Source: Domibacillus indicus
GTDB taxonomy: Bacteria; Bacillota; Bacilli; Bacillales; Domibacillaceae
Direction: 5' to 3'
Length of the DNA stretch: 64,000 nucleotides
NCBI RefSeq assembly: GCF_000970685.1
Contig: NZ_LAJB01000003.1
Coordinates: 372,001 to 436,000, forward strand
Positions 1-64,000 of this stretch are shown here, in pieces (within the stretch, counting starts at the first letter, position 1; every line of letters starts with the position of its first letter). A model generated the notes under the pieces. It ran no database searches, was not told where the DNA came from, and saw only the letters and a program-made list of their open reading frames with translations. A program made the position numbers and the translations under genes.

Positions 1-921
1 GTTTACAGAGTTTTTAATATTGCCTGTTTCCAGGTAATCTTTCATTTGGCGTGCCGCCATAATCGCACAGTTTTCTTCTGATTCTGTAGTGGATGCCCCT
101 AAATGCGGAATCGGAATCACATTTTTCATGCCGATAACATTTTCATTCGGGAAATCTGTTACATATTTGCCGACCTTGCCGCTCTCAAGCGCCGCACGCA
201 TATCTTCCTCGTTTACAAGCTCGCCGCGTGAGAAATTCAGGATAACCGCTCCATTTTTCATTACAGAGAATGCTTCTTTGTTAAACATGCCGCGTGTGTT
301 GTCTGTTAAGGGAACATGTACTGTAATATAGTCGCTCGCTGCAAATAATTGCTCAATTGTCAAAGCCCGCTGTACGTTGCGTGACAAATTCCAAGCCGTA
401 TCGACAGAAATAAACGGGTCAAAGCCGATAACATCCATATCAAGGTCGAGCGCATTGTTCGCTACCAGCGCTCCAATATGGCCGAGGCCGATAACGCCGA
501 GCGTTTTTCCTTTTACTTCACGGCCGACAAATTGCTTTTTGCCTGCTTCGACAAGCTTCGGAATCGCATCGCCCTGTCCCTGTAATTCTTTTGTCCAGCT
601 GACACCGTCGAACAAATTGCGGGAAACCGCCATGATTGTTGTTAAAATCAGTTCTTTTACTGCGTTAGCATTTGCACCCGGTGTGTTGAAAACAACAATT
701 CCGCGCTCTGTGCACGCCTGAACAGGAATGTTATTGACCCCTGCGCCTGCCCGTGCGATTGCTTTTACATTCTGGTTAAATTCCGCATCGTGCAGATTTG
801 CGCTTCGCAAAATAATTCCATCAGGCGCATTTGTATCATCATTAACTTGAAAATTTTCTGCGTTGTTAAATACATTCAAGCCGACTTCGGCAATATTATT
901 CATTGATTTGATTGTATACAC
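1..921 (-). CDS. serA: D-3-phosphoglycerate dehydrogenase, 3' end cut by window edge
   Basis: Oxidises 3-phosphoglycerate to 3-phosphohydroxypyruvate, the first step of serine synthesis, in the cytosol. I translated the reverse strand by hand. It shows the D-2-hydroxyacid dehydrogenase fold: a substrate-domain start (NDDTNAPDGIILRSA), the NAD-binding GLGHIGALVANNA (GxGxxG) motif, the catalytic Arg in NFSRGELV and the catalytic His in PHLGASTTESEENCA. The start is set at a GTG (919-921), because GGAAGGGAAG lies just upstream and the product then begins MYTIKSMNNIAEVGL. An ATG at 903 is the alternative. The gene follows serC with a 6-nt gap, and its SD overlaps the serC end, so the two are co-transcribed and probably coupled. 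The C-terminus lies outside the window, so it cannot be said whether an ACT domain is present. Confidence 0.95.
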   Translation of the reverse strand, partial: MYTIKSMNNIAEVGLNVFNNAENFQVNDDTNAPDGIILRSANLHDAEFNQNVKAIARAGAGVNNIPVQACTERGIVVFNTPGANANAVKELILTTIMAVSRNLFDGVSWTKELQGQGDAIPKLVEAGKKQFVGREVKGKTLGVIGLGHIGALVANNALDLDMDVIGFDPFISVDTAWNLSRNVQRALTIEQLFAASDYITVHVPLTDNTRGMFNKEAFSVMKNGAVILNFSRGELVNEEDMRAALESGKVGKYVTDFPNENVIGMKNVIPIPHLGASTTESEENCAIMAARQMKDYLETGNIKNSVN

Positions 922-927
922 GTTTCG

Positions 928-2022
928 TTACTTCCCTTCCACTGAGTGAGTCTGTTCGAATTTTTCCATAAAAGCAACAAGTGCTTTTACGCCTTCAACC
1001 GGCATCGCGTTATAAATACTTGCACGCATTCCGCCAACCGAACGGTGTCCTTTTAATGTTTCCAGCCCTTTTTCTTTCGCTTCTTTCACAAATAAAGCGT
1101 CCAGCTCTTCGCTTGGAGAAACAAATGGAATGTTCATTAACGAACGGTCCGCTTTTTCGATCGGTGAACTGAACATAGAAGACTGATCAAGGTAGTTGTA
1201 CAAAATGGCTGCTTTTTCACGGTTTATGCTTTCCATTGCTTTGAGGCCGCCAAGCTGTTCCAGCCATTCGAAAACAAGCTTTGCCATGTAAATTCCGAAC
1301 GTTGGCGGGGTATTATAAAGCGAACCGCTGTCTGCATGTGTTTTATAATCCAGCATAGTCGGTACTGACGCATCTGCTTTCCCGATTAAGTCTTCACGAA
1401 TAATGACAAGCGTTAATCCGGCCGGCCCGATGTTTTTTTGCGCCCCGGCATAAATAATGCCGAATTTACTAACATCGATTTCTTCTGACAAAATATTCGA
1501 CGACATATCCGCTACAAGCGGTACGTTTCCTGTGTCCGGAATCGAATTAAAAACGGTTCCTTCAATCGTATTGTTCGTTGTAATATGAACAAAATCCGCT
1601 TCCGGGTCGATCATGTCCGCGGTCACAGCCGGTATGTAACTGAAGTTCTTATCTTCAGAAGACGCAATAACACGTACTTCCCCATATTTTTTTGCTTCTT
1701 TGATCGCTTTTTTTGACCAGGAGCCTGTATTAACGAAATCTGCTTTTTTGCTGCCGGCAAACAAGTTCATCGGCACCATTGCAAACTGCTGGGAAGCGCC
1801 TCCCTGAATGAATAACACTTTATAGTTGTCCGGAATGTTCATTAGCTTGCGCAAAACGGCTTCCGCTGTTTCGATGATTTCTGTAAACCATTTCGAACGA
1901 TGGCTCAGCTCCATCACCGACATGCCGGAACCTGCGTAGTTTGTAAGTTCGGCCTGTGCTTTTTCAAGCACCTCTAGAGGCAGCATTGAAGGGCCTGCTG
2001 AGAAATTATACACTCGTGTCAT
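928..2022 (-). CDS. serC: Phosphoserine aminotransferase
   Basis: PLP enzyme that converts 3-phosphohydroxypyruvate and glutamate to phosphoserine, the second step of serine synthesis (it can also serve pyridoxal phosphate synthesis). The product is about 364 residues, the normal size. It begins [15 protein letters not shown], the family N-terminus. The PLP lysine is in [16 protein letters not shown], and the C-terminal [17 protein letters not shown] is typical. Two consecutive ATGs are possible (2025 and 2022). AAGGAG sits 4 nt from the first and 7 nt from the second, so the second is preferred. It is the first gene of a serC-serA operon with a strong promoter at 2087-2115. Confidence 0.97.
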
Positions 2023-2086
2023 CATCTTACTCCTTCATTCGTGTTATTTTCGATAATCTGAAAATTTGTGCTTTATCAATACCCGA

Positions 2087-2115
2087 ATTATAAAATAACA
2101 CGCCCTACTAATCAA
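2087..2115 (-). promoter_or_regulatory. Sigma-A promoter of serC-serA
   Basis: On the reverse strand, -35 TTGATT (2110-2115) and a perfect -10 TATAAT (2087-2092) are separated by exactly 17 nt, about 65 nt upstream of the serC start. No T-box or other structured leader is seen between promoter and gene. Confidence 0.8.
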
Positions 2116-2151
2116 GGGTGCCTCTATTAGCTTTTCGATAGAATTCATTAT

Positions 2152-2165
2152 TGTTAACGCTTACA
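2152..2165. promoter_or_regulatory. Candidate CcpA cre site
   Basis: The reverse strand reads TGTAAGCGTTAACA, which fits the published cre consensus TGWAANCGNTNWCA at all fixed positions. It lies upstream of both the leftward serC promoter and the rightward symporter promoter. Which one it serves, if any, cannot be told from position alone. Confidence 0.5.
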
Positions 2166-2279
2166 ACACCCGCGAAAAGAGCTCCTTATATTTACGAACA
2201 TTTTGTTAAATTTTCTTTTATTCATTCGTTTTTATAAAGAAGAAGAAATTTTTCAAATAGTAGAACTTTAGTCAATTCT

Positions 2280-2308
2280 ATGACAGCCCTTTCTTCTGTT
2301 GGTATACT
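2280..2308 (+). promoter_or_regulatory. Sigma-A promoter of the alanine symporter gene
   Basis: ATGACA (2280-2285), a 17-nt spacer, then TATACT (2303-2308) preceded by TGG. It shows that the in-frame TTG at 2299 lies inside the promoter and cannot be the start codon. The leader to the ATG at 2425 is about 110 nt with no recognised structure. Confidence 0.65.
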
Positions 2309-2424
2309 ACATTGTGCATTTCACCAAAAACCCCTGCCTTCTTTTTTGTATTTTAACAAAAACGATAGAAACATCAGCTGGACATAACGACAAAACATCA
2401 TCGATTCAGGGAGGTACAAGCTTT

Positions 2425-3825
2425 ATGCTGGATATTCTACAAAAAATTAATGGAGTTCTCTGGGGAACCCCCAGTTTAGTTTTACTGGTTGGAACGGGAT
2501 TATTTCTGACAATCCTTTTGCGCGGATTGCAGTTTCACCGGCTTTTATATGCATTTAAGCTGGCTTTTACGAAAGAATCAGCGGAAGATTCAAAAGCGGA
2601 AGGTGACGTCAGCAACTTTAAAGCATTAATGACCGCCCTTGCGGCAACAATCGGCAACGGCAATATTGCCGGGGTGGCAACGGCCGTTACGATCGGCGGA
2701 CCCGGGGCGATTTTCTGGATGTGGGTTGTCGGACTGCTCGGCATGGCGACCAAGTACGCTGAAGCTCTTCTTGCAATGAAATACCGCGTCAAAAATAAAA
2801 ATGGCGAGTATTCCGGCGGTCCCATGTACTATATAGAATTGGGACTTGGCCGCAAGTTTAAATGGCTCGCGGTCGCTTTTGCCCTGTTTGGAGCCTTTGC
2901 TGCGCTTGGCATCGGCAACAGTGTTCAGTCCAATACAATTGCAGATGTAATGGATAATTTCCTTGGTATTGACGGCTGGATAACCGGCTTGATTCTCGTT
3001 ATTTTAACAGCTCTTATTATTTTGGGCGGGCTCCAGCGCATTAGTACAGTAGCCGGCTTTTTCGTTCCGATTATGGCGTTTTTGTATATTGGCGGCTCTT
3101 TAATCATTATCGCCATGAATTATGATCAAATTATTCCTTCGTTCCAGCTTATTTTCCATTATGCCTTCCATCCGGTTGCCGCTTCAGGAGGTTTTATGGG
3201 CATCGTTGTCTCTGAAGCGATTCGCAACGGTATATCCCGCGGCATTTTTTCAAATGAAGCAGGGCTTGGAACAGCGGCTCTTATCGCCGGCAACGCACGG
3301 GCGGATCACCCGGTAAAACAGGCTCTTGTAGCGATGACCGGGACATTTATCGTTACGATCATCGTATGCACCATGACGGGGCTCACCCTGCTTATGACTG
3401 GCTTTTGGGACCCAACGGGCGGTTCCCTGTCCGGTGTGCCGCATAACGCTGCTCTTGAAGGAGGAGCCCTGACAACCGCCGCATTCGGCTCGGTGCTTGG
3501 CACTGTCGGCGAATGGATCGTTACACTGTCGGTGATCTTCTTCGGTTTTTCAACGATTGTCGGCTGGTACGTATACGGGGAAAAATGCTTTGAGTATTTA
3601 GCGGGCGTCCGGTTTATCGGTGTATACCGCGCCGTATATATTGCAGCAGCAGGAATCGGTGCTGTCGCAAGTTTAACGACCGTCTGGGCATTTGCGGATA
3701 TGGCCAATGCGCTTATGATGATTCCAAACTTAATCGGCTTAGTTTTGCTGTATAAGGTGATTAAAAATGAAACAGATGACTTTTTCCAGGGCCAGTTTAA
3801 AAAAGAAAGAAAAAAAGTAAGCTGA
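2425..3825 (+). CDS. Sodium:alanine symporter family protein (AgcS/AlsT type)
   Basis: Integral membrane amino-acid:cation symporter, expected to take up alanine or glycine with Na+ or H+. The product is about 466 residues with around ten hydrophobic segments. Family signatures include ALAATIGNGNIAGVATA, GGPMYYIELG and GISRGIFSNEAGLGTA. The start is the ATG at 2425, preceded by AGGGAGG. The open frame runs back to 2299, but that stretch contains the promoter. The gene is monocistronic, with its own promoter and terminator. Alanine against glycine or glutamine specificity cannot be decided here. Confidence 0.93.
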   Translation: MLDILQKINGVLWGTPSLVLLVGTGLFLTILLRGLQFHRLLYAFKLAFTKESAEDSKAEGDVSNFKALMTALAATIGNGNIAGVATAVTIGGPGAIFWMWVVGLLGMATKYAEALLAMKYRVKNKNGEYSGGPMYYIELGLGRKFKWLAVAFALFGAFAALGIGNSVQSNTIADVMDNFLGIDGWITGLILVILTALIILGGLQRISTVAGFFVPIMAFLYIGGSLIIIAMNYDQIIPSFQLIFHYAFHPVAASGGFMGIVVSEAIRNGISRGIFSNEAGLGTAALIAGNARADHPVKQALVAMTGTFIVTIIVCTMTGLTLLMTGFWDPTGGSLSGVPHNAALEGGALTTAAFGSVLGTVGEWIVTLSVIFFGFSTIVGWYVYGEKCFEYLAGVRFIGVYRAVYIAAAGIGAVASLTTVWAFADMANALMMIPNLIGLVLLYKVIKNETDDFFQGQFKKERKKVS

Positions 3826-3832
3826 TAAGCCG

Positions 3833-3863
3833 GCTGCCTCTTAATGAAAGAGGCAGCTTTTTT
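3833..3863 (+). terminator. Intrinsic terminator after the alanine symporter
   Basis: A 10-bp perfect stem GCTGCCTCTT / AAGAGGCAGC with a 5-nt loop, followed by six T. Confidence 0.9.
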
Positions 3864-3955
3864 GATTTCTAAAATGATTTCTCCTTCAAGGCTCTATTTT
3901 GCATATATGAATTGGTATATAATGAAAAATATGTAGAACGATTGGAGGTGCCTCA

Positions 3956-5278
3956 ATGTTTTGTTCAAAATGCGGCACGGAAGTAGGAAGCCGCGCCCGC
4001 TTTTGCCCGGGCTGCGGGAGAAAGCGCAATCAATCCTTTCCTATTATTAAATTTCTTGGTTTCTTATGTATCGTCATAGCGCTTGGGTTCGGCGGCCTTA
4101 TTTATTATTTATTAAGCAATAAAGAAGAGCCTCAAAAAGCCGTTCAGCCTGTACAGCAGGAAGCACAGGCTGTTGTCCGCGAGACGGTAGCCCCGCCAAA
4201 GGAAATAGCGGCAGAGGAACAAAAATCGCTGACTGACCTTATTGCAGCGACCCAGCAAAATGTGTTTACCGTCTTCACCGATTATGGACAGGGATCCGGC
4301 TTTTTAATTAATGACCAGGGCGATGTGGCAACCAATGCACATGTGGTGGAAGGGACCGTGTACGTTATTGTAAAAGACATTGACGGCACCGAGCATGAAG
4401 GAACTGTCGTCGGGTATTCCAACGAAACAGATGTCGCCCTTGTTCGGGTGCCGGGCCTGGCCGGCCGGACACCGCTAAACATGGAGATGGATGAAAAAGC
4501 GCAGGTTGGAGATGAAGTCATCGCCCTTGGCAGTCCACTTTCACTTGAAAACACGGCTACATTCGGCTACATTACCGGTGTAGACCGCAGCTTTATTATT
4601 GATCCTCATTCCTATGACAATATCTATCAAACATCGGCGGCTATTGCACCCGGAAGCAGCGGCGGCCCGCTTGTATCGAAGCGCACAGGTCGTGTTATTG
4701 CGATTAATTCGGCCAAGTCAATGGAAGAAGAATCGATCGGCTTTAGCATTCCCTATAAAGATGTAGCGGATATGCTGAATGATTGGAGTGCTGCTCCTCT
4801 TTCAGAAGATGAAGTTACTAATCTTTTTTACACGGAAGACGGCCTGCTGTTTTTTCAGGAGTACTGGAACAATGATGCCTATTTTGACGGCGGTGAATAT
4901 AGTGACGATGAGACATATGGTTACTATGATATTCCCGAAGACTGGTGGTATGAGGAAGCACCTGTGGAAGAAAAAGCCGAAGAGGACGTTATTGTTGAAG
5001 ATTACATGGAACAGGTTCCTGAAGAAGAAATTCCTTATTTAGAACCAGAGGAAGAACCCATCGAAGAAATACCTGCCGAAGAAGAGCCTGCCGCTGAGGA
5101 AGAACCGGTTATAGAAGAACCGGCTGCAGAAGAACCAGCAGCGGAGGAAGAGCTGCTTCCTGTACTTGAAGACCAGAATGGCGATGGCGTCATCGACGTA
5201 CTTGACGTAACCGAAGATATCAACCAGGATGGGGTTATCGATGAATTGGACCTTGAAGAACTTTTAATGATGCAGTAA
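3956..5278 (+). CDS. Membrane-anchored zinc-ribbon / trypsin-like (HtrA-type) serine protease with EF-hand-like tail
   Basis: Domains in order: an N-terminal zinc ribbon (CSKCG at 3-7, CPGCG at 17-21); one transmembrane segment (about 29-53); an S1C-type protease domain (about 90-280) with His129 (TNAHVVEG), Asp159 (NETDVALVRV) and Ser235 (APGSSGGPL); a long Glu/Pro-rich stretch (about 330-405); and two dockerin/EF-like loops at the end (DQNGDGVIDVLD and DINQDGVIDELD). No PDZ domain is seen after the protease, unlike classical HtrA. The topology implies a cytosolic zinc ribbon and an extracellular protease with a calcium-binding tail. The likely role is envelope quality control or processing of a surface substrate; this is inference. 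The start has a clear SD (TTGGAGGTG). The gene stands alone, ended by a terminator. Confidence 0.88.
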   Translation: MFCSKCGTEVGSRARFCPGCGRKRNQSFPIIKFLGFLCIVIALGFGGLIYYLLSNKEEPQKAVQPVQQEAQAVVRETVAPPKEIAAEEQKSLTDLIAATQQNVFTVFTDYGQGSGFLINDQGDVATNAHVVEGTVYVIVKDIDGTEHEGTVVGYSNETDVALVRVPGLAGRTPLNMEMDEKAQVGDEVIALGSPLSLENTATFGYITGVDRSFIIDPHSYDNIYQTSAAIAPGSSGGPLVSKRTGRVIAINSAKSMEEESIGFSIPYKDVADMLNDWSAAPLSEDEVTNLFYTEDGLLFFQEYWNNDAYFDGGEYSDDETYGYYDIPEDWWYEEAPVEEKAEEDVIVEDYMEQVPEEEIPYLEPEEEPIEEIPAEEEPAAEEEPVIEEPAAEEPAAEEELLPVLEDQNGDGVIDVLDVTEDINQDGVIDELDLEELLMMQ

Positions 5279-5284
5279 CTTTTA

Positions 5285-5315
5285 AACAGAGCCTTTTTGG
5301 GGGTTCTGTTTTTTT
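5285..5315 (+). terminator. Intrinsic terminator after the zinc-ribbon protease
   Basis: AACAGAGCC / GGTTCTGTT stem (one G-U pair) with a T-rich loop, followed by seven or more T. Confidence 0.8.
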
Positions 5316-5319
5316 CATG

Positions 5320-5348
5320 TAGTCAAATGGTCATTTTTAAAGTATAAT
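5320..5348 (+). promoter_or_regulatory. Promoter of the uracil permease gene
   Basis: TAGTCA (5320-5325), a 17-nt spacer and a perfect TATAAT (5343-5348), 36 nt before the TTG start. The short leader has no room for a PyrR-type attenuator. Confidence 0.65.
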
Positions 5349-5384
5349 AACTACAATTTGTGTGTCATTTAGGAGGAGTATAGT

Positions 5385-6647
5385 TTGCGTACCTATCAAG
5401 TTGACGAGCGGCCGCCGATTCCGGCATTGATCCCGCTTAGTCTCCAGCATTTATTTGCTATGTTCGGCTCTACAGTTTTAGTCCCTGTTTTATTCGGCGT
5501 TAACCCTGCCACCATTTTATTAATGAACGGCATTGGCACGCTTTTGTACATTTTTCTTTGTAAAGGACAGATCCCGGCTTATCTCGGCTCCAGCTTCGCT
5601 TTTTTGTCCCCGGTCTTTTTAGTTCTTGCCGAAGGAAGCTATAACCAGGCACTGGGCGGCTTTATCATCGTCGGCCTTATCTTTATTCTTATTTCGGGCA
5701 TTATTAAAGTTGCCGGCACTGGCTGGATTGACGTTGTCTTTCCTCCGGCGGCCATGGGCGCCATCGTAGCCGTTATTGGACTCGAGCTTGTGCCGACTGC
5801 GGCGCAAATGGCAGGTATTATCTCGGACGGCTCAGAAAACTGGTCGCCGGATCGAAATACGATTATTGTCGCAATGCTGACCCTTGGGATTACGATTGTT
5901 GGTAATGTAATGTTCCGCGGCTTCCTGAAAATCATTCCGATTTTAATCGGGATTATTGCCGGTTACATTATTGCAGCGATGTTTGGCATGGTAGACTTTA
6001 CTCCAGTTCGGGAAGCAAAAATGTTTGCTCTTCCGCAATTTTATGCACCAGAGTTCGACTGGACGAGTATTGCGATTATCGCGCCGGCCGCTCTTGTTGT
6101 CGTTGCCGAGCATATCGGCCACCTTGTTGTTACACAGAATATTGTCAAACGCGATTTAATGAAAAAGCCCGGTCTCGGTGTTTCCTTGTTCGGAAACGGC
6201 ATTTCCACGGTGATCTCTGGTTTTGTCGGCTCCACACCTAATACAACCTACGGCGAAAACATAGGTGTACTGGCACTGTCAAAAGTATATTCTGTCTGGG
6301 TAATTGGCGGGGCAGCCGTTATGGCGATCATATTATCGTTTTTCGGAAAATTATCTGCTTTGATTTCAACCATTCCAACACCGGTTATGGGCGGAATTTC
6401 CCTGCTGCTTTTCGGAATTATCGCAGCAAGCGGCCTGCGTATGCTTGTTGAATCAAAAGTGGATTACTCTAAAACGACCAATATGATTTTAACGACTATT
6501 GTGCTTGTGATCGGGCTCTCTGGTGCTACTTTCACATGGGGGTACCTGCAGCTGAAAGGAATGGCGCTCGCAACAGTAGTGGCGATTTTGCTAAGCTTAT
6601 TCTTTGCGCTTATTACCAAGCTGAACTTAACGAATGACAACGATTAA
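5385..6647 (+). CDS. uraA: Uracil permease (NCS2 family, UraA type)
   Basis: Uracil:proton symporter in the cytoplasmic membrane that feeds pyrimidine salvage. The 420-residue product is a close relative of the UraA/PyrP branch of NCS2: SLQHLFAMFGSTVLVPVLFG, GIGTLLYIFLCKGQIPAYLG, then AEHIGHLVVTQNIV and GSTPNTTYGENIGV, the last two carrying the conserved Glu residues of the nucleobase site. About 14 membrane segments. The start is TTG (5385) with AGGAGGA upstream. It stands alone, away from a pyr operon. No classical terminator follows; a cluster of GC-rich inverted repeats occupies the downstream gap. Confidence 0.93.
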   Translation: MRTYQVDERPPIPALIPLSLQHLFAMFGSTVLVPVLFGVNPATILLMNGIGTLLYIFLCKGQIPAYLGSSFAFLSPVFLVLAEGSYNQALGGFIIVGLIFILISGIIKVAGTGWIDVVFPPAAMGAIVAVIGLELVPTAAQMAGIISDGSENWSPDRNTIIVAMLTLGITIVGNVMFRGFLKIIPILIGIIAGYIIAAMFGMVDFTPVREAKMFALPQFYAPEFDWTSIAIIAPAALVVVAEHIGHLVVTQNIVKRDLMKKPGLGVSLFGNGISTVISGFVGSTPNTTYGENIGVLALSKVYSVWVIGGAAVMAIILSFFGKLSALISTIPTPVMGGISLLLFGIIAASGLRMLVESKVDYSKTTNMILTTIVLVIGLSGATFTWGYLQLKGMALATVVAILLSLFFALITKLNLTNDND

Positions 6648-6663
6648 CGGAATTAGCAGAAAC

Positions 6664-6803
6664 TACGGCGCGTTTTTCTTGAAAAACGGCGTGTTTCTAG
6701 ACAGAAATGGCGCGATTTCTATTAAATCGCGCCATTTCCCTGTTTTATTGCGCCAGTTCTTCAAAAAATCGCGCCAAAATCACTTCAAATCGCGCCATAA
6801 CCT
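6664..6803. repeat. Cluster of ATGGCGCGATTT / AAATCGCGCCAT repeats
   Basis: The gap between uraA and the convergent cvfB-like gene holds a hairpin with a 15-bp perfect stem (6704-6718 and 6724-6738, 5-nt loop). It also carries further copies of AAATCGCGCCA at 6766 and 6787, and a hairpin CGTTTTTC / GAAAAACG within 6664-6695. Open frames here read as runs of NRA and SRH and are artefacts of the repeat. It may end transcription from both sides. Confidence 0.7.
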
Positions 6804-6817
6804 TTTCTTTAAAAAGA

Positions 6818-7684
6818 TTATTCCGGTTTTTTGCCGGCATATGTCCAGCCGTCTTCCTGGTACGCCCGCCCTTCTTTCATAAGCTTGCCAAGAGCCCGCT
6901 TAAACGCGCCTTTGCTGATACCGAAGCGTTTCTCGATCTCTTCTGGAAGGCTCTTATCCCAGTAAGGCATCTTGCCTCCCCGTCCCATTAAATAGTCGTA
7001 AATATGTTCCGCATCGTCTGCCTGGCGTTCAACCCGGCGCCCTAACAGCGATACGTTGACAGAACCATCGTCATGAACGGCAATAATCCGGCCTGACACT
7101 GATTGTCCGACACGCGGCTCATCCTCCCGTTCGCTCGGATGCAGAAAAGCCCGGTATAAATTATCCGTTACGATCCAGGTACCGGCTTTGCCTGTCCGGT
7201 AGACGGTTCCCGTAAATTCTTTATTTAAATCTGTTTTATTTGCCCGCCTGGCGATATCCCAGATCTTTTCTTCGGTTGCCGGCTTCGCAAACAAACGGCC
7301 ATTTTTATCAAGCTTCAATGTACAATACAGTTTGTCTCCTTCAATCGGGCGAACTTCAAATTTATAAGGAAGATCGTCTTCTGACACAAGTGCGTCTTTG
7401 GAAATGCCGATATTTACAAACACACCGTGCTTGATTTCTTCTCCGACCACTTCCACCCATCCGTATTCTCCAAGCGTAATCAATGGGCGGTCCATTGTTG
7501 CCGCCAGCCGCCCGGAGTGATCCTGGTATAAAAACACTTCAACCGGCTCATTCGGCTCAAAACCATCCCTTATTTCACTATTATGAAGCAAGACAGCCTC
7601 TTCCTCTTCGTTCTCAAGAAACCAGCCGTACTCCTGTCTGTTTTTCACGCGTAATGTTACAATCGTTCCAGCCTGTAAAGCCAA
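6818..7684 (-). CDS. cvfB: CvfB/YitL-like S1-domain RNA-binding protein
   Basis: Cytosolic protein of the CvfB (conserved virulence factor B, YitL) family, built of S1-like OB domains with a winged-helix C-terminus. In staphylococci it binds RNA and affects virulence gene expression; no enzymatic role is known. About 288 residues, normal for the family. Visible features are S1-like beta-barrels (AGTIVTLRVKNRQEYGWFL and GEEIKHGVFVNIGISKDAL) and a C-terminal region IYDYLMGRGGKMPYWDKSLP followed by the wHTH. The start is set at TTG (7684), because GGAAAGGA lies 10 nt upstream and the product then begins MALQAGTI, as in relatives. The longer open frame reaches back over a TATAAT-like promoter element. 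Confidence 0.85.
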   Translation of the reverse strand: MALQAGTIVTLRVKNRQEYGWFLENEEEEAVLLHNSEIRDGFEPNEPVEVFLYQDHSGRLAATMDRPLITLGEYGWVEVVGEEIKHGVFVNIGISKDALVSEDDLPYKFEVRPIEGDKLYCTLKLDKNGRLFAKPATEEKIWDIARRANKTDLNKEFTGTVYRTGKAGTWIVTDNLYRAFLHPSEREDEPRVGQSVSGRIIAVHDDGSVNVSLLGRRVERQADDAEHIYDYLMGRGGKMPYWDKSLPEEIEKRFGISKGAFKRALGKLMKEGRAYQEDGWTYAGKKPE

Positions 7685-7810
7685 TATACGCACGTCCTTT
7701 CCAAAATTCTCATTGCTTCTCATTATATCAGCTTTCCCGCTCTTATGTTTAACAATCCAAATGCCGGGTACACTTATAGCAATCACATCAATGGAAAGGT
7801 GAGAAAAAAT

Positions 7811-7939
7811 ATGGCGCGTTCATCTGGTGGCATGAAAAATTTAATTAAAATGGCTATGAAGTACGGACCTATCGTTTATCCAATTGTTAAAAAATACATG
7901 AATAATCGAAAAGCGGCCAAAGTATACCGCCCACGATAA
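7811..7939 (+). CDS. Small basic hydrophobic protein (42 aa), paralogue of the 52-aa protein at 11846
   Basis: A 42-residue protein with SD AAAGGTGAG before the ATG and a strong terminator after the stop. Sequence core: LIKMAMKYGPIVYPIVKKYM, then an Arg/Lys-rich tail. It shares the pattern LIK...YG.I..PIVYP..KK with the protein at 11846-12004, and the two flank the nrdAB operon. Function unknown. One amphipathic or hydrophobic helix with a positive tail suggests membrane or nucleic-acid contact, but nothing more can be said. The in-frame ATG at 7745 has no SD. Confidence 0.7.
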   Translation: MARSSGGMKNLIKMAMKYGPIVYPIVKKYMNNRKAAKVYRPR

Positions 7940-7946
7940 CAAAAAC

Positions 7947-7980
7947 GCCGGAGCAAAAAGCTCCGGCATTTTCCGTTTTT
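7947..7980. terminator. Bidirectional terminator between the 42-aa gene and nrdB
   Basis: GCCGGAGC / GCTCCGGC stem with a 5-nt A loop. T runs follow on the + strand, and CGTTTTTG follows on the reverse strand. Confidence 0.85.
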
Positions 7981-7989
7981 TATTTCATT

Positions 7990-9030
7990 TTAAAGTTCAT
8001 CAAATCCGTTATCCTGCACATTGATTTTTACATACTGGCGTGACCGCTGCTCAAAGAAATCCGTTTTTCCAAGGTCTACATCTTCATATGCTTTGATCCA
8101 TTTCAGCGGATTTTTCCGGTAATCCGGGTACGGTCTATCATAGCCAAGCTGCTGGCAGCGTACGTTGGCATAGAAATAAATATACGCTTCTACATCCTCG
8201 ACATCCAGTCCGTCAATTTTATCTCCGATTACTTCACGGGCCCACTCCACTTCAAGTTCCGCTGCCTCCTTGAAAATCGCCTGTACTTTTTCGGCGCGAT
8301 CCGGTGTGTTTAGCTCTGGATATTCATTTAAAAGCTCCTGATAAATTTTCACGAACAAATCTACATGAAGCTGTTCATCTCGATTAATATAGTTAATCAT
8401 CGTGCTTGAGGCGACCATTTTCTGGTGGCGCGCCAGGTGATAAAAGAAGGCAAAGCCCGAGTAGAAAAACAAGCCTTCCAAAATAACATCGTACACAATC
8501 GACTCCAGCATATTTTCTACGGTCGGGCTTTCCGCAAATGACTGGTAGCCTTTGATAATAAAGTCATTGCGCTTTTCAAGCACCGGCTCACTGCGCCAGT
8601 AATCAAATACTTCGTCCTGCTTTGACTTTTGAACGAGGCTTGAGAGCACATACGAATAAGAGTGATTGTGAATTACTTCCTGCTGGGCGAGAATAATCAT
8701 CAGCGCCTGCAGGCTGGAGTCCGTTAAATAGTCAGCTACTTTGCCCGCATAATCTGTTTGAACACTGTCTAAAAGTGCAAGCAGGCCAATAATTTTCAAA
8801 AATGCTTCCCGCTCGCTGTCATCTAAATTCGGGAACTGTTTTACGTCATTGCTCATATTAATTTCAAATGGTGTCCAGAAATTCCCCAGCATCCGCTTGT
8901 ACTTTGGATACGCCCAGTCAAATTTCACGTCATCCCAGTTTAACACGTTGGATGAACGGCCATTTACAATGGCTGTCGAACGGTTTGGTGCTTCTTTATC
9001 CATTAGTTTTCGTTTTTCAATAAGTGTCAT
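7990..9030 (-). CDS. nrdB: Ribonucleoside-diphosphate reductase, class I beta (radical) subunit
   Basis: Small subunit of aerobic ribonucleotide reductase; it carries the metal site and tyrosyl radical used to reduce NDPs to dNDPs. About 346 residues. Counting from the chosen start, the first ligands are Asp88 (LLALLDSVQ), Glu118 and His121 (QEVIHNHSY). The radical Tyr125 lies four residues after the His. A second Glu and an ExxH (INRDEQLHVDL) complete the site. The ATG at 9030 has a perfect AAGGAGG. It lies 11 nt after the nrdA stop, so the operon is nrdA-nrdB. No nrdI or nrdH is present, which argues against a typical Bacillus class Ib nrdIEF locus. Confidence 0.93.
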   Translation of the reverse strand: MTLIEKRKLMDKEAPNRSTAIVNGRSSNVLNWDDVKFDWAYPKYKRMLGNFWTPFEINMSNDVKQFPNLDDSEREAFLKIIGLLALLDSVQTDYAGKVADYLTDSSLQALMIILAQQEVIHNHSYSYVLSSLVQKSKQDEVFDYWRSEPVLEKRNDFIIKGYQSFAESPTVENMLESIVYDVILEGLFFYSGFAFFYHLARHQKMVASSTMINYINRDEQLHVDLFVKIYQELLNEYPELNTPDRAEKVQAIFKEAAELEVEWAREVIGDKIDGLDVEDVEAYIYFYANVRCQQLGYDRPYPDYRKNPLKWIKAYEDVDLGKTDFFEQRSRQYVKINVQDNGFDEL

Positions 9031-9041
9031 GGTGTTCCTCC

Positions 9042-11267
9042 TTAGCTTGAACAAGATTCACATTCCAGCAATTCTACTGATGTTGAACGGACATAATAGG
9101 TTGTTTTCAGTCCTTGATCCCAGGCGGCCAGATGCAGATCAAGCAGTTCTTTTGCTTTGATCGTGTTTTGCACGTACAAATTCAATGAAACACCCTGGTC
9201 GATATGACGCTGGCGCGCCGCATTCTGGCGCAGTGTCCAGTGCTGGTCGATAAAGTAAGCAGATTTGTAGTACCAGGTTGTTTCTGCATTTAAATCCGGC
9301 ACGGTCACCGGAATTTTGTAATCTTTCTTTTCCTCCGAGTAGCTCTTTTGGAAAATCGGATCAATACTTGCCGTGCTTCCAGCGATAATGGAAGTAGACG
9401 AGTTTGGAGCAACTGCCATTAAGTAGCCGTTCCGCATACCGTTTTCACGCACCTCTTTGCGCAGGGACTCCCACTCGTCCCCTTCATAGCCGCGCGCTTC
9501 AAAATAAGCACCTGTCTGCCATTCTGAGCCTTCAAATAACGGGTATGCCCCTTTTTCTTTTGCCAGCTCCATAGATGCCTGGATCGTTAAGCGGGCGATG
9601 GTTTCATAGAGCTCATCCGCATATTGAACGGCTTCGTCCGCTTCCCAGCGGATGTTTTTCAGCGCCAGCAGGTGGTGCCAGCCAAAGGTGCCCAGGCCAA
9701 TGCCGCGGTACCGGCTGTTTGTCCGCTCTGCCTGCGGTACAGGAATCATGTTTAAATCAATAACATTATCAAGCATGCGCACCTGGACGCGAATCAAGCG
9801 GTCCAATACATCCGCCGGCACTGCCTTACCGAGATTAATAGATGACAGATTGCATACTACAAAATCGCCCGGCTTTTTGCGGGTTACCACCATATCATCC
9901 TCAAGCGAAATAGACTCAAATTCTGTCGCGCTCGTATTCTGGGCGATCTCCGTGCAGAGATTGCTTGAGTAAATAATGCCTTCATGCTTGTTCGGATTGC
10001 GGCGGTTCACTTCATCGCGGTAGAACATAAACGGAACGCCGGTTTCAAGCTGCGAGCGCATAATGCGCTTCATAATGTCGATTGCCTGCACTGTTTCGCG
10101 GGAAAGCTGCTCGTTTTGCACACACTGTTCATATTTTTCACGGAATGAGCCTTTGCCGCGTGCTTCATCATAATAATCTTCAAGCGAGAAGCCCATCACT
10201 GTGCGCACTTCATGCGGATCAAACAGGTGCCACTCTTCGCGTGCGTCTACTTTTTCCATAAACAAATCTGGAAGACATACACCTGTGAAAATATCATGTG
10301 CACGGAGGCGCTCATCCCCGTTGTTTAATTTCAAGTCAAGGAAAGCAAATACGTCTTTATGCCATACATCCAGGTAAACCGCTACTGCGCCCTGGCGCTG
10401 GCCAAGCTGGTCAACACTTACTGCCGTGTTGTTCAGCTGCTTGATCCATGGCAGAACACCGCTTGATGCCCCTTTAAACCCGCGAATGGAAGAGCCGCGG
10501 CTGCGCACTTTGCCCATGTATACGCCGATACCACCGCCGTATTTCGACAATGTCGCAATATCGGTATTGCTGTCGTAAATGCCCTGAAGGCTGTCATCAA
10601 CCGTGTCGATAAAGCAGCTCGACAGCTGTCCGTATGGTTTGCCGGCATTTGACAGAGTCGGCGTCGCAACCGTCATGTATAAATTGCTCATTGCCCAGTA
10701 TGATTCGGCAATTTTCGCCAGGCGGTTTTCTTTTTCATTTTGCATCAGCGTCATTGCAATCGTGAGCCAGCGCTCCTGCGGAAGCTCCACCGGCGTTTTA
10801 TCAAAATCCCGGACAACATAGCGGTCTATTAACATTTTCAGTCCAATGTATGTAAAAAGCTGATCACGTGCCGGCTCGATCAGCCTCCCGATTTCTTCAA
10901 GCTCTTGTTTTGTATATGCATCAATCAGCCGCTTATCATAAAGACCTTTTTCTGTTTCACGGTAAATGTGGGAGGCAAAATCGCCATAAACATGCTCCGG
11001 CGTCAATCCGCGTTTTCCTGCGATCGCCCGGTATATTTGCTGCAGGTAAATTCGCGCCGCCACAAATGTCCAATAAGGTTCTTCTTCATCCATAAAACTA
11101 AGCGCTTCAAGCGTCATTGCTTTTGACCAGGCATCCAGATCCGCATCCGGGCGCTTTGCCGTCCAGCGCTCGCTTACACGCAAAAGCGGCCCGAGTTTTT
11201 CTTCACCAAATTCATTTGTTATGTTATGTACTAATTCATCAATGTTTGAAATCAGGCTGATTGTCAT
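9042..11267 (-). CDS. nrdA: Ribonucleoside-diphosphate reductase, class I alpha (catalytic) subunit
   Basis: Large catalytic subunit that reduces ribonucleoside diphosphates. About 741 residues. Visible active-site motifs are the redox Cys in QLSSCFIDTV, the thiyl-radical Cys with catalytic Glu in SSNLCTEIAQN, the partner Cys in VVCNLSSINLG, and the C-terminal CESC pair that passes electrons from thioredoxin or glutaredoxin. The start is the ATG at 11267 with AAGGAGG. The longer frame extends into the leader terminator. The gene is preceded by a cobalamin riboswitch and an intrinsic terminator, so vitamin B12 should shut it down. This implies a B12-dependent class II reductase elsewhere in the genome. 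Whether it is class Ia or another class I subgroup cannot be fixed here. Confidence 0.95.
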   Translation of the reverse strand: MTISLISNIDELVHNITNEFGEEKLGPLLRVSERWTAKRPDADLDAWSKAMTLEALSFMDEEEPYWTFVAARIYLQQIYRAIAGKRGLTPEHVYGDFASHIYRETEKGLYDKRLIDAYTKQELEEIGRLIEPARDQLFTYIGLKMLIDRYVVRDFDKTPVELPQERWLTIAMTLMQNEKENRLAKIAESYWAMSNLYMTVATPTLSNAGKPYGQLSSCFIDTVDDSLQGIYDSNTDIATLSKYGGGIGVYMGKVRSRGSSIRGFKGASSGVLPWIKQLNNTAVSVDQLGQRQGAVAVYLDVWHKDVFAFLDLKLNNGDERLRAHDIFTGVCLPDLFMEKVDAREEWHLFDPHEVRTVMGFSLEDYYDEARGKGSFREKYEQCVQNEQLSRETVQAIDIMKRIMRSQLETGVPFMFYRDEVNRRNPNKHEGIIYSSNLCTEIAQNTSATEFESISLEDDMVVTRKKPGDFVVCNLSSINLGKAVPADVLDRLIRVQVRMLDNVIDLNMIPVPQAERTNSRYRGIGLGTFGWHHLLALKNIRWEADEAVQYADELYETIARLTIQASMELAKEKGAYPLFEGSEWQTGAYFEARGYEGDEWESLRKEVRENGMRNGYLMAVAPNSSTSIIAGSTASIDPIFQKSYSEEKKDYKIPVTVPDLNAETTWYYKSAYFIDQHWTLRQNAARQRHIDQGVSLNLYVQNTIKAKELLDLHLAAWDQGLKTTYYVRSTSVELLECESCSS

Positions 11268-11296
11268 AAAGCATTTCCTCCTTTTGATGTAAACAC

Positions 11297-11343
11297 AATA
11301 AAAAGAGCGATGCTTCAAGCCTCTTCGGCTGAGTCATCGCTCT
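11297..11343 (-). terminator. Leader terminator of the nrdAB cobalamin riboswitch
   Basis: Read on the reverse strand: AGAGCGATG and CATCGCTCT form the outer 9-bp stem with an inner AGCC/GGCT helix, followed by TTTTTATT. It lies between the cobalamin aptamer and the nrdA SD, as expected for transcriptional control. Confidence 0.85.
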
Positions 11344-11419
11344 GAATGAGTAAAATGAGGAAACTGGCAGAATTCGCCGCTTCCACCTCTCAACCCCCGA
11401 AGAAAGTGTCGCTTACAGA

Positions 11420-11565
11420 AAAGCAGGCAGGTCTCCTGGCTCGTGCGTCATCCTCCTGCCGCCTTCCCGTTTTCACAGTGGCCCGGGGCATTCGTCTGCA
11501 CTTACAGTTGCGGGGACAGCTCCGGGATTTAACCGGATTCCCTTTTATACCATTACTGGTACCTT
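11420..11565 (-). ncRNA. Cobalamin (B12) riboswitch upstream of nrdAB
   Basis: The reverse strand carries the hallmarks of the cobalamin aptamer in order: GGGAATCCGG, CGGAGCTGTCCCCGCAACTG, GGGCCACTGTG, GGGAAGGCGGCAGGAGGATG, and the B12 box GAGCCAGGAGACCTGCC. It lies in the nrdA leader about 75 nt upstream of an intrinsic terminator. The family represses B12-related or B12-replaceable genes when adenosylcobalamin is bound. Confidence 0.95.
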
Positions 11566-11845
11566 CTTTTCATCGCATACTAGATATTGTGTTTTGGATA
11601 CTTCCGAATGGTAACATATTGTGCATTTTTTGTACAGCCAAAAAGATGCCTCTCATTTTCTTTACGAATGTCCATTCCTATTATAAAGCACGTTTCGAAC
11701 TTTGTTATTTTATCATAAATAAACCGGAAAACCTTTTATCGTTAGAAATTTTTTATCGCATTGTGGTATACTAAATGTAATGTTTGATTTTTTTGATCAC
11801 GGGTATAAAATCTACTACGAAGAATTTAGAACGGAGATGACCAAC

Positions 11846-12004
11846 ATGAATTTGAAAAAGTTAATCAAGTACGGTGCCATTATTGCTCCAATCGTTTACC
11901 CGAAAATCCAAAAACGCATAGGGACACATAACCTGCGTAAATCATACAGCGATTCTCATAGAACGCGTATGTCTGGCAAAAGCATTCTCGACAAACTACA
12001 ATAA
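11846..12004 (+). CDS. Small basic protein (52 aa), paralogue of the 42-aa protein at 7811
   Basis: A 52-residue protein: the N-terminal core LKKLIKYGAIIAPIVYPKIQ resembles the 7811-7939 product, followed by a basic, Ser/Arg-rich tail. The start at 11846 has GGAG at a 9-nt spacing; the ATG at 11837 sits directly on the SD. A hairpin terminator follows. The gene diverges from the nrdA leader. Function unknown. The pairing with a paralogue on the other side of nrdAB is the only contextual clue. Confidence 0.7.
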   Translation: MNLKKLIKYGAIIAPIVYPKIQKRIGTHNLRKSYSDSHRTRMSGKSILDKLQ

Positions 12005-12012
12005 GATGACGA

Positions 12013-12044
12013 AAAGGCCCTCGTCATAACGGAGGGTCTTTTAA
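12013..12044 (+). terminator. Terminator after the 52-aa gene
   Basis: AAAGGCCCTC / GAGGGTCTTT stem with a 9-nt loop and trailing T-rich sequence. Confidence 0.75.
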
Positions 12045-12079
12045 TTTACAAAATTGTCCCATCTGCTTGATAGAATGGA

Positions 12080-12113
12080 ACAGCCGCAGCAACAAGTGCT
12101 GCGGCTGTTTTAT
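12080..12113. terminator. Hairpin between the convergent 52-aa gene and aspartate kinase gene
   Basis: A 12-bp stem ACAGCCGCAGCA / TGCTGCGGCTGT with a 5-nt loop. The T run is on the + strand side (TTTTATTTATT); the reverse side has a weak T tract. It is therefore a convincing rightward terminator, and a stem only for the leftward gene. Confidence 0.7.
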
Positions 12114-12116
12114 TTA

Positions 12117-13484
12117 TTATTGAAGAACGGCGCTCTTGCTGAAAAATTCTTTATAAAGCTCGCGCAGAACATTGTCCGTATCTTCTGCTTTAATGCCAAA
12201 TACAAGGCTGACTTCTGATGAGCCCTGGTTAATCATTTCAATGTTTGCTCCTACACGGGAAATTGCGGCAGTTGCCCGCGCAGAAAGACCAAGTGTGTTA
12301 TGCATACCTTCCCCAACAAGCACCACCATCGCAAAGCCGTGCTCTACGTTCGCTTTATCGACCTGAAGCTCATCACGGAAGCGGGCTAAAATACGCTCTT
12401 CTTTTTCAGGTGTAAGCTGGTGGCTTCGGACAATGACGGATAAATCGTCAATGCCAGACGGTGTATGTTCGTAGGACACTTCTTCTTCTTCTAAAATCTG
12501 CAGGAGACGGCGGCCAAAACCGAGTTCGCGGTTCATCAAATATTTGCTGACATACAGCGTTGAAAAGCCTGAATCTGCCGCAATGCCGATTACCGGGCTT
12601 TTTGAGTATTCGCGTTCTGCGACAATCATTGTGCCCGGCGCAGACGGATTGTTTGTATTTTTAATGCAAACTGGAACAGAATGCTGGAATGCGGGCATTA
12701 AGGCTTCATCGTGGAAAACGGAAAAGCCTGCATATGACAATTCGCGCATTTCCCGATACGTCATCCGCTTAATTTCAGCAGGGTTGTCCACCACATTCGG
12801 ATTTGCGGCAAATACCGAGTCAACATCTGTAAAATTTTCATATAGCTCTGCTTTTAAAGCAGCAGCCAGGATAGAACCCGTAATGTCTGAACCGCCGCGG
12901 GCAAACGTCATCATAACGCCTTTTTCTGTGTAGCCGAAAAAGCCCGGGAATACAACGATTTTTCCATTATCACGAAGCTTTGCCAGATTTTCATATGCTT
13001 CCGGAAGAGCGCGGGCACGTCCTGGCTCATCACTGACAATTAAGCCTGCTTCTTTCGGATTCACATATTCTGCTTCCAGCCCGATGCTTGTGAAATAAGC
13101 GGCGATTAATTTCGCGTTGTTGTCTTCCCCGCTCGCTTTCAGCTGGTCCATAAACAATGGCGGATTGTCGCGGTTTTCCTGCAGGCGTCCGCGCAAATCC
13201 TGTTCAATCACCTTTACGATCGTATTATCAAGGCCAAGGCCCTTTGCAATATCCGCATAACGATCGACGACTGCTTGTAATTCCGCTTCCGCATTTTGAT
13301 CCTGAAGGGATGCATGAGCAAGCGCAATTAACAAGTCTGTTACTTTTATATCGTCGCCAAAGCGTTTACCGGGTGCGGAAACAACAACCGCTTTCCGCTT
13401 TGGATCCTCTTTTACGATAGATGCTACTTTTTTAATTTGTTCGGCGCTGGCAACGGATGTGCCGCCAAATTTACATACGATCAT
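12117..13484 (-). CDS. thrD: Aspartate kinase (aspartokinase III / YclM type)
   Basis: Phosphorylates aspartate, the first step towards lysine, threonine, methionine and diaminopimelate. 455 residues, matching the monofunctional long form (B. subtilis YclM/ThrD) and not the 400-residue alpha/beta LysC. Motifs: N-terminal KFGGTSVA substrate and ATP loop, VVVSAPGKRFGDD, and FARGGSDITGS near the active site. Two ACT regulatory domains lie in about the last 150 residues (DLSVIVRSHQLTPE; MVVLVGEGMHNTLGLSARAT). SD AAGGAGTGG precedes the ATG. No lysine riboswitch is seen in the short leader. The gene appears monocistronic. Confidence 0.92.
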   Translation of the reverse strand: MIVCKFGGTSVASAEQIKKVASIVKEDPKRKAVVVSAPGKRFGDDIKVTDLLIALAHASLQDQNAEAELQAVVDRYADIAKGLGLDNTIVKVIEQDLRGRLQENRDNPPLFMDQLKASGEDNNAKLIAAYFTSIGLEAEYVNPKEAGLIVSDEPGRARALPEAYENLAKLRDNGKIVVFPGFFGYTEKGVMMTFARGGSDITGSILAAALKAELYENFTDVDSVFAANPNVVDNPAEIKRMTYREMRELSYAGFSVFHDEALMPAFQHSVPVCIKNTNNPSAPGTMIVAEREYSKSPVIGIAADSGFSTLYVSKYLMNRELGFGRRLLQILEEEEVSYEHTPSGIDDLSVIVRSHQLTPEKEERILARFRDELQVDKANVEHGFAMVVLVGEGMHNTLGLSARATAAISRVGANIEMINQGSSEVSLVFGIKAEDTDNVLRELYKEFFSKSAVLQ

Positions 13485-13605
13485 TTCTCTGCCACTCCTT
13501 GCTGATCTGCATTCCTAGATGAAAATGCGCTTTATCCAAAAAATTATACCACCGTTTCTGGCAAAAAAGAAGAAATTATCAGAATTTCATTATAAAAAGA
13601 AAAAG

Positions 13606-13635
13606 CCGTTCAGGCATTCTCCATTGCCTGAACGG
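13606..13635 (-). terminator. Terminator of the SLH 5'-nucleotidase gene
   Basis: CCGTTCAGGCA / TGCCTGAACGG stem (11 bp) with an 8-nt loop. The reverse-strand product continues into a CTTTTTCTTTTT tract. GGTTTTT follows on the + side, so it may act both ways. Confidence 0.85.
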
Positions 13636-13647
13636 TTTTTAGAAATA

Positions 13648-15783
13648 TTATTGTGCTGCTGTATCCGTAATCCGGCCTTCTGCTGCTGCATTCACATTTG
13701 GATTTGCTTTTAAATACTCTGTGAATGTTTCCCAGTCAACGTAGCCTGGCTCGCTCACACGCTCCTCATCATACGCTGTTTTAAACATTGTGTAGCCGTC
13801 GCCGCCTTTTGCAGTGAATGTGTTGGTCGCAACCTTGTATGTTTTTGCTTCTTCAATCGGTTTGTAGCTTCCGTTTTCATTGACTTGGATGGCTGTCACA
13901 CGCGATCCTGCATCCTTCGAGGAGTCATAAGTGAATTTTAAGCCGGCCGCCTGCAAAAAGGCGCCATTTTGATCCGGGGCAAGGCTGACACTGTGCTCAA
14001 GCGCCGATTTAATTTCTGCACCGGTTAACTCCATAATCGCAAGTGCGTTGCCGAACGGCATAACAGTCAGGACTTCTTCCATTGTAATATCGCCCGCATC
14101 AATAGAAGCACGAATACCGCCGCCGTTTTGCAGGGCAATGACAGTGGCAGCATCAATTGTTTTCGCTTTGGCAAGCATAGCGTCTGTAATTAAGTTGCCA
14201 AGATTGGTTTCTTTTGTACGGACGTTTGCCCGTTCACCATCAAGCGCCGCAGAAGCAGACCCAACAACCGTGGCTTTCATTTCATCAACAGCCGGTGTAT
14301 ATTTTTCCGCTAAAATCTTTTTCACCTCTGCATTTTCTTCAAAAACATAGGTGTCATCGTCATTTTGCGCATCTACTTCAATCAGTTCACCCGCATACTC
14401 CGTCGCCACACCATCTTCATCAAAAACAACATCAAGCGTGCCGACAAATTTGTTATACTCATTTGCCTGCGCAATAATGGTTGGCTCATCGCCTGTTTCA
14501 TCAATATACGGCTCATCCAGCTTGTCATGGGAATGGCCGCCTATAATGATATCAATGCCTTCCACTTCTTTTGCCAGCGTCACATCATTATCACCGCCGC
14601 CATCCTGGAAGCCGATGTGAGTCAGCGCCACAATTTTATTTATGCCCTCCGCTTCAAAAGACGCCACTGCTTTTTCCGCTTCTTTGATATAGTCCTCAAA
14701 AACCACATCATCTCCAGGAGACGAAATGGATTTTGTTTCTGCTGTGGTTAAGCCGAAAATACCGACTTTCTCACCATCCACTTCTTTAATAATGCCGTTG
14801 TACACTTCACCGTTCATCGGCTTATCCGTTACCGTTTCATTCATTAACGAAGAAAGATTAGCATCCGCGCCCGCATTTACATTTGCCGATACAAATGGGA
14901 ATTTGGCATTTTTAATAAATGCCGCCAGCGGCTCTGTGCCAAGGTCGAATTCGTGATTGCCGAATGTCATCGCATCATAGCCAAGCAAATTCATAAATTC
15001 AAGGTCTGCCTGTCCTTTAAATTCATTAAAGTAAAGAGTTCCGGAAAACACATCGCCGGCATCCAAAAGCAAGGAAGAAGGGCGTTCTTCACGAAGAGCC
15101 TCGATAACAGTTGCTTTGCGGGCTGCATTATCAATGTGGGCATGCGTGTCATTTGTATGAATAACAGATAACTCAAATCCGTCGGGCAGCTGCTGAGCTC
15201 CCCTGTGTAAAAACAACGCCCATTCACCGCGGGATAACTGGTCTGTCGCGCCAAATTTTACAGCACTTTTGCCCGAAGCGATGCCTGATTTTTGCAGCGC
15301 ATCTACATAAGGAGCCCAGTTTTTATTTACATCCCCAAATTTTGTTTTGGAAACGGAAGCATCAATGGCTAATTCATATCCTAAAGCAAGCCACTTCGCT
15401 GCCTCCACCCGGGTAATCGGATCGTTCGAGCCAAATGTTTCAGAAGACTTTCCAGAGGCAATTCCGGCTTCGGCCAGTGCATTGACCGCCCATTCCCCTC
15501 TTGCAGGCACATCGGTAAATCCAGCTTCTTCATATGTATCTTTTTCACTAAATCCTAAAGCCCGGGCAAGCTGAACAGCTGCATCAACCCGCTTAATTGA
15601 AGAGTGCGTACCAAACGCCTGGCTGCTTATTCCTTTTGCTATGCCGTTATCTGCAAGAAACTGAACTGCTTCTTCATATCCTTTCGGCACATCCTTAAAA
15701 GGCGAAGCAGCCGAAACACTTCCTGCCGAAACCGCCAATGCAGCAGCTGTGAAGGCTGTGGTAAACTTATAATAGGATTTCAA
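13648..15783 (-). CDS. S-layer-anchored 5'-nucleotidase / cyclic phosphodiesterase
   Basis: Extracellular phosphatase that releases phosphate or nucleosides from nucleotides. 711 residues. A signal peptide (to about Ala26) is followed by three SLH repeats (about 27-195: FKDVPKGYEEAVQFLADNGI and two more). These bind pyruvylated secondary wall polymer. Next come a calcineurin-type metallophosphatase domain (IHTNDTHAHID, LLLDAGDVFSG, FGNHEFDLG, IIGGHSHDKL) and a 5'-nucleotidase C-terminal domain (LQNGGGIRASID, VLTVMPFGNAL). TTG start with GGGAGG at 8 nt. It is monocistronic with its own terminator. The SLH repeats imply that the cell envelope carries an S-layer-type wall polymer. Confidence 0.92.
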   Translation of the reverse strand: MKSYYKFTTAFTAAALAVSAGSVSAASPFKDVPKGYEEAVQFLADNGIAKGISSQAFGTHSSIKRVDAAVQLARALGFSEKDTYEEAGFTDVPARGEWAVNALAEAGIASGKSSETFGSNDPITRVEAAKWLALGYELAIDASVSKTKFGDVNKNWAPYVDALQKSGIASGKSAVKFGATDQLSRGEWALFLHRGAQQLPDGFELSVIHTNDTHAHIDNAARKATVIEALREERPSSLLLDAGDVFSGTLYFNEFKGQADLEFMNLLGYDAMTFGNHEFDLGTEPLAAFIKNAKFPFVSANVNAGADANLSSLMNETVTDKPMNGEVYNGIIKEVDGEKVGIFGLTTAETKSISSPGDDVVFEDYIKEAEKAVASFEAEGINKIVALTHIGFQDGGGDNDVTLAKEVEGIDIIIGGHSHDKLDEPYIDETGDEPTIIAQANEYNKFVGTLDVVFDEDGVATEYAGELIEVDAQNDDDTYVFEENAEVKKILAEKYTPAVDEMKATVVGSASAALDGERANVRTKETNLGNLITDAMLAKAKTIDAATVIALQNGGGIRASIDAGDITMEEVLTVMPFGNALAIMELTGAEIKSALEHSVSLAPDQNGAFLQAAGLKFTYDSSKDAGSRVTAIQVNENGSYKPIEEAKTYKVATNTFTAKGGDGYTMFKTAYDEERVSEPGYVDWETFTEYLKANPNVNAAAEGRITDTAAQ

Positions 15784-15917
15784 AATAAATTCCTCCCTGG
15801 ATAGCTATAGATATTTATTCGATAGTTTAATGGATTTTAAACAAAATAACAACGATATTACAAAATATTAAAAAAATTCATACAACAAATTCATATTAAA
15901 GGAAAGGTTTTGTTACA

Positions 15918-16697
15918 TTGCTTAAAAAAGCATTTGTTCTTTTTCTCATTTCCTTTTTATTAGGAGGATGCAAATTGGCGGAACCGGAAAAAGCGACATG
16001 GGTATGGGATCTATCCTCTGTACAAAATACCGATAAAATACTTTTATTTTTTCAAAAACAACAGGTTAAAGATGTTTATATCCAGTTTGACCCGTCCATT
16101 CCCGGGCAAGTCTATCATTCTTTTATTAACAAGCTGCACAAACAGCATATAAGAGTTCATGCTTTGGACGGAGCACCTGCTTATACTCAAGAAGACCTGG
16201 CAGCTTTTTTGGAGCAAATCCGCTCTTTTGACTGGGATGGCATTCACCTGGATATTGAGCCGTATTTATCCGACGAGTGGGAAACCGATCAGGCCCGGGC
16301 AGTTCACCGGTATGAACAGGTGATAAAGCAAGCAGCGGAAAGCGGCTGGCTGCTTGGTGTGGATATTCCCTTCTGGTATGATGAAATTCCTGCTTCAGCC
16401 GGCGGAACACTGGCGGAATTTGTTGTTGACCGTGCCGATTATACAGTCGTGATGGCTTATCGCGACAGTGCCGAGCGCATTATCGAAGCGGCCCGGAAGG
16501 AATTGGCGCTGGGCCGGGATGCTGGCAAAGAAGTAATCATCGCGGTTGAAACCATTAAAGAAGCCGAAGCAGCAGGAATTTCTTTTTATGGAAAAAGCCC
16601 GGCTTACTTTAATCGGGAAGTAAACAAAATTGCCACAGAGTGTGAATGCCAAATCGCCGTTCATCATGCCGCGTCCTGGCAGTCCCTCGTTCGCTGA
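15918..16697 (+). CDS. Lipoprotein with GH18-like barrel signature
   Basis: 259 residues. Lipobox LLGGC (Cys at about 18) after a short hydrophobic signal, so it is predicted to be anchored outside the membrane. The mature part looks like a TIM barrel: a strand with DVYIQFDPS, then FDWDGIHLDIEPYL. This last segment fits the DGxxxDxE catalytic motif of GH18-type hydrolases. Later strands are LLGVDIPFWYDE, YTVVMAYRDS and EVIIAVET. A sugar hydrolase or a sugar-binding role on wall or capsule polymer is inferred; the substrate is unknown. The TTG start at 15918 has GGAAAGG about 10 nt upstream. A strong terminator follows. Confidence 0.7.
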   Translation: MLKKAFVLFLISFLLGGCKLAEPEKATWVWDLSSVQNTDKILLFFQKQQVKDVYIQFDPSIPGQVYHSFINKLHKQHIRVHALDGAPAYTQEDLAAFLEQIRSFDWDGIHLDIEPYLSDEWETDQARAVHRYEQVIKQAAESGWLLGVDIPFWYDEIPASAGGTLAEFVVDRADYTVVMAYRDSAERIIEAARKELALGRDAGKEVIIAVETIKEAEAAGISFYGKSPAYFNREVNKIATECECQIAVHHAASWQSLVR

Positions 16698-16704
16698 CAG
16701 CAAA

Positions 16705-16735
16705 AAGCAGTGCCCTGCAAGGCACTGCTTGTTTT
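16705..16735. terminator. Bidirectional terminator between the lipoprotein and ABC permease genes
   Basis: AAGCAGTGCC / GGCACTGCTT stem with a 6-nt loop; GTTTTT on the + side, and TTTTTG on the reverse side. Confidence 0.9.
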
Positions 16736-18726
16736 TATTCTTTCAAGCCGGAAATAGTAATGTTTGAATATCCGGCATTTTCTTCCCATTTTAAAACGAG
16801 CAGCCGGCTGCTGTTTTCAGTAAGTCCCGCTGGATTTAACAGCTTCTTAATTTCCGCCTTGTCTGTTACTTCACGGTAGCTGAGCGGCATATCCTTTAAG
16901 TCCGGCGTTTCCTCTTCACTCCAGATAAATTCATTTAATGCCTGCAAATCTCCTTTGTTTTCTGCTTCCACAATATACGCCTCAGAAACCAGCTCGGCCG
17001 AAGCAAACAGCTGACCGTCCGGCACAGATGACCGAATCGCTTTGATCGTCTGCTCATCTCCCAAACTAACCTGCTGGTAGATATTAACCTGTGTCATATC
17101 TTTTCCGATATAAAACTCAACAGAGCCGGCATCTGAATTGGTACCCGGCGCAAACATTGCTGCTTTTGAAGACATTGCATCCTGTTCCAGCGCTTTTCTG
17201 ATGGCTGCCAGCGACTGTTGGTCTGCTACATTCGCCATCTGTATCCCATTTGCCCCATTATAAACGGCAAGGTACTCGATCGTATCAGGATCCTTTAACG
17301 CAAACAGCGCATTGGATGCCTTAATAAATTCGGGATTTGACCGGATTTCCTCTGCCGCATCGGCAAGCAATTGCGGATCAGCCATATATTGACGGCGCAC
17401 CAGGCTGCCATCTTTCATTTTGTAGGTAATGGTTACAGCATAATTCTCCATGGACCGGATGCCATTTTCCATTTCTATCAGCTCGCTGTGCAGGCTGCGT
17501 ACCTGCTCAATGGAATCCGCTCCTGTCATAAAGCCGGCATCCGGCTGCAGAAAGCCTTTTTGCTCTTCCATATAAAATTGATTTTCAAATGGGATTTGAC
17601 TGTCGCCAATGTACACTTTTTCAATATCGCTGGCTTCCGGCAGCGCCTGTTCATACGATCTGGCAAAAATCGCCCCGGGGATAAGCAGAACCGCAATCAA
17701 AACAGCGTAAAAAACAAATCCCTTCCACGGCCATACAAGACGCAGCGACTTTTGCACAATCATTTGCAGGATAGTGTATCCGGCAAGCGCTCCAATGATG
17801 CAGCCCGCAATTACCCAGCTGACTGTGCCGCCAAGCAGCTCGCCAAAGTAAAGGCCGCCAATCATCATCGCCGCAAAGGTTAAAACCAGGATAAAGATCC
17901 AGCGGAAAATCGGAAACACAATCGTTTCATCAACTGCTTCAGCAGGCCTTTTTTGATACATATAGTAAGAAGCAGCCATCGCAAGCAGAAGAATAACGAA
18001 ATAAACAACCCATTCTGTTCCAGTAAAAGGCCTGTTTTCATAGCTCGCAGCCCGGACCAGGAAAATACCCTCTTCGGCAATTTTTGAAGTATAAGCCTGT
18101 GCAGCCAGCCCTTTAATAAAATAACGGGCGTTCATTAACGTGGTAATGATTAAAGCTGCTGGCAGAACTAAAATCCCATAAGCCATTACCCCCTGTAAAA
18201 TGGCCGGCCCAACGAATAATCCAATCAGCACGGTCACAACAAACATAAACAGCACCACAAACATTGAGACGCCTGCCCACTCAGCAATATCACCAGCCGA
18301 ATACGTAATCGGATGAACAAACGGACGCATGAGAAAAACCAGGACCGTATTCAAAAGAATAGGCAGTAAAAGCGAAACACCGCCAGCCGCATACACATGG
18401 GTTAACAGTGTACTGCGCTTGAAAGGCAGGCTGTGTACGAAGTCAGACGAGCCCTTCTTCGTCATATAACTGGTTAAAATAATCCCGGCAAGCACGGGAA
18501 AAACCATATAGGTTACATACTGCATTGAATAAGAAACCGCCATAAGCATGTTATCAGGCTTTTCGTACAGAAGTGTTTCTACTCTCCATTCATCACGCAG
18601 GGAAACAAGAATGCCAAGCGGCAGTAAAACAATTTGTGAGAGAAGAAAAAAGATACTTACCCACATTAAAGACTTTATGTGCTTTAAAAATAAGCCTTTA
18701 TTAAACGATAAGATTCCGGATTTCAT
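16735..18726 (-). CDS. ABC transporter permease (ABC-2 type)
   Basis: Membrane component of the ABC transporter whose ATPase is encoded just upstream. About 663 residues. The first two thirds hold some ten hydrophobic segments (starting MKSGILSFNKGLF, IFFLLSQIVLLPLGILV). About 250 largely extracytoplasmic residues follow (FARSYEQALPEASDIEKVYI onward), which resemble the solute-sensing part of YtrC/D-like permeases. The start at 18726 lies inside the ATPase gene (26-nt overlap) with GGGAGTG as SD, indicating translational coupling. Substrate unknown; the GntR-ABC arrangement resembles B. subtilis ytrABC, which responds to cell-wall antibiotics. Confidence 0.85.
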   Translation of the reverse strand: MKSGILSFNKGLFLKHIKSLMWVSIFFLLSQIVLLPLGILVSLRDEWRVETLLYEKPDNMLMAVSYSMQYVTYMVFPVLAGIILTSYMTKKGSSDFVHSLPFKRSTLLTHVYAAGGVSLLLPILLNTVLVFLMRPFVHPITYSAGDIAEWAGVSMFVVLFMFVVTVLIGLFVGPAILQGVMAYGILVLPAALIITTLMNARYFIKGLAAQAYTSKIAEEGIFLVRAASYENRPFTGTEWVVYFVILLLAMAASYYMYQKRPAEAVDETIVFPIFRWIFILVLTFAAMMIGGLYFGELLGGTVSWVIAGCIIGALAGYTILQMIVQKSLRLVWPWKGFVFYAVLIAVLLIPGAIFARSYEQALPEASDIEKVYIGDSQIPFENQFYMEEQKGFLQPDAGFMTGADSIEQVRSLHSELIEMENGIRSMENYAVTITYKMKDGSLVRRQYMADPQLLADAAEEIRSNPEFIKASNALFALKDPDTIEYLAVYNGANGIQMANVADQQSLAAIRKALEQDAMSSKAAMFAPGTNSDAGSVEFYIGKDMTQVNIYQQVSLGDEQTIKAIRSSVPDGQLFASAELVSEAYIVEAENKGDLQALNEFIWSEEETPDLKDMPLSYREVTDKAEIKKLLNPAGLTENSSRLLVLKWEENAGYSNITISGLKE

Positions 18727-19600
18727 AGCCGACACTCCCCATTTCGTACGTGAAAATTTCTTCAAGCGTAAGCGGCAGCACATCATAAATCGCCGGTTCA
18801 TAGGAACGCACATGACGGTCAATATCCCCTTCATTGCCGCGGACAATACAAGTCAGCACGCGGCCTCGCTTTTCATAGTGCATGACATTCATTCCTTTTA
18901 AAAACGATTCATTCGGCATTTTTTTAAATGCAACCTGGAGCTTGCTTACATCTGTTTTTAACTCTTCCAAATCTTTCTCGTATAGCAGGCTTCCTTTATG
19001 CATAACACCGACCGCGTCACAGAAATCCTCCATTTCCCGCAGGTTATGCGAAGAAACAAGCACTGTCATTTTCCGGCTGCTTACATCCTGAATAAGCAGA
19101 TTTTTTACCTGCTGGCGCATAACCGGGTCCAGTCCATCAAAGGGCTCGTCCAGAATAAGCGCGTCCGGCATTGCCGACAGCGTTAAAATAAAGGCGGCCT
19201 GGCGCTGCATCCCTTTGGACATCCGGGACAGCTTTGCTTTTGGATCCAGAGCAAAATGTTCATAAAGCTGGCGGAACCGCTCTTCATTCCAGCGCTCATA
19301 TACAGCCTTATAGAAAGAAGCCATCTGCAGCAAAGACGTTTGGTGAAAAAAATAAGGCTGATCTGGAATAAATAAGATGCGCTTTTTGATATCCGGCCGT
19401 TCAAAAATCTGCTCTCCCTCAATTGTCGGCTTCCCGTGATCTGCCTCGATAATCCCTGACAGTATTTTAAGCAATGTTGTTTTTCCGGCACCGTTTGAGC
19501 CAAGCAGCCCGTAAATAGATCCTTTTTTCACATGAACCTGTACGCTTTTTACTGCTTCAAAACGGCCAAACCGCTTCGAGACCTGATCTGCCTTAATCAT
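18701..19600 (-). CDS. ABC transporter ATP-binding protein
   Basis: ATPase subunit, about 299 residues. Walker A GSNGAGKTT, a degenerate signature LSRMSKGMQRQ, Walker B ALILDEPFDGLD, and an H-loop region VLVSSHNLREMED. The C-terminal 80 residues are a regulatory extension seen in YtrB/EcsA-like ATPases. The start at 19600 has AAAGGAGAG upstream and overlaps the GntR gene by 8 nt; the 3' end overlaps the permease. The three genes form one operon. Confidence 0.93.
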   Translation of the reverse strand: MIKADQVSKRFGRFEAVKSVQVHVKKGSIYGLLGSNGAGKTTLLKILSGIIEADHGKPTIEGEQIFERPDIKKRILFIPDQPYFFHQTSLLQMASFYKAVYERWNEERFRQLYEHFALDPKAKLSRMSKGMQRQAAFILTLSAMPDALILDEPFDGLDPVMRQQVKNLLIQDVSSRKMTVLVSSHNLREMEDFCDAVGVMHKGSLLYEKDLEELKTDVSKLQVAFKKMPNESFLKGMNVMHYEKRGRVLTCIVRGNEGDIDRHVRSYEPAIYDVLPLTLEEIFTYEMGSVGYEIRNLIV

Positions 19601-19982
19601 TCTTGTCTTCTCTCCTTTCCGGCTCTTCCATTGTTTCAATGAGCTTAATCACTTCATCTTTCGGCACGCCCAGGTATAAAATTTCGCCGACGATCCGCTC
19701 AAGTTCCTTCCGCAACATCTCCATCCGCTCCTTATTGATCTCGTTTTTTACCGGTGATACGAAGCTTCCCTTTCCCGGGATTGAGTAAATATAGCCCTGG
19801 TGCTCCAATTCTCTGTAGGCTTTTTGAATGGTGTTTGGATTAATCGTTAATTGCTGTGCCAGCACCCGGACTGAGGGCAATTGCTCATCCTCCTTCATTA
19901 CTTCACGGATTATCAATTCCTTCAGTTTCTCCATTAATTGTTCATAGATTGGTGTGCGGCTTCTCGTATCAATGGTGAACAT
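19593..19982 (-). CDS. GntR-family regulator, YtrA subfamily
   Basis: 129-residue transcription factor. An N-terminal winged helix (about 8-75: TPIYEQLMEKLKELIIREVM, LPSVRVLAQQLTINPNTIQKAY, YSIPGKGSFV) is followed by a short helical dimerisation tail and no large effector domain. This is the hallmark of the YtrA subfamily. The start at 19982 has a perfect AAGGAGG. It is the first gene of the regulator-ATPase-permease operon. A 23-bp inverted repeat on its promoter is the probable autoregulatory operator. Confidence 0.9.
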   Translation of the reverse strand: MFTIDTRSRTPIYEQLMEKLKELIIREVMKEDEQLPSVRVLAQQLTINPNTIQKAYRELEHQGYIYSIPGKGSFVSPVKNEINKERMEMLRKELERIVGEILYLGVPKDEVIKLIETMEEPERREDKND

Positions 19983-20013
19983 CGCCGTCCTCCTTTTTAT
20001 CAAACCGTATTAA

Positions 20014-20055
20014 CTGTATTAATATAAATAATACAGATGTTTTGGAAATATGCAA
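20014..20055 (-). promoter_or_regulatory. Promoter and inverted-repeat operator of the GntR-ABC operon
   Basis: Reverse strand: -35 TTGCAT (20050-20055), 16-nt spacer, -10 TATTAT (20028-20033). The inverted repeat CTGTATTA (7 nt) TAATACAG (20014-20036) overlaps the -10. YtrA-type GntR proteins bind such palindromes, so autorepression is likely. Confidence 0.6.
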
Positions 20056-20164
20056 TATTTATTTTAAAAATTTCCAATAGGCAGGCATTAAGAACTGCGT
20101 TCAAAATCAATGCGGAGAAAGGCTCCATTTCCAAGCACCTAACAATTTCTTTCAGAGGCAGCAT

Positions 20165-20290
20165 AGTGGGCTTCGGGCTGGCGGCTTCGCTAACGGCCGG
20201 GGCGAACGCTGAACCAGCCCGTCTGCTCGTCCTGCGGGAGTCTTCGCCGCCAGCCCTTCCGCCCGCTCCTTTTCAAAAGAAGCGGCTATG
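20165..20290 (+). repeat. GC-rich dispersed repeat, copy A (short form)
   Basis: Contains GGGCGAACGCTGAACCAG (20200-20217) and TCGTCCTGCGGGAGTCTTCG, shared with copies B (32.4 kb) and C (59.2 kb, reverse). It sits in a gene-free gap of about 600 nt (20056-20634) in which no convincing CDS was found. Only the first of the two modules of copy B is present here. Confidence 0.75.
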
Positions 20291-20582
20291 AATGACGCTG
20301 TTCTTTTGGGCTTTTTTAAAAAAGTGTACAGCATCACTTTCCGCCTATATAAATGATCATTTCAGGAGATTTCTAGACGGACATTCTTTTAAGTGAAGCT
20401 GGCTTGACTCCGCACACCTTGAGACAGTGCAGGAGCATTCATCCAGCCTTTCACCAGGCAGCTTTGAAAATCAATAAGCAAGGAGTGAATAGGAACTTTT
20501 TTTATCTTTTAAGGAGCAAATATGCCCAAATCAACTCCATAGCATCTTTCCATAAGCCGCTTGGTGGTAGAAGAACACACAT

Positions 20583-20609
20583 AAAAAAGACTGGCGACAA
20601 AGCCGCCAG
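20583..20609 (-). terminator. Terminator of the adhesin-sortase operon
   Basis: CTGGCG / CGCCAG stem plus flanking pairs. The reverse strand continues with CTTTTTTAT. Confidence 0.7.
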
Positions 20610-20634
20610 CCTCTAGTGCCCTTAAGAGCGCACT

Positions 20635-21276
20635 TTATTTTTCATATTCATTCGTTTCTTTCAGCTCACCTGTTACAATAAAACGCTTTTCCCTGTCTTC
20701 CGAACCATAACAGGTAACTAGGGTAATAATCGGATCAATCGTATTTTCTATTATATCGGTCCGGCTTTCATGAACCACTTCTGTTTTCACTGCTTCATAC
20801 GTATATTCATACGTTAAATCCGTTACGTAAATTAAGTCGCCCTTTTTCACTTTTAAAACAGGGCTGAATAAAAGGTCATCCCGCTTCATATGATGGCCGG
20901 CGAGCGGATAGTTGCCAATACCCATCCACTGGTTTTCCCGCATTGTAGCCGCACCGGCCATCAAGTTTTCATTGGTGGTGCCTTTTAAAATCGGCAGGCT
21001 TAGCTCTACCGATGGAATTTCAATCTGTCCGACGATAACCGCCGGATCTGCTTTTGTTTCTTGAATAACGCTGTCTATCACAGAAGGCGGTTCGATGGCC
21101 TCCATATCAAATTCAGCCGGCTGTTCATTGTTCTGCTGAATTTTTTCCGGTGTCAGCGTTTTAGCCGTTACCTTTTCCGAACTCGCTTCAAGCAATTCAT
21201 ACTTTAAAAAGGGCGCTCCAATCAGTACAATGGCTGCGAGAATAAAAAGAACGCCAATAACCTGTCTTGCTTTCAC
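20635..21276 (-). CDS. Class A-like sortase
   Basis: Transpeptidase that cuts LPXTG between Thr and Gly and links the protein to peptidoglycan. 213 residues with an N-terminal signal anchor (6-24). Catalytic residues: His128 (NYPLAGHHM), Cys189 (ITLVTCYGS) and Arg198 (REKRFIV). The GTG start overlaps the stop of the upstream LPXTG gene (GTGA), with AAAGGA as SD. Pairing with one LPXTG gene suggests a dedicated enzyme, though a housekeeping role is possible. Confidence 0.92.
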   Translation of the reverse strand: MKARQVIGVLFILAAIVLIGAPFLKYELLEASSEKVTAKTLTPEKIQQNNEQPAEFDMEAIEPPSVIDSVIQETKADPAVIVGQIEIPSVELSLPILKGTTNENLMAGAATMRENQWMGIGNYPLAGHHMKRDDLLFSPVLKVKKGDLIYVTDLTYEYTYEAVKTEVVHESRTDIIENTIDPIITLVTCYGSEDREKRFIVTGELKETNEYEK

Positions 21277-22715
21277 GCATGTTTTCCTTTTCTCATCAGC
21301 AACAGCGCCCCCACTGCAAATAATACGCCTCCGAATACGTACATCATGCCGGATTCGTCACCCGTTTGCGGAAGCGTCCCGGCCGCTTTTGTTGTGGTCG
21401 TTTTCGTTGTAGAACTTGCCGCTGCGGCGGCTGCTTTTGTATTTTTCAAATTCAACTCAACTGTTTCACCGCTTTTAATGGTGACAGCCGGTTTCTCCGT
21501 TGAGCGTGTATAGCCGTCCGGAGCCTTTGTTTCTTCAAGGGTATAGCTGCCTGCCTTTAAATTCGCAAAAGAAGCTTCCCCTTTGTCGTCAGTTACCATT
21601 TTAGAAACCAGATTTTTCTCTTCATTGTAAAGGGAATACTCTGCTCCCTTCAGTGCCGCGCTTGAAGAAGAGTCCACCAGGGTAATATTCAGTGTCCCAT
21701 AGCCGTTCACAAGAGCATTTTCAATTTTTTGTTCAACCGGCGTCTGGCTGTCAATAGTGATAGTCCATGACTCTGCCGGCAGTACGTAATCTTTATCTGT
21801 CTCTTTCTGGGTTAATGTATATTTCCCGTAGGCAAGACCCGTTAAAGACGCTTTTCCCTTTTCGTCCGTCACTACTTTTTTTGAAAAAAGGCCGTTTTCT
21901 GTTTTTAATTCAAACACGGCTTCCTCAATAGGCGTTGTTGTATTTTTTTCAACAGCTGTAATATTCAAAGCACCTGTTAAGCCTATTGCTTTTTCATGCA
22001 AAACTTCCTTCGTTACAAGCACGGTGTTTAACTCCACTTTCCATGGATCGGCCGGCACTGCATAGTCTGCTGGCGCCGCCGTTTGCGTTACTGTGTAAGA
22101 TCCAAATTCAAGATTTGGAACAGAAGCTTCTCCGGCACTGTTTGTTGTCAGTGAAGCCACGATTTTTCCAGAATCGTTTTCTACCGTAAAAGTGGAGCCG
22201 GACAGCTTTGCCTTGGAGTCCGAGTCAATGGCGATCAATTTAATGGCACCCGCTGACGCTTCTGTTACGGTAAACGAAATTGTTTCACCAGTTGAAAATT
22301 GAACGCTTTGTGCTCCTGTTTTTGCTAATTTAGCTTTATCCAGTGAAGCCGGAATCACCGCAGTACCCGCTGCACCGGCGGCCGTGGACTCGTTCAAGAC
22401 AGCTGTGGCTGTGTTTTGGGCTGCGTTTAAATTCAGGGTCCCAATCGTTTCACCTTCAGCTGTTTTTAAAGGCTGTTCGCCGTCTTTGCTGATTTTAAAA
22501 GGATCAGGCACTTTATAAACAGCAGGTTCCTGCCCGTTATACTTCCAGTTGATTTGAATGGTTACAGGCTCATTCACCGCATAGGCAGATGCAGTGGAAC
22601 CATCCGCATGGACAATAGCAGATTTTGTGTAAAATGCTGTTTCTGCTGCCTGGACAGGCTGCAGCATACCTGCCATTGCAAACAGCATCAGCAGCGTCAG
22701 CAACCAATTTTTCAT
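21273..22715 (-). CDS. LPXTG surface protein with SpaA/Cna-B repeats
   Basis: 480-residue wall-anchored protein. Signal peptide (1-23), a unique N-terminal domain (about 24-150), then three prealbumin-like SpaA/Cna-B repeats (about 155-240, 243-330 and 335-428) with shared blocks such as GKASLTGLAYGKYTLTQKE and GEASFANLKAGSYTLEETKAP. After a Thr-rich linker comes the sorting signal LPQTGDE (448-454), a hydrophobic span and a basic tail. Cna-B domains often carry Lys-Asn isopeptide bonds, giving rigid stalks. Likely an adhesin or pilin-like stalk. SD GGGGAGAG precedes the ATG; the sortase follows with a 4-nt overlap. Confidence 0.9.
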   Translation of the reverse strand: MKNWLLTLLMLFAMAGMLQPVQAAETAFYTKSAIVHADGSTASAYAVNEPVTIQINWKYNGQEPAVYKVPDPFKISKDGEQPLKTAEGETIGTLNLNAAQNTATAVLNESTAAGAAGTAVIPASLDKAKLAKTGAQSVQFSTGETISFTVTEASAGAIKLIAIDSDSKAKLSGSTFTVENDSGKIVASLTTNSAGEASVPNLEFGSYTVTQTAAPADYAVPADPWKVELNTVLVTKEVLHEKAIGLTGALNITAVEKNTTTPIEEAVFELKTENGLFSKKVVTDEKGKASLTGLAYGKYTLTQKETDKDYVLPAESWTITIDSQTPVEQKIENALVNGYGTLNITLVDSSSSAALKGAEYSLYNEEKNLVSKMVTDDKGEASFANLKAGSYTLEETKAPDGYTRSTEKPAVTIKSGETVELNLKNTKAAAAAASSTTKTTTTKAAGTLPQTGDESGMMYVFGGVLFAVGALLLMRKGKHA

Positions 22716-22800
22716 ATATCTCTCTCCCCTGCTCTTGTTTTTATTTTCATTCCTTAGATAATTTTACCATGAATTGAATTAAAAACCACGCTGATTTTCC

Positions 22801-22834
22801 AAAAAAAAAGACCTCGCCGTTTATCGGTGAGGTC
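22801..22834 (-). terminator. Terminator of the SPFH operon
   Basis: Reverse strand GACCTCACCG / CGGCGAGGTC with a 5-nt loop, followed by nine T. Very strong. Confidence 0.92.
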
Positions 22835-22839
22835 CCTTT

Positions 22840-23700
22840 TTACTGCTGCTTTGATTCTGCAGGCGCTGTTTCATCGATCGGAATGGAAATCAGCTGTTCA
22901 GAGCCGGTGGCTTTCGGCATTACACCATCCCATTTTTCAATCCATTTATTTTGGATAACTTCTGGTGAAATAGACTGCTTGATAATCTCGTTATAATCTG
23001 CGATCCCCTGCGCTTCGATTTTCTTTTTTTCTGCTTCTGCTTCGGCGATCTTCAGCTCAATTTGCTTTCGTTCAAGCTCCTGCGCTGCTTCCACTCGCTT
23101 ATCGATAGCCGCCTGAGTCGATTCATCCGGCTTTGGAACACCGAGCGTCATATTATCCACAACAAATCCAAGATCTTGAATGTCCTCCGCAAAAAGATTC
23201 TGTACATCCACGGCCGCTTCTGAAGATTTCTCTCCGTACGTATCAATTACTGAATACTTGGCGATCCCTTTCCGCCCCGCATCCCACAGGCGCGTGCGCA
23301 AGTACGATTCTTCAATTTGCTCTACTTCGATTGGGCCAAATTGGTTAAATACATCTACCACTTTATCAGGCTGGATGCTGTAGTTATAAGCAAAATCGAC
23401 CGTGACACTTTTTCCGTCGGAAGTAGCGACCTGGATGTCTTTATAATTTACGGTCTGCATCCGGATTGGATACACTGTCACCTTGTCAAATAAGCCGACC
23501 AGATGCCAGCCCTGCCCGAGTGTTTCATCCTGCACGCCTCCGTTTGGGCTGTACACAACTCCTACATAGCCGTTCGGAATTTTCTCAATAAACATTGATA
23601 AAAGAGCCAATCCTAAAATAAGTGCAACTGCAACAAGCGAACCGCCTACGACCTTTTTATTCATGCCTTTGTTTTTCTTTACCGGTGTTACCTTTTCCAT
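22840..23700 (-). CDS. SPFH/prohibitin (band 7) family membrane protein
   Basis: About 286 residues. One transmembrane segment near residues 17-38 (VVGGSLVAVALILGLALLSM), then the SPFH domain (PNGYVGVVYSPNGGVQ; LGQGWHLVGLFDKVTVYPI) and a charged coiled coil rich in Ala/Glu/Lys (about 205-245). Such proteins form membrane scaffolds and affect membrane fluidity and protease activity; the specific role here is unknown. Start: the ATG at 23706 touches the AAGGAGG, whereas 23700 has ideal spacing. The gene overlaps a 58-aa membrane protein gene by 44 nt. Confidence 0.87.
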   Translation of the reverse strand: MEKVTPVKKNKGMNKKVVGGSLVAVALILGLALLSMFIEKIPNGYVGVVYSPNGGVQDETLGQGWHLVGLFDKVTVYPIRMQTVNYKDIQVATSDGKSVTVDFAYNYSIQPDKVVDVFNQFGPIEVEQIEESYLRTRLWDAGRKGIAKYSVIDTYGEKSSEAAVDVQNLFAEDIQDLGFVVDNMTLGVPKPDESTQAAIDKRVEAAQELERKQIELKIAEAEAEKKKIEAQGIADYNEIIKQSISPEVIQNKWIEKWDGVMPKATGSEQLISIPIDETAPAESKQQ

Positions 23701-23833
23701 TCTCATCCTCCTTAAAATTTTCTTTTACCCTGCTGGCCGCTTCTCCCACTTTCTTAAAAGACGGTGACAGCATCAGCCATATTCCTGCGCCAATTAAAAT
23801 CAGTACAATAACAGAGCCAATAAATACTTTCAT
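23657..23833 (-). CDS. Small single-span membrane protein (58 aa) upstream of and overlapping the SPFH gene
   Basis: Found by reading the reverse strand. It begins MKVFIGSVIVLILIGAGIWL, one N-terminal membrane helix, then a charged tail (SFKKVGEAASRVKENFKEDE). It is preceded by AGAGGTGAG at a good distance and ends 44 nt inside the SPFH gene in another frame, which indicates translational coupling. Function unknown; a partner of the SPFH protein is inferred from the overlap only. Confidence 0.65.
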   Translation of the reverse strand: MKVFIGSVIVLILIGAGIWLMLSPSFKKVGEAASRVKENFKEDENGKGNTGKEKQRHE

Positions 23834-23901
23834 TAGTCGCTCACCTCTTTACTTAGTTCTACGAAATAATTGTAAAGAAAGTTTCAAATGTTTTTATAAA
23901 C

Positions 23902-23952
23902 TTAATACTTTTTAACAAAATTCACACAATTGAACCGATTTTTCTTTACAAT
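23902..23952 (+). promoter_or_regulatory. Candidate PhoP-box promoter of phoX-tatA-tatC
   Basis: TTAATA (23902), TTAACA (23912) and CACACA (23923) are spaced 10-11 nt and resemble the TTAACA repeats bound by PhoP in Bacillus. TACAAT (23947-23952) can serve as -10, and no good -35 is present, as in activator-dependent promoters. The spacing is imperfect, so this is tentative. Confidence 0.4.
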
Positions 23953-24010
23953 CTTTTTCTACCATAACAAATGGGAGTTTAATAAAAATATATAAAGGTG
24001 GGATCCAGGC

Positions 24011-25654
24011 ATGTCTCAGGATTTAAACAGAAGAAAATTTTTAACGTATGTTGGAACAGGTGTTACAGCATTAACAGTCGCGTCAGCAGGTTTAGGTGCA
24101 TTTGCCCCTAAAACTCAAGCTGAAGGAACAAAGGCCGCTTCTCATTTGTTCGGCATTAAGAAAAAGGTTTCCGGTTTAAATTTCAAACCGATTCAGCCAT
24201 CTGGAAAAGACGAACTCGTTCTGCCGCGAGGCTACAAATATGATGTAGTTGCTGCATACGGCGATGTTATTAACAAAGCCGGCGATACATTCGGCTATAA
24301 TAATGATTTTACCATGTTTTTTCCTATCAACGGATCCAGCCAGCGGGGCCTGCTCTGGGTTAACCATGAGTACACAAGCGACCTATGGGTGACAGGTGCA
24401 CCTGTAAACGGCAAGTATACAGCTTCGCAAATTCAAAAGCTTCTTTATAACCAGGGCGGTTCGATCATCGAAATTCACCAGGACGAAAACGGCGTTTGGA
24501 AAATGGATACATCTTCAAAGTATGCACGCCGTATTACCGGTTTAACCCCATTCCGCTTAACAGGTCCGGCCCGCGGCTCAAAAGCGGTTGGAAGCGTTGA
24601 TATTGTTCAGGGGACATTCGCCAACTGCTCCGGCGGAAAAACGCTTTGGAATACAGTATTATCAGCAGAAGAAAATTATGAATCAACATCCGAAGCCGCT
24701 TCATTAAATGAAACACATTACGGCTGGATTGTTGAAGTAGATCCGTTTGATCCAAACTTTGCTCCGCGTAAACATACAGCGCTTGGCCGCTTTCACCATG
24801 AAAATTCAGCGATGGGCTTAACAAATGACGGCCGTCTTGCTGTTTACATGGGTGATGACAAGCAGGATGCATGTGTATATAAGTTCATCAGCAAAAATAA
24901 ATATGTGAAATCGCGCAAGCAGGCCAACTCCGATTTGCTTGAAGAAGGCACATTGTATGCGGCAAACATGGCCAAAGGTACATGGGTCGCATTGACTCTT
25001 GACGCAGTTCGTGCCGCTGCAAAGGGCAATGCTGAGCTTTTGGCTAAATTCCAAACTCAGGCAGATGTACTCGTTAATGCGCACGATGCAGCCGTTCTAC
25101 TGGGCGCTACACCAACAGACCGCCCGGAAGATGTCGAAATCAGCCCGTTTGACAAATCCGTTTTTATCGCTCACACAAACAATTCGAAACACGGCAATAT
25201 GCACGGCCATATCACCCGCTTCCTTGAAGCAAATGACGACCTTGGATCATTGACATTCGATTTTGAAATCTTTGCCTGCGGCGGACGCCAAAGTGGCTTC
25301 AGCGCACCGGATAACTTAACGTTTGACAGCGATGGCAACCTCTGGACCGTTACTGACATTTCATCAAGCTCGGTCGGAAAAGGAATTTATGAAACCTTCC
25401 AAAACAATGGCGTGTTTGTTATCCCGACAAGCGGCGATGCGATGGGTGAAGCGTACCAATTCGCTTCAGCGCCAATTGAAGCAGAGCTGACAGGCCCTTG
25501 CTTTACAGACGATGAAACAACTCTTTTCCTTGCTGTTCAGCACCCGGGTGAAGAAACAGAGGATCCGAAAAAACCAACAAGCATGTGGCCTCACCGCAAA
25601 GGTGACAATCAGCCGCGTCCATCTGTCGTTGCCATCACTGGCTTTAAATATTAA
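24011..25654 (+). CDS. phoX: PhoX-type alkaline phosphatase (DUF839), Tat substrate
   Basis: Secreted phosphatase, active with Ca/Fe in characterised PhoX enzymes, that frees phosphate from organic esters. 547 residues. The N-terminus has a twin-arginine signal: NRRKFLTYVG, then a moderately hydrophobic stretch and an Ala-rich cleavage region. The body shows PhoX/DUF839 blocks (LPRGYKYDVVAAYGD, GLLWVNHEYTS, TVLSAEENYES, LGRFHHENSAMG, APDNLTFDSDGNLW). tatA starts 12 nt downstream and tatC follows, so the exporter is encoded with its likely cargo, as in the B. subtilis phoD-tatAd-tatCd arrangement. Confidence 0.93.
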   Translation: MSQDLNRRKFLTYVGTGVTALTVASAGLGAFAPKTQAEGTKAASHLFGIKKKVSGLNFKPIQPSGKDELVLPRGYKYDVVAAYGDVINKAGDTFGYNNDFTMFFPINGSSQRGLLWVNHEYTSDLWVTGAPVNGKYTASQIQKLLYNQGGSIIEIHQDENGVWKMDTSSKYARRITGLTPFRLTGPARGSKAVGSVDIVQGTFANCSGGKTLWNTVLSAEENYESTSEAASLNETHYGWIVEVDPFDPNFAPRKHTALGRFHHENSAMGLTNDGRLAVYMGDDKQDACVYKFISKNKYVKSRKQANSDLLEEGTLYAANMAKGTWVALTLDAVRAAAKGNAELLAKFQTQADVLVNAHDAAVLLGATPTDRPEDVEISPFDKSVFIAHTNNSKHGNMHGHITRFLEANDDLGSLTFDFEIFACGGRQSGFSAPDNLTFDSDGNLWTVTDISSSSVGKGIYETFQNNGVFVIPTSGDAMGEAYQFASAPIEAELTGPCFTDDETTLFLAVQHPGEETEDPKKPTSMWPHRKGDNQPRPSVVAITGFKY

Positions 25655-25666
25655 GGAGGAAACGTT

Positions 25667-25864
25667 ATGCTGCAAAATATCGGCGTACCGGGATTAATTT
25701 TAATTCTGGTGATCGCGCTAATCATTTTCGGTCCGTCCAAGCTGCCAGAAATTGGCCGGGCCTTTGGTTCAACTTTAAAAGAATTCAAAAAATCTACACG
25801 TGAGCTTGTATCAGATGAGGAAGAAGAAAAGCCGGCAAAGAAAAAAGAAAAAACACTTGTGTAA
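25667..25864 (+). CDS. tatA: Twin-arginine translocase subunit TatA
   Basis: 65-residue pore-forming subunit of the Tat exporter. A short N-terminus is followed by a hydrophobic helix ([20 protein letters not shown]), the conserved [20 protein letters not shown] hinge plus amphipathic helix, and an acidic/basic tail. AAGGAGG precedes the ATG. In Gram-positive TatAC systems one TatA fills both the TatA and TatB roles. A terminator hairpin lies between this gene and tatC. Confidence 0.95.
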
Positions 25865-25877
25865 AATGACTATTTCG

Positions 25878-25912
25878 GCTGTTCCCCTTTATGCAAGGGG
25901 AACGGCTTTTTT
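25878..25912 (+). terminator. Terminator-like hairpin between tatA and tatC
   Basis: A 12-bp stem GCTGTTCCCCTT / AAGGGGAACGGC (one G-U), 5-nt loop, then six T, ending just before the tatC SD. Partial termination would make TatA in excess of TatC. Confidence 0.85.
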
Positions 25913-25925
25913 AGGAGGCGGGCTT

Positions 25926-26648
25926 GTGGAAAAGCAAAATAATATGAAAGCACTTGAGCACCTTGAAGAAATGCGCAGAAGGCTTATTATTACTGTTGCA
26001 GCTTTTCTTGTTTTTTTTATTGTGTCGTTTACATTTGTACAGGATATTTATCATTACCTTGTAAAAGATCTGCCTTTTAAGCTCGCACTGCTTGGGCCGA
26101 GCGATATTATCATGGTGTATGTCCTGATCGCCGTTGTTGTGGCTGGCGCCGCAACCATTCCAGTTGCCGCCCACCAGACCTGGCTGTTTGTGCGGCCTGC
26201 TTTATCCCCCACGGAACGAAAAATTACAGTCACCTATATTCCTGCTCTGTTTTTTTTGTTTTTAGGGGGCCTGTCATTTGGTTACTTTGTTTTATTTCCA
26301 ATCGTACTGTCGTTTTTAATGTCACTTTCCGGTGATATGTTCGCCACCTTTTTCACAACAGAAAAATACTTTAAATTTCTGCTTCATATGACGCTTCCGT
26401 TCGGTGTTCTATTTGAAATGCCGGTCATTATGATGTTCTTAACAAGTCTCGGTATTTTAAATCCTTACAACCTGCAAAAAATGCGGAAGTTTGCTTACTT
26501 CGCGCTGATTGTTATTTCCATTTTAATTACTCCGCCTGACTTTCTATCAGACGTTCTTGTAATTGTCCCGCTAATTTTATTATATGAAGTAAGTGTTTCT
26601 CTATCAAAAATGGTTTATAAACGGAAACTGGCCGCTGCCGCGAATTAA
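25926..26648 (+). CDS. tatC: Twin-arginine translocase subunit TatC
   Basis: Receptor for twin-arginine signal peptides; polytopic (six spans). About 240 residues. Start GTG (25926) with AGGAGG at 7 nt. It gives an N-terminus with ALEHLEEMRRRLIITVAAFL, the conserved cytosolic entry region. Later motifs are FVRPALSPTERKI and FGVLFEMPVIMMFL, holding the conserved Glu. The open frame upstream overlaps tatA and the hairpin and is not translated. Confidence 0.94.
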   Translation: MEKQNNMKALEHLEEMRRRLIITVAAFLVFFIVSFTFVQDIYHYLVKDLPFKLALLGPSDIIMVYVLIAVVVAGAATIPVAAHQTWLFVRPALSPTERKITVTYIPALFFLFLGGLSFGYFVLFPIVLSFLMSLSGDMFATFFTTEKYFKFLLHMTLPFGVLFEMPVIMMFLTSLGILNPYNLQKMRKFAYFALIVISILITPPDFLSDVLVIVPLILLYEVSVSLSKMVYKRKLAAAAN

Positions 26649-26776
26649 CTTCACCGGCGCGGCCTTCTTTTTGCTTACTATTTTTTAAAATTCAATCCTT
26701 TTTTTTGTTCATCTGTATAATTCAAGTTCATTCTTTGATAATATTTATAACAGGAAAACACGATAAGGGTGATTGG

Positions 26777-27106
26777 ATGTCGATTGGAGAACGTATTCGG
26801 AAATTGCGTGTCGAGCAAAAGCTGTCTTTGACCGAACTGGCGTCGCGGGCGTCGGTGGCAAAGTCGTATCTTTCATCTGTAGAACGGGACTTACAGATGA
26901 ATCCCTCTATTCAATTTTTGACAAAAATTGCCTCGGTGCTGAATGTGTCTGTTGAGTCACTCATTGCTGAACCACAGAAATCACCCGAAATGGTCGATGA
27001 TGAATGGGTTACTTTAGCAAAAGAAGCAATGGAATCGGGTATCAGTAAAGAGCAATTCCGGGAATTTTTAGAGTTTCAAAAATGGAAGAAACAATCAGGA
27101 GAATAA
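26777..27106 (+). CDS. sinR: SinR-like transcriptional regulator (copy 1)
   Basis: 109-residue regulator. An N-terminal HTH_3 domain (IGERIRKLRVEQKLSLTELA, AKSYLSSVERDLQMNPSIQF) closely follows B. subtilis SinR, and the C-terminal SinI/SinR dimerisation helices (DDEWVTLAKEAMESGISKEQ, FREFLEFQKWKK) are complete. SinR represses biofilm matrix genes and is inactivated by binding SinI. The start at 26777 has AAGGGTGAT just upstream. It is not next to a sinI gene, unlike in B. subtilis. TATAAT-like and GTTCATTCTTTGATAA-like elements upstream hint at regulation by the same family, weakly. Confidence 0.9.
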   Translation: MSIGERIRKLRVEQKLSLTELASRASVAKSYLSSVERDLQMNPSIQFLTKIASVLNVSVESLIAEPQKSPEMVDDEWVTLAKEAMESGISKEQFREFLEFQKWKKQSGE

Positions 27107-27111
27107 ATAAA

Positions 27112-27146
27112 AAAGCAGCGGTTTATACAGCCGCTGCTTTTTTTAT
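27112..27146. terminator. Bidirectional terminator between sinR copy 1 and the YqxD-like gene
   Basis: AAAGCAGCGG / CCGCTGCTTT stem with a 9-nt loop and T runs on both strands. Confidence 0.88.
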
Positions 27147-27589
27147 TTTTTCATTGCCCGGCCGAGCAGGCTGTTTAATTGAAGAATGAAAGATTCATTA
27201 TCCTTTTCCTGCCGTTTAGCAGGACCCTTCAGCCGTCCGCCAGCCTTCCTGATTTTCTTTGCCGTATGCCGGCTTAATAGAAGCTGGTCAATATTATCAT
27301 TCGTGTATTCACGCCCGTTTTGATCAATCGCATAAGCTCCGCGGGCCAGCACCATAGCAGCCAGCCCATAATCCTGGGTTATGACAATATCACCTTTTTG
27401 CACCCGGTTAACGAGCACAAAATCAACCGCATCGGCTCCTTTTGACACAATAATGGTTTCTGCATCAGGCCGGTTTATTTCGTGAGCCGTGTCGCAAATC
27501 AAGACAACAGGCAGCCCATGGCTTTTGGCTGCACGGCATGCCAGATCTACAACCGGGCAGCCATCTGCATCAATTAACAAGGCCGTCAT
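27143..27589 (-). CDS. UPF0178 / YaiI-YqxD family protein (DUF188)
   Basis: 148 residues, normal for the family. Conserved blocks LLIDADGCPVVDLA, AETIIVSKGADAVDFVLVN, GDIVITQDYGLAAMVLARG, NDNIDQLLLSRH and the basic GGRLKGPAKR. The fold is PIN-like, and the acidic residues (DADGCP, D in TQDYGLA) could bind metal, but no activity is established. The start overlaps the end of the M48 gene by 20 nt with GGGGAG as SD, so the two are coupled. Confidence 0.88.
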   Translation of the reverse strand: MTALLIDADGCPVVDLACRAAKSHGLPVVLICDTAHEINRPDAETIIVSKGADAVDFVLVNRVQKGDIVITQDYGLAAMVLARGAYAIDQNGREYTNDNIDQLLLSRHTAKKIRKAGGRLKGPAKRQEKDNESFILQLNSLLGRAMKK

Positions 27590-28880
27590 CTAACGTCTCC
27601 CCATTAAAAATAGATAAAAACAGGCTGTCTCCGTCTTGTTCCGCTGTTTCTCTTACAGTATCCCCATATGCGTCTTCTTGATCCGGATCCGCTCCATAAT
27701 ACATCAACAGCCGGGCGATCTCTTCATCCCCATAGTCATATGCAAGCCAAAGCGGTGTGTACGCATTTTCGTCTTCTATATTTGGATTTGCCCCTGCCTC
27801 TAAAAGCAGGGCCGCTGATTCCGCCTGCCCGTTTTCGACTGCATAGTGCAGAGCTGTTTCACCGTTACTGTTAAGGGCATCCAGGTCTTCCCCTTCTTCA
27901 ATCATCTCTTTTAACGAAGCAGTGTCGCCTGAAGCGGCGGCCAGCATAGCATCCGTTTCCTCTCCCATTATGTCCTCTGTCATAAACTCATCTTCCATCA
28001 AGTCGGAAAACAAGCTGGAGTCGCTTATTTTTGAAAATGCATATGCTCCGCCAGCTGTTACCAGGCTGCCGGCCAGTACAACCGCTCCAACGCCCGCGAT
28101 TATTTTCCCTTTCGGTGAATGATAATACGTTGCTTCTGGCAGCCGCATAAACTGGTTAATATGCTGAACCCGCTTCGGCAGTACCGGATGCGTCGACCAT
28201 TTCTCGGCAAGCCAGACAAACAGATTCGATTCTTGTTGAATTTGGCGGAGATACGCTTCTTCATTTACTTCCTGGTATAATAATTTGCCTACACCTAACA
28301 TTGTTAATGCATGTTTCGCTGCCTGGCCATCGTTTATAAAGTGTGCCGCATGGCGGTCACACGTATATTCAGCCGCCCGGGAATAAGCCTCACTTAAAAA
28401 AGGAACCCACGATGCCGGCAAAGTCAGCCAGCTTTTCCATAAGTGGCGGCGCTTTATATGCGCCAGTTCATGGGCGATGATAAATTCCAGCTCCTTTTCT
28501 CCCTGCTGGCGCGCCAGCTCAAATACCTCCGAGTAAAGAACAACCATATCCCGGCCAAAAAAACGGGTCGCAAAGGCATTTAACGCTCCTTCCGACTGTA
28601 CAATGAATACATCCGGAACTTTTTTCAGCCGCATTTCCATTGACAATTCCTGAATCCGCTCATACACATCTGGAAACTGCTGCTCATTTAATTTAACGCC
28701 ATTGCCGCGAATGGAACCAATCATGATAGCATGAAAAAATAAAGACAATAGAAACATACCTAAAATGATAGGAAGAACGATAATAGAAAAAAATAAGGCA
28801 ATGTACAAACTAATGCTGATAAAGCAGCACATAATAAAATAAATGGTTTCTTTCGGATCTACTAAATTACGATTTTCCAC
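27570..28880 (-). CDS. M48-family membrane metalloprotease with C-terminal ankyrin repeats
   Basis: 436 residues. Hydrophobic N-terminus (14-55), then an HtpX/M48-like protease domain with the zinc motif HELAH (137-141) and the third ligand Glu171 in AAEYTCDRHA. A further hydrophobic segment (about 256-280) is followed by about three ankyrin repeats (from about residue 308: ASLKEMIEEGEDLDALNSNG; ETALHYAVENGQAESAALLL; TPLWLAYDYGDEEIARLLMY). The protease half resembles HtpX-like quality-control enzymes. The ankyrin part would be a protein-binding domain on the far side of the second span. The combination is uncommon. It is co-transcribed with the YqxD-like gene. Confidence 0.85.
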   Translation of the reverse strand: MENRNLVDPKETIYFIMCCFISISLYIALFFSIIVLPIILGMFLLSLFFHAIMIGSIRGNGVKLNEQQFPDVYERIQELSMEMRLKKVPDVFIVQSEGALNAFATRFFGRDMVVLYSEVFELARQQGEKELEFIIAHELAHIKRRHLWKSWLTLPASWVPFLSEAYSRAAEYTCDRHAAHFINDGQAAKHALTMLGVGKLLYQEVNEEAYLRQIQQESNLFVWLAEKWSTHPVLPKRVQHINQFMRLPEATYYHSPKGKIIAGVGAVVLAGSLVTAGGAYAFSKISDSSLFSDLMEDEFMTEDIMGEETDAMLAAASGDTASLKEMIEEGEDLDALNSNGETALHYAVENGQAESAALLLEAGANPNIEDENAYTPLWLAYDYGDEEIARLLMYYGADPDQEDAYGDTVRETAEQDGDSLFLSIFNGETLDDGLVN

Positions 28881-29008
28881 CTAATATTCTCCTTTTTATA
28901 CTCGTATTCATTCTTTTCAAGATACGACAAAATTTTACAGGGGTCAATATAAAAAAGGGAACTTTTAAGAAAAACATACGTATATAAGAAAAGAAAGGTG
29001 GAATGCAT

Positions 29009-29635
29009 ATGTATTACAGTAAATTACGGGCAAAAGCACGCGCTTCGCTCAAAGGAAACTGGCCGATCGCTGTAGGTCTTTTCATTGTCTCTATGCTTCT
29101 CGCTGGCGCTCCCGAGGTTATTATTAATCCAGACGAATACGACTTTTCCTGGAAAGATATCGCAGTACTCGCTTTTTCGATTTTGTTTATTCCAATGACA
29201 ATCGGCTTAGTTTGGGCATGGGTGGATTTATCACGCGGCCAAAAGATCGGGTTTGCCCAATTGATTGAGCCATATAAAACCATGTTTGGCAAAAGCATTC
29301 TCGTATCACTGCTTCAAGGCCTGTTTTTATTTTTCTGGTTCCTGCTGCTTTTTGTTCCTGGCATTGTTAAATCTTTTTCTTACATGATGACGTATTACAT
29401 TTTACGTGATGAACCCGGGCTTTCCCCGCTGCAGGCTATTACAAAATCACGGAGAATGATGAAAGGCCACAAAGGAGAAGCATTTGTGCTCGGCCTTTCC
29501 TTTATCGGATGGATTCTGCTCGGAATTGTCACCCTTTTCATCGGCTTTCTTTGGATCGCTCCTTACATGAGCGTGACATATGCCCATTTCTACAATACGA
29601 TTCGGGCAGAGTATGAAGAAAACAACGCATTTTAA
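29009..29635 (+). CDS. DUF975 family membrane protein
   Basis: About 208 residues with five to six membrane spans. It begins MYYSKLRAKARASLKGNWPI, the family N-terminus. Later blocks are TYYILRDEPGLSPLQAITKS and RRMMKGHKGEAFVLGLSFIG. Function unknown; such proteins are common as lone genes in Firmicutes. Two ATGs are possible (29003 and 29009). AAAGGTGG touches the first and has proper spacing to the second. A perfect terminator follows. Confidence 0.82.
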   Translation: MYYSKLRAKARASLKGNWPIAVGLFIVSMLLAGAPEVIINPDEYDFSWKDIAVLAFSILFIPMTIGLVWAWVDLSRGQKIGFAQLIEPYKTMFGKSILVSLLQGLFLFFWFLLLFVPGIVKSFSYMMTYYILRDEPGLSPLQAITKSRRMMKGHKGEAFVLGLSFIGWILLGIVTLFIGFLWIAPYMSVTYAHFYNTIRAEYEENNAF

Positions 29636-29662
29636 ACGGCTCAGATAACTGAGCCGTTTTTT
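29634..29662 (+). terminator. Terminator of the DUF975 gene
   Basis: AAACGGCTCAG / CTGAGCCGTTT stem, 4-nt loop, T run. Confidence 0.93.
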
Positions 29663-29696
29663 AGCGATAAGCAGAAAGTAAAAAATCCCTTGTAAT

Positions 29697-29750
29697 ATAT
29701 GTCTGAATAGAAAGATAAATTCGACAATTTATTCAAACATATGGTAGAAT
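29697..29750 (+). promoter_or_regulatory. Promoter with inverted repeat upstream of sinR copy 2
   Basis: TCGACA (29721-29726), 18-nt spacer, TAGAAT (29745-29750). The inverted repeat ATATGTCTGAATA (29697-29709) / TATTCAAACATAT (29730-29742) has one mismatch and brackets the -35, so it may be an operator. It is unlike the GTTCTTT boxes. Confidence 0.45.
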
Positions 29751-29833
29751 TTTTTGGAGAGATCGATTCATTTTTATAATGCTTTCTAAAAAACATGTCT
29801 GGAATAAAACAAATAAAAAGGCAGGAGATAGCA

Positions 29834-30160
29834 ATGTCCATTGGCGAGAGAATCCGATCGTTTCGTCTTGAAAAAGGGATGACACTGACTGAACTGGCTG
29901 CCCGGTCTGAGACAGCCAAGTCGTATATTTCTTCGGTCGAACGCAACATTCAATTAAATCCTTCTGTTCAGTTTTTAACAAAAGTATCGCGGGTACTTGA
30001 CATTAATTTAAATCAGCTTTTGGATGAATCTGCCCGTGAAACCGGATCAGGGTTAGACGAGGAATGGATGATGCTTGCCAGAGAAGCAATGGAATCCGGA
30101 ACAAGCAAAGAGCAGTTTAAGGAATTTCTGGAATTTCAAAAGTGGCAGAAAGCCCATTGA
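29834..30160 (+). CDS. sinR: SinR-like transcriptional regulator (copy 2)
   Basis: 108 residues, with the same architecture as the copy at 26777: HTH_3 (IGERIRSFRLEKGMTLTELA, AKSYISSVERNIQLNPSVQF), then the SinI-type dimerisation region (DEEWMMLAREAMESGTSKEQ, FKEFLEFQKWQK). The two copies are clearly paralogues that differ most in the linker. Start at 29834 with GGCAGGAG. A SinI-like gene lies just downstream on the opposite strand, so this could be its target, in a convergent arrangement instead of the B. subtilis sinI-sinR tandem. Confidence 0.9.
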   Translation: MSIGERIRSFRLEKGMTLTELAARSETAKSYISSVERNIQLNPSVQFLTKVSRVLDINLNQLLDESARETGSGLDEEWMMLAREAMESGTSKEQFKEFLEFQKWQKAH

Positions 30161-30186
30161 GCCCGTTACGCTTTCCTTTCATAACG

Positions 30187-30231
30187 AAAAGCAGCCGGTC
30201 TCTGGCGGATCAGCTGCTTTCAGTTTATACG
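30187..30231. terminator. Hairpin between convergent sinR copy 2 and the sinI-like gene
   Basis: AAAGCAGC / GCTGCTTT arms about 27 nt apart; T tracts on either side are short. A weak bidirectional terminator is possible. Confidence 0.45.
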
Positions 30232-30251
30232 TATATAAATGATGAGAAACG

Positions 30252-30389
30252 TCAATCTTTTCTATGCTCCTCTTGATGTGCTGTTTTTAAAAACTCTCTT
30301 ATGTCCTGGACTGACAAGCCCAATTGCTTCGCTTCAGACAGTAAACTGACCCATTCTTCCTCAACGGTATGAATTTCAAGCCTATCCAT
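30252..30389 (-). CDS. sinI: SinI-like antagonist peptide (45 aa) downstream of a c-di-GMP-type leader
   Basis: 45 residues that are almost only a SinI domain: VEEEWVSLLSEAKQLGLSVQ, then DIREFLKTAHQEEH. In B. subtilis, SinI binds SinR through this helix-turn-helix hook and takes it off DNA; the same is inferred here. The start at 30389 has GGGAGGAG at about 10 nt. The longer open frame (to 30443) overlaps the aptamer and has no SD. There is no DNA-binding part. The leader upstream resembles a GEMM-I riboswitch, so synthesis of this antagonist may follow c-di-GMP. Confidence 0.8.
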   Translation of the reverse strand: MDRLEIHTVEEEWVSLLSEAKQLGLSVQDIREFLKTAHQEEHRKD

Positions 30390-30410
30390 CTTACGGCTTC
30401 TCCTCCCGCT

Positions 30411-30493
30411 TTCGGCAGCACAGCCATCCAAGCATACGTTCACTTTAGGATCTGTAACTTTGCGCCCTTACTTTTCAGTAAGTTTTCCCTTGT
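30411..30493 (-). ncRNA. c-di-GMP-I (GEMM) riboswitch-like leader of the sinI-like gene
   Basis: Reverse-strand order: AAGGGAAAACT, a perfect hairpin CTTACT-GAAA-AGTAAG (30467-30482), GGGCGCAAAGT, ACAGATCCTAAAG, then GTATGCTTGGATGGCTGT and GCTGCCG. This follows the GEMM-I order: AAA-rich joiner, GAAA-capped P1b, (A/G)CGCAAAG, CCTAAA, and a 3' GATGGCTG...GCTGCC strand. ACAG/CTGT and ATCC/GGAT pair in the second stem. The SD lies directly 3' of the aptamer, suggesting translational control. The 5' GGGAAAAC deviates from the usual GGCAAAC, so confidence is moderate. Confidence 0.6.
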
Positions 30494-30510
30494 CACATTT
30501 GTTTTTTATT

Positions 30511-30539
30511 CATATAGAAACATCACAGCGTGTTGTCAG
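30511..30539 (-). promoter_or_regulatory. Promoter of the sinI-like transcription unit
   Basis: Reverse strand CTGACA (30534-30539), 17-nt spacer, TATATG (30511-30516). It places the RNA start about 10 nt upstream of the riboswitch-like leader. Confidence 0.5.
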
Positions 30540-30591
30540 ACTTTTTAAAATATTTTATGTTCATCTATTTGCCTCATTTTATATATTGAAT

Positions 30592-31836
30592 TTATCCCTG
30601 TTTCTGTGCCTGCTCTTCTCTGCCATTATCACCTTCTGCCTGCTTTATCACTTTCGCATATACGTTCACCAGCTGATTCATTACCGGCTTTTCAGAGAAG
30701 AAAGTGTAAGTAAATAGTTGAGCCTGCCTGGCTGTTACCAATCGGATTACCTGGTTTGAAAGAATGGTTTTTGTTTTAACAATAAACTGTTCATTCGTCT
30801 CAGCAAGCATTGCTTCTTTTCCGCTTATAAACTCAATGCCTTCGTTTGCGGTATGGCTCAGGATAATCGGGCAGCCCATAGCAGCCGCTTCCAATAGAAA
30901 GTGCTTTTGTCCGCAGCCGAATCGAAGCGGACAAACATAAGCCGCGGCCTTGCTTACAGATGTGCGTATACGTTCTTTTTCTTCTATTAAAGATACTCCC
31001 TCTTCTGTAAGAAGTTTTTGTATATCAGGAGAAGGATTAGTCCCCACGATCCAGCATTTGAGCTCTGGAAAAGATCTTTTTAACCCTGGATAAATATCTT
31101 TTACAAGGCGGATGGCTGCGTCCGCGTATTCCGGTTCATTGATCGGTCCTGAAAAAATAATAGCTCTTTCCTTCGGAATACGGAGATCAGCTGCAAAAAG
31201 CGATTCTTCTATATAATTTGGCACAATGTCGAGCTTTTCAATGGTGACTGGTGCCACCTGGCGTTGATCCGCCCCGGGTGAAATAATATGATTCAATCCG
31301 CGTTTTTTTAAAAAAGATTCATATTTTCGAACTCGTCCCAGTTCGCCTCGTCTGGCGGCTTTTTCAATTAACTGGCTTGTCCACCTGTAACGCCTTTCCT
31401 GGCTGAAGCGAATCGGATCGACGTAATCGACAACAACAGGCTCTATCCAGCTGTCTATATCAGGGAAGTTATGTACCATATTGGATTGAATATGAATAAT
31501 GTCAAAGCAGACTTCCTGCCTGATATGCTTAATTATTCTCCGGATTTCCGGAAACGAATGCTGTGCTGCATTTAGTGGATAACGCTTAAATAAGTAGGCT
31601 TTCAACATAGCAAAATAAAGAGAGCCTGTTTTTTCCGTATAAATACATTCCGCTCCGCAGTGGATAAGCTCTTCTCCCTCTACAAGGCAAATCGAATCAT
31701 TCTTCTGAAATAGGCAATATACAAAATAATCTCTTTTTAGCAGACTGTTAATTTGCTGATACGCCCTAATTTGATCAGTTGACCCGTCGAAAGATGGACG
31801 TTTTTGTGCAATATATAAAACGTTTATCTTTACCAC
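30592..31836 (-). CDS. Glycosyltransferase, GT4/GT1 fold
   Basis: 414 residues, GT-B fold. N-terminal half INVLYIAQKRPSFDGSTDQI. C-terminal half carries a nucleotide-sugar site: IIFSGPINEPEYADAAIRLV, SKAAAYVCPLRFGCGQKHFL and LEAAAMGCPIILS. The E-x7-E-like motif is partly replaced (FGCGQKHFLLEAAAMG), as in the TIGR03087/stp1-like branch. Likely transfers a sugar during polysaccharide or glycoprotein synthesis. It stands alone, 11 kb from the eps operon, yet its promoter carries the same 16-bp palindrome. GTG start. Confidence 0.82.
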   Translation of the reverse strand: MVKINVLYIAQKRPSFDGSTDQIRAYQQINSLLKRDYFVYCLFQKNDSICLVEGEELIHCGAECIYTEKTGSLYFAMLKAYLFKRYPLNAAQHSFPEIRRIIKHIRQEVCFDIIHIQSNMVHNFPDIDSWIEPVVVDYVDPIRFSQERRYRWTSQLIEKAARRGELGRVRKYESFLKKRGLNHIISPGADQRQVAPVTIEKLDIVPNYIEESLFAADLRIPKERAIIFSGPINEPEYADAAIRLVKDIYPGLKRSFPELKCWIVGTNPSPDIQKLLTEEGVSLIEEKERIRTSVSKAAAYVCPLRFGCGQKHFLLEAAAMGCPIILSHTANEGIEFISGKEAMLAETNEQFIVKTKTILSNQVIRLVTARQAQLFTYTFFSEKPVMNQLVNVYAKVIKQAEGDNGREEQAQKQG

Positions 31837-31846
31837 CCCGCCCTTT

Positions 31847-31883
31847 GTTCTATTTAAAGAACAATTATGAGGTGATTATAACA
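31847..31883 (-). promoter_or_regulatory. Extended -10 promoter with SinR-type operator (lone glycosyltransferase)
   Basis: Reverse strand TGTTATAAT (extended -10, TATAAT at 31875-31880). The palindrome GTTCTTTAAATAGAAC (31847-31862) sits about 12 nt downstream, where a bound repressor would block initiation or clearance. Confidence 0.65.
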
Positions 31884-31923
31884 CGTGTAGATTGCTAAAT
31901 TAATAGGCAATATCACCTATTTT

Positions 31924-31939
31924 ATTCTTGATAAAGAAC
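31924..31939. promoter_or_regulatory. Second SinR-type operator upstream of the lone glycosyltransferase
   Basis: ATTCTTGATAAAGAAC, two differences from GTTCTTTATAAAGAAC, about 77 bp from the operator at 31847 (start to start). Confidence 0.5.
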
Positions 31940-32324
31940 AAAATAGGCGATAAAAATTATATCTCAAAAAAAAGACATTGGTTTGTACATTATATTGAAC
32001 AAAGAAGGCCTAAGTACGATTCTTTGTGCTTGTTGAATGGATTCTTAAAAGTGAACAGAAAAACATATTCCCAGTTAGCCGGCAAAAAAACCCATTCTCA
32101 AAATTTTCTTTATCTAAGCGAGGAAAAGCTCGAGCTTGAGTTGTTTTCAGAAAACAAACCGGTTTATAAAACTGTCATTTAAATTTAACGCAGATGGACC
32201 ATAGTATTTCTATGCACAGCTATCTTTGCTGCTGTATAGAACATACCCAAATGGGAAAGAGATTCGCCAAGAGGATATTCCGTTTTTGAGTTAAAATTAT
32301 CTTCTTTTTATCAGCTAGAAACTT

Positions 32325-32575
32325 TAAAAGAAGTATCAGGGGCTGCGGTCTGCCGGCTACGCTTTCCTGCAGGGCGAACGCTGAACCAGCCATCGCTTTG
32401 CGCTGCCTGTTTCACCCTGTCCGCTCGTCCTGCGGGAGTCTTCGGCGGCAGGCGCGGGGCGTAGACTCCAATGGGACTAGCAGGGCAGCTGAGATCGGTG
32501 GAGCCGGCAGGCGGAGACGAGCTCAGCGCCGGCCCCATGGAACGCGAAGCTCCGCTTCACTCACCCGGGCTAAGC
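32325..32575 (+). repeat. GC-rich dispersed repeat, copy B (both modules)
   Basis: Module 1 (about 32325-32450) contains AAAAGAAGTATCAGGGGCTG and GGGCGAACGCTGAACCAG (32372-32389). Module 2 (about 32450-32565) contains GGGGCGTAGACTCCAATGGG and AGACGAGCTCAGC. Both match copy C on the opposite strand. No protein-coding sense is seen. It fills most of the gap 31940-32667. Confidence 0.8.
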
Positions 32576-32667
32576 ACTGTTCTCATACGCTTTTTTCGGG
32601 GTACAGTCTGTAAAATCATTTGTTCCATTATAAAGTAAATGACTTTGTCTACAAGCTGAAGAATCCC

Positions 32668-32826
32668 CTATTTAAATAGAGGATTCTTTTCTTCTTTCTG
32701 GCCGCATTTCAGAAAATGCCGCACCTCATCTGGCTCTAGACCTATTTCTCTCGCTTGCTTCATTAACTCTATCCATTCCAGATCCATTCCAGATTTGTCC
32801 AATGCTTTCCGCTCCTTTAATTTCAT
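32668..32826 (-). CDS. SinI-like antagonist peptide, second copy (52 aa)
   Basis: 52 residues: a basic N-terminus (MKLKERKALDKSG), then a SinI domain (MDLEWIELMKQAREIGLEPD, EVRHFLKCGQKEEK). The hook pattern LEWxxLMxxAxxxGLxxxEVRxFL matches SinI and the C-terminus of SlrR. No DNA-binding domain. Start at 32826, with AGGGA 8 nt upstream; an internal ATG (32787) is possible. No riboswitch-like leader was recognised here, in contrast to the 30252 gene. A stem AGAATCCTCTA / TAGGGGATTCT straddles its stop codon. Confidence 0.72.
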   Translation of the reverse strand: MKLKERKALDKSGMDLEWIELMKQAREIGLEPDEVRHFLKCGQKEEKNPLFK

Positions 32827-33058
32827 CCTTTCTTCCCTGCCTTTACCGGTAAAAATAGCTGGCAAGTGCTTTCTGGCTGCTTTATTAAGAATTTATTTTT
32901 CTTTCATGAAACTATTATATTAACCAGATTACTATTTATGCCTGCTATTTTAGCAGTTACTATAAACATAAATGTTACTTCCAAGTAATATACTTGCATT
33001 ATGCCAGACATATTTCCATTGTACAACACGAAATAATCTAATTTTCTGCTTTTTCATT

Positions 33059-33085
33059 TAAAAAACTGTCCCAGTTTCCGGGACA
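33059..33085 (-). terminator. Terminator of the ATP-grasp gene
   Basis: CTGTCCC / GGGACAG stem with a 7-nt loop; six T follow on the reverse strand. Confidence 0.88.
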
Positions 33086-33094
33086 GCTTTTCTT

Positions 33095-34315
33095 CTACTC
33101 TCTTTGCGTTAATTGGTCATACTCCATACAGTTTAAAATATCCTCTACTTCTTGATCATCCCGGCCAAGGACAAGCCCGATAATTTTTGATGGACCTTCA
33201 GCACCCTCTACGCAGGCAGCATCGAGAAGGCTGAGCGGGATAAATTGTTCCTGATCCATGTACTTTTCAACAACTGCCAGCCCCTCCTCGAACCAGCCGT
33301 ACCATTCAAGGCAGGATAGCCGGACAGATGGCTTGTTAGATAAGCCGCGTATAGTTTCATAAAGCATAAGGCCGCATGAGGAAGCATTAAAACGCACATT
33401 CAAATCAATAAAATAAAATTCATCTCCGCGGATCAGTACATCAAAACCGGCTACTCCTGTGTACCCCGCTGCCGCGATATTTTGCATAACCTTTAGTCCT
33501 GCTTCAACAACTCGTTCGAATGGAGCCGCTTCTGTGCTGATCCAGCTGCCGCGGAAGCAGTTATCCTGATTGACGACCTGTTCAGACTTGCCCAAAAACC
33601 GGACATTGCCAAACTGGTCTGCTGCATAATGAAAACCAAAATTCCGCTCGTATTCTATATATTCTTCTAAAATGATGGTTGATAAGTCACCAAAATCTTC
33701 ATTTATATTATAAAGCTGTTCCTTTCTTTCAATAAACAGCACACCACACCCGCCGGATGTAGGGCGTCCGTCTCCTGTTTTTAAAATAAAAGGCATAGGC
33801 GGCGTATTTTCCAGCAGTTCATCCAGGCTTACCATTCTTCTTGGCGGAACATGCTCCGCAGGAACAAGAGCCGGAATACTGCGCTTATCGCTTAAATAAG
33901 CAATGATAGATGGATCAACCCAATAAAGAGGTGCCGGAGCATCTTCAGGAGGATGCGGGTATTGAAAAATAACTTTTTTGCCTTGCAAAGACAACTTCTG
34001 CAAAATAGATACATATTCTTTGTCGTTCCGGTACGTGTAACGGAAAGACGGCAAATGCAGACCCGCTTTTTCAAGCAAACGAACGGCACCAGGCGTTACA
34101 GTGCCTTCATGGCAAATAACCGGCATTTCTCCGGCTACCCCAAGCTCTCGTCCGGTTAATGCTTCAAGACTAAGTAAATCGCCTCCAAAGTGTTCATAAT
34201 CATGTGCAAATAATTTCGGCGAGTATACGTATCCTTTTCCATAAATATCTTCCGAACTTTGCTCGGGTTGAATCATACCTATAAAAGAATGAAACGGCCA
34301 TGCTCTTTCCCCCAT
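33095..34315 (-). CDS. ATP-grasp domain ligase of unknown substrate
   Basis: 406 residues. The C-terminal two thirds carry an ATP-grasp fold: MPFILKTGDGRPTSGGCGVL (ATP Lys and glycine-rich loop), IILEEYIEYERNFGFHYAAD, FLGKSEQVVNQDN, and the Mg-binding end VAGFDVLIRGDEFYFIDLNV plus RFNAS (Asp/Asn ligands). The family joins a carboxylate to an amine or thiol via an acyl-phosphate. The N-terminal 110 residues are not recognised. The substrate could be an amino acid or peptide, but nothing fixes it. SD AAGGAAGGTGG at 6 nt. It is a single-gene unit; a cre-like site overlaps its likely promoter, so carbon-source control is possible. Confidence 0.8.
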   Translation of the reverse strand: MGERAWPFHSFIGMIQPEQSSEDIYGKGYVYSPKLFAHDYEHFGGDLLSLEALTGRELGVAGEMPVICHEGTVTPGAVRLLEKAGLHLPSFRYTYRNDKEYVSILQKLSLQGKKVIFQYPHPPEDAPAPLYWVDPSIIAYLSDKRSIPALVPAEHVPPRRMVSLDELLENTPPMPFILKTGDGRPTSGGCGVLFIERKEQLYNINEDFGDLSTIILEEYIEYERNFGFHYAADQFGNVRFLGKSEQVVNQDNCFRGSWISTEAAPFERVVEAGLKVMQNIAAAGYTGVAGFDVLIRGDEFYFIDLNVRFNASSCGLMLYETIRGLSNKPSVRLSCLEWYGWFEEGLAVVEKYMDQEQFIPLSLLDAACVEGAEGPSKIIGLVLGRDDQEVEDILNCMEYDQLTQRE

Positions 34316-34365
34316 TTAAAGCCACCTTCCTTCATAAAGATAACAACTATTTATGTATATACGTT

Positions 34366-34379
34366 TGCAAGCGGTTTCA
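34366..34379. promoter_or_regulatory. Candidate cre site on the ATP-grasp promoter
   Basis: Reverse strand TGAAACCGCTTGCA matches the cre consensus at 13 of 14 positions. TTGAAA (a plausible -35) overlaps it, with TATACA/TACATA 15-17 nt downstream. Repression by CcpA is inferred. No CDS is supported in 34316-34574. Confidence 0.4.
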
Positions 34380-34574
34380 AACATATAAATTAAAAAACAG
34401 GAAGAAAGCCTTAACGGTTTCGTATTATGCCTGTTCCATTTTCCTTTTTCTTTAAACAAACAAAAGATAAGGGTATCAAGCCGTTGTTTTTTACAAAGAC
34501 TGAAAGCCGCGTGCCTGCTGTTTTGAAAACGGCCGCCAGAAGGAAGCCGTTCTTCAAAGCAGACATCCAGGCGT

Positions 34575-34865
34575 TCAGCAGCTCGAGCCAAACGAATCGG
34601 CAAAGCTGAACCCTGAAGCATTTGTATAGTCGATGATCAGCTCCTCCTCCAAATACCGCCTTGTGAAGAGATCCATACAGAGGAAAATACCGTGACCGCA
34701 GTCATAAGCCGTATCATTCCGGCGAGGCTCGTCAAGCACAATAGAGAACTGAACAGCCATACCGCATCCTCCGGAAACATTGGCATCCAGTCTTATTACC
34801 GCGTTTTCCTCAATGGGCCAGTCAAGCAGCTGCTGCCGGGCAGCTTCGGTCAGGATGATATTCAT
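34575..34865 (-). CDS. HesB/IscA-like (iron-sulfur biosynthesis family) protein
   Basis: 96 residues with the HesB-like pattern: [54 protein letters not shown], and a C-terminal SFGSSC. Cys residues occur in GGCG, DCGHG and the terminus, but not in the exact Cys-x-Cys spacing of IscA, so it is closer to the YqkB-like group whose role is unclear. ATGA overlap with the gcvPB stop makes it the last gene of the glycine-cleavage operon. Its presence in this operon is unusual. Confidence 0.75.
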
Positions 34866-36328
34866 GGCTGAGCTTTCTTTTTTTCGCAGCGGACAATTGG
34901 CTGCCGCGCCGCTTTTACTTCGTTCAGCCGGCCGATCACTGTTGTATGAGGGGCATTTAAAACAATATCGGGATTTTCTTCTGCTTCTTTTGCAATTTGA
35001 ATCATGGCAGCTGCGAAGGCATCAAGAGTTTCTTTCGATTCTGTTTCGGTCGGCTCAATCATCAAACACTCTTCCACATTAAGCGGGAAATAAATCGTAG
35101 GCGGATGATAGCCAAAATCAAGCAGCCGCTTGGCTATATCAAGAGTGCGTACGCCCAGCTTTTTTTGTTTAGAGCCTGAAAGCACAAATTCATGCTTGCT
35201 CACCTGCTCATATGGCGACACAAAATATGGTTCTATTTTTTTCCGTAAATAGTTTGCGTGCAGCACGGCGCTTTCTGATACCTGGCGAAGCCCGGCCGGT
35301 CCCATTGTGCGGATGTACGTGTACGCACGGACCAAAATACCGAAGTTTCCGTAATAGCCTTTCACACGCCCAATTGACAGCGGTTCATTTGTTTTTAATA
35401 CAAACTTCCCGTCTTCTTTTTCAATACGGGGCACCGGCAGAAAAGGAATCAGTTTTTTATGAACGCCCACCGGCCCTGCTCCCGGCCCGCCCCCTCCGTG
35501 CGGTGTTGTAAAGGTTTTATGCAAATTTAAGTGAACAACATCAAAGCCCATTTTGCCCGGTGTTGTTTTTCCTAAAATGGCATTTGCATTGGCGCCGTCA
35601 TAATACAGGAGACCGCCTGCATCATGGATAATCCCGGCGATATCCAGAATGTCTTTTTCAAACAAGCCGAGTGTGTTTGGGTTTGTCAGCATAAGAGCTG
35701 CTGTATCATCATCGACATGCTTTTTCAGCTCTTCCACATCTACAAGGCCGTGTTCATTTGATGGAATGGTGACTGTGCGGAATCCGGCTGCTGCCGCACT
35801 GGCTGGATTGGTACCGTGCGCGGAGTCGGGCACGAGCACTTTTGTGCGCTTTTCACTTTTTTGCTCATGGTAGGCTTTGATCATCATAAGTCCGGTCCAC
35901 TCGCCCTGGGCGCCCGCGGACGGCTGGAGCGTAACAGCATCCATGCCGGTAATGGCCGCCAGATCCTCCTGCAGCTCATACAAAAGCTGAAGCGCTCCCT
36001 GTACCGTTTCCCCTGGCTGATAAGGATGGATACGGCTGAAGCCGTCCAGACGGGCCGCATCTTCATTTATTTTCGGGTTATACTTCATCGTGCAGGAGCC
36101 AAGTGGATAAAAGCCATTATCCACTCCATGATTTTTATTTGAGAGTGCCGTATAATGCCGGACAAGCTGCAGCTCGGATACTTCCGGAAGCTCCGGCGCT
36201 TCCTCCCGAATTAAATGCGCCGGCAGCTTTTCCGAAAGATCCACGGCATCTACATCCCGCTCGGGAAGACTGCAACCGACACGGCCCGGGCGGCTGATTT
36301 CAAAAATAAGATTATTGTAATTGCTCAT
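34862..36328 (-). CDS. gcvPB: Glycine dehydrogenase (decarboxylating) subunit 2
   Basis: PLP-bearing half of the split P-protein; decarboxylates glycine and passes aminomethyl to H-protein. 488 residues. PLP lysine in [20 protein letters not shown]. Other P-protein blocks are [24 protein letters not shown] and [15 protein letters not shown] overlap with gcvPA upstream and with the HesB-like gene downstream. Confidence 0.96.
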
Positions 36329-37674
36329 CGGCCCATCCCCTCCATCACTTCGATAAATTGGTCGATTTCCGTTTTTGTCCGCTGCTCCGTGACAGCAACA
36401 AGCATCTGATTCGGCTGCCCGTAATCGCTGTCCAGGCTAAAGCCGCCGATAAATCCGTGTTCAATTAATCTGCTCTGTGTATCTTCAGCTGCCCGGGGAA
36501 GCTCAATGATAAACTCGTTGAAAAAGGGCGCATTATTCAGAACAGGAAATCCTTTCTGTTTAAACAATTCCGCTGCATAATCCGCTTTTTCAAAATTCAG
36601 CCGTGCCATTTCACGCAGCCCGGTTTTGCCAAGTGCCGTCATACAAACAGCAGACGCCAGCGCGTTCAGCGCCTGATTTGAGCAGATATTTGATGTCGCT
36701 TTGTCACGGCGGATATGCTGTTCGCGCGCCTGCAGAGTCAGAACAAAGCCGCGGTTTCCTTTTTCATCCGTTGTTTGGCCAACAATCCGTCCGGGAATTT
36801 TGCGCATCAGCTTTTTTGTGACAGCAAAATAACCGCAGGAAGGGCCGCCAAATGCCATCGGAATACCGAGCGGCTGCATATCGCCAACGACGATATCTGC
36901 TCCAAGCCTCCCCGGCGGCTGCAGAAGGCCGAGAGCAAGCGGATTGGCGCTCACCACAAGGAAGGCGCCCTGTTTCTTCGCTATCTCATTTATTTCTTTT
37001 AAATCCTCAATGGAACCAAAAAAGTTGGGATATTGGACGATAACGGCAGCCGTATCACTATCCATTTTTTGTTTCAGGGCATCCAAATCTGTTATATCTC
37101 CGGCAAGAATCGCTTCTTCTGCTGTATAACCGGGACCTGCTGCTGTTGTGTTTAAAATAGTCCGCGCTTCTGGATGAACAGCCTGTGAAACGATGAATTT
37201 GGATCGTTTTGTATACGCCGCTGCCAGAGACGCCGCTTCGGCAAGAGCGGTAAAGCCGTCATACATGGAAGCATTCGCAGCATCCATTCCTGTCAGCTCA
37301 CATACCATTGTTTGAAACTCAAATATTGCCTGCAGCTCCCCCTGGGAGATTTCCGGCTGGTAGGGCGTGTAAGCAGTATAAAATTCCGAGCGGGAAATCA
37401 TATGATGGACAACACTTGGGATGTAATGATCATATATTCCGGCACCAAGAAATGTCGGCAGCTCGCTGGCAGTCATATTCCGGCGGGCCAGCTTTTGAAG
37501 CTCCTTCCATAAACCAGGCTCGGATTTTGCCTTCGGAATGGAAAGCTCACCGTCCAGGCGAATGGATTCCGGCATATCAGAAAAAAGCTCATCAATCGAT
37601 GCCATATTTAAAAACGACAGCATTTCTTTTTGATCTTCCTCAGTGTCAGGCAAATATCGGAATGTTGATGTCAT
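36325..37674 (-). CDS. gcvPA: Glycine dehydrogenase (decarboxylating) subunit 1
   Basis: Partner half of the P-protein. 449 residues: [55 protein letters not shown], and [30 protein letters not shown] before the ATG, which directly follows the gcvT stop. Confidence 0.96.
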
Positions 37675-38772
37675 TTAATTGGCTCCTCTCTTATAAAACG
37701 GCAAATCTACAACAACCGCTTTTACTTTTTTCCTGCGGATTTCTACAAAAAACGTTGTTCCCACACCCGAAAACTCGGCTTGCACAAGCGCCAGGCCAAT
37801 TGATTTTTTTAAAGTTGGCGAGTAGGTACCCGACGTTACAAATCCAACCGGCTCACCGGACTCCGAAACAACCCGGCAGCCGGTCCGCGGAATTCCCCGG
37901 TCCATCATATGTATGCCGGCTATTTTGCGGGCAAGACCCGTTTCTTTTTGCTTTTGCAGTGCCTCCTGGCCGGGAAATGCTGATTTTTTACCGGTTTTTA
38001 CTGCAAATCCAATGCCCGCTTCAAGCGGGCTGATTTCCTCTGTCAGCTCCTGTCCGTACAAAGGAAGCCTTGCTTCTAAGCGAAGGGTATCCCGCGCTCC
38101 AAGGCCGCACAGCGTCACGTTTTCTCCTGCCAGCCTCCTCCACAGGACAGCAGCATTCGCGGCATCCACATACAGCTCGAATCCGTCTTCTCCTGTATAA
38201 CCCGTGCGGGAAAGGAGTACGTTATTCACCCCGCCAATGGAAACATGATCTTTAAAGTGGAACGGGCGGATAGCGGATAGATTTTCTTTCGTAAGTTCCT
38301 GCAAAACCTCTTCCGCTTTAGGGCCCTGTACCGCCAGCAGGGCTGTTTCCTCTGACAAATTGGCTGCCGTTACGCCACTGGCAAGGTGCTGCTTTATCCA
38401 TTCCATGTCTTTGTCAATATTAGCGGCATTCACAACAAGCATCCATTCATCCTCCGCCTTTTTGTATACGAGCAAGTCATCCACTGTACCGCCATCTTCG
38501 TAACACATAGCCGTGTACAATGCCCTGCCTTTTGAAAGGGAAGACAAATCATTTGTAAGGAGGGAATTAAGACAGCTTTCCGCCCCTTTCCCTTTAACAA
38601 GCACCTCTCCCATATGCGATACATCAAACATGCCTGCACCTGACCGCACCGCCTCATGCTCTTTTAGGATACTTGTAAATTGTACCGGCAGCGCCCAGCC
38701 TCCAAAATTGATCACTCTGGCTCCGTGCTTTTCATATTCTTCAAAAAGCGGCGTTTTCTTCAGCTCCATCAC
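37675..38772 (-). CDS. gcvT: Glycine cleavage system T protein (aminomethyltransferase)
   Basis: Moves the aminomethyl group from H-protein to tetrahydrofolate, releasing ammonia. 365 residues. Blocks: TPLFEEYEKHGARVINFGGW, MFDVSHMGEVLVKG, LSRTGYTGEDGFELYVDA, LGARDTLRLEARLPLYGQEL, VGFVTSGTYSPTLKKSIGLA. First gene of gcvT-gcvPA-gcvPB-hesB-like, under a tandem glycine riboswitch. SD GGAGGTG. Two adjacent ATGs (38772, 38769) are possible. Confidence 0.96.
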   Translation of the reverse strand: MMELKKTPLFEEYEKHGARVINFGGWALPVQFTSILKEHEAVRSGAGMFDVSHMGEVLVKGKGAESCLNSLLTNDLSSLSKGRALYTAMCYEDGGTVDDLLVYKKAEDEWMLVVNAANIDKDMEWIKQHLASGVTAANLSEETALLAVQGPKAEEVLQELTKENLSAIRPFHFKDHVSIGGVNNVLLSRTGYTGEDGFELYVDAANAAVLWRRLAGENVTLCGLGARDTLRLEARLPLYGQELTEEISPLEAGIGFAVKTGKKSAFPGQEALQKQKETGLARKIAGIHMMDRGIPRTGCRVVSESGEPVGFVTSGTYSPTLKKSIGLALVQAEFSGVGTTFFVEIRRKKVKAVVVDLPFYKRGAN

Positions 38773-38802
38773 TCAAGCACCTCCATTTAGCTTTTTTGAT
38801 AT

Positions 38803-38842
38803 AAAAAAAGACAGAGAAAAGGTATCGCCCCTTTTCTCTGTC
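38803..38842 (-). terminator. Expression-platform terminator of the glycine riboswitch
   Basis: GACAGAGAAAAGG / CCTTTTCTCTGTC (13 bp, 7-nt loop), followed by seven T on the reverse strand, between the aptamers and gcvT. Confidence 0.93.
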
Positions 38843-38844
38843 CC

Positions 38845-39020
38845 GTTTACCTGAAAGTTTAATCCAAAATGGATTTTCCCCTTTGGCGGCATGTTCGGTC
38901 ATGCTCTCTCCAGAGCTGCGTCCAATTGCAGTCCAATCTGCCTGAAAGATTCGTTTCAAGGTTTTTTGAAACTTGCTTCGTCGGCGGCATTTATGCTCTC
39001 TCCCACAATTGTCATCCGCG
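38845..39020 (-). ncRNA. Tandem glycine riboswitch
   Basis: Two aptamers in series on the reverse strand. Each has the GGAGAGA core, GCCGCC(G/A)A and CTTTCAGG: first GGGAGAGAGCATAAATGCCG ... ATCTTTCAGGC, then CTGGAGAGAGCATGACCGAA ... AACTTTCAGGT. Glycine binding turns on the gcv operon in this family; the downstream terminator is the switch. Confidence 0.96.
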
Positions 39021-39040
39021 CTTATTCACCTATCAACCTC

Positions 39041-39069
39041 ATCTTAATCAATCCCGCTTTCTTTTACAA
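39041..39069 (-). promoter_or_regulatory. Promoter of the glycine cleavage operon
   Basis: Reverse strand TTGTAA (39064-39069), 17-nt spacer, TAAGAT (39041-39046), just upstream of the first glycine aptamer. Confidence 0.65.
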
Positions 39070-39163
39070 GTATTTTCTGAAAAATTAGTTTTATCAGACA
39101 ATTAAACAATTAGATTGACAGGAAGCCGGAAAAAAACGGAGGGCAGAAAACCCAGCAAATCAC

Positions 39164-39192
39164 TTTACTTTTTCCGATAAGCATAGTAAAAT
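39164..39192 (+). promoter_or_regulatory. Promoter of the acyltransferase/beta-helix operon
   Basis: TTTACT (39164-39169), 17-nt spacer, TAAAAT (39187-39192). A SinR-type box begins on the last bases of the -10. Confidence 0.6.
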
Positions 39193-39227
39193 TCTTTATA
39201 ACGAACATATCGTTCTAAAAAAAGAAT
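39191..39227. promoter_or_regulatory. Two tandem SinR-type operators
   Basis: ATTCTTTATAACGAAC (39191-39206) and GTTCTAAAAAAAGAAT (39212-39227) lie 21 bp apart start to start, two helical turns. They cover the transcription start region and are close to the perfect palindrome at 55582. Confidence 0.65.
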
Positions 39228-39256
39228 AGAGTTTTTTAAAATCAGGAGGGGTGATT

Positions 39257-40366
39257 ATGAAAGATAACCGGTCGCTTATCAATGAAATATTCATCTTGCG
39301 AAGTGCCGCCTGTCTCAGCATTTTGCTTTTACATGTTCTGGACCGTGTCTATTTAGACTCCAGTGAAACGATCAACGGCTTTAGTGTACTGCTTACGTTT
39401 GGAACCCCTGCCTTTGTGTTTATTTCCGAGTTTATCATTGCATATTCCTACCGGGACCGGGCCATTAAAGCGTTCTGGGCCAGCCGGATTAAATATATTT
39501 TTCTTCCATACTTGTCTTTTGGACTGTTTTATGCGGCAGCAAAAGCGGCTGAGCAGGCAGGCAGCGGCACCGCTTTTCCAGAAGCGTTTTTTACTTATGC
39601 ATGGCGTCATATTTTGCTCGGTGACTACCATGGCTACTTTATTTTGATTATCTTTCAATTCTATGCGCTTCATATGCTTTTCCATCAGTATTTAAAAAAT
39701 GCATCGCCAAAAAAAGTAATTGCCGGTTCCTTTTTGATTAATACGGCTTATTTGTCCTTCTTTAATTTCGTTCCGCCTCTGGATATTCCATTTGCCGATT
39801 ATATTTGGACACAGTATTATTGGGTTCCCTTTTTAGGATGGGTCTTCTACTTTGCGCTCGCCTTCTACAGCGGCTATTATTACGAAGCATTTCAGCAGCT
39901 GCTTGTTAAGTACCGGCGCTGGACGACCGTATCTGTCCTGGCATTCGGCTTACTATCCATTTCACTTTACCACTTTGACATTATGCCGCTTGTTTCATCG
40001 AAACGGATCGATATGCTCTTTTTCACAGCCAGCATGATTTTTTTCCTTTATTCACACGCCATGCTGCTGAAAAAAGTGCCTCGCTTTTTCACCTGGATCA
40101 GCCAGTATTCCTTTGGAATTTACTTATTCCATCCGCTGTTCCTTGCTTTATTCGCTGCTGTTTCATTTATCTGGCAGGATATGCCGAAGCTTATTACAAT
40201 CCCCGCTTTGTTTTTCGCATGTATCGGCTTATCAGCGTTTACCGTCTATCTAGTTAATAAACTTCCATTTGGCGCTTACATCGTCGGCAAAATCGGCGCC
40301 AGCAGAAAAAAAACAGCACCGTATTCTGTGAAAAATCTCGATGTGCCGACCGTGAAGGTGAATTAA
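39257..40366 (+). CDS. Membrane acyltransferase 3 family protein
   Basis: About 369 residues with ten membrane spans. Family N-terminus NEIFILRSAACLSILLLHVL with the conserved His in span 1. The end FSFGIYLFHPLFLALF-like region (here YSFGIYLFHPLFLALFAAVS) is typical. Such proteins move acetyl, succinyl or similar groups onto exported sugars (compare IcaC, OafA). The ATG at 39257 is preferred over the GTG at 39251, which touches AGGAGGG. It is the first gene of a three-gene operon with a beta-helix protein and a DUF218 protein, under SinR-type boxes, so it probably decorates a matrix polysaccharide. Confidence 0.85.
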   Translation: MKDNRSLINEIFILRSAACLSILLLHVLDRVYLDSSETINGFSVLLTFGTPAFVFISEFIIAYSYRDRAIKAFWASRIKYIFLPYLSFGLFYAAAKAAEQAGSGTAFPEAFFTYAWRHILLGDYHGYFILIIFQFYALHMLFHQYLKNASPKKVIAGSFLINTAYLSFFNFVPPLDIPFADYIWTQYYWVPFLGWVFYFALAFYSGYYYEAFQQLLVKYRRWTTVSVLAFGLLSISLYHFDIMPLVSSKRIDMLFFTASMIFFLYSHAMLLKKVPRFFTWISQYSFGIYLFHPLFLALFAAVSFIWQDMPKLITIPALFFACIGLSAFTVYLVNKLPFGAYIVGKIGASRKKTAPYSVKNLDVPTVKVN

Positions 40367-40367
40367 T

Positions 40368-41759
40368 ATGGGCACTATGATGAATCGTGATACTGAAACT
40401 CGTTCCCAATATAAGCTATGGGTTCCTTTTGCCTTTCTCATTCTTTTGATTGCAGCCGGCCTCCTTCTTCAGCAGAAGGAGCCTCCAGCCACCGGCCAGG
40501 AGACAGCCCAGCTGCTGCAGGAAGAACAGCCGGTTCCAGAACGGCAAAATAATACAAAGCCGCCCGAAGAATTCGATGCCGGGATTTACGGGGCAGTTCC
40601 AAATGACTCAAAAGACGATACAAAAGCCATTCAGGCGGCTATTGATGCAGCAGCGGAAAAAGGAGGCATCGTCCGAATTCCAGCCGGCACATTTCTTATC
40701 AACACAGACCCGCAAACAGGCTCACTGAATGTCAAAGATGGCTCTGATATCCGAATGGACAGCAAAACGGTTCTGCAAAGCATTCCTAATGATCTGCCTA
40801 TTTACCGGGTTTTTACTGTATACAATCGGAAAAACGTGAAAATCAGCGGCGGCACTCTGATCGGTGACCGGTATGAGCATAAAGGAACCGAAGGAGAGTT
40901 TGGACATGGCATCTTTATCGGTGGCAATTCCAGCCATGTCACTGTGTCCGGTGTAATCTCAAAGGATTTTTGGGGAGATGGATTTATTATTGAAGGCGAT
41001 ACGAAAAGCGGCTCCTATCCGACGAACATCGTTGTCGAAAAATCAACCGGCCATAACAACCGCCGGCAGGGAATTTCGATTACAGCCGGCAAAAATATCG
41101 TTGTAAAAAACAACACCTTTTCCAAAACAAATGGCACTTCACCAGAAGCGGGCATTGACCTTGAGCGCGACCCGCCGTTCAACCTGCCTCTTGAAAATGT
41201 ATCGCTCTTAAACAATAAATTACTAGATAATCACGGCTACGGCATTGCTTTTGTGTATGCAAGCGGCAACAGGGCCGAAAACAATATTATTCAAAATAAT
41301 AAAGAAGGCGGCGTTTATATTGGAGGCGGCCAGGACGACGGGGCGGCCAATAACAATACGGTCCACGATAATGTTATTTCAGGTAATGGGACAGGCATCT
41401 TTGTCAACTTTTCCACCTCGAACCTGATTACAGCCAATACAATCGAAAAAAATGCAAAGGACGGAGTTTCCTTAATCAATCATATCGGGGAAAACCAAAT
41501 TTCTCAGAATATTATTCGCAAAAACAAAGGAAATGGCCTGTATATATGGGGCGGCCTGTATGATAAGAGCGGGGTTGTCATTCAGTCGAATGAAGTAAAA
41601 GACAACGGCGGAATCGGTCTGTCAATCGTTGATGTTTCCGACATTAAGGTTATGTATAACCAGCTGCTCGATAATAAGGACTCGGGAATTACGCTTAAAT
41701 CTGTACAAGGGTCCACGGTTCATAAAAATACGTCAAAAGGAAATGGGGGCAGCGAATAA
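40368..41759 (+). CDS. Membrane-anchored right-handed beta-helix protein (pectate-lyase/epimerase-like)
   Basis: 463 residues. An N-terminal anchor (about 17-36) and a Glu/Pro linker precede a beta-helix. It starts with the pectate-lyase-3 entry AVPNDSKDDTKAIQAAIDAA and GGIVRIPAGTFLI, and continues with many Asn-rich coils (NNIIQNNKEGGVYIGGG, ENQISQNIIRKNKGNGLYIW). In this fold family the substrates are uronate- or sugar-containing polymers, and the reactions are lysis, hydrolysis or C5-epimerisation. Here it probably trims or modifies the polymer made by the neighbouring genes. SD AAGGTG at 7 nt; it starts 1 nt after the acyltransferase stop. Confidence 0.83.
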   Translation: MGTMMNRDTETRSQYKLWVPFAFLILLIAAGLLLQQKEPPATGQETAQLLQEEQPVPERQNNTKPPEEFDAGIYGAVPNDSKDDTKAIQAAIDAAAEKGGIVRIPAGTFLINTDPQTGSLNVKDGSDIRMDSKTVLQSIPNDLPIYRVFTVYNRKNVKISGGTLIGDRYEHKGTEGEFGHGIFIGGNSSHVTVSGVISKDFWGDGFIIEGDTKSGSYPTNIVVEKSTGHNNRRQGISITAGKNIVVKNNTFSKTNGTSPEAGIDLERDPPFNLPLENVSLLNNKLLDNHGYGIAFVYASGNRAENNIIQNNKEGGVYIGGGQDDGAANNNTVHDNVISGNGTGIFVNFSTSNLITANTIEKNAKDGVSLINHIGENQISQNIIRKNKGNGLYIWGGLYDKSGVVIQSNEVKDNGGIGLSIVDVSDIKVMYNQLLDNKDSGITLKSVQGSTVHKNTSKGNGGSE

Positions 41760-41790
41760 GCAATGAGTAAAGAAAGGAGAATGTTCATTG

Positions 41791-42351
41791 ATGACCCGTA
41801 AAAAACGGCGGTTGTTGACCGGCTTTTCGATTTTCGGAGCCGGTCTTCTCGCCGCTTTTTTGCTGAATGCCGGCGACCTTTTACTGCTTGAGGAGCGGCC
41901 GGAGCCATCCGATGTAATTGTTGTGCTCAGCCCTGGAACAGAGCGGATTGAAGCTGGAGTCCGTTTGTGGAAGGAACATTATGCAGATAAAATTATTTTA
42001 ACCCGTGCCAACACAGGCACATTTACTGTGCAGAAAACCGAGGCTCTTGGCGTTCCAGAAGAAGATATTATTGCCGAAGAACAGGCACACAGCACCTACA
42101 CAAACGCGACATATACAAAAGAATTAATGAAGGAGCGCGGCGACCAGTCAGCGGTTATCGTAACAAGCGACTACCATATGAGACGCACAAAATTCATCTT
42201 TGAAAAAGTCTTTCAGGGCAGCGGCATGAGCCTTTCTTATTTCAGTGTTCCCTCCCGGTATGAATTCACCGCCTGGTGGAATGACGCTGAAAGCAAAATT
42301 ATGCTCTGGAAGGAATACACAAAGCTGGCCGGCTACTACGTACTTTATTAA
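41791..42351 (+). CDS. DUF218 (YdcF/SanA/ElyC-like) membrane-anchored protein
   Basis: About 186 residues. N-terminal membrane helix, then DUF218: PEPSDVIVVLSPGTERIEAG, ADKIILTRANTG, YTNATYTKELM, VIVTSDYHMRRTKFIFEKVF. The family is tied to envelope and polysaccharide (E. coli ElyC, SanA) with no proven reaction; the conserved SDYHMRR looks like a ligand site. AAAGGAG upstream; TTG (41788) or ATG (41791) could start it. Last gene of the operon. Confidence 0.8.
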   Translation: MTRKKRRLLTGFSIFGAGLLAAFLLNAGDLLLLEERPEPSDVIVVLSPGTERIEAGVRLWKEHYADKIILTRANTGTFTVQKTEALGVPEEDIIAEEQAHSTYTNATYTKELMKERGDQSAVIVTSDYHMRRTKFIFEKVFQGSGMSLSYFSVPSRYEFTAWWNDAESKIMLWKEYTKLAGYYVLY

Positions 42352-42355
42352 TCTA

Positions 42356-42392
42356 AAATGCCTGAGCGGACCAGCCGCCCGGGCATTTTTTC
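42356..42392 (+). terminator. Terminator of the acyltransferase/beta-helix/DUF218 operon
   Basis: AAATGCCTGAGCGG / CCGCCCGGGCATTT (two G-U pairs), 5-nt loop, T run. Confidence 0.85.
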
Positions 42393-42428
42393 GCTGTTGT
42401 GGATTGGAAATCCCTTTTCTTGCACATA

Positions 42429-42456
42429 CAAAAAACGACGCTTTTTTTTGCGCCGT
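42429..42456 (-). terminator. Terminator of the 12-gene eps operon
   Basis: Reverse strand ACGGCGC / GCGTCGT with an A8 loop, followed by six T; it lies 8 nt after the last FemAB-like gene. Confidence 0.75.
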
Positions 42457-42463
42457 TTTTTGT

Positions 42464-43540
42464 TTAAACAATGACATGTTCTGTTTTTTCTTCTAATGTG
42501 GGATGCCGGTATAGCGGGAAGAACTCGCTGGATGCATCCAGTCCTTCCGTCAGCTTTTCGTACATATCCGGCAAGTGAATTTTCTTCCCGATATAAAATT
42601 CCAGCAGCGGATTTTTTGTGAAGTTCCGCTTAAATCGAAGCAGGTCGTCTCCCTGCTGGTATCCTCCGCCAAGGTGCAGCGACTTATAGCCAAGCTTGCC
42701 AAACCAGGCTGCCGCGTGCCAGACAAGCAGGTTCGATGGGGCCAGATGCAGATATTCCTGCTTTGAGCCTGTTAAGTGATAGGACACATACCCGTTGTAA
42801 TGCATAAACATTGCTGAAGCAATGATTTCCTCCTCATAGCGAACGGCAAATATGGTTAAATGGCCGCCCAGCAGTTCAACGGTGTCTCTAAAAAATTGTT
42901 TATCAAAAAAGTAATAAGTGTCCGCCTGGTTTTTCTCCATCGTTTTGGCGTAATTTTCGGCAAACCAGTTTAAATGATCCAGCCCTTCCCGGGTAACCGT
43001 CAGCCCCTGCTTCATCGCATATTTCACCCGGTTTCTCCCTTTATTCCGCAGGCTGTCCATTAACGCGGCTTCGTCCGCCTGAAGCGTGAGGCTGACTGTA
43101 TTTCGATTGAACACGGGGAAAACCCCGCTGTAATCTTTATGATTGCCGACAAGAGGATGGAACCGGACAAATTCCGTTACGATATTTTGCATCTGGCAGT
43201 ATTCGCTAAACACCTGCTGAAAGGTTTGAAAGTGCCTTTTTCGTTCCTGCTCATCCAGTATATTCGTCAGCGGACCTCCATAGCCATATGGAGTTGTAAT
43301 GTCATACAGCTTTTCCTGAACAGCTGCATTCAGCCGGGAACGGTCAATTTCCCGCAGCAGGTACGGGTAGCATATGCAGCTGCTTCCGTCTTCGTAAACG
43401 AACAGCTGTGCCTGTCCTTCCCGGTTGTTTTCATAAATGTGACAATACTCCGCTGTAAAATAAATATCGGCAGACGGCATTTGATTTATATAATACTGCC
43501 ACTGCTCTTTATCCTGGATGCTCAGTACCTTGAATAGCAT
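42464..43540 (-). CDS. FemAB-like/GNAT acyltransferase (copy 2 of 2 in the eps operon)
   Basis: 358 residues. Family features: TPYGYGGPL and VTEFVRFHPLVGNH in the first GNAT half; MDSLRNKGRNRVKYAMKQGL (Lys/Arg linker); YYFFDKQFFRDTVELLGGHL; and the second half with YLHLAPSNLLVWHAAAWFGK, LGYKSLHLGGG. FemABX proteins add amino acids from tRNA to peptidoglycan, and relatives add acyl or amino-acyl groups to exopolysaccharides. It is paralogous to 44397-45482 (shared TPYGYGGPL, FVRFHP, IGKKIHL). Last gene of the operon. Specificity unknown. Confidence 0.78.
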   Translation of the reverse strand: MLFKVLSIQDKEQWQYYINQMPSADIYFTAEYCHIYENNREGQAQLFVYEDGSSCICYPYLLREIDRSRLNAAVQEKLYDITTPYGYGGPLTNILDEQERKRHFQTFQQVFSEYCQMQNIVTEFVRFHPLVGNHKDYSGVFPVFNRNTVSLTLQADEAALMDSLRNKGRNRVKYAMKQGLTVTREGLDHLNWFAENYAKTMEKNQADTYYFFDKQFFRDTVELLGGHLTIFAVRYEEEIIASAMFMHYNGYVSYHLTGSKQEYLHLAPSNLLVWHAAAWFGKLGYKSLHLGGGYQQGDDLLRFKRNFTKNPLLEFYIGKKIHLPDMYEKLTEGLDASSEFFPLYRHPTLEEKTEHVIV

Positions 43541-43562
43541 TCCCTCACCCCATTGTCATATT

Positions 43563-44381
43563 TTAGTTCAATTGCTTTTCAAGCCGCACACTGGTACTCA
43601 CCCTGCGCCAGCCATCCCCTGGCTCCTCTTCATCCTGGCGAATCATAAACAGGTTCCGATGCCGGTCAAGCTGTGAAAGAATTTTGTAGTAGCCAGGGTC
43701 CGGTTCTTCAGCCGGAACGCGAAAATACAGATCGCCAAGCCGGTTTACCTGGGACACTCCATAGTCTGTTTCTACGTAAAATTGAGAAAACCCGAATTCT
43801 TTTTGATTTACCTCTGCATTCGGATAGCCGGTTACGATAAAAGCTGGAGCCGCTCCCCCTGTTGATTCCGCATTCCGGCCTGTCCACCAGTGTATTCTAT
43901 TGGTTTCTGTGTACCCGGATTTTGCATATTTTTCAAGAGCCCGCTCATTCCAGGCAAAGCAGTCCAGAGCCACTGCAGCTGCGCCCGTCTGCTTTGCCAC
44001 ATATTCTGTATGACTTAAAAGCAGGCTGCCGATGCTTCGCCCCCGCGCTTCTTTCTGTACGCAAAAATTATTAATAAAAAGCCGCTCCCCTATGCGGCGC
44101 AGTTCAATAAAGCCGAGCAGCACGCCTTCATCATAAGCCCCGTACAGCCATGTTTGATTATGCTCCGGCGGGATAGCCTGCTGGTATTCCAGGAATGTGG
44201 TGTAGCCCGAGCTTGAAAAAACCGTCAATGAGTAAGCAAGCGGATGGGCGCTGCCAAGCCATTCTCCCGTCCATTTCGCAACCATCGGCATATCCTGCGG
44301 CCGCAGCTGCATAACCGTTAGCTCCTGCAGGTCCTCCGGCATCCATTCTCTTTTCTCTAAGCCGTACTGTTTCACTGGCAT
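43563..44381 (-). CDS. GNAT family N-acetyltransferase
   Basis: 272 residues. The GNAT core is in the first half: LYGAYDEGVLLGFIELRRIG, NNFCVQKEARGRSIGSLLLS (acetyl-CoA loop Q/RxxGxG/A, here EARGRSIGSLL), AVALDCFAWNERALEKYAKS. The second half (from about 175) is not recognised and may bind the acceptor. It lies between two FemAB-like genes in the eps operon, so acylation of a sugar or amino sugar is likely. Confidence 0.8.
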   Translation of the reverse strand: MPVKQYGLEKREWMPEDLQELTVMQLRPQDMPMVAKWTGEWLGSAHPLAYSLTVFSSSGYTTFLEYQQAIPPEHNQTWLYGAYDEGVLLGFIELRRIGERLFINNFCVQKEARGRSIGSLLLSHTEYVAKQTGAAAVALDCFAWNERALEKYAKSGYTETNRIHWWTGRNAESTGGAAPAFIVTGYPNAEVNQKEFGFSQFYVETDYGVSQVNRLGDLYFRVPAEEPDPGYYKILSQLDRHRNLFMIRQDEEEPGDGWRRVSTSVRLEKQLN

Positions 44382-44396
44382 TTCCCCCTCCCTCGT

Positions 44397-45482
44397 TTAT
44401 CCGGTCATCATGCGGTATTCAGGAAAAAACGCAGCCTGTTCTCCTTCTCTGTCTATCGGAAGCCGGGCGGACAGCGCTTCGTAAATGTGATCCAGGTGAA
44501 TCTTTTTGCCGACTTTATATTCCGTCAAGCTGTTTGAGAATTGACGTTTATAAGCAAACAGCGAGTCTCCTTTTTCTTTTCCGCCGCCGTGATCTATAAA
44601 GCGATAGCCCTTTTTTTTCGCCCACAAAATGCACTCATAGCGCAAATAACAGTTTGGGCAGAGCGGCAGAAACTCTTTTAAAGATGCGCTTAAGTGAATA
44701 GTAGCGAACTCACCGCCTGCCAGAATAAGATTCACTGATATAATCCGGCCGCTATGCACAGCATACGCAAGTGTCACACAGGGTGCGAGCACTCGAAAGT
44801 ACGATTGAAAAAAAGAACGTGAAAAATAATAAAAAGGAGATGCATTCTTTTTATCCATTGTTTCCGTGTAAATGCTGTGAAACGTCGTGACATCTTCCGG
44901 TGTAATATCTTTTCCGTCAACGAACAGCACATCGACATCATTTTTTTTCGCTTTTTTTATTCGGCGCTTTTTGCTGGAAGCGATGTTTTCCCATATCTGC
45001 TCCTCGGGTATTTCCAGGTTATTGTAGACAATGTCACCAACAGGCGTAATCAGCATATATTCTTCTAATCCTTTATCATTGTTGAGATAAGGATGAAACC
45101 GGACAAACTCACTGACAATGCCTTCTGACTGGCAGTACTGGCTGAATGCTTTCCGAAACCTTTGAACAAATCCGCCATCTTTCTGAAGAGATGAATGGGA
45201 ATAAAGCGGGCCTCCATATCCGTAAGGCGTTACGATATCAAAATAGCTTTTTCCCTGAACAGCTTCCGGGATTTCCCGAAGTAAGTATGGATATAGAGCG
45301 AAGTTCTCGCTGCTTTCCTCGTAAACAAATAAGCGGGCGCTTCCTTCTCCACGCTGCTCATATAAAGCTAAATAATCCGCTAAAAAAAAGACATCCGGCG
45401 TTTCGCAAGCTTTCACAAGCTTATTCCACCCGTCCCGGTTTTCCACAGTCAATAAGTGACAGGCTGCTGCTTTGCCAATCAT
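44397..45482 (-). CDS. FemAB-like/GNAT acyltransferase (copy 1 of 2 in the eps operon)
   Basis: 361 residues, same architecture as the 42464 gene: TPYGYGGPLYSHSS, VSEFVRFHPYLNN, a basic linker (NIASSKKRRIKKAKKNDVDV), FYYFSRSFFQSYFRVLAPCV, LSASLKEFLPLCPNCYLRYE, RFIDHGGGKEKGDSLFAYKR. Probably adds an amino acid or acyl group to the lipid-linked repeat or polymer. SD AAAGGAG. The two copies diverge enough to suggest different acceptors. Confidence 0.78.
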   Translation of the reverse strand: MIGKAAACHLLTVENRDGWNKLVKACETPDVFFLADYLALYEQRGEGSARLFVYEESSENFALYPYLLREIPEAVQGKSYFDIVTPYGYGGPLYSHSSLQKDGGFVQRFRKAFSQYCQSEGIVSEFVRFHPYLNNDKGLEEYMLITPVGDIVYNNLEIPEEQIWENIASSKKRRIKKAKKNDVDVLFVDGKDITPEDVTTFHSIYTETMDKKNASPFYYFSRSFFQSYFRVLAPCVTLAYAVHSGRIISVNLILAGGEFATIHLSASLKEFLPLCPNCYLRYECILWAKKKGYRFIDHGGGKEKGDSLFAYKRQFSNSLTEYKVGKKIHLDHIYEALSARLPIDREGEQAAFFPEYRMMTG

Positions 45483-45506
45483 ACAAGCATCTCCTTTTTC
45501 TCGCGG

Positions 45507-46133
45507 CTATACTTTTTTATTTGCTTGATTAAGTCGTGTTTCTGCGGCTTCTGGATGATGGATATGTTCTCTTTTCCATATTTTATAAATCGTTAAGATG
45601 AGTATTTTCATATCCAGTCCGAGGCTGTAATTTTCCACATAATCAATGTCGTACCCAATCTTCTCTTCCCAGCTTATCGAGTTTCGGCCCATAATCTGTG
45701 CATAGCCTGTCATTCCCGGCAGGAACCGGAATCTCACTTTTTGTTCTTCGGAGTACCCATGAATCGGATAAGGATAATACGTAAGAGGCGGCCGCGGCCC
45801 GATAAAGCTCATTTCTCCCTTTAAAATGTTAAAAAGCTGCGGCAGCTCATCCAGGCTTGTCATCCGTAATATTTTCCCTATCTTGGTGATTCGCTCATCA
45901 TTTTCACTCTGGAAGATGCCTCTTCCTTTAAACTCTGCTCCTTCTATCATGGTCCGGAATTTGTAAATGGAAAATTCTTTTCCATCTTTTCCAAGACGTT
46001 TTTGCTTGAAAAGAACAGGTCCTTTTGAATCCAGCTTAATCGCAGCGGAAATGCCGATAAATAAAACGCTGAGCAAAAAAAGAAGCACCAGGGCAAAGAG
46101 GAAATCCAGCAGCCTTTTCACTTTCAATTGCAT
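45507..46133 (-). CDS. Initiating sugar-phosphate transferase (EpsL-like)
   Basis: 208 residues, the short form of the bacterial sugar transferase family (WcaJ/EpsL). One N-terminal reentrant/membrane helix (RLLDFLFALVLLFLLSVLF), then KLDSKGPVLFKQKRLGKDGK, IYKFRTM, MTSLDELPQLFNILKGEMSF, IGPRPPLTYYPYP, RFRFLPGMTGYAQIMGRNSI. It transfers the first sugar-1-phosphate to undecaprenyl phosphate, starting the repeat unit. TAATG overlap with the glycosyltransferase gene upstream. Confidence 0.92.
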   Translation of the reverse strand: MQLKVKRLLDFLFALVLLFLLSVLFIGISAAIKLDSKGPVLFKQKRLGKDGKEFSIYKFRTMIEGAEFKGRGIFQSENDERITKIGKILRMTSLDELPQLFNILKGEMSFIGPRPPLTYYPYPIHGYSEEQKVRFRFLPGMTGYAQIMGRNSISWEEKIGYDIDYVENYSLGLDMKILILTIYKIWKREHIHHPEAAETRLNQANKKV

Positions 46134-47311
46134 TACCCAATAACCTCCTGTTTTGAATAGGTATGAGGAATATCAACTGCCTTGCGGTAAATCATCCCCA
46201 TCTCCTCCGAAATCGTTGCAAGATCATATAAGTGTGCAAGTGCCAGGCTTTTTTCACCCATTTGTTCAGCAAGCTGCCTGTCTTTCAGTAAAGAGCCAAA
46301 TGCGGAAACAGTTTCTTCGATGCTGTCAAGCTCTACAATAAAGCCATTTTCACCGTGGCGAACCAGGTCCCGGTTGCCGCGGACGTTGGTCGCCACAAGT
46401 GGTTTTCCAGCTGCAAGACCTTCCATCAGAGCTCTCGGCAAGCCTTCCTGCCTTGATAACAGCGTGACAGCGTCTGCAATTTTTATTAACTGGGGCACAT
46501 CTTTCCGGTAGCCGAGAAAACGGACTGCACGCTCTAATCCAAGCGACTGGACCATGCTCTTTAGCTTTTGCTCCGCTTCGCCGCTTCCCACGAGCAGGCA
46601 GGTAACCGGGCCGGACTGCTGAAGCGATGCGACCGATTTAATAAGCTGCTGCTGATTTTTTCTTTCAATCAATTCCGCGACACAAAGAATAACAAAATCG
46701 TTTGCCCCTATGCCCAGCTCCTTTCTTTTCCTGGCCTGGTCCGTGTCTTCTGAAGACTGCGGCTTGTAAACGGTTCTGTTAACCCCTACTCCCCGGACAA
46801 ACATGACTTCCTTGCGAACAGGAAACGCCAGCGCCCGCTTAAAATCTTCTTCATTTATGGTAATTAAATAATCCGTCCATTTGGCCATCAGCCGTTCCAC
46901 CGGATAAAAAGTAAGCCAGTTCACCAGCGGAGCTCCTTTAAAGAAATGAAAGCCATGAGCCGTGTAGATCACAACCGGTATACGGCTTCTTTTGGCGGCA
47001 ATCCTCCCCAGCACGCTGGCCACAGGAGTGTGAACATGAAGTACTTGAAATTGTTCGTGCTGAAAGCCGTCTGTTAATTGTTTTAGTGCTTTCCAATTTG
47101 TTTTTTGAAATGGAGAGCGGTGGAACGGAACATCGTGGCAAATGACTCCAGCCTGTTCAAGCAGTTCTTTTCCAAAATCTTCGCTTGCATAGGCATGAAC
47201 TTCAAAGCCCTGCTGCTGAAACCAGTCCATATAAGGTATATGAAATGCCGATAAGTGCCTGTAGACTGAAGCGACAAATGCAACTTTTTGCCTTGAATAC
47301 TGCTGAGTCAT
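46133..47311 (-). CDS. Glycosyltransferase family 4 (EpsD-like)
   Basis: 392 residues, GT-B. N-terminus VAFVASVYRHLSAFHIPYMD, then VLHVHTPVASVLGRIAAKRS and VIYTAHGFHFFKG, as in EpsD. Donor half: FVILCVAELIERKNQQQLIK, RFLGYRKDVPQLIKIADAVT, LLSRQEGLPRALMEGLAAGK (E-x7-E). Adds a sugar to the growing lipid-linked repeat in the cytosol. Confidence 0.9.
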   Translation of the reverse strand: MTQQYSRQKVAFVASVYRHLSAFHIPYMDWFQQQGFEVHAYASEDFGKELLEQAGVICHDVPFHRSPFQKTNWKALKQLTDGFQHEQFQVLHVHTPVASVLGRIAAKRSRIPVVIYTAHGFHFFKGAPLVNWLTFYPVERLMAKWTDYLITINEEDFKRALAFPVRKEVMFVRGVGVNRTVYKPQSSEDTDQARKRKELGIGANDFVILCVAELIERKNQQQLIKSVASLQQSGPVTCLLVGSGEAEQKLKSMVQSLGLERAVRFLGYRKDVPQLIKIADAVTLLSRQEGLPRALMEGLAAGKPLVATNVRGNRDLVRHGENGFIVELDSIEETVSAFGSLLKDRQLAEQMGEKSLALAHLYDLATISEEMGMIYRKAVDIPHTYSKQEVIG

Positions 47312-47323
47312 AAAAGCTCCTCC

Positions 47324-48445
47324 CTATCCTGCCGTGTGCTGCAGCACTTGTTTATAAAGCTTGTGCCAGCGTTCCGTAATGCGGTCAAGCTCATATACCT
47401 GTTCCATATAAAGGCTTCCTTCTTCCCCCATTTTTTTTCGTTCCGCCGTGCTCATTTCCAGCATTTGCATCATGCTGTCTCCTAAAGAAACCGGGCTTGA
47501 CGGCTTAACAATAAAGCCGGTCTGCCCGTCTAAAACAACTTCCCGGTTGCCGCCCACATCTGTGCAGACAATCGGGAGCCCAATGGAGGAAGCTTCCTGA
47601 AGAACAAGCGGCATCCCTTCCCAATCAGAAGACATAACGTATGCATCAGCAGCACTCATGAGATCTGGAATATCCTTCCGGTAGCCAAGGAAATGAACAT
47701 GTTTTTCAATTTCTAAAGAAGCCGCCAATTTTTCAAGAGAAGATTGATGCGGCCCTACACCGGCTATCAGCAGACGTGTATTTGCCGTCCGGCGCAGCAC
47801 ACGGGCAAAGGCATGAAACATGTTTGGATAATTTTTCTGCTCATCCAGGCGCCCAATAGCCAGCCAGGTAAAATCATCTCCAACCTGCAGTTCATCCCGT
47901 ATTTTTTCACGCACCGCAGGTATGCTTCTGTACATTTTTGTATCTACGCCGTTTGGTATAAACAAAAGCTTTTCAGGGGGAACCGCTCCTGCCTGGATAA
48001 AATGATTCCGCGCAGCTTCACTGATAATCGTAATAGAATCGGCCATTCCATTGGTCAGCTGCAGCATTCTTTCCCGGCTCCGCCCGCCGATCTGGATGTT
48101 ATGAATGGTATTGATCAATTTTAAGCGTGAATGAAACATCTTAATCAGCCGTCCCAGCAGATTCGCATGGTACAAATGCGAATGAACCAGGTCAATGCGC
48201 TCGTCTTTTAAAATTTGATTAAGACGCACGACAGCCTTTACGCTTGGCTTTCCCCGTGTCATGTCCAGCGAAAAAACAGGAAAGCCGTCTTCCTTCAGCT
48301 TTTCGCCTACCGGTCCGAGCGGCAGAAGCGAAACAACAACTGTCCGGCAGCCGGCATGCTGCTCTCTCATTGTTTTCATCATTTGATACACCTGCATTTC
48401 GGCTCCGCCGGTATTTAATCCGGTTATTAAAAAGAGAATATTCAA
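47324..48445 (-). CDS. Glycosyltransferase family 4
   Basis: About 373 residues, GT-B. N-terminal ITGLNTGGAEMQVYQMM (typical GGAE loop), VHSHLYHANLLGRLI. Donor half: WLAIGRLDEQKNYPNMFHAF, VHFLGYRKDIPDLMSAADAY, MSSDWEGMPLVLQEASSIGL. Two TTG starts are possible; the one at 48454 touches AAAGG, so 48445 is chosen. Part of the eps operon. Confidence 0.9.
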   Translation of the reverse strand: MNILFLITGLNTGGAEMQVYQMMKTMREQHAGCRTVVVSLLPLGPVGEKLKEDGFPVFSLDMTRGKPSVKAVVRLNQILKDERIDLVHSHLYHANLLGRLIKMFHSRLKLINTIHNIQIGGRSRERMLQLTNGMADSITIISEAARNHFIQAGAVPPEKLLFIPNGVDTKMYRSIPAVREKIRDELQVGDDFTWLAIGRLDEQKNYPNMFHAFARVLRRTANTRLLIAGVGPHQSSLEKLAASLEIEKHVHFLGYRKDIPDLMSAADAYVMSSDWEGMPLVLQEASSIGLPIVCTDVGGNREVVLDGQTGFIVKPSSPVSLGDSMMQMLEMSTAERKKMGEEGSLYMEQVYELDRITERWHKLYKQVLQHTAG

Positions 48446-48463
48446 TGGGATCAACCTTTCCGC

Positions 48464-49630
48464 TTATAAAGGATGTTCACGGGCCGGCAAAGCCGGCTTT
48501 GCCGTCCGGGCGTATTCAAGCGCGAGCAAGCCAAACAGCAGCCAGGTCGGCTTTCGCATTTCCCAGGTTAAAAACATTGTCGCCATAAACCAGACGACTA
48601 ACAGTGTCAGGAACATCATGCTTTCTAAATTGCCTGTTTTTGTGGCAACACGCAAAAAGAGAAATAGTACTACCAGAAAAAGCAGCATGCCAATCAGTCC
48701 CGTTTCCGCAAGAATAGACAGCGGAGTGTTATGGCTCAGGTTTCGTTCCTGAATAAGCGACTCCATCGCCTCTGGATAAGCACCGGCACCCACTCCGATA
48801 ATCGGGTGGCTGTTTACAATGTTCATTCCTGCTTCCCAAAAAGAGCCTCTGCCGTTTAAATCACCCTGGCTGACGTCACTGTGAATGGTCGCAATCCGCT
48901 CCAGTGAATCTTCAGGCATTTTCTGGTACACGTAAATCGAGGAAGCAGCCAGGATCACCGCCATGGCGGCTTTCATTCCTCTAGACAGCTTTTTAAATGT
49001 AAGCAGGATATACAGCAGCGCTACTAATCCGACAACAAATGCTGTACGGGAAGCAGTCAGGCTGATGGTCCACATTCCGAATAAAAGGTAGGCAGCATTC
49101 ATCCATCGCAGCAGCGCATGCTTCTGATTTAAAAATAAATACCAGGCCATCGGAATGCCGAGCGCAAGCATGACACCGAGATCATTTGGGTCAAATCCTT
49201 CCGCCGCATATCTTCCATATGCCACCTGTTCCTCTGATACATAGTTGGAGATTGTGTCAACAACGGAAACCCATGCCCCCCATACATAAGCCTGCATAAT
49301 CATGTTCATCTGGGTTTGCGTGCGGGCAAGCTCCCAGATAAGCCAGACCATGATAAACAGCTGTGCATATGTTTTTATCCGCGTTAACGTAAGATCAGGA
49401 TCCGCCGACCAGATAATGCTGAAGCCGCTCCACAGGATAAAGGCAAGCAGCACGTAGTGAATAAGATTCAGCGGCCGGTACTGTCCATTTCGCATAATAG
49501 CCAGCACCGTCATCATAAACGCAAGCAGGCCAAGCGGCCGGACAATCGTACCAAATGGCCCGAGCATCAACGCATTTTCCCACGGAATGGAGAAAATGGT
49601 GATGAGCAATAGAAAAAAAGGAACATTCAT
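48464..49630 (-). CDS. O-antigen ligase/polymerase-like membrane protein
   Basis: About 388 residues with some eleven membrane spans and the Wzy_C/O-antigen ligase signature (NGRGSFWEAGMNIVNSHPII, GVGAGAYPEAMESL, SHNTPLSILAETGLIGMLLF). In the eps operon it is the probable Wzy polymerase that joins lipid-linked repeats outside the membrane. Start: the ATG at 49630 is preferred; a GTG at 49642 nearly touches the SD. Confidence 0.87.
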   Translation of the reverse strand: MNVPFFLLLITIFSIPWENALMLGPFGTIVRPLGLLAFMMTVLAIMRNGQYRPLNLIHYVLLAFILWSGFSIIWSADPDLTLTRIKTYAQLFIMVWLIWELARTQTQMNMIMQAYVWGAWVSVVDTISNYVSEEQVAYGRYAAEGFDPNDLGVMLALGIPMAWYLFLNQKHALLRWMNAAYLLFGMWTISLTASRTAFVVGLVALLYILLTFKKLSRGMKAAMAVILAASSIYVYQKMPEDSLERIATIHSDVSQGDLNGRGSFWEAGMNIVNSHPIIGVGAGAYPEAMESLIQERNLSHNTPLSILAETGLIGMLLFLVVLFLFLRVATKTGNLESMMFLTLLVVWFMATMFLTWEMRKPTWLLFGLLALEYARTAKPALPAREHPL

Positions 49631-49647
49631 CGTTTTCAGCACCGCCT

Positions 49648-50745
49648 TTATAAGATTTCAAGATATTGGCGGGAAACGTGGTGTTTTACATAAGGCTGGC
49701 ATGCTTCTTCCTTTTTGGGAAGCCCGGCTTTATCCAATACGCTTCTGATCGCCTGAAATAGAGCTTCACTGTCACCGACCGGGACAAGCGGGCCGTATTT
49801 CCCTTCCTTTAAAATTTCTTTCGGGCCGCTCGGGCAATCGGTGGAAACGACTTTGGTTCCCGAGGCCAGCGCTTCAATCAATACGGTCGGCAGCCCTTCT
49901 GCCCGGGAAGACAGCACGAACAAGTCTGCTTTATTCATATAGGCGTAAGGATTTGAGACAAACCCCGGCAAATCAATATCCTGTTCAAGCCCCATTGACT
50001 GAATAAGCTTTTCCAATTCCTCTCTTTGTTCTCCTTCGCCCAGAATGATTAATTTAGCCGGCCGTTCTTCTCGCAATCTGGCAAACGCGCGAATCAGGTT
50101 TGGAAAGTCTTTTACCGGCGACAGCCTCCCAGTACCGAGCAGAACCGGCACCTCTTTTTTATCAAGCCACGGATGGCCGGCCGGCTTTTTGGATCTGGCA
50201 ATTAACTCTTCATCTACAACAGGATTGTAAATAACCTGTATACGCCCTTCTGGAAGCTTTAGCTTTGCTGCCGCATCTTCCGAGACGCCCTGGGACACCG
50301 CCACAACATGGTCTGCTTTCATGAAGCTCCATTTCACCAGCGGCGGAAGCCACTTTGAAATCAGCCGCCGCGACGGTACGGAAGGAGTATGGGTCATATT
50401 GCTGTGAATGCTTACCACTGTTTTTGTTTTCATTCGAGCCAGCATGGACGCCAGAACGGCGACCACATTTGCATGATCCAGAGCAGATAAAATAGACTGG
50501 GGCCGGTGTACCTTTAAATACCGTACGAGCGGAAAGAGGCTGAACAGCACTCTCGGTGAATTCATGTCAACAATGTGAATGTCCGGCAATACGTGCGCCA
50601 TATAGGGCCCTTCCGCTTTCGCCAGGACAAGATCCACCTCATGTCCCGATTGAACAAATTCCTCAGCCAGGCTGAGCATAATCCTCTCTGCCCCGCCTCC
50701 AGCGAGCGAAGGCAAAAAAAGGGCTACTTTTTTCCGATTCATCAT
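49648..50745 (-). CDS. Glycosyltransferase family 4
   Basis: 365 residues. N-terminal VALFLPSLAGGGAERIMLSL, then SILSALDHANVVAVLASMLA. Donor half: VPVLLGTGRLSPVKDFPNLI, IDLPGFVSNPYAYMNKADLF, VLSSRAEGLPTVLIEALASG. The GGGAER loop is typical of GT4 enzymes of exopolysaccharide loci. SD GGAGAGAAA before two ATGs. Confidence 0.9.
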   Translation of the reverse strand: MMNRKKVALFLPSLAGGGAERIMLSLAEEFVQSGHEVDLVLAKAEGPYMAHVLPDIHIVDMNSPRVLFSLFPLVRYLKVHRPQSILSALDHANVVAVLASMLARMKTKTVVSIHSNMTHTPSVPSRRLISKWLPPLVKWSFMKADHVVAVSQGVSEDAAAKLKLPEGRIQVIYNPVVDEELIARSKKPAGHPWLDKKEVPVLLGTGRLSPVKDFPNLIRAFARLREERPAKLIILGEGEQREELEKLIQSMGLEQDIDLPGFVSNPYAYMNKADLFVLSSRAEGLPTVLIEALASGTKVVSTDCPSGPKEILKEGKYGPLVPVGDSEALFQAIRSVLDKAGLPKKEEACQPYVKHHVSRQYLEIL

Positions 50746-50760
50746 TTTCTCTCCTTCTCA

Positions 50761-51666
50761 TCAGGCGAATTTTTCATTGTACAGCTGTGATTGTTCCTCT
50801 GATGCAACGACATCCTTCAAATATTGAAGCAGGCTGTTTCTCAATTCCGGCTTTTGCAGGGCAAACTCAATCGTTGTCTGGACAAAGCCCATCTTCTCAC
50901 CGACATCATACCGTTTGCCTTCAAATTCAAATGCATAGACGGTCTCTTCCATCCGCAGGCGGGCAATCGCATCCGTAAGCTGAATTTCTCCGCCTGCCCC
51001 CCGCTGCTGATGGGCAAGCAGTTCAAAAATACGAGGCGTTAAAATATAGCGCCCCATGATCGCCAGATTCGATGGCGCCTGGCCGACAGGAGGTTTTTCA
51101 ACAAGTTCTGTTACCGAATAAAGGCGGGAGCCGTTTGAATGAACTGCCGCAATCCCATATCTGTCTACCTGTTCCGCCGGCACCTCTTTTACACCGAGAA
51201 TGGACCCGCCTGTTTTCTCATGCACATTCATCATTTGCTTTGTGCACGGGACATCCGCCTGCACGATGTCATCTCCCAGCAGGACAGCAAATGGCTCCTG
51301 CCCGATAAAATTCCGGGCACACCAGACAGCATGTCCAAGTCCTTTCGGTTCTTTCTGCCGAATATAATGAATATCGACCATATTTGAAATGTTTCTGACC
51401 TCGCGAAGCAGCTCCATCTTTTCTTTTTCCATTAAGTGATTTTCAAGTTCAGCGTGGTGATCAAAATGGTCTTCAATAGCGCGTTTTCCTTTTCCGGTAA
51501 CAATTAAAATGTCCCGAATGCCCGACTGAACCGCTTCTTCCACAATGTATTGAATTGTCGGCTTATCCACGATAGGCAGCATCTCTTTCGGCATCGCTTT
51601 TGTTGCCGGCAAAAACCGGGTTCCCAGACCGGCAGCCGGGATAATCGCTTTTCTAATTTGACTCAC
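50761..51666 (-). CDS. galU: UTP-glucose-1-phosphate uridylyltransferase
   Basis: Makes UDP-glucose from UTP and glucose-1-phosphate, a donor for the pathway. 301 residues. [20 protein letters not shown] (nucleotide-binding), [79 protein letters not shown] start with GGGGAG. Called GtaB in B. subtilis; the genome may hold another copy elsewhere. Confidence 0.95.
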
Positions 51667-51683
51667 CGTGATCTCCCCATTTC

Positions 51684-52379
51684 TTAAAGTTTATTAATTT
51701 TTGTAAATACGCTGTTTTCTACAAGGGTGTGAGTTTCTGATTTTACTTCTCGCCGGGCAAACGTTTTTCCGTAATGCTCAAGTAAAAAAGCAGCTCCCAT
51801 CGAGATAACCAGGCCGGCGAAGAAAGCAACAATCATATTTAAATACGGCTTTGGCGTGACCTGCAGCACCATGTCGGCCTGGCTTTGCTCTGTTAAAACA
51901 GAAAGCTGGTTTTCTCCATACAGCTTGCTGATTTCTGCATTCAGTACAGCTGAAATTTCATTTACAATGCGCAGTGCCTGCTGGGGATCTTCATCTTTTA
52001 CTTTTAGTTCAATAGCAAGAGATTCACCGATTTGATTAATAGATACTTTTTCACTCAGCTCACGATATGAATCACTGAGCGATAGATTTTCAATCACTTT
52101 ATCCAGAACCTGGGGGCTCCCCGCTACTACAATAAAAGTATCAAAAAGCTTGAAGGACGTTTCCATTTGATAAAACGAGGTCGCCGGATCAATTTCACCC
52201 TGCGCCGGTTCTACCTCATTGACCAGCACCTTTGACGTTGCTTCATATACGGGCGGCAGTACAAAAAAACTGACGATACCGGCGGCTAATGTAAAAAGAA
52301 GAGTAATAGAAACGATGAGTAACCAGCGATTAACAATCGTATTCAAAAACGTAACAATGCTTTTTTCCTGCACATTCAT
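51684..52379 (-). CDS. Chain-length determinant (Wzz/EpsA-like) membrane protein
   Basis: 231 residues. Two membrane segments (about 18-42 and 182-202) flank an extracytoplasmic domain ([20 protein letters not shown] ... [20 protein letters not shown]), the Wzz/CapA plan with the Pro-rich motif before the second span. It would set polymer length and, in Gram-positives, activate a BY-kinase. No kinase (EpsB) or phosphatase gene follows in this operon. The SD is weak. Confidence 0.87.
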
Positions 52380-52399
52380 CAGGGCTTCCCAGCCTTTCT

Positions 52400-53587
52400 T
52401 TATTTAGTTACTGCTTTCTTCCACATTGAACTAAGCGACTGCTCCTTGTAATAATGCTCTATAACTGAAATAACCCGGTCCTGCTCCTGGCTCGTCATGC
52501 TTGTGCCGGAAGGAAGACAGAGGCCTGTTTTAAACAAGCGGTCTGATACGCTGTCTTCTTCGCTGTGCGGTATGTAGCGGCAATGGCGGAATAAAGGCTG
52601 CCTGTGGAGCGGCTTCCATACATGCCTTGCTTCAATATTTTCCTCCTCCAGCCTTCTGATCAGGCCGCTGACACTAAGCTGGTCAACCGTCAATGTGGTA
52701 AGCCAGCGGTTAGAGCGGCTTTCCTCTACTTCCGGCATAAAATGAAAGCCCTCTAGACGGCTCAATGATTCTTTATAACGAACAAACAGAGCGCGTTTTG
52801 CCTCCACTCTTTCCTCCAGGACATCCATCTGGGCAATGCCAATACCGGCGAGAATATTGCTCATCCGGTAATTGAAACCTGTTTTTTCATGCTGGTAATA
52901 CGGAGCCGGCTCCCTGGCCTGAGAAGCAAGATTGCGTGCTTTGTCTAACTTTTTTAGGTTATTTGAAATCAGCATCCCTCCCCCCGAAGTGGTAATAATC
53001 TTGTTTCCATTAAAAGAATAAATACCAAACTCTCCAAAACTCCCACTCTTTCTCCCCTTATATTCTGTACCAAGTGACTCGGCTGCATCTTCTATAATGG
53101 GCACCTGATAATGGCCGCAAAGCGCTGAAAGCTCATCCATTCTGGCATTTTGTCCATATAAATGAACAACAATTACCGCTTTGGGCAGCCGATTTTCTTT
53201 TTTGGCCTGGATGAAGGCCTTCTCCAGTGCCTGAGGAGACATGTTCCAGGAGCCTTCATCCGAATCAATAAACACCGGCTCCGCCCCCTGGTAAACGATT
53301 GGATTGGCGCTGGCAATAAAGGTAAGAGTAGAGCAAAAAACCGTATCCCCTTTTTCAACCCCGAGCTGTATAAGTGCCAGATGAATGGCAGCCGTTCCGG
53401 AATTAACAGCTACCGCCCCCCTTGTCCCGGCGTACGCCGCTGCTTTTCGTTCAAATTCATCCACATGCGGTCCAAGCGGAGCAATCCAATTCGTCTGGAA
53501 TGCCTCGTTCACATACCATTGTTCCTTTCCACTCATATGGGGCGGTGATAAAAGAATTCGTTTTTCCGTCTTTGAAGAAAAGGCCAT
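52400..53587 (-). CDS. DegT/DnrJ/EryC1 aminotransferase (EpsN-like)
   Basis: About 395 residues. PLP-dependent sugar aminotransferase acting on a 4-keto sugar nucleotide. VNEAFQTNWIAPLGPHVDEF, AAIHLALIQLG, FIDSDEGSWNMSP, VVHLYGQNARMDEL, IIEDAAESLGTEYKGRKSGS, and the PLP lysine in SFNGNKIITTSGGGML. With the upstream CapD-like dehydratase it would make an amino-deoxysugar (for example bacillosamine-type). The ATG at 53587 is preferred over the GTG at 53596, which touches the SD. Confidence 0.93.
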   Translation of the reverse strand: MAFSSKTEKRILLSPPHMSGKEQWYVNEAFQTNWIAPLGPHVDEFERKAAAYAGTRGAVAVNSGTAAIHLALIQLGVEKGDTVFCSTLTFIASANPIVYQGAEPVFIDSDEGSWNMSPQALEKAFIQAKKENRLPKAVIVVHLYGQNARMDELSALCGHYQVPIIEDAAESLGTEYKGRKSGSFGEFGIYSFNGNKIITTSGGGMLISNNLKKLDKARNLASQAREPAPYYQHEKTGFNYRMSNILAGIGIAQMDVLEERVEAKRALFVRYKESLSRLEGFHFMPEVEESRSNRWLTTLTVDQLSVSGLIRRLEEENIEARHVWKPLHRQPLFRHCRYIPHSEEDSVSDRLFKTGLCLPSGTSMTSQEQDRVISVIEHYYKEQSLSSMWKKAVTK

Positions 53588-53616
53588 TTCCCTCACGCTC
53601 CTTTATACTTTTATCT

Positions 53617-55446
53617 TTACTGGTTGACAGCGATAGGATTAGCCTGGCGGCCTGCCACGCGGTGATGCGCAATGTCAAGCAGCAGCTCTGAAAGAGACCG
53701 GGCATCCATTGATAAATATTCTTCTATAACGTAATACACCCAGCGAATATCATTGATAGATGCCTTTCCAATGTAAATTTTCGGATGAACCTGTTCTTCA
53801 TGAATTTCATCCACGTCAAGCAGCTCCTCATAAAGCTTTTCCCCGGGCCGCATTCCGGTGTAGGAAATTCCGATTTCATTTAAGCTGTAGCCGGAAAGCT
53901 GGATTAAATTTTTGGCCAGGTCCACGATTTTAACCGGCTTGCCCATGTCTAATACGAATACTTCCCCTCCTTTTGCAAGTGCTCCGGCCTGCATAACGAG
54001 GCGGGATGCTTCAGGTATTGTCATAAAGTAACGCACCATATCAGGGTGGGTGACCGTTACAGGCCCGCCTTGTTCAATTTGCTTTTTAAAAAGCGGGATG
54101 ACACTGCCCCGGCTGCCAAGAACATTGCCGAACCGGACAGCGACAAATTGTGTGGAGCTGATTGTGTCCATATACTGGATAACCATTTCGGCGAGCCGTT
54201 TACTGGCTCCCATTACACTTGTCGGCTTCACCGCTTTATCCGAAGAAATCATGACGAATCGTTCGACACCGGCTGCCTCTGCTGCTTCTGCTGTGTTTTT
54301 CGTTCCAATAATGTTGTTTTTCACCGCTTCATGCGGATTCAGCTCCATGAGCGGAACATGCTTATGGGCAGCAGCATGATATAAAACAGATGGCCTGTAT
54401 GATTCAAGCACCTGAAATATCCTGTCACGGTCCTGAATATCGGCAATAATCGGCAGAATGTCAATTTCCGTTCCGTACTGCTCTCTTAATTCCATTTCAA
54501 TCGTATAAATACTATTCTCCCCATGCCCAAGAAGCAGCAGCCTCTCCGGCTGGAACCGGCAGACCTGCCGGCATATTTCTGATCCAATTGATCCTCCTGC
54601 TCCTGTAACGAGCACGGTTTTCCCTTTTATCGTGTGGGCAATCTCATCGGTATTTAAATAAACCGGCTCCCTCTCCAGCAAATCCTCCGGCTGGATATCC
54701 TCCAGCTTCGGCATTGGCCCCTGCTCCAGCATCAGCTGCTCAATTCTCGGAAGAATCTGTGTCTGTATGCCTGTTTTTAAACAAATTTGATAGATTCGGT
54801 CAAGCTGGGACCGGGAAAGCGACGGAATAGCAATAACAATATGCTCAATACCATACTGCTTCACAACAGCTTCCAGCTCATTTGTAGTACCTGCAATCGG
54901 AATGCCCAACATTTGAAGCTGGTATTTTCTTAGATCATCATCAACAAATACAGTTGGTATCAAATCGGTCTGCCGGTCCTTTACTAACTGCCTTGCTGTC
55001 ATAATTCCCGCTGAACCTGCTCCGACAATAAGTGTTTTCTTTTTACGGCTGCTTTTGATAAGCTCCATCTCTCCAATAATCCGGCTGGAAAAACGAAAGC
55101 TTCCCATCCCTGCCATAAGAAGCAGCAAAGTAACGACAGCAGCATCGGCTGTAACGGACCGGACGAACAAAAACTCGCCAAGCATCATGCCCAGAACGGA
55201 AAGAAAAATGGTTTTAAATAAAGCAGTCATTTCTCCGATGCTCGCATACGACCATGCCCGTTTATATAGTTGATATTTGGAAGCAAAAAAGTGATAACTG
55301 CCAGCCAATGAAAAGAACACCACTAATTGATAAGAAACGGGCCTGGCCGTTTCTTCTCCGGCGATGTGCCAGCCTGTGTAAACAGCGGTCCAGATAAGTA
55401 AAGTATCCACCAGCGACATAGTAGTAACTCTTTTACGGTAATTCAT
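53617..55446 (-). CDS. CapD/FlaA1-like UDP-sugar 4,6-dehydratase (EpsC-like), membrane-bound
   Basis: 609 residues, the long polysaccharide-biosynthesis form. Four N-terminal membrane spans, a first Rossmann domain (LIVGAGSAGIMTARQLVKD) and the catalytic SDR domain (VLVTGAGGSIGSEICRQVCR, YHAAAHKHVPLMELNPHEAV, MISSDKAVKPTSVMGASKRL with the MxxxK active-site pattern). It probably makes the 4-keto-6-deoxy sugar used by the next gene. SD GGAGGAGG. First gene of the leftward eps operon; its promoter carries a SinR-type operator. Confidence 0.93.
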   Translation of the reverse strand: MNYRKRVTTMSLVDTLLIWTAVYTGWHIAGEETARPVSYQLVVFFSLAGSYHFFASKYQLYKRAWSYASIGEMTALFKTIFLSVLGMMLGEFLFVRSVTADAAVVTLLLLMAGMGSFRFSSRIIGEMELIKSSRKKKTLIVGAGSAGIMTARQLVKDRQTDLIPTVFVDDDLRKYQLQMLGIPIAGTTNELEAVVKQYGIEHIVIAIPSLSRSQLDRIYQICLKTGIQTQILPRIEQLMLEQGPMPKLEDIQPEDLLEREPVYLNTDEIAHTIKGKTVLVTGAGGSIGSEICRQVCRFQPERLLLLGHGENSIYTIEMELREQYGTEIDILPIIADIQDRDRIFQVLESYRPSVLYHAAAHKHVPLMELNPHEAVKNNIIGTKNTAEAAEAAGVERFVMISSDKAVKPTSVMGASKRLAEMVIQYMDTISSTQFVAVRFGNVLGSRGSVIPLFKKQIEQGGPVTVTHPDMVRYFMTIPEASRLVMQAGALAKGGEVFVLDMGKPVKIVDLAKNLIQLSGYSLNEIGISYTGMRPGEKLYEELLDVDEIHEEQVHPKIYIGKASINDIRWVYYVIEEYLSMDARSLSELLLDIAHHRVAGRQANPIAVNQ

Positions 55447-55496
55447 GGCTGTCCTCCTCCACCTTCATTTTCAACCACTATTTTAAAGTAACCTCT

Positions 55497-55512
55497 GTTC
55501 TTTATAAAGAAT
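55497..55512. promoter_or_regulatory. SinR-type operator 1 (on the eps promoter)
   Basis: GTTCTTTATAAAGAAT, one change from the perfect palindrome. On the reverse strand it begins on the base after the eps -10, covering the transcription start. Confidence 0.8.
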
Positions 55513-55541
55513 ATTATAGGAGGTCGTTTTCCATTTGTAAA
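55513..55541 (-). promoter_or_regulatory. Promoter of the eps operon
   Basis: Reverse strand TTTACA (55536-55541), exactly 17 nt, TATAAT (55513-55518), 67 nt upstream of the first eps start codon. Confidence 0.85.
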
Positions 55542-55581
55542 CTGAAATCTTGTCCGTATATTTACACCGAAACAAAAGTTT

Positions 55582-55597
55582 GTTCTTTATAAAGAAC
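55582..55597. promoter_or_regulatory. SinR-type operator 2 (perfect palindrome)
   Basis: GTTCTTTATAAAGAAC, 85 bp from operator 1 and 82 bp from operator 3, about eight helical turns each way. Confidence 0.8.
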
Positions 55598-55663
55598 GAT
55601 TTTTTTGGTAAAAACAGTATATCACATTCGTTTACACCGGATAATAGGTATTAAGAATCAATT

Positions 55664-55735
55664 GTTCTTTAAAAAGAACAATTCAACTTTTTTTACGATT
55701 ATATCATGTTTTATTTTCATTTTGTGCGTTATAAT
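55664..55735 (+). promoter_or_regulatory. SinR-type operator 3 and promoter of the SinR-like gene
   Basis: GTTCTTTAAAAAGAAC (55664-55679) lies 50 bp upstream of a TATAAT (55730-55735) that serves the rightward regulator gene. No strong -35 is present. Autoregulation is inferred. Confidence 0.6.
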
Positions 55736-55767
55736 GAATATTATCGAGAGGCAAAGGAGTGTAAATA

Positions 55768-56127
55768 ATGATTGGAATTAAAATAAAATATATGAGGCTT
55801 CAGCAGGGGCTTTCCATTACACAGCTTGCTAAAAAAGCAAAGATTTCTAAGTCGTATTTATCTTACTTAGAAAAAAATCCAGCCACGAATCCTTCTCTTC
55901 AAATCATATCCAAGATCGCGGCGGCTCTTGATATTTCTCCTAACTACTTTATTAATGACCATGGAGAAGATGATAAAAAGAACAAGAAAGAGGAAAACAG
56001 CAGAGAAGAAAAAAACCAGGAGTGGATCAGCGTTTTAATGGACGGGCTTGAGGAAGGAATGACAAAAGAGGATTTCGAAGAATTTCAAAAGTATATTGAA
56101 TTTTTGAAATACCGGAAATCCCGTTAA
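55768..56127 (+). CDS. SinR/SlrR-like regulator divergent from the eps operon (copy 3)
   Basis: 119 residues. HTH_3 domain IGIKIKYMRLQQGLSITQLA, ISKSYLSYLEKNPATNPSLQ. A Lys/Glu-rich linker (HGEDDKKNKKEENSREEKNQ) is longer than in copies 1 and 2. The C-terminal SinI-type region is EWISVLMDGLEEGMTKEDFE, EFQKYIEFLKYRKS. It is less like B. subtilis SinR than the other two and may be the local eps regulator. AAAGGAG before the ATG. It shares an upstream region with the eps operon that has three palindromic operators. Confidence 0.88.
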   Translation: MIGIKIKYMRLQQGLSITQLAKKAKISKSYLSYLEKNPATNPSLQIISKIAAALDISPNYFINDHGEDDKKNKKEENSREEKNQEWISVLMDGLEEGMTKEDFEEFQKYIEFLKYRKSR

Positions 56128-56160
56128 AAATGCCTGGCACAAAAGCGCCAGGCATTTTTT
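56126..56160. terminator. Bidirectional terminator between the SinR-like gene and the GT2 gene
   Basis: AAAATGCCTGGC / GCCAGGCATTTT with an 8-nt loop; T runs on both strands. Confidence 0.92.
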
Positions 56161-57149
56161 TATATAGTTCTTAGCCGGTTGCGCAGCTTGTACAGGCCGA
56201 CGCCGGCATGAAGAAACTGATGAAAAAAGATAAAGTGAAACAGGCGGCCTGCTGTTATCTTCGCAGAATTCAAGCGTACAAACGCTTTGTAGCCGTTTTG
56301 ATGGATCGTTTCCTGAATTTGCTTTCCACTTACGTTCTGGGAAAGCAGTGCTCTTATTGTTGTAAAATACGCTTCTTCAATTTTTCTCTTGAAGCATTTC
56401 ATCAGCGTTTCATCTGCTCCCGCATACTGCCGGCAGAAGTCAGCAGTGCGAATCATAGCATCAACGTAGTGAAACCATGAAACAGTAAATTTTTTCATAA
56501 CGGAACCGCTGTGCTGACGATAACGGTAGCATGAAACAGGCACAAAATCAACTGCCGGTGATACAGCAAGACATTTCAGTGTAAACTCCTGGTCTTCTCC
56601 ATATTTGCAGCCTTCTGCAAATAAAATATTGTTTTCTTCCACCAATTTCTTTTTCACAATAAAGGCTCCAAGCCGCACCCATGTCTGCGACAGCAGATAG
56701 GCTTCCATTACATCGGCACCTGTTCCGCTTACATACTCATAGGCAAACGGAACGATTGTTTTCTCCATTTTTTCATCCACCTGTTCAAATCCTCCGTAGC
56801 AAAGAGCGGCCCCTGTGCGCTCCGCCTGTTCAAATAAATGAAAAAGCACCTTCTCGGGAAACGTATCGTCTGCATCCAAAAATGTGACATATTGACCGGT
56901 GGAGTACTGCAAGCCATGATTGCGCGCACGGCTGACCCCTCCATTTTCCTGGAACAGTACTTTTCCATTCAGCCCTAATTCGCGCAAAAGCTTTGCGGCC
57001 GTGTCTCCACTTTTATCTGCAGACCCGTCATCCACCATTACTACTTCAATTCGATTTCTCATTCCCTGATCGGCGACAGACTTCAGGCAGTCCCGCAAAT
57101 AAGATTCACAGTTGTACATCGGAATGACAACCGAAATATCCGCACTCAT
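56160..57149 (-). CDS. Glycosyltransferase family 2
   Basis: 329 residues, GT-A fold. ISVVIPMYNCESYLRDCLKS, EVVMVDDGSADKSGD, VLFQENGGVSRARNHGLQYS, and the metal-binding TFLDADDTFP, then YGEDQEFTLKCLA. A C-terminal amphipathic or membrane-associated helix (about 290-329). Inverting transfer of a sugar to a lipid-linked acceptor is likely. It follows the flippase gene in a two-gene operon. Confidence 0.9.
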   Translation of the reverse strand: MSADISVVIPMYNCESYLRDCLKSVADQGMRNRIEVVMVDDGSADKSGDTAAKLLRELGLNGKVLFQENGGVSRARNHGLQYSTGQYVTFLDADDTFPEKVLFHLFEQAERTGAALCYGGFEQVDEKMEKTIVPFAYEYVSGTGADVMEAYLLSQTWVRLGAFIVKKKLVEENNILFAEGCKYGEDQEFTLKCLAVSPAVDFVPVSCYRYRQHSGSVMKKFTVSWFHYVDAMIRTADFCRQYAGADETLMKCFKRKIEEAYFTTIRALLSQNVSGKQIQETIHQNGYKAFVRLNSAKITAGRLFHFIFFHQFLHAGVGLYKLRNRLRTI

Positions 57150-57170
57150 TCGAACCCCTCCATTTTTTTC

Positions 57171-58691
57171 TTATGCTGTTTTTCTTTTTAAAAGCGTACG
57201 TCCCGCATCCTGTATGTAACGAAACTCCGGCAGCCGGCGGAACAAAAGGAAATAAAGAACATTCGGCACGATAAAGCTGACAGCGGCTTTTGCTGCAAAG
57301 CCTGCTGTTCCATCCGCTTCGATCAAGGAAGCGAGGAAGTAAGCAGCCCCTCCGGCCGCGAGACCAATAGAAAGATATATCCCCCACAGGCAGAAATACG
57401 TCCGCAGCTGTCTTGAAAATCCGTATTTATACAAAACATACGGTTCAATCCAGAGAGACGTGGCAACAGTACTGATCATCGTTCCGGCGAGAACACCAAT
57501 CAGCCCGAAATAATGAAGAAGCCAGATTGAGACAACAATATTCAGCAGTGATTCCAAAAGCGGCTTATACCGGTCATACCAGAACAGGCCCATGGCATCC
57601 CGGAATGTTAACACAGCTTTTCTGATGCCGCTTAAATAAAAATTGGCCGTAATAAATAAAATGACCGCGAAATCCAGCAAGAAATCTGCCCCCAGCCACA
57701 GCTCTATAAATGGATTGAGCAAAAGAAGAAGAGCAATAGAGGAAAAGCTGTACAGCCAAAAATCAATCAGCAGCATCGACTTAAAGACGGCCATTTTTTT
57801 CTCTGTAGATGTCTCTGTATTCAAATTCCCGACACTCGCTGTTGTCGCCGAGAATACTTGTCCAAGCAGCCCGTTTAAAGCAGTCGTAATAAGTGTGTAA
57901 TTCGAGTAGAGCCCTACTGTGGCTACACCGAGGAAAGCAGAGATAATTAAATTATCAGTACCGAAGACAATCACATCTCCCATCCGGTGAAACATCATGG
58001 CAAAAATATTTTTTTTCATCTCCGTTTTGCTTTCATCCGCCAGCCTTGCCGCCTTTTCTTTTTTCAGATACGGATAGCGGCGGTCGGACAAACGGGCAAT
58101 GACCATATTATTGACCACATTCAGCAGCACCTGGGCCGTTAAAAACAGCAGGTAATTTTCCGTTACTAGTAAAATAAAGATTTGAAGAACGGTAATTCCT
58201 GCGTAAAAAGAATAATGAACAATGTTAATAACATATGTTTTTTGATCAGCGATTAAAATAGAGCGCTTATGGGCAAACAAATACGTAATAACCGCGTTTA
58301 TCAAAAATAAGAGAAAAAGCAATTCCAAATTCGGAATATCGGGCCGTTCCTTCATAATGAAATTCAGAGAAAACATGAGAACAAGGCCAAGCAGAAAAAC
58401 AACCGCTCCGATGATTCGGTAAATAGATGCGTAAAGCTTCACGAGCGCTTTTACTTTCGGACGGTCATTTTCAGCCAGCGGCTTGTAAAGGCTGTAGATA
58501 ATCGCCTGCCCGACTCCGAGCTCGACAACCGACAAAACGGCAAGGATGTTTGTAAACAATCCATGTATGCCTAAATATTCAATATCCAGCGCCCGGACAA
58601 AAATAATTCGTGATAAAAAATTCAATAGAATCATCACGAACTGTCCCGCTACAGAGCTTGCAATATTGTAGGCTGAATGTCTAACTCTCAC
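57171..58691 (-). CDS. Polysaccharide flippase, Wzx/MATE-like
   Basis: 506 residues with about 12-14 membrane spans; moves lipid-linked repeat units across the membrane. Family blocks: SRIIFVRALDIEYLGIHGLF, LSVVELGVGQAIIYSLYKPL, NLIISAFLGVATVGLYSNYT. The start is uncertain. The frame begins at a GTG (58691) with no SD. The only good AGGAGG (about 58723) drives an ATG that opens a 9-codon leader (MDWNNTGES) ending just past this GTG, so coupled initiation or a rare ATT start at 58706 is possible. Confidence 0.87.
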   Translation of the reverse strand: MRVRHSAYNIASSVAGQFVMILLNFLSRIIFVRALDIEYLGIHGLFTNILAVLSVVELGVGQAIIYSLYKPLAENDRPKVKALVKLYASIYRIIGAVVFLLGLVLMFSLNFIMKERPDIPNLELLFLLFLINAVITYLFAHKRSILIADQKTYVINIVHYSFYAGITVLQIFILLVTENYLLFLTAQVLLNVVNNMVIARLSDRRYPYLKKEKAARLADESKTEMKKNIFAMMFHRMGDVIVFGTDNLIISAFLGVATVGLYSNYTLITTALNGLLGQVFSATTASVGNLNTETSTEKKMAVFKSMLLIDFWLYSFSSIALLLLLNPFIELWLGADFLLDFAVILFITANFYLSGIRKAVLTFRDAMGLFWYDRYKPLLESLLNIVVSIWLLHYFGLIGVLAGTMISTVATSLWIEPYVLYKYGFSRQLRTYFCLWGIYLSIGLAAGGAAYFLASLIEADGTAGFAAKAAVSFIVPNVLYFLLFRRLPEFRYIQDAGRTLLKRKTA

Positions 58692-58741
58692 CAGTATTAT
58701 TCCAATCCATCTGATTTCCTCCTATCCACTTCAAACACTAT

Positions 58742-58784
58742 AAAGAACAAAATGAATAAATTTGTTCGTTATATGTTAATTATA
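58742..58784 (-). promoter_or_regulatory. Candidate promoter and SinR half-sites of the flippase operon
   Basis: Reverse strand: TATAAT (58779-58784), followed by AACGAAC (58764-58770) and GTTCTTT (58742-58748). The half-sites face outward instead of forming the compact 16-bp palindrome, so binding is less certain. Confidence 0.4.
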
Positions 58785-58944
58785 TACTCTATATGGGGAA
58801 TCGACAGTGAAATTAGACCCAATGTTGTTTGATCAACAGGGTGAGCTATGGATAGATCGGCTCTCAGCAAAATGAATGTAAAAGCTTCTTCAAACTAAAT
58901 CCAAGCTGTTAGTGAACGTTCGAACGGATAGACCGCCATACTTG

Positions 58945-59335
58945 GCCCAGGCGTAGAAGAGGCGGCATCCGCGGGGCTTCGCTTTTCGCGGGGCAGCCGG
59001 TGAGCTCGTCTTCGCCGCTATGCGGCAAAGCCGGATCTCACCTGCCTGCCAGTCCCGCAGAAGTCTGCGCCCCACTCCTGCCGCCCTGGCGGGGAGGGAA
59101 AATCAGCCAGCAACATCCGATTGATGTTATTTTCCAAATGAGAAAGGGAAAGACAAAGGTGCTTTTTCATGCTCGCTTTTTTAGAGACACAATGGGCGGA
59201 GGGCGGCCGGTGGAGACTCCCATGGGACGAGCGGACAGGCTGAACCAGACAGCGCGAAGCGATGCCTGGTTCAGCGTTCGCCCCATAGGAAAGCGGAACC
59301 GGCCGCAGCCCCTGCCACTTCTTTTGAAAGAAAAT
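58945..59335 (-). repeat. GC-rich dispersed repeat, copy C (both modules, split)
   Basis: Reverse orientation to A and B. Module 1 (about 59190-59335) has CTGGTTCAGCGTTCGCCC (59266-59283) and, read in reverse, AAAAGAAGTGGCAGGGGCTG. Module 2 (about 58945-59090) read in reverse has GGGGCGCAGACTTCTGCGGG and AGACGAGCTCACCGG. About 100 nt (59091-59190) separate the modules, absent from copy B. The rest of 58785-58944 shows no gene. Confidence 0.8.
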
Positions 59336-59427
59336 ACTGTTACTGGCCGCTAAAGAGAATACTATTTTGATCTTAAAGTTCAGATGAGTTTATTTATAGC
59401 CCATTTGCTCTTTACCGGAGGTTTAAA

Positions 59428-59586
59428 ATGGAAGTCTGCTTCACTTGTCCAAAGAAGCAAAAAGTCTCCAAAAGCCGCCTTTCTATTTTCAGCAATAAAA
59501 GTTTTCATAAAAAAGACTGCCGGCTTTCCCGGCAGTCTAAAACGTTGAATATGAAAGAACTATATCTATCAGGCTCCTTTTACTAA
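59428..59586 (+). CDS. Possible 52-aa hypothetical protein
   Basis: A short frame with an apparent SD (GGAGG, 6 nt before the ATG) encoding MEVCFTCPKKQKVSKSRLS and a basic, Ser-rich tail. It runs through the terminator hairpin of the subtilase gene on the other strand. No relative is recognised. It could be chance; the gap 59336-59507 otherwise holds nothing identifiable. Confidence 0.2.
   Translation: MEVCFTCPKKQKVSKSRLSIFSNKSFHKKDCRLSRQSKTLNMKELYLSGSFY
59508..59538 (-). terminator. Terminator of the subtilase gene
   Basis: AGACTGCCGG / CCGGCAGTCT stem, 5-nt loop, TTTTTT on the reverse strand. Confidence 0.88.
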
Positions 59587-59624
59587 GCAGGAGCAAAGGA
59601 TTTGGATAATGAAGGATAGGCTTT

Positions 59625-61505
59625 TTATTTTTTTCCTTCTATTAAAATACTCATTGATTTCCCCATAAAAGAAGGAGTTGCGTAGGTCTTTCCGTACTTT
59701 TTAATGGTAATCATATTGTTTTTGGCGGAGGCCACTTTTGTGTTGCTTACTTTCCATGTAGCGAGCTGGCTCACATCGACGGTTTGTCCGTTTGACAGCT
59801 TTGCGGTCAGCACAATTTTTTTCGCAGTGCCGGGTTTACCCGCTACTTTTTTCGTGCTGGCCGTTAAGCTTTGGACGCTGGCATCAACTGTAATTCCGGC
59901 TGTTTTTCCGGCATATGAAGCCGCAACGGATGTTTTACCGTAGTTTTGAATGGTAATAACGCCTTTAGCGGCCGTTGCGATTTTTTGATTACCGGTTTTC
60001 CATTGGGCCGCTTCTGTTACATCAACCTGCTTTCCATTAGCGAGTGTTGCAAACAATTGAGCCGTTTTTGACTCTTTCGGCTTTCCTGTGACCGTTGCTG
60101 CACTGGCGCTGACCGCCCGCACCGTTGAATCAACAGGCAGTGTCACTTTTTTTCCGCCATCGGCCGCCTGGATAACCGCTTTTCCGAACCGGTGGACTGT
60201 TACAACCCCGCTTTTCACCGTAGCAACAGCCGGGTTGCTTGATGTCCAAACCGCTTCTTTTGTCCGGTCGATCTCTTGTCCATCCTCATAAGCAGCTGTT
60301 ACTGTAATGGCCTTTGATTCACCCGGAAGCGCATAAATCGAAGAAGTGTCAGCTGACAGCCCAACAGGTGCCAAGCTTTGAAAAGGGACGGCAGCCGGCT
60401 TTACGTATGTTGCCTGTATAAAGCCATACCCGTACCATGAGTCCCGGCCGGCGGCTCCTAAATCCCTGCTCGTTTCCGTCAGTAATGTACGAAGACGCAC
60501 ATTGCTGACGGCCGGGTCAGCCTGCTTCATTAAAGCAAGCTGACCCGAGACATAAGGAGCGGCCATTGATGTTCCGCTCATTCGCGCATATCCATTATTC
60601 AAGTAAGTGGCTGTAATGCTCTGGCCGGGCGCTGAAACTTCGACTGCACTTCCCGTTGATGAAAAAGAAGCCCGGTTTAAGCTGCTGTCAACGGCTCCTA
60701 CTGCGATAGCGGAAGAATAGCGCGCCGGATAATCCACGGTGTCGTCCGTTCCTGAGGCCGAGCCGTCATTTCCGGCTGCCGCCACAACAAGGATTCCCTG
60801 AGCATAAGCTTTATCGACCATAGACTGAAAAGCGGCCGAATGAGTCTGTGTGCCAAGACTCAAGTTAATAATATCCATCTTATTTGTGATCGCCCAGTCA
60901 ATGCCGGCTAAAATGCTGGACAGACTGCCCGAACCGTCTTTATTCAATGACTTAACCGCAAAAAGAGACGCGTCCGGCGCCACTCCCTTTGTGCCAAATC
61001 CATTATCTTTTGCACCGATAATACCTGCGGCGTGCGTTCCGTGGCCATTATCATCCTGATAAGAAGAAGTATAGGAAACAAAAGAAGCGCCTCCTGCAAT
61101 CGATAAGTCAGAGTGGCTGGCAACTCCCGTATCCACAACCGCTATCTTTACTCCTTTTCCTGTTAAGCCGGCGTTCCAGGAAACCGGCACATTCGCCGCT
61201 TGAATACCCCAGTCCAGCAGTTGCGCTGAAGCCTGAACAGGAATATCCTTTTCTACACGCAGAACGCTTTCATCCCTCTTCAGCTCGTTTATTTCATCGG
61301 CCGGCAGTGTGACTGCAGCGATCGGCAGTTGCTTAAATGCGCGGTCAACCTCGCCTTCCGCTTCCAAAACAGCTTTTTTATCGACTTTCTCGTCAAATAT
61401 AACAATGACCTTTTGCTCCTCATCCGATGCGGCAAGCGCCCCATTCGGGCCAAAAGAAGCGGCAATAAGACCAGCGGCAAACAACATAGCGGCAGTTTTC
61501 TTCAT
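59625..61505 (-). CDS. Secreted subtilisin-like serine protease with three Ig-like repeats
   Basis: 626 residues. Signal peptide (1-26), an inhibitor I9 propeptide (about 32-93), an S8 catalytic domain (about 98-355) with Asp125 (VVDTGVASHSD), His155 (DNGHGTHAAG), Asn245 (AAAGNDGS) and Ser312 (SGTSMAAP). It ends with three repeats of about 80 residues (about 370-626), each ending in a pattern such as GVVTVHRFGKAVIQA, GVITIQNYGKTSVAA and NMITIKKYGKTYATP (Big_2-like). The repeats may bind wall or matrix. SD GGGAGG lies directly after a c-di-GMP-type riboswitch. It stands alone in a matrix region, so matrix processing is a natural guess. Confidence 0.93.
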   Translation of the reverse strand: MKKTAAMLFAAGLIAASFGPNGALAASDEEQKVIVIFDEKVDKKAVLEAEGEVDRAFKQLPIAAVTLPADEINELKRDESVLRVEKDIPVQASAQLLDWGIQAANVPVSWNAGLTGKGVKIAVVDTGVASHSDLSIAGGASFVSYTSSYQDDNGHGTHAAGIIGAKDNGFGTKGVAPDASLFAVKSLNKDGSGSLSSILAGIDWAITNKMDIINLSLGTQTHSAAFQSMVDKAYAQGILVVAAAGNDGSASGTDDTVDYPARYSSAIAVGAVDSSLNRASFSSTGSAVEVSAPGQSITATYLNNGYARMSGTSMAAPYVSGQLALMKQADPAVSNVRLRTLLTETSRDLGAAGRDSWYGYGFIQATYVKPAAVPFQSLAPVGLSADTSSIYALPGESKAITVTAAYEDGQEIDRTKEAVWTSSNPAVATVKSGVVTVHRFGKAVIQAADGGKKVTLPVDSTVRAVSASAATVTGKPKESKTAQLFATLANGKQVDVTEAAQWKTGNQKIATAAKGVITIQNYGKTSVAASYAGKTAGITVDASVQSLTASTKKVAGKPGTAKKIVLTAKLSNGQTVDVSQLATWKVSNTKVASAKNNMITIKKYGKTYATPSFMGKSMSILIEGKK

Positions 61506-61519
61506 GATGTTTTTCCTCC

Positions 61520-61600
61520 CGGGCAGCTGGCTGGCATACCGTGCGGCTTAGCCCCTATAGCTTTGCGTCTCTGCATTTCCACAGATTTGCTTCAATAAAG
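61520..61600 (-). ncRNA. c-di-GMP-I (GEMM) riboswitch upstream of the subtilase gene
   Basis: Reverse-strand order: GAAGCAAATC, CTGTGGAAATGCAG (GAAA-capped P1b), AGACGCAAAGCTATAGGGGC, CTAAG, CCGCACGG, TATGCCAGCC, AGCTGCCC. This matches the GEMM-I core (GCAAAc, GAAA tetraloop, ACGCAAAGC, GGGnCTAAG...TATGcCAGCC). The 3' end runs into the SD (CCCGGGAGG), suggesting that ligand controls ribosome access. The outer P1 pairing is weak by eye. Confidence 0.82.
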
Positions 61601-61626
61601 TAAAGCAGGTGATGTTTCTGCTTCTT

Positions 61627-61656
61627 TTTATATCGGCCAATTCTCACAATAGTAAA
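61627..61656 (-). promoter_or_regulatory. Promoter of the subtilase gene
   Basis: Reverse strand TTTACT (61651-61656), 18-nt spacer, TATAAA (61627-61632), about 25 nt upstream of the aptamer. Confidence 0.5.
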
Positions 61657-61702
61657 GCGTTCAATACACTTCTTTCGAATTAGTGATAATCCTCCATAAA
61701 AA

Positions 61703-61725
61703 AAGACCTCCTTTTCGGAGATCTT
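61703..61725 (-). terminator. Terminator hairpin, distal copy (O-antigen-ligase-like gene)
   Basis: AAGATCTCC / GGAGGTCTT with a GAAAA-type loop, then seven T on the reverse strand. A 20-nt part of it recurs exactly at 61876-61895, next to the gene. Confidence 0.8.
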
Positions 61726-61729
61726 AAAG

Positions 61730-61875
61730 TGTAGACAAAGTCAGAAAGCAGGCTGATTGAAAACTCTTGTTCTTCCAGAAACGCCGCCGGCTGAGAAGCG
61801 GAGTGACCTTTTAGGGGTCATGAGCATTCACAGCCGGCAAGTGACGCCGAAAGCGAGCGTTTATCAACAGCCTGG
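61730..61875. repeat. Palindromic dispersed repeat between duplicated terminator halves
   Basis: Starts with TGTAGACAAAGTCA (also present, reversed, at about 32640) and has imperfect ends CAGGCTGATTGA ... TTATCAACAGCCTG, with inner stems (GACC/GGTC). It lies between two exact copies of GACCTCCTTTTCGGAGATCT. Probably a MITE-like or other mobile palindrome that entered a terminator. Confidence 0.6.
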
Positions 61876-61913
61876 GACCTCCTTTTCGGAGATCTCATCA
61901 AATTCACTGCTTA

Positions 61914-63389
61914 TTATTTAAATCGTTTAGGAAACAGCGCGGCTTCCCAGTGGTTTTTTGTAGAAGCTACAATTGCTGTTGCTAAAAAGAAATAAGTCGT
62001 AAAGGTTTTATCTTCCCAGATGTTATACAGCAGCCCGCAGACAAAAATGCCGAGCAGGAAGGAAAGTGTCGGGATGGCAAATGGATGGTCATCTTTCTTT
62101 TTCCAGAGAAGAACAAGCATGCCAAGCAAAAAGACGGCGAAGGCAATAACGCCGAGCGCACCTGTCTGCGCAATCACTTGCACGTACTGGCTGTCTGAAT
62201 ACATATTTTCCGGGATTTCATATTTTTCGTAAATAGGCGAGCTGTAGCTTTTCGTCGCCGAGTCGCCAAAGGTAGCGAAGCCGGTGCCAATGACCGGGCT
62301 GTCTTTGAAAATCTCAAGCCCTTTGGTTACTACAAATAAACGGCCGGTCTGCTGGCTGAGCTCTACAGTATCCGCTTTAAATGTTTCTTTTAGCCGATTT
62401 GCTTCTACTGAATCTTCTGGCTCTTCTTCACCATTGTCATCCGGAGCTTCTACCGCTGGCGGCGCTTCATTAATAACATTTGCCTCAATATAGCGTGCCG
62501 CCGATGCAACAGGTACACCGACCAGCGCAGCACCCAGCGCAATCGTGGCAATGGCCATCAAGGCCGACCGCCAATTGCGTGACAGCGCCACAAAAACAAC
62601 GAATCCGACGGCAAAGCCAATCCAGGTGCCGCGCGAGTAAGTTAAAAACCATATACCCATCATAAGCACGGCGCTGATAAACAAAACAATCTTAAGCCAT
62701 CTGGCTGTAACAAGCGAGCGCAAATACAGTATACAGATAAACGCAATCGTTAAATAAACAGCAAAAACATTTGGATTGTTAATCCAGCCATAAATACGGA
62801 CCCGGTTATTCGGGGACAGCGACCGGTTTACCCATGCTTCCGGCATCATCAGTGTCCGGGCTGAAAGCTTTTCAACAAAGCCTTGCACGACCATGAGCAT
62901 GGCGACAGCAACAGTCACCCATAGGAAGCTGATGATATCATCTTTTGTAAGATCAAGTCGCCTGGCCGAGTAATACACAAGATACGTAATAATAAAAGCA
63001 CGCAGCTGAAAAATAATCGCGCCCAGTTCAACACCCGTGAAAAAAGCGGAAACGGAGCCAATCAGCAGGAAAGCAAAAAACCCGTATTCAAACGCATGAA
63101 AGCGAAACCATGATCGGATGTCATGCCTTGTATTCCACAAAACGCGCAGTGTCATAGCGATAATAATCAGGTCTCCCGCCAGCTTCAAACCAGGGGACAT
63201 TTCCGTTAAAAAGGAACGCATGGGGAAATAAATAAGAATTGCTAAAAGTCCTTCTTTTGGACGCAAAAAAGCAATGGCTGCTACAAGAGCCGAAATAGCG
63301 AGCGCTGCTGCGGTCGACGGAATTGCAGCCGCAAGAAAAAACAAAGCGGCGGCCGCACCCGCAATGCTGTATGAAATTCGATTATTCAT
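61914..63389 (-). CDS. O-antigen ligase/polymerase family membrane protein
   Basis: About 491 residues with 11-12 membrane spans. The Wzy_C region includes TYSRGTWIGFAVGFVVFVAL, a large outer loop (ANVINEAPPAVEAPDDNGEE and on) and GLEIFKDSPVIGTGFATFGD. Could ligate or polymerise a second glycan, distinct from the eps-operon polymerase at 48464. Start at 63389 with GGAAAGGAAAG; an upstream ATG (63416) has no good SD. Confidence 0.85.
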   Translation of the reverse strand: MNNRISYSIAGAAAALFFLAAAIPSTAAALAISALVAAIAFLRPKEGLLAILIYFPMRSFLTEMSPGLKLAGDLIIIAMTLRVLWNTRHDIRSWFRFHAFEYGFFAFLLIGSVSAFFTGVELGAIIFQLRAFIITYLVYYSARRLDLTKDDIISFLWVTVAVAMLMVVQGFVEKLSARTLMMPEAWVNRSLSPNNRVRIYGWINNPNVFAVYLTIAFICILYLRSLVTARWLKIVLFISAVLMMGIWFLTYSRGTWIGFAVGFVVFVALSRNWRSALMAIATIALGAALVGVPVASAARYIEANVINEAPPAVEAPDDNGEEEPEDSVEANRLKETFKADTVELSQQTGRLFVVTKGLEIFKDSPVIGTGFATFGDSATKSYSSPIYEKYEIPENMYSDSQYVQVIAQTGALGVIAFAVFLLGMLVLLWKKKDDHPFAIPTLSFLLGIFVCGLLYNIWEDKTFTTYFFLATAIVASTKNHWEAALFPKRFK

Positions 63390-63479
63390 TCTAGTAAGCT
63401 TTCCTTTCCCATTCATCTTTAAATACGCTCACAATATTGTATCAGAAAAATAATTAACGTGCATCGGCCAAAAAAAAGA

Positions 63480-63504
63480 AAAAACTGCGCCACCGCAGTT
63501 TTTT
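63480..63504 (-). terminator. Terminator of the DUF4855 gene
   Basis: ACTGCG / CGCAGT with A- and T-flanks extending the stem, 4-nt loop, T-rich tail on the reverse strand. Confidence 0.8.
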
Positions 63505-63509
63505 CTTCG

Positions 63510-64000
63510 TCACTTGCTGAAAAAGGTCGAAGTTAATTGCCGATGCCAGGTTTGAAAAATCGGACTGTCGTAGGTAACCATCCGTTCGACCATATTGATG
63601 CCCTGATAGAAGATCATGCCCTTTTGATCCAGTCCATAACGCTTGGCAAAGTCTGTATACATAGTAAAGGTTTCAACGCCCTCCGGCGCCTGGGCAAGGC
63701 CGTACGAATCAATTTCCATGGTAATGCCCGTTCCGTAAATTTGGGCATTTACGAATGCTTTATGGAGGCGTTCGACCTTGTTAGAGACACTTGTACGGAA
63801 TGCGTTCGGCTGTAAAAAAGCTGCATCGAAGCCGTACGACTTCCAGTTTTGAAAGTTGGTTGACGTTGCATGCGGCGCATAAATTAAAAATTTATTTTGC
63901 TGGTGAATTTTTTGTGAAATCGATGAAAGAAGCAGTCCATCATCTTCCACACGCACGGTTTCGTTCATCCAATAATACCCTTTAAAAGCAATATTAGAAA
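63510..64000 (-). CDS. DUF4855 family protein, 5' end beyond the window
   Basis: C-terminal part of a larger protein. The frame stays open to the edge (SNIAFKGYYWMNETVRVEDD), so the internal ATG at 63968 is not the start. Blocks typical of DUF4855 are KFLIYAPHATSTNFQNWKSY, GFDAAFLQPNAFRT, GITMEIDSYGLAQ and MIFYQGINM. The fold is TIM-barrel-like, often found in secreted or S-layer-linked proteins of Bacillales, with no proven activity. Whether SLH domains precede it cannot be seen. Confidence 0.8.
   Translation of the reverse strand, partial: SNIAFKGYYWMNETVRVEDDGLLLSSISQKIHQQNKFLIYAPHATSTNFQNWKSYGFDAAFLQPNAFRTSVSNKVERLHKAFVNAQIYGTGITMEIDSYGLAQAPEGVETFTMYTDFAKRYGLDQKGMIFYQGINMVERMVTYDSPIFQTWHRQLTSTFFSK

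Follow-up and report, generated by a model that had tools for sequence, protein, structure and literature searches.

We identified, in the Domibacillus indicus stretch analysed here (64,000 nt; hereafter the window), a c-di-GMP-I (GEMM-I) riboswitch aptamer placed directly before a gene encoding a 45-aa stand-alone SinI-like antirepressor. As judged by comparison of sequences, this pairing is conserved across several genera. It is likely that the element constitutes a translational c-di-GMP-I switch, turned on by its ligand, and that the SinI made in response lifts the repression exerted by SinR.

The c-di-GMP-I aptamer and the SinI-like gene

The aptamer (positions 30411-30498, minus strand) was matched by the Rfam covariance model RF01051 over its full length (model positions 1-87) with a score of 53.3 bits (E = 1.4e-7), the gathering score being 35 bits. 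An earlier note on this DNA had read the leader as a c-di-GMP-type (GEMM-I) riboswitch, based on motifs in GEMM-I order with a Shine-Dalgarno (SD) sequence right after them, and had proposed a search with RF01051 as a check. The search gave a meaningful score, which bears out this reading, and all of the motifs are present in the order CTTACT-GAAA-AGTAAG, GCGCAAAG and CCTAAAG. The SD sequence GGGAGGAG (30400-30407, minus strand; read from the sequence) runs from 30407 to 30400 and starts 3 nt past the aptamer end, and the aptamer end is separated from the SinI-family gene by 21 nt. In the aligned row, the ligand-contact columns of the window aptamer are G, A and C (30488, 30461 and 30415, respectively), which we take to correspond to G20, A47 and C92 in the numbering of Vc2. 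The window aptamer therefore has the sequence, structure and ligand-contact bases of the c-di-GMP-I family, from which it differs in that it precedes a SinR antirepressor gene and has lost one base pair at the foot of P2. Its identity is established; binding of the ligand is inferred.

Two other explanations of the match were rejected. A chance match is ruled out by the Rfam score and because the aptamer-SinI pairing is conserved in relatives. The window aptamer also cannot be counted as a member of RF03167 (c-di-GMP-I-GGC), since in a narrow search it reached only 52.8 bits, which is below the gathering score of 59.

The gene following the aptamer (30252-30389, minus strand, stop codon included) is read from an ATG at 30389. 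Residues 11-35 of its product form a SinI hook (PF08671, 40.9 bits versus a cut-off of 31.4, E = 1.7e-10), which is the known SinR-binding part, and the family search revealed no HTH family above its cut-off in this protein (MerR-DNA-bind, 20.1 versus 25.4). A profile built from 19 family members finds SinI of B. subtilis (1b0n_B, E = 1.5e-11; 5tmx_A, E = 2e-11). The description of this gene in the earlier note as a stand-alone SinI-like gene is thus confirmed. In comparison with the nearest orthologue (L019, which is the same place as L048 of Domibacillus iocasae), dN is 0.11 and dS is 1.29 over 45 codons, and the peptide therefore appears to be under purifying selection. Membership of the SinI family is established, production of the peptide is inferred, and its binding to SinR and removal of SinR from DNA are inferred from the family only. 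The window contains a second SinI-only gene (32668-32865, minus strand; PF08671, 43.7 bits), for which ATG 32826 is the likelier start; no Rfam match to a riboswitch was found before this gene (32865-32668).

Other c-di-GMP-I riboswitches were also observed in this genome. The second one of the window (61519-61601, minus strand; RF01051, 65.2 bits) immediately precedes an S8-type protease gene (61505-59625; assigned from the translation, without a family search), and its distance to the start codon is short, like that of the sinI switch. Two more, about 600 nt apart (L003, 1501-1595, and L005, 1501-1588; G000:C30:29709-30500), precede small genes, one of which encodes an XRE-type HTH protein by translation; these genes are possibly a toxin-antitoxin-like pair. 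Another switch (L002; G000:C12:227677-227764), placed 5′ of a gene encoding GGDEF and EAL domains, carries, by reading, A at the G20 position.

Conservation of the pairing and the SinR-like neighbours

Relatives of the 45-aa protein were found in 34 of 61 genomes, D. indicus included. For 30 of these 34 genomes, the locus of the best match entered the first set: that of D. indicus and those of 29 others (L019-L047). Of the 29 loci, 19 have an aptamer at or above the Rfam threshold directly 5′ of the SinI-like gene (12 of 14 in one scan and 7 in a second scan, whose 16 loci included the previously scanned L031) and 10 do not. At L037 and L044, which do not count among the 19, it is another SinI-like ORF that follows the aptamer. 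The second set consisted of 32 loci from species- or genus-labelled genomes, 18 of which carry the aptamer directly 5′ of the SinI-like gene (9 in each of two scans): Domibacillus (4), Bacillus aerolatus (2), Oceanobacillus salinisoli, Oceanobacillus halophilus, a Neobacillus MAG, Pseudalkalibacillus (2), Bacillus sp. RAR_GA_16, Paucisalibacillus (3), Salirhabdus, Evansella and Robertmurraya. The remaining 14 loci of this set, in which no c-di-GMP-I match was found and whose SinI-like genes thus lack a threshold aptamer, originate from B. sinesaloumensis, B. sonorensis, B. glycinifermentans, Bacillus sp. FJAT-47783, Halobacillus (2), Thalassobacillus (2), Oceanobacillus sojae, Virgibacillus (2), Cytobacillus, Niallia and an uncultured Bacillus MAG. 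The two sets have five places in common.

All 39 c-di-GMP-I matches (34 distinct places) detected in the four locus scans, which covered only loci fetched around SinI-like genes, are situated just 5′ of a SinI-like ORF. RF01051 is present in 54 of the 61 genomes, D. indicus counted, and in none of the 14 control genomes, among which B. subtilis is named. Outside the counted loci, there is an RF01051 match 62 nt 5′ of a further SinI-like match, by coordinates alone (G042:C12:233970-234217), and the pairing is for this reason probably commoner than counted.

For a pooled analysis, 36 places were combined: the window, 22 places of the first set and 13 of the second. Three of them (L031, L034 and L043) fall below the Rfam threshold and were included via a purpose-built model, R1, constructed from 13 of the pooled places. 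In 27 of the 36 places, the 3′ flank carries a SinR-like gene no more than about 700 nt away; 12 of these genes lie on the strand of the SinI-like gene and 15 are convergent (the window row was entered by hand from the sequence). The window itself encodes two full-length SinR relatives: repressor A (26777-27106, plus strand; 1b0n_A, E = 2e-33) and repressor B (29834-30160, plus strand; HTH_3 and SinI hook; 1b0n_A, E = 2.3e-35), the latter being the convergent neighbour of sinI. The SinI hook and full-length SinR relatives are thus common to the window proteins and the SinI/SinR system of B. subtilis (1b0n). An inverted repeat, AAAGCAGC/GCTGCTTTT (30187-30220), lies where sinI and sinR-B converge and, from its sequence, is probably a shared terminator.

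The hook of the 45-aa protein would be expected to bind a SinR-type repressor, with the convergent B as the likeliest partner and A as the alternative. It is also possible, although we consider it unlikely, that the protein has a different partner, or only paralogue B, and leaves the exopolysaccharide genes untouched. Such a division of labour finds support in the coexistence of two full SinR-like proteins with the second SinI-only gene and with a further HTH gene carrying a weak SinI hook (L014; 55768-56127, plus strand; hook 19.1 bits, under the cut-off), but it has to be weighed against the SinR-binding role of the hook and the frequency with which SinR-like genes follow the pairing, in a third of the places on the same strand.

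Direction of control and integrity of the aptamer

In the translational switch that we propose, the 3′ strand of the aptamer (the 3′ side of P3 with C92 and C93) would fold onto the SD sequence at low c-di-GMP, so that little SinI would be made; a rise in c-di-GMP would close the aptamer, engage C92 and P1, and free the SD sequence. The putative ligand-free hairpin (30395-30425, minus strand) pairs the P3 3′ strand and C92-C93-G with the SD region and linker (GGCU/AGCC, CU/AG, CCG/CGG). Its core, which takes up part of the SD sequence, is seen in folds of the window, L019, L021 and L022; L020 favours other folds, without this hairpin. When the 151-nt leader of the window was folded separately, most of the hairpin was retained in the centroid but not in the MFE structure, and the fold is only slightly better than those of shuffled sequences (z = -1.56; 17 of 200 shuffles as good).

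Within the region that runs from C92 through the SD sequence, C92 or C93 is paired in 32 of the 36 places and the SD sequence is paired too in 31, with the reservation that the CC-GG complementarity of the aptamer tail and the SD sequence is partly built in, since both CC and GG are fixed. Long hairpins occur in the long-linker relatives L036, L038, L062 and L077, for which 0-2 of 500 shuffled linkers were as good. Linker pairing reaches 0.05 in only 6 of the 36 places, and the window hairpin is no better than those of shuffled linkers (0.252). According to these models, switching between the C92 strand and the SD sequence is clear in the four long-linker relatives, whereas it does not reach significance for the window. 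When the P1 3′ strand was forced to be unpaired in whole-leader folds, which is a rough stand-in for the ligand, SD accessibility rose by more than 0.05 in 22 of the 36 places and fell in 6. The direction is inferred; with folding models as its basis, translational control switched on by the ligand is the likely one.

The distance between aptamer and start codon is only 15-37 nt in the 36 places (start codons picked by script), which makes a terminator unlikely. A terminator between the aptamer and sinI was also sought in a scan of 29600-33100; none was found there on the minus strand, and there is little room for one. These observations bear on the possibility that the riboswitch is real but is an OFF switch, or operates via transcription or RNA stability, so that c-di-GMP would lower SinI or act on the transcript. 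The literature accessible to us mentions c-di-GMP riboswitches acting in either direction, and three other switches of this genome (L001, L002 and L006) are followed by what appear, by reading the sequence, to be terminator-like hairpins. Nevertheless, besides the short distance, the SD sequence is not part of P1, and opening of the P1 strand increased its accessibility far more often than it decreased it. We therefore regard this possibility as improbable and retain the ON switch acting on translation.

The structure of the aptamer was examined in an alignment of 36 sequences (35 SinI-linked aptamers and the second switch of the window). This alignment was fitted to a model and is thus biased towards structure, and P1 was added afterwards. 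In total, 90.7% of the cells pair, 18 of the 22 pairs vary on both sides, and none of 500 shuffles reached any of five covariation measures; the weakest helix is P1, with 62.5% of its cells paired. At 30486, at the P2 base, the window sequence has A where C is conserved, so that one pair is broken (A-G). Among the 36 sequences, the same pair is C-G in 31 and U-A, i.e. compensated, in 3. The window thus does not have both base pairs at the P2 foot, the second being A-G, and it passes the gathering score nonetheless; both pairs are common, yet not needed for the curated score.

This lost pair raises the question of whether the window aptamer, unlike those of its relatives, is weakened or decaying and does not respond in the physiological range. 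Of the nine RF01051 matches in this genome, the sinI switch scores lowest, and the orthologous L019 has kept C at the position in question. The chance of such decay seems small to us, given the score of 53.3 bits, the retained ligand bases and a sinI-like gene seemingly under purifying selection.

G, A and C occupy the three ligand-contact columns in 31 of the 36 rows, including that of the window; the departing rows are L032, L034, L043, L063 and the second switch of the window. A different natural ligand in this branch, e.g. the cyclic dinucleotide cGAMP, is very improbable: several relatives' aptamers exceed the RF03167 gathering score and A, presumably a mark of cGAMP, is present at position 20 in L034, L043 and L063, but the window has kept G20, A47 and C92, as have most of the aligned rows, and its genome contains 14 GGDEF and 10 EAL matches. 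The leaders of L034 and L043, which come from one genus, are degenerate and aptamer-like, precede SinI genes and have A20, to which L034 adds U at position 92; they are perhaps decaying or changed in ligand.

SinR-type palindromes and the proposed circuit

A glycosyltransferase gene (30592-31836, minus strand; PF13692, E = 7.5e-12; conserved in L048 and L049) is located directly upstream of the aptamer and shares its strand; slightly less than 100 nt separate the end of the gene from the aptamer. The scan of 29600-33100 detected no strong sigma-70 promoter on the minus strand in the gap between this gene and the aptamer. A pattern scan, performed with what we take to be the SinR-site consensus (half-site GTTCTYT), revealed two SinR-type palindromes before the glycosyltransferase gene, at 31847-31862 (1 mismatch) and 31924-31939 (2 mismatches). 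Three more lie within 55497-55679 (55497 with one mismatch; 55582 and 55664 exact), between the exopolysaccharide-type cluster (first gene 55446-53617, minus strand), which was recognized by reading translations, without a family search, and the HTH gene with the weak SinI hook.

The half-site alone is not significantly enriched in the window (26 occurrences versus 18.9 expected; 8 of 100 shuffles as high). The palindrome GTTCTYTNNARAGAAC has two exact copies in the window and never appeared in 100 shuffles; the copies at 55582 and 55664 are the only exact palindromes in the assembly, which contains 14 with at most one mismatch versus 1 for the reversed control. At L048 and L049, where the glycosyltransferase gene is kept, a palindrome lies near its start; this gene was not found at L050, L021 and L022, and palindromes are present there nonetheless. 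They are also found at loci without an aptamer upstream, e.g. L057, L066 and L067, and hence mark SinR genes generally. A 16-nt near-palindrome, ATTCTTTATAACGAAC (2 mismatches), occurs at 39191-39206 and 52768-52783, one copy being placed before an acyltransferase-like gene (from translation).

The presence of SinR-type sites before the exopolysaccharide cluster is an observation, whereas matrix output and a response in expression are inferred. Removal of SinR would lift repression at matrix genes, such as those of this cluster, and the signal would in that case probably act directly on the biofilm switch. Since the palindromes precede both the exopolysaccharide cluster and the glycosyltransferase gene upstream of the switch, a feedback loop is also suggested, without proof, in which SinR represses a transcript bearing its own c-di-GMP-gated antagonist. 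As a tentative extension, which may well prove wrong, SinR might repress the promoter before the glycosyltransferase gene, read-through from which would carry the riboswitch and sinI; c-di-GMP would set the yield of SinI per leaky transcript, and SinI would in turn remove SinR. The result would be a double-negative loop with a threshold under direct control of c-di-GMP, which would either take the place of the Spo0A input of B. subtilis or operate alongside it, and c-di-GMP-gated sinI would be a design shared widely among Bacillaceae other than the B. subtilis group.

The pairing is not entirely new. The open-access literature searched, as far as its text was available, yielded one direct precedent: an RNA-seq study of Bacillus methanolicus MGA3 lists "(c-di-GMP)-sinI" (BMMGA3_08510) as a putative riboswitch (PMC4342826). 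In the portion of that paper accessible to us, the same pairing appears as a table entry, with no mechanism, conservation or test. The c-di-GMP riboswitches of B. thuringiensis and B. cereus (Bc1, Bc2 before cap, Bc3-5 and one before cbpA) likewise belong to Bacillaceae, but their targets, according to the available excerpts, include adhesins (cap, cbpA). An unpublished array is mentioned for B. thuringiensis 407, in which sinI was up at high c-di-GMP; the text available does not claim a sinI riboswitch (PMC7793685). Nor is a riboswitch-sinI link described in the available parts of PMC10240345, whose sinI is a different gene, PMC6143707 and PMC8470499. Spo0A~P mediates the induction of SinI in B. 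subtilis, as stated in the accessible part of PMC8470499. This differs from the arrangement in the window, as does the lack of RF01051 matches in the control genomes that include this species.

The link from c-di-GMP to SinR that the earlier note had envisaged is supported by the RF01051 score, the SinI family, the pairing across genera, and the GGDEF and EAL complement, with binding and peptide production still resting on inference. To our knowledge, no direct c-di-GMP route to the SinR matrix switch has been established in B. subtilis. If the proposed switch is real, its ON/OFF logic could be tested with a single reporter, many relatives of B. subtilis would possess a direct c-di-GMP route to the SinR matrix switch, and B. 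subtilis itself may be atypical among its relatives.
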